Part shown: piece after piece, positions 1-36,177 of the stretch
How the letters are laid out: each line of letters opens with the position of its first letter
Numbering within the stretch: the stretch's first letter is position 1
Assembly (NCBI GenBank): GCA_022826025.1
Contig: JAJDVR010000114.1
Span: 1 to 36,177, forward strand
DNA: 36,177 nt
Origin: Gemmatimonadota bacterium
GTDB taxonomy: Bacteria; Gemmatimonadota; Gemmatimonadetes; Longimicrobiales; Gaopeijiaceae
Direction: 5' to 3'
Made by a program: the position numbers and the translations under genes
The notes under the pieces: generated by a model
What the model was told of the DNA's origin: nothing
What the model saw: only the letters and a program-made list of their open reading frames with translations
The model's database searches: none

Positions 1-1280
1 TTGTGGAAGTAGTTCTCCCGCTCGTTGAGATATCCGGTGTTGTAGCGGTCCCGCTGTCCCGCGTCCGGGCCCGTGCTGTTGTACTGGATTCCATCGTAGC
101 TGGCGCTGACCGGGGCGACGTTGGGGCTGCGGCCTCTGCCCACCGCGGGGTAGTCCTCGAAAGCCCCGGCGTCGAATCCATCCAGCGACCGCGCAAAGTC
201 CGGGTCCAGGCTCGCGAGGTTCAGCTTGTAGAGGTTCTGCCCGTGACGCTGCGGCGCGCCGACCGCGTAGGCCTCGAGCCGGTTCGAGGGATTCAGCTGG
301 AACGACGTGGCCACGTAGTAGGCCCACGCGTCCATCCAGAGCGCGTCCCCGCCGGTGAACCCCTGGTACATCCCGCCCCCGGTCTTGCGCACCACGGAAC
401 CCGTGGCCGCGAACGCTCCCATGGGCCCCGTGTTCACCACCAGGGTCTCCTTCAGCATGTTGTTGCCGAGCCCCCATCCTCCGTTGTCGTCCAGACTGCC
501 GAGCCCGAACTCCTGCTTGTACATGAGGCCGCCGCCTTCCGCGGCAGGGTCGGTGAGCACGTTGAGGGTCCCTCCGATCGACGGCGTGGCCAGGTTGACC
601 GCCGACAGGCCGCGCTGAAGCTGGATGCTGGTGGCGGCATCCCCCACTCCATCCCAGTTGGACCAGTAAACCCACCCGTTCTCCATGTCGTTGACGGGCA
701 CGCCGTTGATCATCACCGCGGTGTTGCGCTGGTTGAAGCCGCGCACGTTGATGCGCGCATCACCGGCGCCGCCCCCCTGGGCGGTCGCGTAGACGCTGGG
801 GGTCACGTTGAGCACCAGCGGCAGATCCCTGGAGCCCAACTGATTCTGGATCTGTGTTTTGCTCACGTTGGTGAACGCCACCGGCGTCTGGCGATCCTGG
901 GCGCGGGTGGCGAAGACCTCGAGAGCATCGAAGGCAATCGCCTCCTGACTCAGGCTGAAGTCCAGCGCCAGCGACTGGCCCGCCTCCAGCGAGACGCCGG
1001 TTGCGGACTGGCGGCCGTAGCCGATCATGATCACTTCGACGGTGTAGGGTCCACCCGGACGAACTCCTTCCACCACGAACCCGCCGTCGTTCCCCGACAG
1101 AGCTCCGGTCTGGACTCCGGTCACTTCGTGCGTAACCACCACCTGGGCGCTGGCGACGCCGGCGCCCCCCTCCCCGGTCACGCGTCCGGTTACGGTTGCG
1201 GCCTGCTGCGCGGCCAGATCACTGGCGCACAGGCCGACCAGCACGGCGAAAACTGCATGCAGACGAATTCTGGACAACAT
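1..1280 (-). CDS. TonB-dependent outer-membrane receptor, N-terminal part (C-terminus beyond the left edge)
   Basis: About 426 codons are present, and the barrel end is cut off by the window. The protein opens with a signal peptide (MLSRIRLHAVF..., hydrophobic core, then DLAAQQ). A CarboxypepD_reg-like beta-sandwich follows (about residues 28-110, with GRVTGEGGAGVASAQV near its start). Next comes a TonB plug with the usual features: a VNVSKTQI-like plug start, NVRGFNQRNTAVMING, and a LQRGLSAVNLATPSIGG segment. The barrel start is rich in Tyr, Trp and Asn. The ATG at 1280 follows an AGGAGG ribosome site 7 bases upstream, which fixes the start. By family it imports a large substrate across the outer membrane using TonB energy; the substrate cannot be read from sequence. 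The plug motif order resembles receptors of Bacteroidota and Gemmatimonadota. It is transcribed away from the Cache gene behind it, with about 340 bases between them. Confidence 0.9.
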   Translation of the reverse strand, partial: MLSRIRLHAVFAVLVGLCASDLAAQQAATVTGRVTGEGGAGVASAQVVVTHEVTGVQTGALSGNDGGFVVEGVRPGGPYTVEVIMIGYGRQSATGVSLEAGQSLALDFSLSQEAIAFDALEVFATRAQDRQTPVAFTNVSKTQIQNQLGSRDLPLVLNVTPSVYATAQGGGAGDARINVRGFNQRNTAVMINGVPVNDMENGWVYWSNWDGVGDAATSIQLQRGLSAVNLATPSIGGTLNVLTDPAAEGGGLMYKQEFGLGSLDDNGGWGLGNNMLKETLVVNTGPMGAFAATGSVVRKTGGGMYQGFTGGDALWMDAWAYYVATSFQLNPSNRLEAYAVGAPQRHGQNLYKLNLASLDPDFARSLDGFDAGAFEDYPAVGRGRSPNVAPVSASYDGIQYNSTGPDAGQRDRYNTGYLNERENYFH

Positions 1281-1622
1281 CGGCTACCCTCCTGGTGCGA
1301 AATACCGGCCTCGAAAAGCCTTGCTCAAATCGAAATCCGTCCCCGGGTTCGTCCTGCTCGGACGGGACCCGGGAATCCGGGACCCAACCGGCGCCGGCCG
1401 CGATGGCCAGCTCCGTGCTTCCCAGCAAAATATCATACAACCGCCCGTGGCGGCAGCACCGCGAGGGAGTCACAGTCGCGTAACGGGCATGTAGAAGTCG
1501 GCGGGCAGCAACGCAAGACGCCCCGCGGCCCGAGGGGGCGGCGGGGCGTCGGTGAGCATACCATGCGAAGGACGGTGCCGGTCCGCGCGGTCAGAACCCG
1601 TCCGGCAGGGCACGCATCCGGG
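1281..1622. other. Intergenic leader between receptor and Cache gene
   Basis: No credible gene lies in these 342 bases. On the minus strand an AT-rich patch around 1424-1440 contains TATGAT (complement of 1432-1437), the best -10-like hexamer for the receptor gene, about 150 bases before its ATG. I see no convincing -35 element. The only other structure is the hairpin at 1517-1550. The promoter reading is an inference. Confidence 0.3.
1517..1550 (-). terminator. GC-rich hairpin downstream of the Cache gene
   Basis: GACGCCCCGC (1517-1526) pairs perfectly with GCGGGGCGTC (1541-1550) around a 14-base loop. It lies about 70 bases past the stop of the minus-strand gene at 1623. On that strand it is followed by TTGCGTTGCT, only mildly T-rich, so it is a plausible but not textbook intrinsic terminator. 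Confidence 0.45.
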
Positions 1623-2570
1623 TCAGCCTGCCGAGGACGGCCTCGCGACAAGGTAACGGCCGAAGATCCACGCGGCCGTCAGCAGCGCGAGCCCGGCGAG
1701 CGCCACCAGTCCGAGCGTCCTGTTCACGACGTCGGATGCTTCCGAACTGATCTGGCCTTCGGGACGCCCGATGGCGATGTACCCTTCGGGGGTCGCACCT
1801 TCACCTGTAAGCGGCGCGACCGCGAAGACCGCCATGCTTCCGTCCAGATCGGCGCCGTGTACGATGCCGGGCTCGTCGGCCGTCTCGGGGAAGCCCTCCG
1901 CCCGCATCGCGCCGATGGTGTCTCCCTCGCTCTGGCCTGCCGGGTAGCGAACCAGGACGCGGCCCTCCCGGTCGAGCACCGTGAAGGTGGACGACTCGGG
2001 CAGTTCCATGTCCTGCGCGATATCGCTCAGGGCGCGCAGGTCGATGCTCGCGATCAGAACCCCTCCGGGCATCCCGGTTTCATCGGGAATCGGGATGGCC
2101 GACGCGACGCCCGGGCGACCGGTGACGCGTCCGATCTGGTAGGCGCCGATGACGTGGCGGTTCTCGTTCATGGCGCGGATGTAGTAGGTGCGGTCGCCCA
2201 GGTAGAGCAGCCCGTCCGGCTGCACGGAGCCGCACCCGACGTACCCGTCGAGTCCGATGGCCCAGATTCCGTTGAGGTGGTTGGCCTGATCGAAGACGCG
2301 CCCCAGGATATCGGTGCACTCAGGCTGCTGCGTTTCCCTGACCTGCGGGAATTGCGCGAGCGTCGCCAGCAGTACGCGGCTCTCTTCGAGCAGCCGGTTG
2401 TACTCCACCGACGTCTCCCTCGTGGCGCGCAGAAGCTCCTGCTCCTGATTGGCCAGCTGGAGTGCACGGATCTCGCCGTTCGCGTACAGGTAGATGCCGA
2501 GCGCCGGAAGGAAGGCGATCAGCACGAGCAGCAGGACACGGCCGGTGAACCCCGGATTCGACGTTGACAT
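1623..2570 (-). CDS. Membrane-anchored double-Cache (dCache-like) sensor protein without an output domain
   Basis: 315 residues. An N-terminal membrane helix lies at about 10-30 (VLLLVLIAFLPALGIYLY). An extracytoplasmic domain of about 250 residues shows dCache-type features: a long first helix with NRLLEESRVLLATLAQFP, WAIGLDGYVGCG, the DRTYYIRAMNENRHVIG strand-turn, and a second lobe with TFTVLDREGRVLVRYP. A second membrane helix lies at about 285-308. The protein then stops after RYLVARPSSAG. Family members usually continue into HAMP, kinase, GGDEF or chemoreceptor output domains; none is present. A shift of one base near 1640 would replace SSAG with VLGRLTRMRALPDGF, which looks more like a juxtamembrane tail but is still too short for HAMP. 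The start is supported by GAGGAGA 9 bases upstream. It probably binds a small ligand; the ligand and the partner are unknown. Confidence 0.75.
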   Translation of the reverse strand: MSTSNPGFTGRVLLLVLIAFLPALGIYLYANGEIRALQLANQEQELLRATRETSVEYNRLLEESRVLLATLAQFPQVRETQQPECTDILGRVFDQANHLNGIWAIGLDGYVGCGSVQPDGLLYLGDRTYYIRAMNENRHVIGAYQIGRVTGRPGVASAIPIPDETGMPGGVLIASIDLRALSDIAQDMELPESSTFTVLDREGRVLVRYPAGQSEGDTIGAMRAEGFPETADEPGIVHGADLDGSMAVFAVAPLTGEGATPEGYIAIGRPEGQISSEASDVVNRTLGLVALAGLALLTAAWIFGRYLVARPSSAG

Positions 2571-2676
2571 CGATCGGCTCTCCTCGTTGAGTGTGTTGTG
2601 GGTTTCGGAAATCTAGCACGTCGGTAGGAATTGCGCTTCGCCCCGCTGCAAGGTGTCCCCGGACTCGCCGGATCAC

Positions 2677-2682
2677 TAGCTT
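2677..2682 (+). promoter_or_regulatory. TAGCTT -10-like hexamer
   Basis: TAGCTT followed by a T-run sits 48 bases before the ATG at 2730. The same hexamer lies at similar distance before the genes at 5635 and 14745. The -35 region (TGTCCC at 2654-2659) is weak, so this is a pattern-based guess. Confidence 0.3.
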
Positions 2683-2729
2683 TTTTGCTCGCGCGCGATG
2701 TTTCCTCTCCCGGTGGTGCCGACTGAGCC

Positions 2730-3257
2730 ATGAGCCTCGAATCCCTTGGGAATCTCGCGGAGATCGTCGGCGTTCTGGTCGTGATCGCGGGTTTCCTCTT
2801 CGGCTACCTGCAGCTCCAGCAGTACGGCATCCAGCGGCGCGCCACGGCCGCCATCGAACTCGCGCGCTCCCTGCAGAATCCCCGCATGGCGCGCGCCCTT
2901 CGCCTGGTCTTCACTCTCCCGCCGGGCATCGACGGGTCCGATATTCGCGAGCGTGGAAGCGAGTATGAAGACGCGGCCATGCTGGTTTGCCTGACCTTCG
3001 AATCGGTGGGCCTCATGGCCCATCGGCACATGGTCTCCCTGGAACTGGTGTGGGAGTTCATGGGCGGGGCGCTGCTCGGTGCCTGGGAGCGGCTTGAGGA
3101 CTGGACGCACGAGATCCGCGACCTGAGCGGCGACGAGAAATTCAACGAGTGGATGCAGTGGCTGGTGGAGCAGTGCTACCGCCGGTACGGCCGGGAGGAA
3201 CCGGCGTACCGGCGGTATGCGGAGTGGCTCCCCAGTGGGCGGGACCGCGTGGCTTGA
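2730..3257 (+). CDS. DUF4760-like single-pass membrane protein of unknown function
   Basis: 175 residues. One N-terminal membrane helix lies at about residues 8-27 (EIVGVLVVIAGFLFGYLQL). A QLQQYGIQRR turn and a soluble, mostly helical domain follow, with ARSLQNPRMARALRLVF and several conserved-looking tryptophans. This arrangement resembles DUF4760-type proteins, a family without assigned chemistry. The ATG at 2730 is the first start in frame that keeps the membrane helix. A clear ribosome site is lacking (CCGGTGGTGCC upstream). It stands alone, facing away from the Cache gene and converging on the DUF2911 gene. No function is proposed. Confidence 0.7.
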   Translation: MSLESLGNLAEIVGVLVVIAGFLFGYLQLQQYGIQRRATAAIELARSLQNPRMARALRLVFTLPPGIDGSDIRERGSEYEDAAMLVCLTFESVGLMAHRHMVSLELVWEFMGGALLGAWERLEDWTHEIRDLSGDEKFNEWMQWLVEQCYRRYGREEPAYRRYAEWLPSGRDRVA

Positions 3258-3306
3258 GGGGAGGCCGCGGGGCTGCGGCCTCCCGGATATGGTCGGCCGG
3301 CTCCGG

Positions 3307-3945
3307 TCAGCCCGAACGGATCGGGATGCTGATGCTGGTCTGCTCCCACTCCATGACCAGATCGGCACCGCCATCGGCCTCCGAGAAGGTGTAGCGCAGC
3401 TCATCGACCGCCTCGTCCAGCATCCCGGGCGTTACCGTGAAGCTGCCCACGTCGTTGGCCGTCACGTCGGGGCCGATGGGGATGCCCCAGCGCTCGTTGA
3501 CCGAGTTGATGTGGACGGTCCAGTCGCCCATGGTGGGCGTGGCGTAGATGGAGTACGCGCCGGCGTCCAGGGCAACGCCGCCCACGCTCGCACCCGCGCT
3601 CAGATAAATCGCGGTCGCCTCGTTGGCGCCCATGCGCCAGGGGGCGTCGTAGGGGACGAGGGCGCCCATGATCTCCCGGGTCACCTCGGGGTTGTTGGGG
3701 TCCCTGCGCAGGGGCGCGCCGTAGCAGACCTTGACCATCACGTCGCCGAACGACGTGGAGGCGGACTCCAGCGAACTGAGCCGGCCCTCCAGGTCTCCGC
3801 GCACGAAGCAGTCGGGTTCCATGGCCATTTCTTCGGACTCGGCCATCTCCATGTCGGAGGCGGCCTCTTCTGCGGCCTCCTGCGCGCACGCAGGAAGAAG
3901 GAGGACGAGGGCGAACGCGGCTGTCAGGGGCGTGAAGAGCTTCAT
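3307..3945 (-). CDS. DUF2911 family lipoprotein
   Basis: 212 residues. The signal peptide ends in a lipobox LLPAC with Cys20, so the protein should be lipid-anchored. An acidic Glu/Met linker (about 21-43, including AEEAASDMEMAESEEMAME) precedes the DUF2911 domain. That domain has VCYGAPLRR, PYDAPWRMGANEATAIYLS, GAYSIYATPTMGDWTVHIN and a C-terminal LVMEWEQTSISIPI strand, all typical of this family from Bacteroidota and Gemmatimonadota. A GGAGGAA ribosome site 6 bases upstream fixes the ATG at 3945 over a longer in-frame reading. The function of DUF2911 is unknown. It is transcribed divergently from the oxidoreductase at 4155. A TTGACC (complement of 4078-4083) may be the -35 of its promoter. 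Confidence 0.85.
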   Translation of the reverse strand: MKLFTPLTAAFALVLLLPACAQEAAEEAASDMEMAESEEMAMEPDCFVRGDLEGRLSSLESASTSFGDVMVKVCYGAPLRRDPNNPEVTREIMGALVPYDAPWRMGANEATAIYLSAGASVGGVALDAGAYSIYATPTMGDWTVHINSVNERWGIPIGPDVTANDVGSFTVTPGMLDEAVDELRYTFSEADGGADLVMEWEQTSISIPIRSG

Positions 3946-4154
3946 GCGGTTCCTCCACCAGAGGGAATGCTTAACAGCGGGTGCGTTGCGCGGCGGCACG
4001 TCCCGACACGCGACGCGAAAACACCGGGCTCGCACGGTAGGGCGGCTTCGGATAGGATGATGCGCGCCCGAAGTCCGGTCAAGTCGGACGGCGGGTCGTG
4101 CGGCGGCTCCGCGGGGAGCGCGCACGGGAGACGGAACTTGCCCAGGGAGACGCC

Positions 4155-5144
4155 ATGAAGGCCGTATTGATGGACGGGTTCGGGGATGCCGGGGTGTTGC
4201 GCTGGGGCGAAGCCTCCAGGCCGGAGCCGGGTCCGGGCCAGGTGCTCGTCGAGGTGGTGGCGACCACCGTGAACCATGCCGACATCAGCCAGCGGAAGGG
4301 GAAGTACCCCCCGCCCCCCGGCGAGTCGGAGATCCTGGGACTCGAGGTGGCGGGTGTGGTGCGGGAGACGGGACCCGGGGTTGAGCGCTTCGGTCCCGGC
4401 GACCGGGTGATGACGCTGGTGGCCGGCGGGGGATACGCCGAGTTCGCGTGCGCCTACGAGGGCCACCTGGTACGGGTCCCGGAGGCGCTGTCGTGGGAGG
4501 AGGCGGCGTCCGTGTGCGAGACCTACGTGACCGCGTACCTCAACTTGTTCATGCTGGGCGGGCTCGGCGACGGCGATGCGGTGCTGCTGCACGGCGGTGG
4601 GGGCGGGGTGAACACGGCCGCCATCCACCTGTGCCGTACCCTGGTGCCGACCGCGCGCATGATCGTGACCGCCTCGCCGGGCAAGGTGGAGCGGGTGCGG
4701 TCGATGGGGGTCCACCACGTGGTGGACTACACGGCCGAGGAGTTCGCCCCGGCGGTGCGCGCCTTCACGGAGGGGCGGGGGGTGGATGTGGTGCTCGACC
4801 ACATCGGGGCCGCCTACCTGAAGGGCAACCTGAAGGCCATGGCGCCCGGCGGCCGGCTGGTCGTGATCGGCCTGATGGGCGGACTCAAGGCCGAACTCAA
4901 TCTGGCCCTGCTGATGGTCAAGCGGCACACGGTCATCGGCTCGGTGCTGCGCTCGCGTCCGGTGCCGGAGAAGACCGACATCATGGCGGAGTTCGAGCGG
5001 GTCGTGATGCCCCACTTCGCCGCTCGCCGCATGGTGCCCCTCATCGATGCGGTTTATCCGCTGCGGGAGGCGGCCGAAGCACACCGCCAGATGGAGGCGA
5101 GCGCGCACTTCGGCAAGCTGGTCCTCAGGGTCAGGGAGGGTTAG
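4155..5144 (+). CDS. Zinc-independent quinone oxidoreductase / medium-chain dehydrogenase (TP53I3/PIG3-like)
   Basis: 329 residues, the usual length for this MDR branch. The N-terminal GroES-like fold carries VNHADISQRKGKYPPPPG and LGLEVAGVV, lacking zinc ligands. The Rossmann half has LLHGGGGGVNTAAI in place of the usual GASGVGTAAI, then GVDVVLDHIG and VIGSVLRSRPVPEK, a signature of the PIG3/YhfP-like group. It should reduce quinones or enones with NADPH in the cytoplasm. The ATG at 4155 follows a GGGAG ribosome site, and the longer reading from 4098 adds a basic tail unlike the family. It appears monocistronic. Confidence 0.87.
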   Translation: MKAVLMDGFGDAGVLRWGEASRPEPGPGQVLVEVVATTVNHADISQRKGKYPPPPGESEILGLEVAGVVRETGPGVERFGPGDRVMTLVAGGGYAEFACAYEGHLVRVPEALSWEEAASVCETYVTAYLNLFMLGGLGDGDAVLLHGGGGGVNTAAIHLCRTLVPTARMIVTASPGKVERVRSMGVHHVVDYTAEEFAPAVRAFTEGRGVDVVLDHIGAAYLKGNLKAMAPGGRLVVIGLMGGLKAELNLALLMVKRHTVIGSVLRSRPVPEKTDIMAEFERVVMPHFAARRMVPLIDAVYPLREAAEAHRQMEASAHFGKLVLRVREG

Positions 5145-5234
5145 CAGCGGCTCATGTGCGCGGTGCTGCGCGCAGGCGATGGGTCGCTCTGCCACTGTGG
5201 TCGCTGCGTCGTCGTGCTGGAGGAGTAGCTCGCG

Positions 5235-5483
5235 CTACCGCCGGCCGGAGGTCTTCAGGATCCCGGGATCGTAGCGGTACTCCATGATCTCACCCGGCTC
5301 GAGCCGCGCGAAATCCGGATGGGCGGGATTGACGACGTAGTTGACCTCGCCGATGACTACGGCGCTTGGGACGCAGAGAACGGCTGATTCGAGCGACTCC
5401 AGCCACTGATCTCCGATTCTCTGGGTGACGGGATGCAAACCCGTCCGGGCCCGGTCGGCCGGCAGATCCCGCGGATCCACGCG
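5235..5483 (-). pseudogene. C-terminal remnant of a RES-family toxin
   Basis: An 82-codon open stretch ending in TAG reads like the last third of a RES-domain protein: VDPRDLPAD, QRIGDQWLES, SAVLCVPSAVV, NYVVNPAHPDFARL and YRYDPGILK. In intact RES toxins (NAD-degrading, paired with Xre/DUF2384 antitoxins) this region follows the catalytic Arg-Glu core. Here the core and any antitoxin are missing. The sequence upstream on this strand is occupied by the promoter and start of the TPP enzyme gene transcribed the other way. The remnant still lacks stops, so decay may be recent. I infer a deleted toxin-antitoxin locus. Confidence 0.7.
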
Positions 5484-5543
5484 TCGGCAAGCTTTCGGAT
5501 CCGCGTCTCCCCCGGCATCGCAACCCACGCGTCTTCGCCTTCC

Positions 5544-5572
5544 TTGGCAGGCCGCGCGCGGCTCCCTAGCTT
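5544..5572 (+). promoter_or_regulatory. Candidate housekeeping promoter for the CoA-lyase operon
   Basis: TTGGCA (5544-5549) and TAGCTT (5567-5572) are separated by exactly 17 bases. Transcription would start near 5580, about 55 bases before the ATG at 5635. It lies inside the sequence cut out of the RES toxin. Confidence 0.45.
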
Positions 5573-5634
5573 TGCCCGGACTCGCGCGGAGGCCCGCGCG
5601 GCTCGATTCGCAAGCCATCACGGAGGATCTGTTC

Positions 5635-7380
5635 ATGACGACCGCGACCGCACTGAAATCCCGGACCGCCGAAGACACCCTGGCGCGCAAGAGCCGCGCC
5701 GAAGACGTGATCTCGGGCGGGCACCTGGCCGCCCGGGCGCTGGCCAACGAGGGCGTGGACACCGTTTTCACGCTGTGCGGCGGGCACATCATCGACACCT
5801 ACGACGGGTGCATCGACGAGAACATCCGCATCATCGACGTGCGTCACGAGCAGGTCGCCGCGCACGCCGCGGACGGGTACGCGCGGCAGACCGGCGGGCT
5901 CGGGTGCGTGATCACCACGGCCGGCCCGGGGTTCACGAATGCGCTCACCGGGATCGCGACCGCGTTCCGGTCGGAGAGCCCGGTGCTGCACATCGGCGGG
6001 CAGGGCGCGCTCACCCAGCACAAGATGGGGTCGCTGCAGGATCTGCCCCACGTCAACATCGCGCGCCCCATCACCAAGTTCGCGGGCGGGGTTCGCTCCA
6101 CCGAGCGCATCGCGGACATGGTGTCGATGGCCGCGCGAGAGTGCTTCGCCGGGACGCCGGGGCCGAGCTACCTCGAGATCCCGCGCGACATCCTGGACCG
6201 GGAGATTCCGCTGGGCAGCGCGACCATCCCCGAGCCGGGCCGCTACCGCGCTTCGACCCGTTCCGTGGGCGACCCGCGCGACATCGAACGCCTCGCCGAC
6301 CTGCTGGTCAAGTCCGAGCGCCCCGCCATCCTCTTCGGACAACAGGTGTGGGGCTGCCGCGCACACCAGGAGGCCTGGGACCTGGTGCGCACCCTGAACA
6401 TCCCGACCTTCACCAACGGTGCCTCGCGCGGCCTGCTCGGCCCCGACGATCCCCACTACTTCCACCGCACCCGCGGCGCCGGCTTCGGCAACGCCGACGT
6501 GATCGTGATCGTGGGCACCCCCTTCGACTTCCGCATGGGCTACGGGAAGCGCCTGCCCGCGGGCGCCACGGTCGTGCAGATCGACCTCGACTACCGCACG
6601 GTCGGAAAGAACCGCGACGTCGACCTGGGCCTGGTGGGCCATCCCGGCGCCATCATGGAGGCGGTGCTCGCCGAGGCCAGCTCCAACCTCGGCGACGGTC
6701 CGGCCCGCCGCCTCGGCTGGATGAAGCACCTGCGCGAGATCGAGGAGCAGAAGACCGAGAAGCTGATGCCGCTCTTCCTCTCCGACGCCAATCCCATACA
6801 CCCGTACCGGGTGGCGTGGGAGCTGAACGAGTTCCTCACCGAGGACACCGTCTACATCGGCGACGGCGGCGACGTCGTGACCATCAGCGCGCAGGCGGTC
6901 AAGCCGCGCGCGCCGGGCAACTGGATGGATCCGGGCGCCCTGGGCGGGCTGGGGGTGGGCACCGGCTTCGCCATGGCCGCCAAGCTGGCGCATCCGAACA
7001 AGGAAATCGTCTGCTACTACGGCGACGGCTCCTTCGGCATGACCGCCTTCGACATGGAGACCTGCAACCGCTTCGGCGCCCCCTACATTGCCGTCATCGG
7101 CAACAACTCGGCGATGAACCAGATCCGCTACGGGCAGCTGGCCAAGTACGGGCAGGAGCGCGGCAACGTCGGCAACCTGCTGGGCGACGTGCCCTTCTCG
7201 AAGTTCGCGGAGATGCTGGGCGGATACGGCGAGGAGGTGCGCGATCCCGGCCAGATCCAGCCGGCGCTGCAGCGGGCGCGCGAGTCGGTGCGCAGCAGCG
7301 GCAAGTCGGCCGTCATCAACATCTGGGTGGATCCCGGCGAATGGGCCCCGGGCACCAAGCGCCAGACCATGTACAAGTGA
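5635..7380 (+). CDS. TPP-dependent 2-hydroxyacyl-CoA lyase / oxalyl-CoA decarboxylase-like enzyme
   Basis: 581 residues with the three-domain acetolactate-synthase fold. The N-terminal pyrimidine-binding domain has the catalytic Glu72 in RHEQVAAHAADGYAR. A central domain has RPAILFGQQVWG and VIVIVGTPFDFRMG. The C-terminal domain carries the diphosphate motif from GDG (463-465) to NN (490-491), with 24 residues between. The ATG at 5635 has a GGAGG ribosome site 8 bases upstream. By family it cleaves or decarboxylates a CoA-activated 2-hydroxy or oxalyl acid using thiamine diphosphate, in the cytoplasm. The GNNSAMNQIRYGQ tail resembles bacterial 2-hydroxyacyl-CoA lyases more than classical oxalyl-CoA decarboxylase. 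The next gene encodes a formyl-CoA-transferase-like protein, which would supply the CoA ester. Acetolactate synthase itself is less likely, because no regulatory subunit or branched-chain gene is nearby. Confidence 0.82.
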   Translation: MTTATALKSRTAEDTLARKSRAEDVISGGHLAARALANEGVDTVFTLCGGHIIDTYDGCIDENIRIIDVRHEQVAAHAADGYARQTGGLGCVITTAGPGFTNALTGIATAFRSESPVLHIGGQGALTQHKMGSLQDLPHVNIARPITKFAGGVRSTERIADMVSMAARECFAGTPGPSYLEIPRDILDREIPLGSATIPEPGRYRASTRSVGDPRDIERLADLLVKSERPAILFGQQVWGCRAHQEAWDLVRTLNIPTFTNGASRGLLGPDDPHYFHRTRGAGFGNADVIVIVGTPFDFRMGYGKRLPAGATVVQIDLDYRTVGKNRDVDLGLVGHPGAIMEAVLAEASSNLGDGPARRLGWMKHLREIEEQKTEKLMPLFLSDANPIHPYRVAWELNEFLTEDTVYIGDGGDVVTISAQAVKPRAPGNWMDPGALGGLGVGTGFAMAAKLAHPNKEIVCYYGDGSFGMTAFDMETCNRFGAPYIAVIGNNSAMNQIRYGQLAKYGQERGNVGNLLGDVPFSKFAEMLGGYGEEVRDPGQIQPALQRARESVRSSGKSAVINIWVDPGEWAPGTKRQTMYK

Positions 7381-7435
7381 TCGTGAACATCCATCCATCC
7401 ATCAACCCTGAACGAGTAATCGGAGCCATCCCTCA

Positions 7436-8680
7436 ATGAGCAAAGCACTCAACGGCATCCGCATCCTGGACATGACCCACGTCCAGGCAGGCCCCACCTC
7501 CAGCCAATTGCTGGGGTTCATGGGCGCGGACGTGATCAAGCTGGAGTCGCCCTTCGGGGACGCCACCCGCAAGCAGCTGCGCGATGTACCGGGGGCCGAC
7601 AGCCTCTACTTCACCATGCTCAACTGCAACAAGCGCTCGATCACGGTGAACCTGAAGAACGAGCGCGGGAAGGAGGTCTTCACCCGGCTGGTGCAGGAAT
7701 GCGACGTGCTCATGGAGAACTTCGGGCCCGGGGTTCTGGACAGGCTCGGCTTCGGATGGGAGCGCGTGCACGAGATCAACCCGCGCATGGTCATGGCCTC
7801 CATCAAGGGCTTCGGCACCGAGGGCCCCTACGCGGCCTTCAAGGCCTACGAGAACATCGCCCAGGCGATGGGTGGCTCGATGAGCACGACGGGCATGTTC
7901 GACGGATCCCCCGTCGTGACCGGCGCCCAGATCGGCGACTCGGGCACCGGGGTGCACCTGGCGCTGGGGATCCTCGCGGCGCTGCTCCATCGCGAGCAGA
8001 CCGGGAAAGGGCAGTACGTCGAGTGCGCCATGATGGACTGCGTGATGAACCTGGTGCGGGTGAAGTGGCGCGACCATCAGCGCATCACCCGCGGGCCCCT
8101 CGTCGAGTACTCGATCCAGGAGTTCGACGACTTCACCCCGCGCGCGGGAAACGACTCGGGGGGCGGCCAGCTCGGCAACTGCATCCATTGCAAGCCGGGC
8201 GGCATCAACGACTACCTCTACATCGTGGTGCAGGAGCACGTCTGGGAGGCGCTCGCGACCCGGGTCGGCGGCGAAGAGCTGGTGAACGATCCGCGCTTCT
8301 CGGACATCGGCGTGCGGCGGAGGAACCAGGGCGAGATGTGGGAGATCCTGAACGACTTCGCGAGCCGCTACACCAAGCGCGAGCTGATGGCCATTCTGAA
8401 TGAGCTGAACGTGCCCTGCGGGCCCGTGATGAGCACCGCGGACCTGGCGGACGACGACCACGTGCGCGGGCGCGAGATGTACGTGGAACTCGACCACCCG
8501 GAGCGCGGGCCCTACTGGAACCTCGGCTGCCCCATCAAGCTCTCCGACTCGCCCGCGGTCATCACGCGCTCGCCGCTTCTGGGCGAACACACCGACGAGA
8601 TTCTCGGGGACGTCCTCGGGTACGGCGGGGACGAGATCGCCGACATGAAGGAGGCCGGGGCCTTCACCTTCAAGCGCTGA
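7436..8680 (+). CDS. CaiB/BaiF family III CoA-transferase, formyl-CoA:oxalate CoA-transferase-like
   Basis: 414 residues, matching the family length. The start LDMTHVQAGPTSSQLLGFMGADVIKLE closely follows formyl-CoA transferase, broken here at VQAGP and GFMGADVIK. The nucleophilic aspartate is Asp168 in QIGDSGTG. LYFTMLNCNKRSI, VENFGPG-like MENFGPGVLDRLGF and a glycine-rich GGGQLGN loop are also present. The ending has PLLGEHTDEIL. It should move CoA between acids by way of an aspartyl-CoA thioester. It lies 55 bases after the TPP enzyme and 22 bases before the POT gene, so the three probably form one transcript. The Frc-like residues suggest oxalate or a related short 2-hydroxy or dicarboxylic acid as acceptor; this is inferred, not shown. 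Confidence 0.87.
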   Translation: MSKALNGIRILDMTHVQAGPTSSQLLGFMGADVIKLESPFGDATRKQLRDVPGADSLYFTMLNCNKRSITVNLKNERGKEVFTRLVQECDVLMENFGPGVLDRLGFGWERVHEINPRMVMASIKGFGTEGPYAAFKAYENIAQAMGGSMSTTGMFDGSPVVTGAQIGDSGTGVHLALGILAALLHREQTGKGQYVECAMMDCVMNLVRVKWRDHQRITRGPLVEYSIQEFDDFTPRAGNDSGGGQLGNCIHCKPGGINDYLYIVVQEHVWEALATRVGGEELVNDPRFSDIGVRRRNQGEMWEILNDFASRYTKRELMAILNELNVPCGPVMSTADLADDDHVRGREMYVELDHPERGPYWNLGCPIKLSDSPAVITRSPLLGEHTDEILGDVLGYGGDEIADMKEAGAFTFKR

Positions 8681-8702
8681 GCCGACTGAGGAGTCCGGGA
8701 CC

Positions 8703-10253
8703 ATGAACGACGCCACCACGAGATCCGCCTCGAACGCCGAGGTCCTGGAGCGCCACGGAACCTGGTTCGGGCATCCCGCCGGGCTCTCCACCCTCTTCTT
8801 CACCGAGATGTGGGAGCGCTTCTCGTACTACGGGATGCGCGCCCTGCTCGCGCTCTACATGACCACGGCCACGACGCACGTGATCATGCGCGGCGACGGA
8901 TCCGAGGTGGCCAATCCCGGGATGGGGCTCGATGTGGGGACCGCGGCCGCGATCTACGGCCTGTACACGAGCCTCGTCTACATCATGGCACTCCCCGGCG
9001 GCTGGGTGGCCGACAACCTGTGGGGGCAGCGCAAGGCGGTGTGGGTCGGGGGCTGGATCATCGCGCTGGGCCACTTCACGATGGCGGTGCCCAGCACGTT
9101 CGCCTTCTTCCTGGGGCTCGTTTTCGTGGTCCTGGGAACGGGGCTGCTCAAGCCCAACGTGAGCACCATCGTGGGGGAGCTCTATCCCGAAGGCGGAGCT
9201 CGGCGCGACGCCGGGTTCTCCATCTTCTACATGGGGATCAACGTAGGGGCGCTGCTGGGACCCCTCATCACGAGCTTCCTCGCCGAGGGCTACAACTGGC
9301 ACTGGGGCTTTGGTGCGGCCGGCGTGGGCATGGTGCTCGGCCTCATCCAGTACCGCAACCGGGCCCGCCTGCTGGGCGAGGCGGGGCTCCTGAAGACTGA
9401 GGATCGCCCCGCGCAACTGGCGGCGAAGTCTCGCCGGTTCTTCGGGACCTTCTTCGCGGTGGTCGTGGGCGTAGTGGCGTTCGGCTACCTGGTGTCGACC
9501 GGGGTGTTTCCGGCCACGCTGGCGCAGATTGCTACGGTGCTTGGCTACGGCGTGCTGATTATCATCGCGGCCTACTTCGTCTATCTGTGGACGGCCGGAG
9601 GCCACACCCGGGAGGAGAACCGCCGCCTGGGGGTGATCTTCTGGCTCTTCCTGCTGATCGCCGTGTTCTGGTCCGGCTTCGAGCAGGCGGGAAGCTCGCT
9701 CAACCTCTTCGGGCGCGACTACACCGACCGCAACATCATGGGGTGGCTGATGCCGGCGGGCTTTCTGCAGTCGGTGAACTCCTTCTTCATCATCCTGCTG
9801 GCGCCGGTCTTCGGATCGCTCTGGGTCTGGCTGGAGCGGCGCAAACGCAACCCGTCGATTCCCATGAAGGCGGGGATGGGGCTGGTGGGGCTGTCGATGG
9901 GGTTCTTCGTGCTGGCCTGGGGCGCCGCCAACGCCACGACCGACAACCTGGTGAGCCCTTCCTGGCTGGTGGTGACCTACTTCTTCCACACCGTGGGCGA
10001 GTTGTGCATCTCGCCCATCGGCCTGTCAGCCATCACGAAGCTCTCGCCCGCCAACCGGGTGGGTCAGATGATGGGGGTGTGGTTCGTGGGGGCGGCGCTG
10101 GGCAACCTTTTCGCGGGCCTGGTGGCCGGTCAGCTGGCGGATCTCGCACCGGGACCGCTCTTCCAGAACGTCGCGGTGACCATCGGCATCGTGGGCATCG
10201 TCGGGTTGCTGGCGGCGCCCTGGGTGAAGCGGCTGACGGGCGGGAAGACCTAG
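8703..10253 (+). CDS. POT/PTR2 family proton-coupled oligopeptide symporter
   Basis: 516 residues with about 13-14 hydrophobic helices. The ExxERF signature is present as EMWERFSYYG (Glu35, Glu38, Arg39), and the second POT signature as FSIFYMGINVGALLGP. Helix 10-11 carries FWSGFEQAGSSLNLF, another family feature, and FFHTVGELCISPIGLS follows near the C-terminus. It should import di- and tripeptides or related nutrients across the inner membrane with protons. A TGAGGAG ribosome site precedes the ATG at 8703. As the last gene of the CoA-transferase operon it may import a peptide or acid whose product the two enzymes process, but members of this family also carry nitrate or drugs. Confidence 0.9.
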   Translation: MNDATTRSASNAEVLERHGTWFGHPAGLSTLFFTEMWERFSYYGMRALLALYMTTATTHVIMRGDGSEVANPGMGLDVGTAAAIYGLYTSLVYIMALPGGWVADNLWGQRKAVWVGGWIIALGHFTMAVPSTFAFFLGLVFVVLGTGLLKPNVSTIVGELYPEGGARRDAGFSIFYMGINVGALLGPLITSFLAEGYNWHWGFGAAGVGMVLGLIQYRNRARLLGEAGLLKTEDRPAQLAAKSRRFFGTFFAVVVGVVAFGYLVSTGVFPATLAQIATVLGYGVLIIIAAYFVYLWTAGGHTREENRRLGVIFWLFLLIAVFWSGFEQAGSSLNLFGRDYTDRNIMGWLMPAGFLQSVNSFFIILLAPVFGSLWVWLERRKRNPSIPMKAGMGLVGLSMGFFVLAWGAANATTDNLVSPSWLVVTYFFHTVGELCISPIGLSAITKLSPANRVGQMMGVWFVGAALGNLFAGLVAGQLADLAPGPLFQNVAVTIGIVGIVGLLAAPWVKRLTGGKT

Positions 10254-10328
10254 CGCGGTCGGCAGTCCGGTAACTGCGGCGGTCAGGGACGCTCCTCTTC
10301 CGGCGCGGAATGCGCGACACCCGAGTAG

Positions 10329-10345
10329 TCTGCCATTTTGGCAGA
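10329..10345. promoter_or_regulatory. Operator-like dyad 1 (TCTGCCATTTTGGCAGA)
   Basis: A perfect 7-bp inverted repeat around TTT. It is identical, including flanking AG and T, to the copy 31 bases downstream, which is three helical turns, so both copies face the same side of the DNA. Confidence 0.75.
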
Positions 10346-10359
10346 TCCGCCCCCCGAAG

Positions 10360-10376
10360 TCTGCCATTTTGGCAGA
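10360..10376. promoter_or_regulatory. Operator-like dyad 2 (TCTGCCATTTTGGCAGA)
   Basis: Exact second copy of dyad 1, centred at 10368. It lies upstream of the -35 element of the toxin-antitoxin promoter, suiting repression or cooperative binding. Confidence 0.75.
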
Positions 10377-10387
10377 TTGACGCCAAA

Positions 10388-10404
10388 GATGACATCTTGT
10401 CATC
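10388..10404. promoter_or_regulatory. Operator-like dyad 3 (GATGACATCTTGTCATC)
   Basis: A third perfect 7-3-7 dyad, centred 28 bases after dyad 2. It shares the half-site pattern TGnCA-N3-TGnCA with dyads 1 and 2: symmetric changes (C/G to A/T) keep the palindrome. It overlaps the proposed -35 hexamer, so a bound repressor would block RNA polymerase. Confidence 0.65.
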
Positions 10405-10425
10405 ATGCATAGATCATCTTAACAT
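10397..10425 (+). promoter_or_regulatory. Toxin-antitoxin promoter
   Basis: TTGTCA (10397-10402) and TAACAT (10420-10425) are 17 bases apart in a locally AT-rich stretch. Transcription would start about 35 bases before the antitoxin ATG. The -35 lies inside dyad 3 and the -10 inside the inverted repeat 10412-10429, fitting autoregulation. Confidence 0.55.
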
Positions 10426-10429
10426 GATC
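10412..10429. promoter_or_regulatory. Inverted repeat over the -10 region (GATCAT-N6-ATGATC)
   Basis: GATCAT (10412-10417) and ATGATC (10424-10429) form a perfect 6-bp dyad that brackets the -10 hexamer. It differs in sequence from the three upstream dyads and may bind the antitoxin complex separately. Confidence 0.45.
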
Positions 10430-10468
10430 CTCCTTGGCAACTGACATCCTGATGGAGGTGTGCGAGCG

Positions 10469-10723
10469 ATGTCGAGCACGATCAATGTCAAGACGCTCCG
10501 GAACGAGATGGGGCGGATCATCGACCGTGTCCGCAAGGGCGAGGACTTCACGGTGCTTTATCGCAGCCGCCCCGCATTCCGGATTGTGCCGCTGAGCGGC
10601 GTGTTCACCCACGGCGTCGCCGAGGACGATTCGCTCTACCGGGCCGAGGCGGTGGGAAGATCGGACGACGGGTTGACGGCGGAGCAACACGATCGCTCGC
10701 TATACGGGCAGCCGCGTGCCTGA
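10469..10723 (+). CDS. Phd/YefM-like antitoxin
   Basis: 84 residues. The N-terminal half matches the Phd/YefM DNA-binding fold: STINVKTLRNEMGRIIDRV, then KGEDFTVLYRSRPAFRIVPL. In this family the N-terminal half dimerises and binds operators. The acidic C-terminal tail (DDSLYRAEAVGRSDDGLT) would wrap the toxin. The ATG at 10469 lies 10 bases after GGAGG. A GTG three codons earlier would sit too close to the ribosome site. The gene overlaps the downstream PIN gene by 8 bases, the usual toxin-antitoxin arrangement. It probably represses its own promoter through the dyads upstream. Confidence 0.85.
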   Translation: MSSTINVKTLRNEMGRIIDRVRKGEDFTVLYRSRPAFRIVPLSGVFTHGVAEDDSLYRAEAVGRSDDGLTAEQHDRSLYGQPRA

Positions 10724-11162
10724 TCGCACACTGTTCGTCGACACCGCCGGATGGATAGCCATGGCGGACGCGGCGGACCCCATGCACGAGGCCAGCCGGG
10801 GATCGCGTGACGCCTGGTTGCGGAGCGGGGGGAACCTCCTCTCCACCGACTATGTGATCGACGAGACCATGACCCTGATTCGGATGCGGCTGGGGCTGCG
10901 CGCCGCGGCTCGCTGGTGGGAACAGATCGATGCCAGCTCGCGGCTTCGGTGGGAGTGGATCACTCCGTCGCGCGCCGAGAAGGCCAGGCGCTGGTTCTTC
11001 GATTGGAATGACAAGGACTTCTCATTCACGGACTGTACCAGTTTTGTCGTAATGCAGGAGTTGCGCATCCAGACGGTCCTGACCACGGACCGCCACTTTG
11101 CGCAGGCCGGGTTCGATCCGCTTCCCGGCCGATTATCCGCCCGGCCGGGGCGGGACGCGTAG
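10716..11162 (+). CDS. PIN-domain ribonuclease toxin (VapC-like)
   Basis: 148 residues, the usual PIN length. The four acidic active-site positions can be followed: Asp9 in FVDTAGW, Glu50 in YVIDETMTL, Asp106 in FSFTDCTSFVVM and Asp125 in LTTDRHF. They coordinate magnesium or manganese for RNA cleavage. It begins with GTG inside the antitoxin gene, giving translational coupling. The antitoxin is of the Phd/YefM rather than AbrB-type VapB class, a mixed but known combination. All key residues are present, so it should be active. The RNA target is unknown. Confidence 0.88.
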   Translation: MPDRTLFVDTAGWIAMADAADPMHEASRGSRDAWLRSGGNLLSTDYVIDETMTLIRMRLGLRAAARWWEQIDASSRLRWEWITPSRAEKARRWFFDWNDKDFSFTDCTSFVVMQELRIQTVLTTDRHFAQAGFDPLPGRLSARPGRDA

Positions 11163-11209
11163 TCCACGGATGCCGTGACGCGGATGGTGCCGCCATGGCC
11201 GGATGGCGC

Positions 11210-12889
11210 CTAGGCCCGAGTCGGCCCGCGCAGCGACAACACCACCCCCACCCCCACCACCGTCAGCGCCCCGATCACGTTGTGCCACAGGAACGAAACG
11301 TCGGGTGCGCCGAAGGTCACGGTGGCCACCACCCCCATCCCCACAAGCAGCCCGACGAACGCGCCGGCCGCCCTGGCCCTGGGCACCATCGCCAGCAGGA
11401 AGACGCCCAGGATCGAGCCGTAGAAGAATGACCCGAACCGGTTCACCACCTCGATCAGCGAGCCGAGGCTGACGGCGTAGAGGGCGACGAAGCAGGCGAA
11501 CACCCCCCAGAACGCGGTCGCGGCCTTCGAGACCGCCAGGTAGTGGGCGTCGCTCGCCTCCGGGCGGACCCAGCGCCGGTAGAAGTCGATGATGCTGGTG
11601 GTCGAAAGCGAGTTCAGTTCCGACGAGATGCTCGACATGGCGGCCGCGATGATCGCCGCGATGAAGAGGCCGGCGAGCCCGATCGGCAGCTCGCCGAGGA
11701 CGAAGCGGGGGATGATGTAGTTGACGTCGCGGGAGGCCTCGCCGGTGACCTCCTCGGCCATGGCCAGCGCCTCGGCGCGGATCTCCTGGACGGTCGCCTC
11801 GCGGCCCAGGAATTCGGTGAGGGCGGCCCGGCCGGCGGCGTCCCGGTCGGCAGTAGAGGTCAATCCCGCCGCGCGGCGTGCGGCGTCCTCCCTCAGCGCC
11901 AACGCTTCCCCGTAGCGGCCCTGGAGCGCGGCGTACTCCGTTCCCCGCACCTCCACCACCGCGTTCTCGTGGGCCGGGTTGTACAGCAGCGGTGGGGTTG
12001 CGAACTGGTAGTAGACGAACACCATCACGCCGACCAGGAGCACGAGCGCCTGCAGGGGGATCTTCCAGTATGCGCTCATCAGGAGCGAGGTGCGCGCGGC
12101 GCCGACCGATTTCGCGGCCAGGTAGCGCTGCACCTGGGACTGGTCCGTGCCGAAGTAGGACAGCATCAGGAAGGTGCCGCCGATCAGCCCCGACCAGAAG
12201 GTGTAGGTCTCGTTGATGTTGAACGAGAAGTCGAAGACCTGCAGGCGGCCCGTCGCGCCCGCGATGTGCAGCGCCTCGCCCGGCGAGACCGGCATCCGTA
12301 CGACCAGTACCACCACCACGGCCAGGAGCGCGACTACGATCAGGACCATCTGCTTGACGTCGGCCCAGGTGACCGCCTGAATGCCCCCCAGCATCGTGTA
12401 CGCGACGGTCGGAACGCCGATCAGCGCGACGCACCAGAGGAGCGGCCACCCGAACACCGCCGAGAAGACGACCGCCGGCGCCGCGATGATCACGCCGCAC
12501 GACATCCCGCGCGACATCAGGAAGAGGAAGGCGGTCAGCGCGCGCGTCCGCGGCCCGAAACGGCGCTCCAGATACTCATACGCGGTGAAGACCCCGGCGC
12601 CGCGCAGGAACGGCACCAGCGTGACGCCCAGAAGAACCATCGCGAGCGGCAGCCCGAAGTAGAACTGCACGAACCGCAGCCCGTCGGTGGCGCCCTGTCC
12701 CGTCGTGCCGATCATGGTCACCGCCGACAGCTGCGTCGCCATCACCGAGAGCCCGACCGCCCACCAGGGCAGCGTGCGGTTCGCCAGGAAATAGCCTTCC
12801 ACCTCCGTGGTGCCGCGCGCCCGCCGGACGCCGTCGACCAGCACGTAGGTGACGTATGCGACGACGATCAGCCAGTTGACGGGATGCAT
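11210..12889 (-). CDS. Sodium:solute symporter (SSS family) with a long hydrophilic insertion
   Basis: 559 residues. It has typical SSS features: YFLANRTLPWWAVGLSVMAT, a GLRFVQFYFGLP segment, and SYFGTDQSQVQRYLAAKS after the middle of the protein. Then IAAIIAAAMSSISSELNSLST carries the serine-rich sodium-site helix. About 13 membrane helices are seen. A charged insertion of about 95 residues (roughly 285-385, Glu/Ala/Arg-rich) interrupts the usual topology before the YIIPRFVLGELP segment. It should bring a solute (sugar, acid or amino acid) into the cell with sodium. The ATG at 12889 lies 10 bases after the stop of the small membrane gene at 12900, so both are probably cotranscribed. The substrate is not deducible. 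Confidence 0.88.
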   Translation of the reverse strand: MHPVNWLIVVAYVTYVLVDGVRRARGTTEVEGYFLANRTLPWWAVGLSVMATQLSAVTMIGTTGQGATDGLRFVQFYFGLPLAMVLLGVTLVPFLRGAGVFTAYEYLERRFGPRTRALTAFLFLMSRGMSCGVIIAAPAVVFSAVFGWPLLWCVALIGVPTVAYTMLGGIQAVTWADVKQMVLIVVALLAVVVVLVVRMPVSPGEALHIAGATGRLQVFDFSFNINETYTFWSGLIGGTFLMLSYFGTDQSQVQRYLAAKSVGAARTSLLMSAYWKIPLQALVLLVGVMVFVYYQFATPPLLYNPAHENAVVEVRGTEYAALQGRYGEALALREDAARRAAGLTSTADRDAAGRAALTEFLGREATVQEIRAEALAMAEEVTGEASRDVNYIIPRFVLGELPIGLAGLFIAAIIAAAMSSISSELNSLSTTSIIDFYRRWVRPEASDAHYLAVSKAATAFWGVFACFVALYAVSLGSLIEVVNRFGSFFYGSILGVFLLAMVPRARAAGAFVGLLVGMGVVATVTFGAPDVSFLWHNVIGALTVVGVGVVLSLRGPTRA

Positions 12890-12899
12890 GGGCGGGTCG

Positions 12900-13049
12900 C
12901 TAGCTGTGGTAGGTGGCCTGCAGGAGCCAGAGCAGAATCAGGGCGACCACCTGGACCAGAAGGACCTTCAGCAGTGTGGGGCGAAAGCGGGCCTCCCGCT
13001 CCGCCTCCTTCGCGTGCCGGGTGTCGTCGAACTCATCGAGCTCGATCAT
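12900..13049 (-). CDS. Small single-pass membrane protein, possible symporter partner
   Basis: A 49-codon gene (MIELDEFDDTRHAKEAEREA..., ending ATYHS). It starts with ATG at 13049, has a strong GGAGGAG ribosome site 7 bases upstream, and ends in TAG 10 bases before the symporter ATG. An acidic, charged N-terminus is followed by one hydrophobic helix (about residues 27-44, LLKVLLVQVVALILLWLL). It sits between the Nramp-like gene and the SSS gene in the same direction. Several SSS transporters are accompanied by a small membrane subunit (YjcH with ActP, YhdT with PanF, DUF4212 proteins). I infer a similar role, without detectable sequence identity to those. It is easily missed because of its length. 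Confidence 0.75.
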   Translation of the reverse strand: MIELDEFDDTRHAKEAEREARFRPTLLKVLLVQVVALILLWLLQATYHS

Positions 13050-13080
13050 CGCGGTCTCCTCCGTCTGCCGTCTTGCAAGA

Positions 13081-14562
13081 TCACGCCCCGAACAGCGGGA
13101 TGTCGAACACCCGCGCGAAGATGAGCACCACGCTCATCGCGGTGAAGACGATCAGGCTGAACCAGCCGAACCAGCGGGCGAAGGGGGAGGGGTAGAAGGC
13201 GCGGTCCTCCTTCGGGATCACGACCAGGCAGTAGTAGAAGTTGAGGAAGAAGATCACCGGGGCGATGAAGAAGGCGAGCGCCGAGGCCACCAGCACCAGG
13301 AAGACCGGCCGGGGCAGCCCCGCGATCACGGCCACCGAGCCGATCAGCGAGTAGATCATGGTGGCGCGGTAGAGGTTGTACTCCGAGTACCAGCCCTTCC
13401 GCTTCTTGTCGATGCCCGCCGTGCGCGCGGTACCGCGGAAGAGGTTGCGGCAGCACGCGCCCACGATGCGCGGCCAGCCGTCAAAGTAGTTGAAGGCGGT
13501 CGAGAAGGTGGCCGCGAAGGCGCCGAACATGAACAGCCCCATCATGCCGGGACCCACCGAGTTGGTGAAGATTCCCGCGATCTCACCCATCACCGCCTGG
13601 CCCTCCACCGCGCTGGGATAGAGCCACACAGCCGCAAGCAGCATGAACACGGCGGCCATCACGAACGACACCACGTGCCCGAGGCGGAAGTCCCAGAGGC
13701 CGATCTGGAACCAGCGCCGGCAGTACTCCTGCGCGTGCGCGGGGAGGCGGTTGCTGTGTACGGTGAGGTCGCGGAGGCGCGGCGAGAAGGGGTTGAACGA
13801 GCGCGCGATCCCCAGCTCCTCCATGCGGTCGCGGATCCTGCTCATTCCCGCCTTCTTCGCCTTGCCCCACTCCGAGGCCTGGAGCGAGACGTCCATGCCG
13901 GTGGGCAGGAGGCCCAGGAACGCGGCGATGACCAGCCAGGAGCCGTCGGGGATTTCGACCAGGAAGAAGGTGCCCATCTCCGAGAAGGGCGCGGGCTGGT
14001 AGAAGTAGACCGCCAGCGTGGACACCACCATGATGGCCGCGAGGATCTTGGCCGAGTTTTCCACGGCCTTGTAGCGCCCCATGAGCAGAATGCCCACCGA
14101 CACCACCCCCAGCCCTACCGCCGCGCCGGTGAGGGTGACGGGCCAGCCCAGCACCTCCGAGCCCACGTAGTAGACGACCGCGGCCGCGGCGATCAGGCGT
14201 CCCGCCTGCCCGATCGCGCACTGGATGAGCGTCGTCACCAGGACGTACCAGAGCGGCCACTTCCACCGCGCCGTCGCGTAGGCCTCGATCAGGCTCTTGC
14301 CGGTCGCGTTGGTGAAGCGGAAGGCCATCTCGAAGCCGTAGTACTTGAAGATGTAGGCCACCGGAAGACACCAGAGCAGCGCGTACGCGAACCTGCCCCC
14401 GGCCGTGGGCGCGGTGACCAGGTGGCTGGTGCCGATCCCGGTCATCATCAGGATGATCCCCGGTCCGAAGTGCCGGACCAGTCCGCGCGCCGAGCGGTCC
14501 GGAAGCTCGAGCCGGTCGAATTCGGAGGCTTCCGCCGGGGTGCGGCCGGGGTTCTGGGCCAT
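13081..14562 (-). CDS. Nramp-related transporter lacking the canonical metal-binding motifs
   Basis: 493 residues with about 11-12 helices and the Nramp opening GPGIILMMTGIGTSHLV. Canonical Nramps have DPGN in helix 1; here the aligned position reads GTSH. The helix 6 MPH motif is also absent, replaced by LLPTGMDVSLQASEW. A loop of about 60 residues after helix 6 is long and charged. A helix carrying MFGAFAATFSTAFNYFDGWPR follows. It is therefore a divergent Nramp-fold protein, and manganese or iron transport cannot be assumed. The ATG at 14562 has a GGAGAAA ribosome site. It is first in a minus-strand operon with the small membrane protein and the sodium symporter. It is divergent from the aminotransferase at 14745. 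Confidence 0.8.
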   Translation of the reverse strand: MAQNPGRTPAEASEFDRLELPDRSARGLVRHFGPGIILMMTGIGTSHLVTAPTAGGRFAYALLWCLPVAYIFKYYGFEMAFRFTNATGKSLIEAYATARWKWPLWYVLVTTLIQCAIGQAGRLIAAAAVVYYVGSEVLGWPVTLTGAAVGLGVVSVGILLMGRYKAVENSAKILAAIMVVSTLAVYFYQPAPFSEMGTFFLVEIPDGSWLVIAAFLGLLPTGMDVSLQASEWGKAKKAGMSRIRDRMEELGIARSFNPFSPRLRDLTVHSNRLPAHAQEYCRRWFQIGLWDFRLGHVVSFVMAAVFMLLAAVWLYPSAVEGQAVMGEIAGIFTNSVGPGMMGLFMFGAFAATFSTAFNYFDGWPRIVGACCRNLFRGTARTAGIDKKRKGWYSEYNLYRATMIYSLIGSVAVIAGLPRPVFLVLVASALAFFIAPVIFFLNFYYCLVVIPKEDRAFYPSPFARWFGWFSLIVFTAMSVVLIFARVFDIPLFGA

Positions 14563-14674
14563 GGGGTTTCTCCGCTGGATGATGGAGGGCGTCCGCCGGG
14601 CATAATGGGAAGCGCGAGGAAGAACAGAAAGATCGCAGATGTCGGGCGGCTTTCCGGGGCTCCGCCGGATTTGT

Positions 14675-14680
14675 TAGCTT
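14675..14680 (+). promoter_or_regulatory. TAGCTT -10-like hexamer upstream of the aminotransferase operon
   Basis: TAGCTT lies 65 bases before the ATG at 14745, with TTCCGG 17 bases further upstream as a poor -35. It matches the hexamers before 2730 and 5635 in position and sequence. Confidence 0.3.
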
Positions 14681-14744
14681 CGGCACCGGGCGAGGGCGAT
14701 TTCAGGTGCCCCGCTCTCCGGACTTCAACCGTTTGCCAGGTGCC

Positions 14745-15947
14745 ATGAGCGAACGTCCCCTGCTGATGATCCCCGGACCCATCGAGGTCTCCCCGGAGGT
14801 ACTGCGCGCCTTTTCGAGGCCGCCTCCCGGCCACGGCCAACCCTTCGTGGTGAAGGCGTTCGGTGACTCCCTGAGCCGGATGCGCGAAGTGTGGCGAGCC
14901 GGCGAGGGCGCGCAGCCGTTCATGGTCGCGGGCAGCGGGACGCTGGCGATGGACATGGCGGCGGTGAACCTGCTCGACCCGGGCGACGAAGCCCTGCTCG
15001 TGGACACCGGCTACTTCGCCGACCGCATGCGGCTGGTGCTGGAACATCGCGGGGTCAAGGTCCATGCGGTCGTCAGCCCGCCGGGCGAGCGGCCGGAGCC
15101 GGGCGAGGTGGAAGCCGCCCTGGACGCCTGCGCGGCGAAGGTCCTGTTCGCCACCCACGTGGATACCTCGACGGGCGTGCTCGTCGATCCGGCCGGCCTG
15201 GCGGCGGTCGCGCGCTCGCGCGGCGTGCTGTCCGTCTTTGACGGCGTCTGCGCCACCGGAGCCGAGGCCTTCGAGATGTCCGATTGGGGCGCCGACGTCT
15301 ACTTCACCGCCTCGCAGAAGGCGATGGGGCTCCCGCCCGGGCTGGCGCTGTTTGTTTCCGGCGCGCGCGCGATGGAGGCGAGCCGGACGCGCCGCACACC
15401 CTGCCCCCTGTACCTCGACTGGAACGTCTGGCTGCCCATCATGGAGACCCATGAGGCGGGGAGCATGAGCTACTTCGCCACCCCCGCGACCAACCTTCTC
15501 GTCGCGGCCGAGGTCGCGCTGGGCGAGATCCTTTCCGATCGGCTGGACGGGCTCGAGGGCGTGGATGCGCGCATCGAGCGCCATGCGCGCGCCGGCCGGG
15601 CGATGCGGGCGGCGTGGGCGCACATGGGGCTCGGCGTGGTCCCCGCCAGCGACGCGCACTGCGCGAATACCCTGAGCGCGGTCCGGTACCCGGCGGGCGT
15701 GGACGCCTCCCTGGTGGGCCGCATCGTCGAGCGGGGCGTGATCGTCGCCGCGGGACTGCATCCCGCCATGGCCGACCAGTACTTCCGCGTGGGGCACATG
15801 GGCTACGTGACCACCCGGCCGGACCTGCTGCGGCGCACCATCCGCGCCGTGGGCGACGCCCTGGGGGCTGGCGGGTGCGCGGTCGACACCGTCGGCGCGG
15901 TCGATGCCGCAATGAAGGAACTCGGATCCCGGGCGGTCGCCGTGTAG
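14745..15947 (+). CDS. Class V pyridoxal-phosphate aminotransferase (serine/alanine-glyoxylate type)
   Basis: 400 residues. The start LLMIPGPIEVSPEVL and the glycine-rich VAGSGTLAMDMAAVNLL are typical of the AGXT/SPT-like group. PLP is held by Asp166 (VFDGVCATGAE) and Lys192 (TASQKAMGLPPG). YFATPATNLL and the C-terminal FRVGHMG also fit. It should transfer an amino group from serine, alanine or a related amino acid to glyoxylate or pyruvate. A link to the following sulfur genes (for example a sulfonated or thiol amino acid as donor) is only suggested by position. The ATG at 14745 is preferred over a GTG at 14706, which would add a non-conserved tail. It is the first gene of a seven-gene same-strand run. 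Confidence 0.87.
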   Translation: MSERPLLMIPGPIEVSPEVLRAFSRPPPGHGQPFVVKAFGDSLSRMREVWRAGEGAQPFMVAGSGTLAMDMAAVNLLDPGDEALLVDTGYFADRMRLVLEHRGVKVHAVVSPPGERPEPGEVEAALDACAAKVLFATHVDTSTGVLVDPAGLAAVARSRGVLSVFDGVCATGAEAFEMSDWGADVYFTASQKAMGLPPGLALFVSGARAMEASRTRRTPCPLYLDWNVWLPIMETHEAGSMSYFATPATNLLVAAEVALGEILSDRLDGLEGVDARIERHARAGRAMRAAWAHMGLGVVPASDAHCANTLSAVRYPAGVDASLVGRIVERGVIVAAGLHPAMADQYFRVGHMGYVTTRPDLLRRTIRAVGDALGAGGCAVDTVGAVDAAMKELGSRAVAV

Positions 15948-16057
15948 CCGCGTCCGCTACCCGATCCGGCAGTGTCCGCAGCCCCCGCCCGGCTGCCCGC
16001 CCGACGCCACTGCAAGCACCAGCTTCCACAGCAAGCCGCCAGAAAAGGAGACAACCC

Positions 16058-16516
16058 GTGGTCTACACCTCCCGAGTCCGCATCGAGCGCAAGGCGGGCC
16101 CGTTGCGCCATGCGCATCTGCCAGCTACTCCCGACCCTGTCCTGTTCGGGGTGCACAGCGAGATCGCCAGCCACTACGGCGTCGAGCCCGAGACACCGGT
16201 GGCCACGACCCTCGACTACATCGTGGCGGCGGCCGGCGGCTGACTGACGGGAACCCTTGGCGGCGCGCTGGAGGCGCGCGGGATTCCGGCGGGGCAGGAT
16301 CGCCTGACCTCCGAGGTCGAGGGAGGCATCGACAAGGAGGACGGCGTGCTCGTGATTCGCACCGTCCACGTGCGCTACCACCTCCGCATGGAGGCGGGCA
16401 AGGAGGACCGCGCGCGGCGGGCGCACGAGATCCATCACCCGTACTGCCCGGTCTACCGGACCCTGGTCGGGTGCGTCGAGTTCTCCACCGAACTCGAAAT
16501 CGAGATCGTGTCGTGA
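16058..16516 (+). CDS. OsmC-family peroxiredoxin-like protein, probable selenoprotein (in-frame TGA at 16241-16243)
   Basis: 152 residues if TGA codon 62 is read as selenocysteine. The frame starts at GTG 16058, with AAGGAG 7 bases upstream, and stays OsmC-like on both sides of the TGA. Before it comes LFGVHSEIASHYGV and TTLDYIVAAAGG; after it comes LTGTLGGALEARGI, EGGIDKEDGVLVIRTVHV and HHPYCPVYRTLVGCVEF. OsmC relatives have Cys exactly at the TGA position (AAAGGC-LTGT), the peroxide-reacting thiol. The second conserved Cys is present (Cys130 in YCPVYR). A two-step hairpin with a UGGAG apical loop begins 6 bases after the TGA (see 16250-16287). OsmC-like selenoproteins are an established bacterial family. 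The gene overlaps the sulfite-oxidase-like gene by GTGA, so readthrough would couple the two. A TGC-to-TGA pseudogene is the main alternative. No selA, selB, selC or selD lies in the window. Confidence 0.85.
16250..16287 (+). promoter_or_regulatory. Bacterial SECIS-like hairpin
   Basis: The upper stem GCGCGC (16263-16268) pairs with GCGCGC (16274-16279) around the loop UGGAG. The lower stem GGAACCC (16250-16256) pairs with GGG-A-UUCC (16280-16287), with one bulged A. A six-base bulge, UUGGCG, lies on the 5' side. The apical loop begins 25 bases after the UGA and contains G residues, as expected for SelB-recognised elements. The pairing was found by eye and no energy was computed. Confidence 0.7.
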
Positions 16517-17697
16517 GCGGGGGGAAGACGGCGTTTCCGGGCGGCTCGCTCTCCCGCCGGCAGTTCGCGGCACTCCTCGCTGCGGGCGGGGCATCCGCCC
16601 TCCTCCCGGGCTGCCGCTCCGATACCGGCACGGTCGGTCCGGAACTCGATACGGCGTGGTTCAAGGATCCCGATCCCTTCATCCGCCATGCCACCAACCT
16701 GGAGAGCCGGCTCGAGCTCCTGGACGGGCTGATCACCCCCAACGACCTCTTCTTCGTGCGCAACCACGCCCCGACCCCGGCAATCACGGCGGACGACTAC
16801 CGGCTGCGCGTCACCGGCGACGGCATCGAACGGAGCATCGAGCTCGGCCTCGACGAGCTGCGCGCACTGCCGAGCCAGTCGGTGATCGCGTACCTGGAGT
16901 GCGCCGGAAACTGGCGCGGCTTCTACGCCCGCGTGCTGGGACAGGCAGCCGAGGGCACGCAGTGGGGCACGGGGGCGGTCGGATGCGCCGCATGGTCGGG
17001 ACCGTCGCTGGCGTCGGTGCTCGGGGCGGCCGGGCTGCGGCCGGAGGCGGTCGCGGTGAACCTCGTGGGCCTCGACGACGGCGGCTTCAGCCGGCCCATG
17101 CCGGTGGACAAGGCGATGGACCCGGACACCCTGCTCGCCCTGTCGATGAACGGCGAACCGCTGCCTCCCGACCACGGATTTCCCGTGCGCGGGGTGGTTC
17201 CCGGCTGGGCGGGGAGCAACAGCATCAAGTGGGTCGGGGAGATCCAGGTCTCGACCGAGCCGATCTGGGTCAGCGCGAACACCACCTCCTACGTCCTGAT
17301 CGGCCCGGACTGGCCGGCCGAGCAGTACGCGCCCGCCGACGGCGCTCCCGTGACGGCGCTCCCGGTGAAGAGTGCGCTGGCCCTTCCCTGGCCGGGGACG
17401 GTGCCGGCGGGAAGAACCCGGCTCCGCGGCTTTGCCTACTCGAACGATGGCCCCGTCGAGTCGGTGGAATGGAGCGCGGACGATGGCGCCAGCTGGGCGC
17501 CTGCACGCCTGATCGGCCCTCGCCTGCGCTACGCCTGGACGCGCTTCGAGTTCGAGTGGCAGGCCTCGCCCGGCTCCTACACGCTGCGCACCCGCGCCAC
17601 CGATGCGGCGGGCAACACCCAGCCCATGGAAAGCGCGTGGAACCAGAAGGGCTACCTGCTCAACCTGGCGCTTCCGCACCCGGTGCAGGTGAGCTGA
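16513..17697 (+). CDS. Sulfite-oxidase-like molybdopterin oxidoreductase, Tat-exported lipoprotein
   Basis: 394 residues from the GTG that overlaps the OsmC stop (GTGA). The N-terminus has a twin-arginine motif (SRRQFAALLA, Arg15-Arg16) and a lipobox LLPGC (Cys34), so the folded cofactor-loaded protein should be exported and anchored. The molybdopterin domain shows FFVRNHAPTP, the molybdenum-ligating Cys130 in YLECAGNWRGFY, and VPGWAGSNSIKWVGEIQV. A C-terminal Mo-co dimerisation domain follows, with RGFAYSNDGPVESVEWS and ATDAAGNTQP. It resembles SorA/SoxC-type sulfite dehydrogenases, which oxidise sulfite to sulfate and pass electrons to a c-type cytochrome. The next gene is such a cytochrome. 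Other sulfur or N/S-oxide substrates are possible. Confidence 0.87.
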   Translation: MSGGKTAFPGGSLSRRQFAALLAAGGASALLPGCRSDTGTVGPELDTAWFKDPDPFIRHATNLESRLELLDGLITPNDLFFVRNHAPTPAITADDYRLRVTGDGIERSIELGLDELRALPSQSVIAYLECAGNWRGFYARVLGQAAEGTQWGTGAVGCAAWSGPSLASVLGAAGLRPEAVAVNLVGLDDGGFSRPMPVDKAMDPDTLLALSMNGEPLPPDHGFPVRGVVPGWAGSNSIKWVGEIQVSTEPIWVSANTTSYVLIGPDWPAEQYAPADGAPVTALPVKSALALPWPGTVPAGRTRLRGFAYSNDGPVESVEWSADDGASWAPARLIGPRLRYAWTRFEFEWQASPGSYTLRTRATDAAGNTQPMESAWNQKGYLLNLALPHPVQVS

Positions 17698-17774
17698 GGT
17701 GGGTGGATGGCGACCTGTCGGGCCGCGGGTAAGGTGCGGCCGACGATGACCGGCTTTCGTGGGGTCGCGTCCGC

Positions 17775-18158
17775 ATGGCAGTGACGGGCCGTAGGCGAAC
17801 GGTCGTGGCACGCGCCCTGGCCGGGGCGGCCGTCTCCGCTACCGCGCTGCTGGTTGGCTGCAGCGATGGCCCCGAGATCGACGGCGCCCTCGTCTACGCC
17901 CAGCGCTGCGCCTTCTGCCACGATGTGGAGGGCCAGGTCGGGGCCGAGATCACCGCGGCGACCCTGGCGTCGCGCGGCGATGAGGAAACGCTGACCCGGT
18001 ACCTGCGCCTGGCAATGCCCTACGAGGCCCCCGGCACCATGACCGATGCGGAATACCGGGCGACGGCGCGCTATCTGTTGGAGACGCGAGGGCTGGCCGG
18101 CGAAGCGGGCGCGGGCAGCGTGGCCGGCCGTGGCAACGGAACGGGAGAGGGCCGATGA
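17775..18158 (+). CDS. Small c-type cytochrome lipoprotein, likely electron acceptor of the molybdoenzyme
   Basis: 127 residues. A basic N-terminus and hydrophobic helix end in the lipobox LLVGC (Cys29), giving a periplasmic membrane-anchored protein. The haem motif is CAFCH (Cys45, Cys48, His49). The distal methionine is probably Met81 (LAMPYEAPGTM) or Met89. A helix ATARYLLETRG closes the monohaem fold, and a Gly-rich tail follows. It lies 77 bases after the sulfite-oxidase-like gene, matching the SorA-SorB pairing of sulfite dehydrogenase with its cytochrome. I infer electron transfer from sulfite to the respiratory chain. Confidence 0.85.
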   Translation: MAVTGRRRTVVARALAGAAVSATALLVGCSDGPEIDGALVYAQRCAFCHDVEGQVGAEITAATLASRGDEETLTRYLRLAMPYEAPGTMTDAEYRATARYLLETRGLAGEAGAGSVAGRGNGTGEGR

Positions 18159-18382
18159 ACCGAATCGTGCGGCGCACCCTGATCGGGTTCGTGGTCGGCG
18201 CGCTCGCCTTCGGGCTCGCGAGCGTCTACCAGGCAATCAGCTCGGGGGTGGGGCTTGTCCCCACTCTCGGTCCGCTGGGGTTCATGATGGTGCTGGGAGG
18301 CACCATCGGCGGGCTCGCCGGCCCACTGGTGGGGGAGGCGCTGGCCCGCTCGCGGCAGCGGCGCGCGCAGAGAAGGAGATGA
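18155..18382 (+). CDS. Small two-helix membrane protein
   Basis: 75 residues. A basic start (MNRIVRRT) is followed by a hydrophobic helix at about 9-27, a glycine-rich second helix at about 36-58 (LGFMMVLGGTIGGLAGPLVG) and an arginine-rich end (RSRQRRAQRRR), so both ends should lie in the cytoplasm. It overlaps the cytochrome stop by ATGA, indicating coupled translation. No family is recognised. It may anchor or assist the cytochrome/molybdoenzyme module, but this rests only on position. Confidence 0.7.
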   Translation: MNRIVRRTLIGFVVGALAFGLASVYQAISSGVGLVPTLGPLGFMMVLGGTIGGLAGPLVGEALARSRQRRAQRRR

Positions 18383-18386
18383 GCCT

Positions 18387-19094
18387 GTGCAAGCGATGAG
18401 CCTTGCCTCCTTCGACGTCCTCACCTTCGACTGCTACGGCACGCTCATCGACTGGGAGAGCGGGATCCTGCGCGCCGTCCGGCGCGTGCTGGCCGCCCAC
18501 GGTCACGAACTCTCTCCCGCAGAGATCCTGGAGCATTTCGCCCGCTTCGAGTCGACCATCCAGGCCGGTCCCTACCGCACCTACCGGGATGTCCTCTCGC
18601 GGGTGGTGGACGAGTTCGGACGCGAGCTGGGGTTTGCGCCCGGCCCGGAGGAGCGAGCCTCGCTTCCGGAGTCGATCGCCCGCTGGGCTCCCTTCGACGA
18701 CACCGTGGCCGCGCTGCGCATCCTCGCATCGCGCTATCGGCTGGCGGTGATCTCCAACGTGGATGACGACCTGTTCGCCTTCTCGGCGCGCCGGCTGGGG
18801 GTCGAGTTCCACGAAGTCGTAACGGCCCAGCAGGTCGGCAGCTACAAGCCCGATGCGCGCAACTTCGAGTTGGCGCTCGAGCGCCTCGGTGTGCCCGTCG
18901 ACGCCATTCTGCACGTCGCCCAGAGCCTCTTCCACGACATCGCCCCGGCGAAGCGCCTCGGGTTTGCCACGGTGCATGTGAACCGGGTCTCCCCCCATGG
19001 CGGATCGGGGGCTACGATGCCCGTGAGCGCCCGGCCCGATCTGGAAGTGCCGGATCTGGAGACGCTGGCGGAGATGGTGCTGGCAGAGGAGTAG
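18387..19094 (+). CDS. HAD-superfamily hydrolase (haloacid dehalogenase type II-like)
   Basis: 235 residues. The nucleophile is Asp15 in TFDCYGTLIDWE; the C-Y spacing of DCYGT is typical of the dehalogenase/phosphonatase-like HADs rather than phosphatases with DxD. Motif II is AVISNVDDD, motif III is the lysine in GSYKPDARNFE, and motif IV is LFHDIAPAKRLG. A helical cap lies at about 20-110. It hydrolyses a carbon-halogen or phosphate bond through an aspartyl intermediate, in the cytoplasm. The GTG at 18387 is preferred because AAGGAG lies 8 bases upstream; the ATG at 18396 would be 17 bases away. The substrate is unknown. Confidence 0.85.
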   Translation: MQAMSLASFDVLTFDCYGTLIDWESGILRAVRRVLAAHGHELSPAEILEHFARFESTIQAGPYRTYRDVLSRVVDEFGRELGFAPGPEERASLPESIARWAPFDDTVAALRILASRYRLAVISNVDDDLFAFSARRLGVEFHEVVTAQQVGSYKPDARNFELALERLGVPVDAILHVAQSLFHDIAPAKRLGFATVHVNRVSPHGGSGATMPVSARPDLEVPDLETLAEMVLAEE

Positions 19095-19097
19095 AGG

Positions 19098-19556
19098 ATG
19101 GGCAGGATGTTGTTGGCCGCCGGCGCGGCCCTCATGGCGGGATGGGCGGGCGCCTCATGCTCCGGACTCCCGGAGGCGGAGCGCGACGCGGAGGTGGTCG
19201 GGCCGCTGGCGGTGGTGCAGGGTCACATGGACGCCTTCAACCGGCACGACGCCGAGGATCTGCTGTCGTGGGTGTCACCCGCGGTCGAGTGGGTGAACGT
19301 GCAGGGGACCATCACCTCGGTCGAAGTTCGCGGCCGGGAGATGCTGCGCGACTACATGGCGACCTACTTCGAGGCACAGCCCACGGTGCGGTCGGAAATC
19401 GAGGAGGCGGTAGTCACCGGGGATTTCGTGGCGGTGCGCGAACGGGCGTCCTGGACGGCACGGGACGGGGAAGAGCGGTCCCAGGCCTCGCTCGCCGTCT
19501 ACCACGTGCGCGACGGCCTGATTCAGCGCGCGTGGTACTATCCGGTGGTGCCGTGA
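19098..19556 (+). CDS. SnoaL/NTF2-like lipoprotein (DUF4440-type)
   Basis: 152 residues. The signal peptide ends at the lipobox AGASC (Cys21). The rest is an NTF2-like alpha-beta cone: VVQGHMDAFNRHDAEDLLSWV, VEWVNVQGT, RGREMLRDYMATYF and a final AVYHVRDGLIQRAWYYP strand. Proteins of this fold bind small ligands or catalyse isomerisation; no catalytic residues can be assigned here. It begins 3 bases after the HAD stop and ends the operon-like run. Confidence 0.8.
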   Translation: MGRMLLAAGAALMAGWAGASCSGLPEAERDAEVVGPLAVVQGHMDAFNRHDAEDLLSWVSPAVEWVNVQGTITSVEVRGREMLRDYMATYFEAQPTVRSEIEEAVVTGDFVAVRERASWTARDGEERSQASLAVYHVRDGLIQRAWYYPVVP

Positions 19557-19557
19557 G

Positions 19558-19586
19558 GGGGCTTCGCGAGACCGACAGGCAGCCCC
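19558..19586. terminator. Convergent-gene hairpin
   Basis: GGGGCT (19558-19563) pairs with AGCCCC (19581-19586) across a 17-base loop, directly between two converging genes. No U-tract follows closely, so strength is doubtful. Confidence 0.3.
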
Positions 19587-19595
19587 GTACCGTCC

Positions 19596-19955
19596 CTAGT
19601 CCCGCTTTCTCTTCACGTCCAGAATGGAACCCAGAACCACGCTCACGAACGAGATGATCACGCTGCCCAGGAGAGCGGGTGCGAAGCCGGCGACGACCAG
19701 CCCGTCCGCCAGCCAGTCGGCGAGCATGAGCATGCCGGCGTTGATGACGAGGGTGAAGAGCCCCAGGGTGAGGAGGATGACGGGGAAGGCGAAGAACTTC
19801 ACCACCGGCCTGATGAAGGCGTTGACCAGGGCGAAGATCGCCGCGACCACCACGACCTCTTCGAACCGGTCCCCGAGCTGGATGCCCGCGACCAGCTCCG
19901 CCGCCGCCCAGAGAGCGGCCGCGTTGATGCCGAGTGCGAGGAGCAGCTTGCGCAG
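19596..19955 (-). CDS. Phage-holin superfamily IV / YvlD-like membrane protein
   Basis: About 119 residues with four hydrophobic helices. It shows the family pattern LLLALGINAAALWAAAEL, FALVNAFIRPVVKFFAFPV and LPLTLLTLGL-like VILLTLGLFTLVINA. Then MLMLADWLADG and a last helix lead to a VKRKRD end. The family is widespread in bacteria with no firm function despite its name; it is not evidence of a phage. The start is uncertain: the only codon fitting the homologous start (TLRKLLLA) is a CTG at 19955. The next in-frame ATG is 204 bases upstream and would add an unlikely Pro/Arg-rich leader. Confidence 0.75.
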   Translation of the reverse strand: MRKLLLALGINAAALWAAAELVAGIQLGDRFEEVVVVAAIFALVNAFIRPVVKFFAFPVILLTLGLFTLVINAGMLMLADWLADGLVVAGFAPALLGSVIISFVSVVLGSILDVKRKRD

Positions 19956-20231
19956 GGTTCCGTCCGGTTGCGGGTGGCGGGGTGGGAGTCCAACTCCCGA
20001 TACGCTCCTACCCGGGGGAAGATTCGCGCGTTCACCCGGGTCGCCGGCGGCGCGTGCGGCGGAAGCATGCCACTCGGGCGCTGCTGGCCTGCCGTCTCCG
20101 CCGCGACGGGCGGGTCCCGGGGCGGCGGGTCCCACACATTGCCTCGGCCGGGATGTCACCGCGCCGGCCCCTCGCCCTCATCTGCAGCGCAGGGCCCGGA
20201 TCAGGTCCGCCCGGGTGCGGGTGCGTGTCCC

Positions 20232-20945
20232 ATGAGCGCGTCCGGCGGCTCCACGAGCGCGCCCGTCGCCATCGTCACCGCGGCGGGGCGCGGGATGGGA
20301 GCGGCGTGCGCCCAACTGCTAGCCGAGCGCGGCTACCGGGTGGCGCTCATGTCGCGGTCGGCGGAGGCGCGCGAGCTGGCCGGGCGGCTGGGGGGCTGGG
20401 GCATCCGCGGCTCGGTCACCGAGCCGGACGACCTGGCCCGCCTGGTGGAGGGCGCGCTCGACCGCTTCGGCCGCCTGGACGGGGTGGTGAACAACACCGG
20501 GCATGCCGCGCGCGGCGGCCTCCTCGACCTCGACGATGCGGCGTGGCACGACGGCCTGGAGCTGCTGCTCCTCAACGTGGTGCGCATGAGCCGCTTGGTG
20601 ACGCCCATTCTGAAGGCCGGGGGCGGGGGCTCCATCGTGAACATCTCCACCTTCGGGGCGAAACAGCCGACCGACGCATTCCCCATCTCGTCGGCGATCC
20701 GGGCGGGGTTGGGGGCCTTCACACGCATGTACGCCGCGCGCTACGCCGCCGACGGCATCCGCATGAACGATGTCCTGCCCGGTTACGTCGACAGCTATCC
20801 GGTCGACGAAGCCGCGCTCGCCACCATCCCCGCCGGCCGGCCCGCGCGCACCCGCGAGGTGGCCGAGGCGGTGGCCTTCCTGATTTCCGACGCGTCTTCC
20901 TACGTAACGGGCGAGAGCCTGCTCGTGGACGGGGGATTGCCGTAG
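20232..20945 (+). CDS. Short-chain dehydrogenase/reductase with altered active site
   Basis: 237 residues. The Rossmann start VAIVTAAGRGMGAACA and GVVNNTGHAARG show an NAD(P)-binding SDR. The catalytic YxxxK is missing: the aligned stretch FPISSAIRAGLGAFTR has Ser in place of Tyr and Arg in place of Lys. RMNDVLPGYVDSYP and SYVTGESLLVDGGLP complete the fold. A known proteobacterial SDR subgroup shares this S/R arrangement together with the NxVLPG motif. Ordinary ketone reduction is therefore doubtful. The ATG at 20232 gives the shortest fitting N-terminus. It appears monocistronic and converges on the beta-propeller gene. Confidence 0.82.
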   Translation: MSASGGSTSAPVAIVTAAGRGMGAACAQLLAERGYRVALMSRSAEARELAGRLGGWGIRGSVTEPDDLARLVEGALDRFGRLDGVVNNTGHAARGGLLDLDDAAWHDGLELLLLNVVRMSRLVTPILKAGGGGSIVNISTFGAKQPTDAFPISSAIRAGLGAFTRMYAARYAADGIRMNDVLPGYVDSYPVDEAALATIPAGRPARTREVAEAVAFLISDASSYVTGESLLVDGGLP

Positions 20946-20967
20946 CCGACGCGCCCGTCCGCATCGG

Positions 20968-20981
20968 GGACCTGGTGGTCC
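20968..20981. terminator. Short hairpin between convergent genes
   Basis: GGACC (20968-20972), loop TGGT, then GGTCC (20977-20981). It sits between the SDR stop and the stop of the minus-strand propeller gene and could serve either strand. There is no clear U-tract. Confidence 0.3.
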
Positions 20982-20997
20982 GCAGGATCGTTGGAGG

Positions 20998-22335
20998 CTA
21001 GTCCGGGGAAGGCCACTCGACTTCGAACCGCACTATGTAGCGGACGTCGAATTCTTCCTTGACCACGGCCCAGATCGTGTCGCCCTTGATGTACGGGTCG
21101 ATATTCCCGGGATAGGGGTCGGCGTCCCAGCTCTCCGGGGTATCGACGTGACCGATCCACCGACCGTCCGCGTCGAACACGTCGAAGCCGTCCGTCGGAC
21201 TCCAGTAGTCCCAGATCCTCCGTTGCAGCCCGGGTTGCCGGCGCCGTTCCTCTTCGGTCGTAGCTCGGCTCGAGCCCGTCGCTCCCGGCCAGACCCACAG
21301 CCGGCCATCGTCTGCCTGCCAGAGTCGAAGGAAGGCGGGACGATCCCGGGGAAGGACCGAAACAGGAGGAATTGGCCTTACCAGATCTCCTCGTCCGGTG
21401 CCCGCGAGAGTCTGGTTGAGGCTGCGAAGCTGTGAGGCCGCCATTCGCTCCCCCGCGGACCAGTACTCATGCTCCTCGTCCGTCCTCACCGATGGCTCCC
21501 ATTCTCTCGAGATCCGCGTCACTCCCCCGTCCGGTCGAACGACGTCCATCGCGTAGCTGGCCGAGCACCCGAATGCCAATGAGCCCGTCCGGCTTCGCGA
21601 CCATTGCGCGAAGGGCATGTGGCGCAGGCGATTGTCCTCCATGAACCCTCCCGAGAATATCGGGAGTCGCCGCTCACAGCCCTCCCGGGCTCGAGTGGGC
21701 AGGAACACGGTGTCCGTCACCAGTTCGTGGTCGACCAGGCGGCCGAACAGCGGTCTCCGCTGCTCCCTGCCGAGCGTGTCCGCGCCGGTCCGGGGCGGGT
21801 TGAGGGCGATCCAGAGCTCACCCGCGTCGTCCCATCGGATGGCGTCCCGCCCGTACCCGGGTCTTCCCGCGGCTGGATCGAGCCTGATCTCCCGGACGAG
21901 GTTGCCGTCGAGCGAAAAGACGCTGACGCGTCGATTCCCGAGGTCCAGCACGGCCAGCAACTCGTCGAGGGAGACGTCCATGCCGGTCAGGGCCCTCACC
22001 TCGCCGGGTCCCTGGCCCTGGCGAGCGATCGTCCTGACGTAGGTGCCACCCCTGTCGTAGAGTCGAACGTTGCCTCCATCGGCGACGACGAAACTGCCGT
22101 CGGGGCCCATGGTGAACGTCGGGAACATGCCCAGCAGATACTCCGGTGGACCTTCGATCATGCCGATTCGCGAAACCTCGCGAAGGGAGGCCGTGCCTCG
22201 CAGGGGCGCCGACGAGAAGACGAACGTCGTGTCACCCAGTTGCCGTGAGGAGCCCGGCCGTGACATATCGGACCTGTCCTGGGCGCATGCGGCTGCCACC
22301 ACCGACGTCAGAAGAACTATCGCCGCGCCGCGCAT
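20998..22335 (-). CDS. 6-bladed beta-propeller lipoprotein
   Basis: 445 residues. The signal peptide ends in VAAAC (Cys17), so the protein is lipid-anchored. Propeller repeats are seen as GPDGSFVVADGGNVRLYDRGGTYV, quoted here in part (FVVADGGNVRLYD), then LAVLDLGNRRVSVFSLDG, MDVVRPDGGVTRI and DGFDVFDADGRWIGHVD, with a KGDTIWAVVKEEFDVRYIVRF end. Such proteins are very abundant in Gemmatimonadota and Bacteroidota. They have NHL-like folds and no assigned substrate. The AAGGAGG ribosome site fixes the ATG at 22335. It is followed on the same strand by no gene, because the SDR converges. It lies downstream of the serine hydrolase in the same direction, 75 bases away. Confidence 0.85.
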   Translation of the reverse strand: MRGAAIVLLTSVVAAACAQDRSDMSRPGSSRQLGDTTFVFSSAPLRGTASLREVSRIGMIEGPPEYLLGMFPTFTMGPDGSFVVADGGNVRLYDRGGTYVRTIARQGQGPGEVRALTGMDVSLDELLAVLDLGNRRVSVFSLDGNLVREIRLDPAAGRPGYGRDAIRWDDAGELWIALNPPRTGADTLGREQRRPLFGRLVDHELVTDTVFLPTRAREGCERRLPIFSGGFMEDNRLRHMPFAQWSRSRTGSLAFGCSASYAMDVVRPDGGVTRISREWEPSVRTDEEHEYWSAGERMAASQLRSLNQTLAGTGRGDLVRPIPPVSVLPRDRPAFLRLWQADDGRLWVWPGATGSSRATTEEERRRQPGLQRRIWDYWSPTDGFDVFDADGRWIGHVDTPESWDADPYPGNIDPYIKGDTIWAVVKEEFDVRYIVRFEVEWPSPD

Positions 22336-22410
22336 GGTCCTGCCTCCTTCGATGCCATTTCGAGCACGACCGCAACTCGCGTCGTTGTCGCGGTTGGACG
22401 GAACTCCTCC

Positions 22411-23859
22411 CTATCCGCCCACGCGCTCGAAGATCAGGTCGCGCACCCGCCCGCCGGTGACGGTGAACGCCACCACCCGGCCGGATTCGTCCCGCCGGAA
22501 GCGCAGCTCCGGGAAGAGGCGCGGGTTGCTTGAGAAGGTATCCTCGCCTGCCGGCGCCAGCGCCGACGGGCCGGTGCGCCAGTGGCGCGCGACCAGGCTG
22601 CCGCGATCGACCACGACTTCGTAGGTCATGTCGAGTTCGGGGCTCCGGTAGCGTCCGGCGTACTCGCGCAGTTGGGACTCCGTGGGCATGGGCGGAGGCG
22701 CATCGGTGATCTCGGCGGCGCCAACCGGCTCGGGTTCCGGGCCCATCGCCTCTCCGGCGAAGACTTCCGCGACCCGTAGCGCGCGCCTCGCGGGATCGCA
22801 GTCCGACACGTTGCAGAACACGGCGATCGACAGATTCTGCTCCGGGAAGCGCACGAAGTTGGTGCGGTATCCGGCCCAGGACCCGCCGTGACCGAAGTTG
22901 GGCAGCCCCCGATACTCGCCAACGGTGAGCCCGTGCGCGTACGCCAGCGTCTCGCCGTCGTTCAGCACGCCCCGCTCGCGCATCCTCCTCACCACCTCCT
23001 CGCCCCCGACCTCGCCGGTCTCGTAGTTGCGCATCCACAGGATGAAGTCGTCGATGGTGGTGTTGAGCGAACTCGAGGCCAGCGCGGTCAGCTGGTTGGG
23101 CTGGCGCACGAAGCCGGCGTCCCCGTCCGGCGAGTAGGACTCGGCACGTCCCGGCACCACCTCCAGATGATCGTCCGAGAAATGCGTGCGGCCCATCCCC
23201 AGGGGCTCGAAGATCCGCTGGCGGGTGAACTCGCGGAAGCTCATCCCCGACTGCGCCTCGATCACCCTGGCGAGCAGGTTGTAGCCCGTGTTGGAGTAGG
23301 CGTACTCGGCGCCGGGATCGAAGTTGACGGCCTGCTGTTCGAAGAGCATGCGCAGGATCCTGTCGAAGGAGATGACGTCGCTCCGCTCCAGCCCCGCCAG
23401 CGACATGACATGCACCCAGTCGCGAATCCCGCTGGTGTGGTGAATGAGATGCCGCGGTGTGATCCGGACCCCGAAGTCGGGGAGTTCGGGGACGTATGCG
23501 CGCACGTCCTCGTCGAGGTCAAGCCTGCCGTCGCTCTCCAGCAGGAGTGCCGCCATGGCCCCGAACTGCTTGGAGATGGAGGCAATGTCGAACACCGTCC
23601 CGGGCGTGATGGCGGCGCCATGGTCGAGATGGGCGATGCCGTAGCCCGCGCGATGGACGATTTCGCCCTCGAGCAGAACCCCGACCGCCGCGCCCGGCCC
23701 GTCCCGGTCCAGATCCGCGAACACGGCATCGACCCCGGGATGGGAAGGTCCGTCGTTGACGGTTACCGGCGATGCCTGGGAGGCTGGGCCGCAGCCCGCG
23801 ATAGCCACGGCGGAAGACACGGCCAGGGCAACGAACAATACGCGGGGAAAGCGGTACAT
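22411..23859 (-). CDS. Serine hydrolase of the beta-lactamase class C / penicillin-binding-protein-like family, lipoprotein
   Basis: 482 residues. The lipobox AIAGC (Cys23) ends the signal peptide. The active site is complete: Ser94-x-x-Lys97 in DIASISKQFG, Tyr188-Ser-Asn190 in YAYSNTGYN, and the HGG triad element in FGHGGSWAGYRT. A beta-rich C-terminal domain (about 380-482, DUF3471-like, with YAGRYRSPELDMTYEV) follows. It probably acts on peptides, esters or cell-wall fragments in the periplasm; resistance to beta-lactams cannot be assumed. The ATG at 23859 is chosen because it restores a clean signal peptide; a longer open frame upstream is Pro/Arg-rich filler. Confidence 0.87.
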   Translation of the reverse strand: MYRFPRVLFVALAVSSAVAIAGCGPASQASPVTVNDGPSHPGVDAVFADLDRDGPGAAVGVLLEGEIVHRAGYGIAHLDHGAAITPGTVFDIASISKQFGAMAALLLESDGRLDLDEDVRAYVPELPDFGVRITPRHLIHHTSGIRDWVHVMSLAGLERSDVISFDRILRMLFEQQAVNFDPGAEYAYSNTGYNLLARVIEAQSGMSFREFTRQRIFEPLGMGRTHFSDDHLEVVPGRAESYSPDGDAGFVRQPNQLTALASSSLNTTIDDFILWMRNYETGEVGGEEVVRRMRERGVLNDGETLAYAHGLTVGEYRGLPNFGHGGSWAGYRTNFVRFPEQNLSIAVFCNVSDCDPARRALRVAEVFAGEAMGPEPEPVGAAEITDAPPPMPTESQLREYAGRYRSPELDMTYEVVVDRGSLVARHWRTGPSALAPAGEDTFSSNPRLFPELRFRRDESGRVVAFTVTGGRVRDLIFERVGG

Positions 23860-24079
23860 CCTGGGACTCCAGTCTTCGAGGAGCAGCGCGCGGGGACCCG
23901 GACAGAGGGCGCACGCTATCCGGGGACAGTCGACGAAGCAAGCCGATGGACCGGACGACCGGGAAGGAGGGGTGGTCCGGGACCGAGGTACAGTGGTGAA
24001 GTTTGGATCGGCGGCCGCGCCCCGAAGCGTATCTGCGGCCCCTGCGGGCCGCGGCCGCCGTCGTCCTAAGGGATCGAGA

Positions 24080-24427
24080 TCAGCCGGAGTCTCCTCTGGC
24101 CGCGAGAACACCCAGCACGGCACCGACAATACCCGTCACAACCGCCGCAACCACGAGTGCCATCACTGCGTCGCCGCTCATGATGCCATTGCTCATCAAG
24201 CTCATCACAGCGCCGAGCACAGCTCCTCCCTTGAAGCCATCCTGGGCGTTGCCCACGCCCCTCCAGCCAAGGACAAGTGTGTAGAATGCTCCGGCGAAGA
24301 GGAGGCCAAGGATTCCGTTGAGGTCAAGGGTGGCCGCTTCTCCGACACCTACCGCGCCCTCGACATAGCCGAGAACCAGCAGCGCGACGGCAACCGCGAC
24401 GGTTCCAATTGCAAAATTCTTGTCCAC
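24080..24427 (-). CDS. Small three-helix membrane protein of unknown function
   Basis: 115 residues. The GTG at 24427 follows GGAAGGAGG by 5 bases, much better than the ATG 14 codons earlier. Helices lie at about 5-23 (IGTVAVAVALLVLGYVEG), 33-53 (LNGILGLLFAGAFYTLVLG) and 85-108 (VMALVVAAVVTGIVGAVLG). The short loop GWRGVGNAQDGFKGGA between them is glycine-rich and lipid-facing in style. No family is recognised. It is upstream of, and in the same direction as, the serine hydrolase, 220 bases apart. Confidence 0.65.
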   Translation of the reverse strand: MDKNFAIGTVAVAVALLVLGYVEGAVGVGEAATLDLNGILGLLFAGAFYTLVLGWRGVGNAQDGFKGGAVLGAVMSLMSNGIMSGDAVMALVVAAVVTGIVGAVLGVLAARGDSG

Positions 24428-24823
24428 ATTGCCTCCTTCCTGGAGTGAACCTGCTGGAAGAACGCTCATCCGGGCTCGCCGTGCACGCGGAGCATGCCGT
24501 GCGTCCCCGGAGGGGCCGCTGGTTGGTTCGGTATCGGATCAGGCGATGGCGACTCCTCGGGAGGGGATACGGCAACTGAGAACAACGGGCCGGGCGGTCG
24601 GGAAAGGCTCTCCCGCCATGGCGGGAAGGAGGCCCCGCGACAACTGTACGGCAGGGACAGAATGGCAAAGCAATCCGTCACAATGGGATCCTGCCGGGGT
24701 TCGCGCAAGTAACCACTCCGCGGGGCTGGACATGAGCCTGAGCCGGCAACGATGCCTGCGCCTGTGTTCGCGTCGGCGACAACCCGTCCAGCACCTTCAT
24801 CGGAAAAACGGGAGCTTCGTCCC
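24428..24823. other. Divergent intergenic region
   Basis: About 400 bases separate the small membrane gene (minus) from the TonB receptor (plus). No protein reading frame is convincing on either strand. It must hold both promoters, but no -35/-10 pair stands out. The one notable element is the perfect palindrome at 24611-24626. Confidence 0.4.
24611..24626. promoter_or_regulatory. 16-bp perfect palindrome TCCCGCCATGGCGGGA
   Basis: The sequence is identical to its reverse complement over 16 bases and lies near the middle of the divergent region, about 185-200 bases from each start. It could be a repressor site, or simply a hairpin in a leader. No second copy was noticed. Confidence 0.4.
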
Positions 24824-27574
24824 ATGATCAGGCGAGTCTTGAAACACGTTCTGCATGTGCCGGCCCTCGTCCTGGCGCCCGCGGGGGCGCTGTCGGCCCA
24901 GGGTGCGCTGGAAGGACAGGTGCGCGAAGTGGCGACGGCGCGGTCCCTCACCGGCGTCCAGATCTCACTGCCGGAACTCGGGACAGGAGGCATCACCGAC
25001 GCGGAAGGCCACTACCGGATCGCAGGCATCCCGGCCGGCACCCGGACCGTGGAGATCCGGCTCATCGGCTACCACACGGAGCGTCGCGAGGTGGTGATCA
25101 CCGACGCCGTGACGACCTATCTGGACATGGTGCTGGCACAGGAGGCCATCGCCCTGGAAGGGGTAGTCGCCATCGGCACCCGGGCCCGGCCGCGCACCGT
25201 CACCGAGTCCATGGTGCCCATCGACGCCATCCCTCCTTCGGACTTCGTCGACCAGGGCGACACCGACGTGGCCGACCTGCTGAGGACCGTGGTGCCTTCC
25301 TACAACATCAACCCGCAGGCCACCGGCGACGCGGCCAAGATCATCCGCCCCGCCAACCTGCGCGGCCTCGCGCCCGACCACACGCTCGTGCTGGTCAACG
25401 GAAAGCGGCGCCACCGCGCGGCGGCCATCCTGTGGATCGGCAACGGGGTTTCCGACGGCGCCCAGGGCCCCGACCTGTCGAGCATCCCGGCCATCGCGCT
25501 GCGCCAGGTCGAGGTGCTGCGCGACGGAGCCTCGGCGCAATACGGCTCGGACGCCATCGCCGGGGTCATGAACTTCCAGCTCAGGAACGATCGCTCCGGC
25601 GGCGCTCTCGAGGCGCGCGGCGGAGGGTTCGCGGACGGTGGAGGCGAGTCGTACACCGTGTCCGGCAACATCGGGCTGCCGCTGGGCGCGTTCGGGTTCG
25701 CGAACCTGAGCGCGGAGTACGGGAGCGCGGACGCGACCAGCCGCAGCGTGCAGCGCTCGGACGCCGCTCTCCTGACGTCGGTCGGGAACACGCACGTGCG
25801 CGATCCCGCCCAGATCTGGGGTTCCCCGAAGATCGAGGACGACTTCAAGCTCTGGGGCAACTTCGGCCACCTGCTGCGCGGCGGCACGCAGTTGTACGGG
25901 CACGCCAACTACGCCGGCGAACGGGTCACCGGCGGGTTCTTCTTCCGCAATCCCAATACGCGGGCGGCCGTCTTCAGCATCGACGGGGGCGAATCCCTTC
26001 TCATCGGAGATGCGCTTGACGCGCAGGACGGCGTAATCGACGGATCGGCGGGATGTCCCACCGTCCGGGTGAACAACGGATTGCCCGACCATGCCGCGCT
26101 CGCCCGGGTGTTGGGCGACCCGAACTGCTTCACCTTCCAGAAGATGTTTCCCGGCGGGTTCACGCCCCAGTTCGGAGCCGACGTGACCGATGCCTCCGTG
26201 GTCGCCGGGGTGAAGGGCCAGACCGCGGCCGGACTGCTCTGGGACGCCAGCGCCAGCTACGGCGCCAACGAGGTGGACTTCTTCATCTTCAACACCGTCA
26301 ACGCGTCACTGGGCCCCGAGACGCCCGACGAGTTCGACCCCGGCCTCTACCGGCAGGAGGAAGTCAGCGTCAACGTCGATCTCGGCTATGCCGTAAACGA
26401 AATGGTCAACCTCGCCGGCGGTGCCGAGTGGCGCGACGAGCACTTCACCATCGGGTTGGGCCAGGAGGAGTCCTGGCTCATCGGGCCGTACGCGGCGCAG
26501 GGGTTCAGCGCGGGCTCCAACGGCTTCCCCGGCTTCAGCCCGATCGCTGCGGGGGACTGGCACCGCGCCAACTACGCGTTCTACGGCGACGCGGAGGTGC
26601 TGGATCCGGAGGCGGGCCGCTGGAACCTGGGGGGAGCGCTCCGCTTCGAGAACTTCGAGGACTTCGGGGCCACCCTGAACGGGAAACTTGCTGCTCGCTA
26701 CGCGCTGGTGGAGGGACTTGCGCTGCGCGGCAGCCTGAGCACCGGCTTCCGCGCGCCCACACCGGGGCAGCAGAACGCATTCAACGTGTCGACCCAGTTC
26801 AACCGCGAGCTCCGCGACCTGGTCAACAACGGCACGATCCCGTCGACTTCGAGGGTCGCCCAGCTGCGCGGCGGCGAGCCCCTCGACGCGGAGAAGTCCC
26901 GCAACCTTGCGCTGGGCGCCGTGATCGGAGCGGGTGCCTTCCAGCTTACTGCGGACTACTTCCACGTGCGGGTGTCCGACCGCCTGGCGCTCACGCAGAC
27001 GTTCGATCTGACGCAGGCGGAGAAGGCCCAACTGGTCGCGGAAGGCATCTCGAGCGCGACCAACCTGCAGAACTTCCGTTTCTTCACCAACGACTTCCGG
27101 ACCCGCACGCACGGCATCGACATCGTCGCGACCCTGGCGCCCTCATCGTCCAGCGATACGGAGCTCAGCCTGGCCTTCAACCACACCGACACGCGCGTCA
27201 CCCGGTACGATCCCGACGTGGTGAACGACACCCGCATCCGGCAGCTTCAGGAAGGGCTCCCGAGGTACCGCTGGCTGGTGACCGGGAAACATGCGCTCGG
27301 CGGCGTGCGCCTGCTGGCGCGGCTCAGCTATTACGACGGCTGGTTCGATTCCCGGGATGATACCTCCTACGGCGGCAACCATCTTGTCGACCTTGAGGCG
27401 TCGTATTCGTTGAGTCAGGCGGCGACCGTAACGGTTGGGGGGCAGAACGCTCTCAACCACTATCCGCAGGAGAACCCCAACGCCGTTTTTTCGGGCAACC
27501 GATACGGTCCCAATTCGCCGTTCGGGTCGAACGGCGGGTTCTACTACCTCCGGTTCGGGTATCGGTGGGAGTAA
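24824..27574 (+). CDS. TonB-dependent outer-membrane receptor with carboxypeptidase-regulatory-like domain
   Basis: 916 residues, complete. The signal peptide ends at about ALSAQG (residue 27). The CarboxypepD_reg-like domain covers about 28-110 (LEGQVREVATARSLTGVQIS). The plug (about 125-250) shows VADLLRTVVPSYNINPQ, LRGLAPDHTLVLVNGKRRH and VEVLRDGASAQYGSDAIAG. The remaining 650 residues form a barrel, including FRAPTPGQQNAFN and TGFRAPTP, closing with GGFYYLRFGYRWE, whose terminal aromatic suits barrel assembly. The RGLAPDHTLVLVNGKRRH and iron/vitamin-type plug resemble siderophore or carbohydrate receptors, but the substrate is unknown. The ATG at 24824 has GGAG 10 bases upstream. It stands alone. 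Confidence 0.92.
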   Translation: MIRRVLKHVLHVPALVLAPAGALSAQGALEGQVREVATARSLTGVQISLPELGTGGITDAEGHYRIAGIPAGTRTVEIRLIGYHTERREVVITDAVTTYLDMVLAQEAIALEGVVAIGTRARPRTVTESMVPIDAIPPSDFVDQGDTDVADLLRTVVPSYNINPQATGDAAKIIRPANLRGLAPDHTLVLVNGKRRHRAAAILWIGNGVSDGAQGPDLSSIPAIALRQVEVLRDGASAQYGSDAIAGVMNFQLRNDRSGGALEARGGGFADGGGESYTVSGNIGLPLGAFGFANLSAEYGSADATSRSVQRSDAALLTSVGNTHVRDPAQIWGSPKIEDDFKLWGNFGHLLRGGTQLYGHANYAGERVTGGFFFRNPNTRAAVFSIDGGESLLIGDALDAQDGVIDGSAGCPTVRVNNGLPDHAALARVLGDPNCFTFQKMFPGGFTPQFGADVTDASVVAGVKGQTAAGLLWDASASYGANEVDFFIFNTVNASLGPETPDEFDPGLYRQEEVSVNVDLGYAVNEMVNLAGGAEWRDEHFTIGLGQEESWLIGPYAAQGFSAGSNGFPGFSPIAAGDWHRANYAFYGDAEVLDPEAGRWNLGGALRFENFEDFGATLNGKLAARYALVEGLALRGSLSTGFRAPTPGQQNAFNVSTQFNRELRDLVNNGTIPSTSRVAQLRGGEPLDAEKSRNLALGAVIGAGAFQLTADYFHVRVSDRLALTQTFDLTQAEKAQLVAEGISSATNLQNFRFFTNDFRTRTHGIDIVATLAPSSSSDTELSLAFNHTDTRVTRYDPDVVNDTRIRQLQEGLPRYRWLVTGKHALGGVRLLARLSYYDGWFDSRDDTSYGGNHLVDLEASYSLSQAATVTVGGQNALNHYPQENPNAVFSGNRYGPNSPFGSNGGFYYLRFGYRWE

Positions 27575-27771
27575 CGCCGACGCGCCTGGTCCGGTGGCGG
27601 CGCGAGACTACCGAAGACGGCCCAATGGCACGATAATTTGTCCGCCCTGTTCCCCGGGTCTGGCCTCCTATCCGGGTCCGGCTTGTCGACATTTCCGATC
27701 GCGCGAAGTACGCGTGTGTCCGCATCGAGGCCCGGGGCGGGTTTCGAGGCTGGACGAGAGGCTGGAGTCTG

Positions 27772-28536
27772 ATGAACGATCTGATCGATCTGCGCGGCCG
27801 GAACGCCCTGGTCACCGGGGCATCCCGCGGCGTCGGAAGGGCGGTTGCGCTGCAGTTGGCGCGGGCCGGGGCATCGGTCGGGCTTGCGTACCGGAGCCGC
27901 CGCAGCGAAGCGGAGGCCGTGGCGGAAGAAGTGCGGGCATGCGGCGTGCGTGCGTGGACCGAGGGAGGCGATCTGTCCCGGCCTGAAGCGGTCGACGCCC
28001 TGTTCGCGCGGGCGGCGCGGGAGTTCGACGGTCTTGACATCTTCGTCGGCAACCACGGGATCTGGCCGAGCGCCGATACCCCTGTGGCGGAAATCAGCGA
28101 CGAGCGCTGGCACGAGACGATCGGGGCGGACCTGCACTCCGTGTTCTACACCTGCCGGAGCGCCGCGCGCATCCTGCGGGCTAACGGCCGGCTCGTGCTG
28201 ATCGGCAGCACGGCGGGCCAGCGGGGGGAGGCGTATCACGCCGACTACGCGGCGGCCAAGGGCGCGTTGGGCTCGTTCGTGAAGAGCTTCTGCATCGAAC
28301 TCGCGCCCCGGGGGATCACGGTCAACTGCGTCGCACCGGGCTGGGTGGACACGGAGATGTCGGCCACCGCGTTCCAGAACGGCGGCCGGGAGCGCATCGC
28401 CGCCTCCATACCGATCGGGCGCATCGCGACCGCCGAGGACGTGGCGGGCCCCGTGGTCTTCCTGTGCTCCGAACTGGGCCGGCACGTCACCGGGGAAATC
28501 CTGAACGTCAACGGCGGGGCCGTGCTGGCGGGGTAA
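27772..28536 (+). CDS. Short-chain dehydrogenase/reductase, FabG-like
   Basis: 254 residues with a complete classical SDR set: TGASRGVGRAVA for cofactor, a GNHG turn (NNAG position) in FVGNHGIWPSAD, the catalytic serine in LIGSTAGQRG and the YxxxK motif as DYAAAKGALGSF. NCVAPGWVDTEM and TGEILNVNGG follow. It should reduce or oxidise a carbonyl/alcohol with NAD(P)H. Substrate assignment is not possible; 3-oxoacyl-ACP reductase is only the nearest label. A GATAAT in the 197-base leader (27635-27640) may be its -10. Confidence 0.88.
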   Translation: MNDLIDLRGRNALVTGASRGVGRAVALQLARAGASVGLAYRSRRSEAEAVAEEVRACGVRAWTEGGDLSRPEAVDALFARAAREFDGLDIFVGNHGIWPSADTPVAEISDERWHETIGADLHSVFYTCRSAARILRANGRLVLIGSTAGQRGEAYHADYAAAKGALGSFVKSFCIELAPRGITVNCVAPGWVDTEMSATAFQNGGRERIAASIPIGRIATAEDVAGPVVFLCSELGRHVTGEILNVNGGAVLAG

Positions 28537-28887
28537 CGAGACCCCGGCCCGGACCACTTCAGAACGCCACGACAGGGAGCGGCGGAAGCGGCGTCTCCCC
28601 GGCGATCGCATCCAAAGCTCGCCAAGCGGCACCCCATCATCCTGTCATCCCTCAGCGGCAGGATGCCCCGGCCACATGCGCGAGAGCGTTGCCAGGGCCA
28701 CCGAGCGGCGTGCGTGGCGAACCATGCGGTGCGGCCAGTCCCTCCAGCGCGACCTGCCACGGGGGGCCGCTGTCCCCGGACATGGATTCGGCCTGCCCGA
28801 GGAAATCCGCGTCCTGCGCCTCGAGGCCGAACGCGTCCAACTGAACGCGAATGGGAGGATGCGCTCGCCGCGCGCAAGCGGCGCGTG
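28537..28887. other. Degraded or non-coding stretch
   Basis: No start with a ribosome site and no recognisable domain. One plus frame around 28790-28850 reads PEEIRVLRLEAERVQLNANG and then, after a one-base shift, REWEDALAARKRRV, leading into the cysteine-rich frame at 28888. This suggests a frameshifted older gene, but neither part matches a known family. Confidence 0.3.
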
Positions 28888-29094
28888 ATGGACGCGAAGG
28901 GCTGCGTCATGTGCCTCGCGTGCAACCAGTGGCGCTCCGAACCCGGGGTGGACGGCATCTGCCAATCGTGCGAAATCGAGGACGAAATCGAGCCCGCGAT
29001 AGGCGAAAACGGCATGGTTTCCTGCCTGGGTTGTCGATTTCCGGTCACGCAACTAGGTTCGTGCGCGACAAAACGGAAATGCGCACCCCAATAA
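28888..29094 (+). CDS. Small cysteine-rich zinc-ribbon-like protein, possibly a gene remnant
   Basis: 68 codons from ATG 28888 with nine cysteines: CVMCLAC (Cys6, 9, 12), CQSC (25, 28), CLGC (46, 49), and Cys59 and Cys65. The paired CxxC knuckles and the acidic middle (EIEDEIEPA) look like a double zinc ribbon. There is no ribosome site, and the same frame is open upstream without a family resemblance until RKRRV. It may be a tiny real gene or the end of a frameshifted one. No function is proposed. Confidence 0.35.
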   Translation: MDAKGCVMCLACNQWRSEPGVDGICQSCEIEDEIEPAIGENGMVSCLGCRFPVTQLGSCATKRKCAPQ

Positions 29095-29141
29095 CCTCGA
29101 CAGAAGCGAGAAAAATGGCCCGCGTGGACCCGCCGCCGCCC

Positions 29142-29291
29142 TCACGGACAGTTGGCTTCGATGAACCTGAAGACTTCGCGCCGCGCATCGGCTGCGGTCC
29201 GAAAACACTGCCGTTCGAGCAGCAACTCACACTCCAGCGCCGCCAGCGTGGCTTCCAACTCCGGATCGGCGGCGGCCGGCGGGTGGGCCCT
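29142..29291 (-). pseudogene. Fragment resembling the C-terminus of an IS3-type transposase (OrfB)
   Basis: An open stretch of 49 codons on the minus strand, between two stops, reads LAALECELLLERQCF then RTAADARREVFRFIE. This follows the end of the IS3 integrase core (pattern: F..LK.EL...R.FRT..EAR..IF.YIE.FYN). The DDE residues would lie upstream and are absent, as are inverted repeats. It ends in TGA just after the YIE-like position. It abuts the start of the histidine-kinase gene on the other strand. The assignment rests on one short stretch. Confidence 0.45.
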
Positions 29292-29293
29292 TC

Positions 29294-32242
29294 ATGGTGA
29301 CGGCGATGCGGTCCGCGATCCTGGTTGTTTCAGACGATGGTGCGGCAGCCGCCGACCTGGTGGCCCGGCTGAGCGAGGGCGATTACGCGGCTCGGGCCGT
29401 GCCCTTGTCCGGATGGCGTGAGGCTGAGCGGCGCCAGGAACTCGCCGACCTCGCGTTGGTCGATCTCGGGCCCGATGGCGTCGGGGTGGCGGATCACCTT
29501 GTGAACGAGCGCGGCGTGCCCGTGGTGTACCTGATCGACGAGGCCGATCCGGACCCGAAGGTGCTGCGGCGGGCCCGGAAGACGCGGCCGTTCGGCTATC
29601 TCGCCAAGCCGGTGGCGACGGCGCAGCTGCACCTCGGCGTCGAATGTGCGCTGTCGCTGCACGGGCGGGCCCGGGAACACGCGGAGACGGAACGTCGGCT
29701 GAAGCGGAAGATTGCGCGGGTGCGCGCCCGCGAACGCCTGTTGACGACGATTCTGGACGGCATCGCCGATGGCGTGATCGCCGCGGATGAGAAGGGCGAC
29801 TACATATTCTCCAACGCCAGCGTGCGACGGATCCTGGACGGCGATCTTCCCGACCTGGAGATGGAGCGCCGACCCCGGGAATGGGGGTTCTACCGGCTGG
29901 ACCGGCGGACGCCGATACCGATCGAGGAGATGCCGCTGCCTCGCGCTCTCCGAGGCGAGAATACCGACGACTTCAAGCTTTTCGTGCGGAATTCCCGAGT
30001 TCCGGACGGCATGTACGCGAGCATTACCGCCCGCCCAACCGAGTTCCAGGACGGCTCCACGGGAGCCGTCCTCGTCTTCCGCGACATAACGCGCACCAAG
30101 AAGGCGGAAGACACGGCGCTCGAGACGACTCGCCAGCTCAGGAACCGGACGGAACTCCTCAACACGATCCTCGACAGCATGTCCGAGGGCGTCGTTGTTG
30201 CCAGCAGGAAGGGCCGCCTGCTGTTCTTCAACAGGGGCGGCGAAAGCATCCTGGGCAAGCCGCTCGAGGACGTAGGTCCCTCCGAATGGTCGGAAACATA
30301 CGGTCTGTTTCATGCGGACGGCCGGACGATGGTCCGGACAGAGGACCTGCCTCTCGTCCGTGCACTCCGCGGCGAACACCCCCGGGAGCAGGAGTTCTGC
30401 ATCCGCAACGACCAGCAGCCGGAGGGCGTGTACGTCAGCGCGACGGCGGTCCCGCTCCGCAACGCGGAACAGGACATCCTCGGCGCCGTTGTCATCTTCA
30501 GGGACATCACGGGACAAAGGACGACGGAGGACAAGCTGCGCCGATCGCTGCGCGAAACCCGCGAGCACGATGAACTGATGAGAGCCGTGTTCGAGTGCAT
30601 GAGCGACGGTGTCGTCGTCGCCGACGCCGAGGGCAACTTCAGGTTATTCAATCCTGCAGCCGAGGCGATCGTGGGCGTCGGCATGCTGGAGATTGGTCCA
30701 GACCAGTGGACGGACAAGTACGGCCTGTTCGAAGCGGACACGAAGACCCCGCTCGCCACCGACATGGTACCGCTCGTCAGGGCGATCGGGGGCGCGCAGA
30801 CCGTGGACGCGGAGATCTTCGTCCGCAACGAGAAACGGCCCGACGGTGTTTACATCGTGGTCAACGGCGAGCCTCTGCCGGAGAATCGCGGCGGTGTGGT
30901 CGTTTTCCGCGACGTGACCGAGCACAGACAGTCCGAAGTGGCGCGCGCGCTTGTCATGAAGGCGCTGGAGGAGCAGACCGAGCTGATGGAGGCGGTCTTC
31001 GACAGCGTGGGTGAAGCGATTCTGGCCATCGACAGTTCAGGCGCGGTTATTCACGTCAACCGCGCCGCAAGTTCGCTCTTGATGATCGACCACGCGGGCA
31101 CGCCGCTCAACGTGCGGTCCGAGAGGGTCAGGATTCGGTATCCGGATGGGACGACACCGGTGGAGGAAGCGGATCTGCCGGTCGTTCGCGCGGCCTTCAG
31201 AGGTGAAGTCGTCAACGACGAAGACCTCATGATGTTCACCGACAGCAGGCCCGAGGGGATCACGGTCCGCGTCAGCGCTCGACCCCTGAGGGGTTCGGAC
31301 GGGTCGAGCCGGGGAGGTGTCGCGATCATCCGCGACGTCACTGAGGCGCGCCGGGCGGAGGATGCTCTGGCGCAGGCGTTCGCACAGGGCAAGATCGAGA
31401 TCATCGACACCATCCTCCACAACATCGGCAACGCGATCAACAGCGTTGCGACGGGGATCGACACCATCGACCGCCTGCTGGCCGACGACACCCTCGTGCG
31501 AAGGCTGGAGGCACTGGTGGAAGCGCTTGAGGCGCACCGGGACGACTGGGCCGACTACATCGAGAACGATCCGCAGGGTCGGCTGGCTCTGCCCTTCGTG
31601 ATGGCGCTGGGCAGGGATCTCCTTGTAAGGGACGCCAAGATCCTGAAGGCGATCGAGCGCGCCAAGGCCCGCAGCGAACACATCACGGAAATCATCAGGA
31701 CCCAGGGCGCGCTGAAGAACCAGAGCATGCTGACGAAGGAAGTCGAGCTTGAAGGCAGTCTGGCGGCCTCGGTCGGCGTCCTGGAACACTTGCTGCAGAC
31801 GCTCGGCATCCGGCTCGAGATCCAATACGAGGGAGTGCCGAAGGTCATCAGGACCCAGGAGAGCGATTTCAATCAGATGATCGTGAACCTGGTCCGGAAT
31901 TCGATCGACGCCGTCAAGGCGCGCGGCGAAATCGAGCCGAGCGAATGGAAGCCGCGAATCCGCATCCGATGCCACGTCCGTCACCCTCACCTGGTGATCG
32001 AGGTGGAGGACAACGGGATCGGGATCCGGCGGGACAGTCTGAGGGCCATCTTCCGTGCCGGCGTCACGACCAAGAAGCACGGGACAGGTCTGGGGCTGCA
32101 CTCGGCGGCCGTCTTCGTCGAAAGGTCGGGGGGACGCATCCAGGCGATCAGTGAGGGCGTCGGGCGTGGCGCCACGATTCGCGTGGAGATGCGGCTTTTG
32201 TCGCTCGGTGTTCCGGAGACGGGCACGCGGGAGGGGGGGTAA
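29294..32242 (+). CDS. Cytoplasmic hybrid-like histidine kinase with receiver-like N-terminus and four PAS domains
   Basis: 982 residues with no membrane helix. A receiver-like domain (1-125) has an acidic pair (Asp14-15), Asp57 in LALVDLGPDG and Lys105 in GYLAKP. A coiled segment (125-150) precedes four PAS repeats (about 147-275, 285-415, 425-550, 565-690). Each PAS repeat carries the same insert pattern: W..YGLF.AD..TP, then PL.RA..GE, then RN..P.GVY. The phosphorylated histidine is His709 in TILHNIGNAIN, an H-box variant, followed by a long helical region. The ATPase has NLVRNSID, DNGIGI (about 906) and GTGLGL (about 930). It probably senses a cytoplasmic signal and phosphorylates the activator encoded 6 bases downstream. 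The start (ATG 29294 or 29306) lacks a good ribosome site. Confidence 0.9.
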   Translation: MVTAMRSAILVVSDDGAAAADLVARLSEGDYAARAVPLSGWREAERRQELADLALVDLGPDGVGVADHLVNERGVPVVYLIDEADPDPKVLRRARKTRPFGYLAKPVATAQLHLGVECALSLHGRAREHAETERRLKRKIARVRARERLLTTILDGIADGVIAADEKGDYIFSNASVRRILDGDLPDLEMERRPREWGFYRLDRRTPIPIEEMPLPRALRGENTDDFKLFVRNSRVPDGMYASITARPTEFQDGSTGAVLVFRDITRTKKAEDTALETTRQLRNRTELLNTILDSMSEGVVVASRKGRLLFFNRGGESILGKPLEDVGPSEWSETYGLFHADGRTMVRTEDLPLVRALRGEHPREQEFCIRNDQQPEGVYVSATAVPLRNAEQDILGAVVIFRDITGQRTTEDKLRRSLRETREHDELMRAVFECMSDGVVVADAEGNFRLFNPAAEAIVGVGMLEIGPDQWTDKYGLFEADTKTPLATDMVPLVRAIGGAQTVDAEIFVRNEKRPDGVYIVVNGEPLPENRGGVVVFRDVTEHRQSEVARALVMKALEEQTELMEAVFDSVGEAILAIDSSGAVIHVNRAASSLLMIDHAGTPLNVRSERVRIRYPDGTTPVEEADLPVVRAAFRGEVVNDEDLMMFTDSRPEGITVRVSARPLRGSDGSSRGGVAIIRDVTEARRAEDALAQAFAQGKIEIIDTILHNIGNAINSVATGIDTIDRLLADDTLVRRLEALVEALEAHRDDWADYIENDPQGRLALPFVMALGRDLLVRDAKILKAIERAKARSEHITEIIRTQGALKNQSMLTKEVELEGSLAASVGVLEHLLQTLGIRLEIQYEGVPKVIRTQESDFNQMIVNLVRNSIDAVKARGEIEPSEWKPRIRIRCHVRHPHLVIEVEDNGIGIRRDSLRAIFRAGVTTKKHGTGLGLHSAAVFVERSGGRIQAISEGVGRGATIRVEMRLLSLGVPETGTREGG

Positions 32243-32248
32243 CGGAAG

Positions 32249-34210
32249 ATGCGTCCGGTGACCACGTCAAGTTTGCCGATGAGCCCGGTGCCGCGTGCCT
32301 GGCAGTATGTGAACAGACGCGTCCTCATCGTCGATGACCAACCGGAGCTTCACGACGACTTCGTGGAAACGCTGGCGCACGGTGGTGGCGGACGGCAGTC
32401 CTCCGACGAGCTGGCGGCGGCCTTCGGCAGCCCCGGGAGAGAGAAGGATGGCTCATCGGGCCACGATCCAAGGCTGCCCGATTTCGAACTCGTGCACGCC
32501 TTCAGCGGACTGGAGGCGTGCCGGCGTGTCGAGGAAGCCTGCCGGGCGGGTGAGCCGTACGCGCTGGCCTTTGTCGACGTGCGCATGCCGGGCATGGATG
32601 GAATCGAAACGATCCAGAGGATTCGCCGGACCGATCGCAACATAGAGATCGTCATCATGACCGCGTACAGCGACCGTACCCTGTCGGATATCATTCGCGG
32701 GACGGAACTGCTGCACAAGATGCTCTACGTCCGGAAGCCGTTCACTCGCGAAGAGATTCAACAGATCGCGGTTTGCCTGGTAGGCAAGTGGAACGTGGAG
32801 CGGGCGCTGGCAACGAGGTCGCGGGAGATCGCCACTGCCAACCGGACCCTCGAGGCCGTGCTCGACGCGACCGAAGACGCGATGGTGATGTTCGACGAGT
32901 CGGGACGGTTCGTGCTGGCGAATCGCAGATTCGAGAAGGTCTGCGGGTTTGTGGGAGGGCAGCTCCAGACAATGCCCAGGCGGGAGCTGGCCACCAGGAT
33001 CAGGGACCGGTTCAGGGAATCCAACCCCCTCGACGTCCAGGCGGGGTTTGTCGTGGACGGAGTCGGCAGCCTGGTCGAGCGGACGGGGCCGAAGGGGCTC
33101 GAGGGCCTTTTCTACAGGTCGAGGGCGGCGGTCAGGGACGGGTGCGAAGCTGTCATCGGGCGACTTGAGGTCTATCGGGACGTCTCGAAGGACATAGAAG
33201 TCCAGAGGATGAAGGGCGAGGTGATGCGCCTGCGCGGAGAGCTGGAGACGACGCATTCGTTCGGCGAGATGGTTGGCGGCAGCCGGAAGATTCGCGAGCT
33301 CTACGGGTTGATTCGGCAGGCGGCCGACAGCGACGTGACCGTGTTGATTCGTGGCGAGACGGGCACTGGCAAGGAGTTGGTGGCCGAGTCCTTTCACGCG
33401 AACAGTGCCCGCAGGGACGGCCCCTTCCTCGCGGTGAACTGCGCGGCGATCCCCGAAGGGCTGATCGAGAGCGAGCTCTTCGGCCACGAAAAGGGAGCCT
33501 TCACGGACGCGCGCACGACCAAGATGGGCGCCTTCGAGCGCGCACACGGAGGAACCCTCTTCCTCGACGAGATCGGGGACATGCAGCCGGTTGCGCAGGC
33601 GAAGCTCCTTCGGGTGTTGCAGGGGAAGGAGTTCCAGCGGGTGGGCGGGAACAGGGTCAGGAAGGCCGACGTGAGGGTTCTCGCGGCCACGAACCGGGAC
33701 CTGGAGCGCGATGTCCGGGCTGGCGGGTTTCGGAAGGACCTGTTCTACCGTCTTTCGGTCTTTCCCGTCACGGTACCGCCCCTCCGGCGCCGGCGCGAGG
33801 ACATTCCCCTGCTAGCGGGTCATTTCCTCAGGGAGCAGGCCCGGCGGGCCGGGAAACCGATCGACGGCGTGTCCACCGCCGCCATGCGAATCCTCCTGCA
33901 GTACGATTGGCCCGGCAACGTGCGCGAACTGGCGAACGTCATCGGGCGCGCCGTCCTGTTGGAGACGACCGGGGTCGTCCAGGCCGGAAGTCTTCCGCGG
34001 CGGCTGTGCGAGGCGGTGGAGTCCGGGACGGAAAGTGCGCTGGAGGCGGTCCGCGGGCCCCGGAGCCTCGCGGCCATCGAACGCGAGGCGCTCGTGAATG
34101 CCCTGGCGGTATCGGGGAACAATGTCACCGAAGCGGCCCGCAGCCTGGAGATCAACCGGTCGACGTTGTACCGGAAGCTCAAGAAGCACGGACTCCGGCT
34201 GCGGGAATAG
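32249..34210 (+). CDS. Sigma-54-dependent response regulator (receiver-PAS-AAA+-Fis)
   Basis: 653 residues. The receiver (about 23-170) has Asp29-30, phospho-acceptor Asp110 in AFVDVRMPGMDG and Lys163 in VRKPF. It contains an unusual insertion of about 35 residues (44-78, Gly/Ser-rich) after its first helix. A PAS domain (about 190-300) and a helix link to the AAA+ domain (about 325-560). That domain has Walker A GETGTGKE (369-376), Walker B GTLFLDEIGD, and the sigma-54 contact loop as GAFTDA (416-421) instead of GAFTGA. An R-finger region follows. A Fis-type helix-turn-helix closes the protein (NNVTEAARSLEINRSTLYRK). It should be phosphorylated by the upstream kinase and drive promoters of the -24/-12 class, one of which lies 305 bases downstream (34515-34530). 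Confidence 0.93.
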   Translation: MRPVTTSSLPMSPVPRAWQYVNRRVLIVDDQPELHDDFVETLAHGGGGRQSSDELAAAFGSPGREKDGSSGHDPRLPDFELVHAFSGLEACRRVEEACRAGEPYALAFVDVRMPGMDGIETIQRIRRTDRNIEIVIMTAYSDRTLSDIIRGTELLHKMLYVRKPFTREEIQQIAVCLVGKWNVERALATRSREIATANRTLEAVLDATEDAMVMFDESGRFVLANRRFEKVCGFVGGQLQTMPRRELATRIRDRFRESNPLDVQAGFVVDGVGSLVERTGPKGLEGLFYRSRAAVRDGCEAVIGRLEVYRDVSKDIEVQRMKGEVMRLRGELETTHSFGEMVGGSRKIRELYGLIRQAADSDVTVLIRGETGTGKELVAESFHANSARRDGPFLAVNCAAIPEGLIESELFGHEKGAFTDARTTKMGAFERAHGGTLFLDEIGDMQPVAQAKLLRVLQGKEFQRVGGNRVRKADVRVLAATNRDLERDVRAGGFRKDLFYRLSVFPVTVPPLRRRREDIPLLAGHFLREQARRAGKPIDGVSTAAMRILLQYDWPGNVRELANVIGRAVLLETTGVVQAGSLPRRLCEAVESGTESALEAVRGPRSLAAIEREALVNALAVSGNNVTEAARSLEINRSTLYRKLKKHGLRLRE

Positions 34211-34258
34211 TTCGGACTCGGGGCCTGCGAAGTCCTGCTCCCGGGATTCGCGCGGGCT

Positions 34259-34300
34259 GACACACCCAGTAGAGTTCATTCTACAGCCACCCGGTGTGTC
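34259..34300. terminator. Large hairpin after the activator gene
   Basis: GACACACC (34259-34266) pairs with GGTGTGTC (34293-34300); inside, GTAGA (34269-34273) pairs with TCTAC (34280-34284). It begins 48 bases after the activator stop. No T-run follows, so it may slow or end transcription by structure, or protect the 3' end. Confidence 0.5.
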
Positions 34301-34462
34301 GAAACGCAACGGTGTTGCGAATTGCGTCAATGCGTCGCGCTGGCGGTGCCATCTCGTTGGCGAGCGAGGCACTTACAAGCTTTCCACACCGCCATTCGCC
34401 GATCCGGCACGTGATCCCTGTCGCGATTTACGACGAATTGCGACCAATTTGGGTCCACAATG

Positions 34463-34501
34463 ACATAAGTTGATAAGTTGCTGTAAATACACAACTTATG
34501 T
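34463..34501. promoter_or_regulatory. Long dyad ACATAAGTTG-N19-CAACTTATGT, candidate activator-binding site
   Basis: Perfect 10-bp inverted repeats, with a second half-site-like ATAAGTTG directly after the left arm. The stretch is strikingly AT-rich in a GC-rich genome. Its centre lies about 60 bases before the predicted start of the sigma-54 promoter at 34515, where an enhancer-type activator could bind. The link to the activator gene next door is inferred. Confidence 0.55.
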
Positions 34502-34514
34502 TGTTTTGCAGCGT

Positions 34515-34530
34515 TGGTTCGGGTCTTGCT
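34515..34530 (+). promoter_or_regulatory. Sigma-54 (-24/-12) promoter
   Basis: TGGTTCGGGTCTTGCT matches the consensus TGGCACG-N4-TTGCW at 10 of 12 defined positions, with GG and GC exactly 12 bases apart. Transcription would begin near 34541, leaving a 54-base leader before the ATG at 34595. It lies directly after a sigma-54 activator gene and drives the Ig-repeat gene. Confidence 0.7.
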
Positions 34531-34594
34531 ATCGAGGCGTGTGACGCGATGTACCGTCCACTCCAAGACCTGGTTAGCGCCCGTGGCCCACCAA

Positions 34595-36177
34595 ATGCCC
34601 GTTCTGAACACCAAGAACGCGTTGGCTTCCGCAGTCTCGCTGAGTCTCCTTATCGCCACGGTCCCGCCGTCACACGCTCACGCGACAAGCGGGCCGTCCC
34701 CATCTCCGTCGATGACCCCGGGTGTGACGGAGACGTTCACGGTCGCGGTGACGGAAGGCCGGACTCCTCCGGCGGTGACCATCAATGGTCCGACGCAACC
34801 CCAGAGAGGCGCATTCAACGTGAGCATCGCCTTTTCGGAGGCGGTGACGGGGTTCGAGCAGGCGGACGTCACGGTGGGCAACGGGTTCGTCAGGAAGTTC
34901 TCCGGATCGGGAGCGAGCTACACGGCCGAAGTCAGGATCACGCCGGGGTTCTCCGGCACGGTGACTGTGGACGTGGCCGCGAATGTGGCCGTGGATGCGG
35001 ACGGCGACGGCAACGCCGCAGCGGCCCGGTACTCGGTTGAAGCGGACCAGACGCGTCCGACGGTGGCCATCAGCGGCCCGTCGAGCACACAGGACGGCCC
35101 GTTTGACGTGACCATCACGTTCACGGAGGCGGTAACGGGTTTCGAGCGGGCGGACGTAACGGTGGGCAACGGGTCGGTGACGGCGTTCACCGGGTCGGGA
35201 GCCCGCTATGCGGCCACGATCGCGCCGGCGGCCACCGGCACCGTGACGGTGGATGTGGCCCGGATGGTGGCCACGGATGCAACGGGCAATCCCAACCTGC
35301 CGGCGAGCCGGTATTCGGTGCAGGTCCGGCTGAACTCGCCGCCGGCAATCACGGTGCCGCGGGACAGGGCCTACGAGCAGGGGGAGGCGATCGCGGCGTT
35401 CGGCATCACGGTGACGGATGCGGACGGGGACAACGTGACGGTCACGGTGACGGGTCTGCCGTCGGGGCTTTCGTACGGATCGGGCCGGGTGAGCGGAAGG
35501 GTGGCGGCGAACGCGGCGGCGCGGGACTACGCCGTGACCATCCGGGCGGACGACGGCGTGCACGCGGCGGTGACGGAGACGTTCACGGTCACGGTGACCA
35601 GGATCCGGACTCCTCCGACGGTGGCCATCAGTGGTCCGACGCGGCCCCAGAGAGGCGCGTTCGACGTGAGCATCGCCTTTTCGGAGGCGGTGACGGGGTT
35701 CGAGCAGGCGGACGTGACCGTGGGGAATGGATTCGTCCGGGGATTCACGGGGTCGGGAGCGAACTACACGGCCGAAGTCAGGATCACGCCGGGGTTCTCC
35801 GGAACGGTGACGGTCGGTGTGGCCGCGAATGTGGCGGTGGATGCCGATGGCGACGGCAACGCGGCGGCGGCCCGGTACTCGGTGGAAGCGGACCAGACGC
35901 GTCCGACGGTGGCCATCAGCGGTCCGTCGGGCACGCAGAACGGCCCCTTCGACGTGACCATCACGTTCACCGAGGCGGTCACGGGGTTCGAGCGGGCGGA
36001 CGTGACTGTGGGCAACGGGTCGGTGACGGCGTTCAGCGGTTCGGGAGCCCGCTATGCGGCCACGATCGCGCCGGCGGCCACCGGAACCGTGACGGTGGAT
36101 GTGGCCCGGATGGTGGCCACGGATGCGACGGGCAACCCCAACCTGGAGGCGAGCCGGTATTCGGTGCGGGCCCGGCT
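34595..36177 (+). CDS. Secreted Ig-like repeat protein, N-terminal part (continues beyond the right edge)
   Basis: About 527 codons are present and no stop is reached. The signal peptide MPVLNTKNALASAVSLSLLI...AHA (about 30 residues) precedes a short Ser/Pro stretch. The rest is repeats of two domain types. A and B modules of about 92-97 residues resemble bacterial Ig-like Big_12 domains (PTVAISGP, then FTEAVTGFERADVTVGNG, then GTVTVDVA..VATDATGN). Module C of about 90 residues resembles He_PIG-type Ig domains (NSPPAITVPRD, DADGDNVTVTVTGLPSGL). The order seen is A-B-C-A-B. Acidic DADGDGN and DATGN loops suggest calcium binding. Such proteins are usually surface adhesins or enzymes with repeat stalks. 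The ATG at 34595 is chosen because the GTG at 34541 would fall on the predicted transcription start. No ribosome site is obvious. Confidence 0.85.
   Translation, partial: MPVLNTKNALASAVSLSLLIATVPPSHAHATSGPSPSPSMTPGVTETFTVAVTEGRTPPAVTINGPTQPQRGAFNVSIAFSEAVTGFEQADVTVGNGFVRKFSGSGASYTAEVRITPGFSGTVTVDVAANVAVDADGDGNAAAARYSVEADQTRPTVAISGPSSTQDGPFDVTITFTEAVTGFERADVTVGNGSVTAFTGSGARYAATIAPAATGTVTVDVARMVATDATGNPNLPASRYSVQVRLNSPPAITVPRDRAYEQGEAIAAFGITVTDADGDNVTVTVTGLPSGLSYGSGRVSGRVAANAAARDYAVTIRADDGVHAAVTETFTVTVTRIRTPPTVAISGPTRPQRGAFDVSIAFSEAVTGFEQADVTVGNGFVRGFTGSGANYTAEVRITPGFSGTVTVGVAANVAVDADGDGNAAAARYSVEADQTRPTVAISGPSGTQNGPFDVTITFTEAVTGFERADVTVGNGSVTAFSGSGARYAATIAPAATGTVTVDVARMVATDATGNPNLEASRYSVRAR
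34724..36177 (+). repeat. Tandem repeat with an 846-bp (282-codon) unit
   Basis: Sequence from 34724 recurs 846 bases later: GTGACGGAGACGTTCAC starts at 34724 and at 35570, and GGACTCCTCC at 34761 and 35607. The unit encodes modules A-B-C. The first copy begins with the tail of a C module directly after the signal peptide region, and the second is cut by the window end. Near-identity at DNA level points to recent duplication or gene conversion, so copy number may vary between strains. Confidence 0.88.

What the first reader, a model, noticed from the sequence alone, without database searches (positions are those of the whole stretch)
16058..16516. Probable selenocysteine-containing OsmC protein in a sulfite dehydrogenase operon
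An in-frame TGA sits exactly where OsmC relatives have their peroxide-reactive Cys. OsmC sequence continues for 90 codons after it with no frameshift, and a hairpin with a G-containing apical loop starts 6 bases later. The gene then overlaps the molybdoenzyme start (GTGA). OsmC-like selenoproteins are known, but coupling to a Tat-exported sulfite-oxidase/cytochrome module suggests a specific role, such as handling peroxides or sulfur intermediates made during sulfite or organosulfur oxidation. Conventional gene calling would split or drop this gene.
Basis: partly seen in the sequence, partly recalled or inferred. Interest (0 to 1): 0.92.

Follow-up and report, generated by a model that had tools for sequence, protein, structure and literature searches.

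The report
Selenocysteine-containing OsmC redox protein
This gene very probably makes a small bacterial redox protein with the rare amino acid selenocysteine in its active site, and it belongs to a branch of the OsmC family in which nearly every gene examined has the selenocysteine codon; its place beside a sulfite-oxidase-like enzyme is a local feature of one genus.

Summary
The reading frame, the in-frame TGA (16241-16243, codon 62) and the OsmC similarity are real. The selenocysteine reading is strongly supported. The window's own genome has tRNA-Sec, SelA, SelB and SelD. In four phylum samples (1,141 genomes), 197 of 204 matches hold exactly one TGA; one holds Cys, two are fragments ending before codon 62, four are weak matches without a stop. 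After the TGA lies a 6-bp hairpin with a UGGAG loop: in 31 chosen TGA genes 185 of 186 pair cells are intact, against a synonymous-resampling mean of 101 and maximum of 129. The Cys gene lacks it. Genes of one other phylum have a different hairpin. Sec62 aligns, weakly, with the reactive Cys of a solved OsmC; the second Cys (130) is kept. OsmC-like selenoproteins have been predicted since 2005; but this clade fails NCBI's OsmC selenoprotein model (16.8 bits, cut-off 95) and forms its own branch. Peroxide or thiol chemistry is inferred, not shown.

The parts
16058..16516 (+). OsmC-family selenoprotein gene, 152 aa when TGA at codon 62 is read as Sec
   Evidence: PF02566 2e-13; best AlphaFold2 model mean pLDDT 92.5 matches OsmC/Ohr structures
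16241..16243 (+). in-frame TGA, Sec codon (residue 62)
   Evidence: TGA in 17 of 18 genome-contig loci
16263..16279 (+). conserved hairpin, probable bacterial SECIS core: stem 16263-16268 with 16274-16279, loop 16269-16273 (UGGAG)
16445..16447 (+). Cys130 (TGC), second redox residue of the OsmC pair
   Evidence: invariant in 14 of 14 rows of A1; aligned with the CPV Cys of 1ukk (E 0.033)
16513..17697 (+). sulfite-oxidase-type molybdoenzyme; by eye a twin-arginine-like signal and lipobox; start overlaps the OsmC stop
   Evidence: PF00174 1e-50, PF03404 7.4e-11; below cut-off for SoxC, SorA, SorT
17775..18158 (+). small cytochrome c; by eye a lipobox and CxxCH
   Evidence: PF13442 3.7e-9
18155..18382 (+). 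75-aa reading frame, probable membrane protein, ATG overlaps the cytochrome stop
   Evidence: read from sequence by eye; not translated or scanned in this frame by any search
18387..19094 (+). haloacid-dehalogenase-type II hydrolase
   Evidence: TIGR01428 142.7 bits, cut-off 125.4
14706..15947 (+). class V aminotransferase upstream, conserved in the genus; exact start not settled
   Evidence: PF00266 2.3e-15; conserved in L013-L020

Best explanation
The gene encodes a probably cytoplasmic OsmC-family redox selenoprotein. SelB with Sec-tRNA(Sec) reads UGA at codon 62 as selenocysteine because of the hairpin at 16263-16279 (machinery and hairpin shown; decoding inferred). Sec62 stands where OsmC/Ohr proteins have their attacking Cys and Cys130 where they have the resolving Cys (shown by alignment). 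Most likely Sec62 reacts with a peroxide or another oxidised or sulfur substrate, then forms a selenenylsulfide with Cys130 that a cellular dithiol reduces (inferred from the family, recalled). Lying first in a sulfite-oxidase-type gene cluster is a genus-level arrangement and need not define its function. The confidence given is for Sec insertion into this OsmC protein; for peroxide-type activity I would say about 0.6.
For: Own genome: tRNA-Sec 72.3 bits, over the gathering score (ARAGORN), SelB 308 bits, SelA 8.5e-157, SelD 1.6e-91, each over its cut-off. 8 of 8 sampled genomes of the genus, own included, have SelA. TGA at codon 62 in 17 of 18 genome-contig loci and in 23 of 24 loci fetched from three further phyla, the other being the same Cys gene again. 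Matches holding one TGA: 144 of 146 in the own phylum, the 2 others fragments ending before codon 62; 23 of 28, 26 of 26 and 4 of 4 in three further phyla. 89 of 91 clade-bearing genomes have SelA at 1e-60 against 132 of 207 without the clade (Fisher 5e-12). Hairpin: 185 of 186 cells paired, covariation score above 500 of 500 shuffles and all six slid controls; synonymous resampling mean 101.3, maximum 129 in 2000. The Cys gene pairs 2 of 6. Sec62 and Cys130 align with the Cys pair of 1ukk. Best PDB matches of the model are OsmC and Ohr proteins.
Against: No protein-level or 75Se evidence. Four of the 17 genomes tested behind contig loci (G305, G306, G310, G314; L014 was not given) and 2 of 91 in the phylum sample (G147, G212) show no SelA at the strict thresholds used, perhaps from incomplete assemblies. 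Rfam finds nothing in the window at gathering scores. The single-sequence fold is not unusually stable. In the pair count two controls are weak: 7 of 500 shuffles also reach two pairs with two-sided change, and the number of further pair types (4) is not above shuffles (mean 4.6; 500 of 500 reach it). Taken singly, one of the 31 TGA genes (L023) pairs no better than resampling (P 0.18) and the other 30 reach P 0.007 to 0.04. All 11 TGA loci fetched from the phylum of L025 pair only 1 to 3 of 6 in this register, though each has another stem of 7 or 8 bp nearby; stems of that search have no shuffle control. The sequence match to 1ukk is weak (E 0.033), with Asp53 at its Glu, so the chemistry may differ from classical Ohr/OsmC. 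For matches whose DNA was not fetched only the presence of one TGA is known, not its codon.
Confidence: 0.93

Rival explanations
1. One reading: a selenoprotein dedicated to the adjacent sulfite-oxidase/cytochrome module, handling peroxides or sulfur intermediates made there.
For: Adjacent in 7 of 7 same-genus genomes that hold both and in 8 of 8 loci L013-L020 (partly the same genomes). 38 of the 39 genomes with a molybdoenzyme match at E below 1e-100 also hold the OsmC clade, against 53 of the other 259; by genus 6 of 7 against 29 of 112, Fisher 0.0026.
Against: Not adjacent in 31 of 38 genomes holding both. The 5 further genomes with weaker molybdoenzyme matches (44 in all) hold no clade member. 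Clade members elsewhere sit beside other genes. OsmC has no export signal by eye, its neighbour has one. Co-occurrence not corrected for ancestry or habitat.
Confidence: 0.12
2. The TGA ends translation: a pseudogene, sequencing error, or two separate short genes.
For: The stop itself; 2 of 91 genomes with the clade lack a detected SelA and 4 of 17.
Against: Same codon is TGA in independent assemblies and several phyla (one TGA); protein conservation continues after it; hairpin kept under synonymous freedom.
Confidence: 0.02
3. TGA is read as another amino acid (altered code or near-cognate read-through) rather than Sec.
For: Decoding was not measured.
Against: TGA ends this gene and 4 of the 10 neighbouring genes inspected; tRNA-Sec with SelA, SelB and SelD is present; the only alternative residue seen in the clade is Cys.
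Confidence: 0.02

Closest known systems
OsmC-like selenoprotein of the Sargasso Sea set (PMC1088965; also listed in PMC2398784, PMC9312934, PMC13188914; passages seen)
   Same: OsmC-family protein with predicted Sec and a downstream hairpin with G in the apical loop.
   Different: Motif given as UxxT, here U-L-T-G-T, i.e. T one residue further. The table rows seen read 3/10/0/17 (2005) and 5/3/161 (2008); column heads were not in the passages, and I take 10, 17 and 161 to be Cys homologues, whereas here one Cys member was found. The published sequences were not compared, so identity of the two families is not excluded.
NCBIfam NF041052 OsmC-related (seleno)protein
   Same: OsmC-related, described as (seleno)protein.
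   Different: Window protein scores 16.8 bits, cut-off 95; 0 of 150 genomes in the phylum reach the cut-off, 37 match below it.
OsmC / Ohr proteins with solved structure (1ukk, 2onf, 1nye, 6ebg and others)
   Same: Fold, attacking residue position and CPV motif with second Cys (1ukk).
   Different: 9 to 19% identity in the 50 rows shown; Sec for Cys; Asp53 where 1ukk has Glu.
SoxC / SorA / SorT sulfite dehydrogenases (neighbouring gene)
   Same: Molybdopterin and dimerisation domains.
   Different: 224.9, 212.6 and 200.4 bits against cut-offs 420, 600 and 570.

Membership tests
OsmC superfamily (PF02566) | profile score over gathering threshold | tested here: met
   51.1 bits against 27.5
OsmC superfamily (PF02566) | fold and two redox residues at family positions | tested here: met
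   Foldseek best matches OsmC/Ohr; Sec62 and Cys130 aligned with the 1ukk pair, E 0.033; distance between them in the model not measured
OsmC superfamily (PF02566) | hydroperoxide reduction with dithiol reductant (recalled) | not testable with these tools
   needs enzyme assay
Bacterial selenoprotein | Sec machinery in the genome | tested here: met
   tRNA-Sec, SelA, SelB, SelD
Bacterial selenoprotein | in-frame UGA at a Cys position of homologues | tested here: met
Bacterial selenoprotein | downstream hairpin with G in a small apical loop | tested here: met
   criterion from a passage of PMC1088965
Bacterial selenoprotein | selenium in the protein | not testable with these tools
   needs mass spectrometry or 75Se
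NF041052 OsmC-related (seleno)protein | score over the curated cut-off | tested here: not met
   16.8 bits against 95
Published OsmC-like selenoprotein (UxxT) | UxxT motif | tested here: not met
   residues 62-66 are U-L-T-G-T; motif from passages
Published OsmC-like selenoprotein (UxxT) | grouping with the published sequences | not tested
   no published sequence was at hand
SoxC/SorA/SorT (neighbour) | score over curated cut-off | tested here: not met

The most novel reading that the evidence does not exclude
This is a separate OsmC clade that is a selenoenzyme almost by definition: Sec was fixed early, spread over at least four phyla, was replaced by Cys only once in what was sampled, and the gene is absent rather than converted to Cys where the Sec machinery is missing (2 of 77 sampled genomes without SelA hold it, both as TGA). 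Its Sec would have arisen apart from the other OsmC selenoprotein clade seen here (GAUTSMT), its hairpin was replaced by another in one phylum, and its chemistry may be one that sulfur cannot easily do.
Probability: 0.5. Interest if true: 0.6.

Novelty: new variant of a known kind. Interest (0 to 1): 0.45.

Why it matters
An ordinary gene caller would be expected to end this gene at codon 61 (not tested here), and NCBI's OsmC selenoprotein model does not catch it, so a widespread selenium-dependent redox protein may be misannotated in genomes of at least four phyla (records titled Gemmatimonadota, Actinomycetes/Acidimicrobiia, Syntrophobacteraceae, Peribacillus, among others). A clade with nearly no Cys form is a good place to ask why selenium is needed. 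One holder with a strain name was found (Peribacillus kribbensis DSM 17871, L028, with SelA), so it can be tested.

Tried and rejected
Chance or error: rejected by conservation and resampling. Altered code: rejected, TGA ends neighbouring genes. A role fixed by gene neighbourhood: of the neighbours listed for 26 loci I scanned 20 proteins at 13 loci, one of them (L078) a second copy within the genus; 18 of 20 had a Pfam match at 1e-8 (RsgA GTPase, NUDIX, HMGL-like lyase, pterin-binding enzyme, sigma factor, aldolase and others), none a sulfite enzyme. An RsgA-NUDIX-OsmC order recurs in part (RsgA at L021 and L049, NUDIX at L021 and L056), which is another local arrangement. Rfam at gathering scores gave nothing. 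Single-sequence folding was uninformative.

Rows left out of the hairpin count: the Cys gene L025, the partial gene L087, near-copies (L013, L014, L016-L019, L039, L044, L051, L054, L057, L058, L062), exact copies, L046 (missed by the first regex; 6 of 6 later), and the loci of three phyla searched afterwards. Those were placed with 24 of 24 located: phylum of L024 (L100-L107) 7 of 8 at 6 of 6 pairs and L104 at 5; phylum of L028 (L108-L111) 4 of 4 at 6 of 6; phylum of L025 11 TGA loci at 1 to 3 of 6, and L088, the same Cys gene as L025, at 2 of 6. The earlier attempt gave wrong frames for L091, L092, L093, L095, L101 and L106 and missed seven loci; it is superseded. The 75-aa membrane gene was translated in a wrong frame, and the ORF 18046-18399 scanned is another frame.

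Full report
What is there. The frame 16058-16516 starts with GTG behind an AGGAG-type site (by eye), has TGA at codon 62 (16241-16243), continues for 90 sense codons and stops at TGA 16514-16516. Read through, it is a 152-residue OsmC-family protein: PF02566 at 2e-13, 51.1 bits over a cut-off of 27.5, with the match spanning the TGA.

The machinery. The genome of the window (3.9 Mb in 287 contigs, completeness 92.29, contamination 5.77) has a tRNA-Sec at 72.3 bits, the only one of ten listed matches over the gathering score, also called by ARAGORN with anticodon tca; SelB at 308 bits, SelA at 522 bits and SelD at 307 bits, each over its cut-off. They lie on other contigs than the window, so contamination is possible in principle, but SelA is found in 8 of 8 sampled genomes of the genus, own included.

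Conservation of the TGA. A scan of genome contigs gave 18 loci; 17 have TGA at this codon and one, L025 from a Syntrophobacteraceae assembly, has TGT. In 298 genomes of the phylum, 91 hold the clade with 146 matches; 144 hold one TGA and the other two are fragments ending before codon 62. In the phylum of L025, 26 of 247 genomes match: 23 of 28 matches hold one TGA, one is the Cys gene (in a genome that also has a TGA copy), and four weak matches without a stop (1e-14 to 1e-15) look like other OsmC proteins, not examined. In the phylum of L024 25 of 297 genomes match, 26 of 26 matches with one TGA; in the phylum of L028 3 of 299, 4 of 4. Of 24 loci fetched from these three phyla 23 have TGA at the codon aligned with 62; the other is the same Cys gene. 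Some matches are fragments, so matches are not genes. Several contig loci are the same assemblies as genomes of the phylum sample (for example L020 and G078 C55, both 66,819 bases), so the counts must not be added.

Link to the machinery. 89 of the 91 genomes with the clade have SelA at 1e-60, against 132 of 207 without it (Fisher 5e-12). This does not correct for ancestry. The two exceptions, G147 and G212, are fragmented (440 and 830 contigs). Among 17 genomes behind contig loci 13 have SelA at 1e-40 and 4 do not; their completeness is not told.

The hairpin. Relative to the T of the TGA, positions 23-28 pair with 34-39 around a UGGAG loop; RNAalifold finds the same helix with one more pair. 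In 31 chosen TGA genes, 185 of 186 cells pair; one pair changes from C-G to U-A in one gene and another from G-C to A-U in five; the covariation score 0.189 is reached by 0 of 500 shuffles (mean 0.131) and by none of six slid controls; but two pairs with two-sided change are reached by 7 of 500 shuffles, and the number of pair types is not above shuffles. The A-U genes that are in the tree (L029, L078, L081, L082) fall in one branch, so they count as few events. Drawing synonymous codons at each gene's own third-position G+C gave 101.3 pairs on average (sd 6.8) and at most 129 of 186 in 2000 draws; relatedness is not modelled there. L086 keeps the G+C-rich stem although its gene has 34% G+C at third positions. 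The Cys gene keeps 2 of 6 pairs. In later loci, 12 of 12 from the phyla of L024 and L028 keep 5 or 6 of 6 pairs, while 11 of 11 TGA loci from the phylum of L025 keep only 1 to 3 and instead have a stem of 7 or 8 bp nearer the TGA. The 2005 survey describes bacterial elements as having a small apical loop with a guanosine (passage of PMC1088965), which fits.

Protein. Sec62 aligns with the Cys of the AGC motif and Cys130 with the CPV Cys of T. thermophilus OsmC 1ukk (E 0.033). Both are among 21 columns invariant in 14 rows (U shown as C; the Cys row included). The best of five AlphaFold2 models from 14 sequences reaches mean pLDDT 92.5, the others 73.1 to 87.2; its best PDB matches are OsmC and Ohr proteins, TM-scores by query length 0.67, 0.78 and 0.69 for the top three. 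That two Cys with Arg and Glu form the Ohr active site is recalled, not from a call; here the Glu place of 1ukk holds Asp, and no Arg before residue 74 is invariant, so classical Ohr chemistry is not assured.

Place in the family. In a tree of 48 proteins the clade is one group (34 rows, support 96/92), with the Cys member nested inside beside a TGA gene (L089, support 85/85), which suggests loss of Sec once. Six other OsmC-like genes of the phylum also have an in-frame TGA in a GA-U-(T/M)SMT context; they group with two Cys proteins, apart from this clade. The root is a midpoint and the program warns that long branches meet, so independent origin is an inference.

Known before? OsmC-like selenoproteins are in print as predictions: passages of PMC1088965, PMC2398784, PMC9312934 and PMC13188914 list them with motif UxxT. 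Searches 'OsmC + selenoprotein' (7 papers), 'OsmC + selenocysteine' (10), 'OsmC + selenocysteine + Ohr' (3), 'selenoprotein + OsmC family + Gemmatimonadota', two of three (6), and 'selenoprotein + Gemmatimonadetes' (11) listed none whose title or abstract start reports an experiment on an OsmC selenoprotein; papers not named above were not opened. None holds both 'OsmC' and 'sulfite dehydrogenase'. The library holds open-licence papers only.

The operon. Downstream come a sulfite-oxidase-type molybdoenzyme (16513-17697), a small cytochrome c, a 75-aa frame and an HAD hydrolase; upstream a class V aminotransferase. The set is kept in 8 of 8 loci L013-L020. In the phylum sample the OsmC and molybdoenzyme genes lie within 5 kb in 7 of 38 genomes holding both, all of this genus (three genomes, G163, G201 and G293, have a second molybdoenzyme copy that the script left out and that lies on yet other contigs). 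In G058, G017, G161 and G072 they share a contig but lie over 100 kb apart. In other genera the molybdoenzyme is 60-70% identical in the strong matches. Co-occurrence is strong (38 of 39 genomes; 6 of 7 genera; the five weaker matches lack the clade), so a looser functional or ecological link remains open.

Verdict. A real selenoprotein gene, well spotted; of a kind already predicted, but in a clade that the curated selenoprotein model misses and that had one Cys member in all that was sampled. The sulfite-specific role is a genus-level guess.

Noticed in passing
L072-L077 (G146, G114, G077, G076, G111, G014): A second OsmC-like clade with an in-frame TGA in a GA-TGA-(T/M)SMT context, followed by a TCGCGC-TGTAT-GCGCGA type inverted repeat (by eye); relatives L065 and L070 have Cys.
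   Followed up: partly
L078, L079, L081, L082, L083: Many genomes carry a second copy of the clade; these five second-type copies (U-L-L-G-T or U-M-L-G-T) also have TGA, and four of the five show the G-C to A-U change in the hairpin.
   Followed up: partly
L025/L088 and G309 C278: One genome holds both a Cys copy and a TGA copy of the clade.
   Followed up: no
L089-L099: TGA genes of one other phylum have a different stem, mostly CTGGCC..GGCC type, nearer the TGA, so the element was rebuilt or replaced.
   Followed up: partly
L021, L049, L056: RsgA GTPase and NUDIX genes lie just upstream of the clade member in another lineage (RsgA at L021 and L049, NUDIX at L021 and L056).
   Followed up: no
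window 16810-16884 (-): ARAGORN calls a 75-base tRNA-Leu inside the molybdoenzyme coding sequence; probably a false call.
   Followed up: no
L031 (G000 C36): The SelD match lies in an open frame of 809 aa, and a long translation from the locus looks by eye like an FAD-dependent oxidoreductase, so a fusion is likely; frames were not compared.
   Followed up: no
window 13081-14562 (-) and 22411-24129 (-): Nramp-like transporter and a beta-lactamase-fold hydrolase.
   Followed up: no
L013, L014, L016, L020: Record titles say Gammaproteobacteria or BD2-11 clade, although contigs of the same length (L013, L014, L020) fall in the genus of the window and other close loci are titled Gemmatimonadetes.
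   Followed up: no
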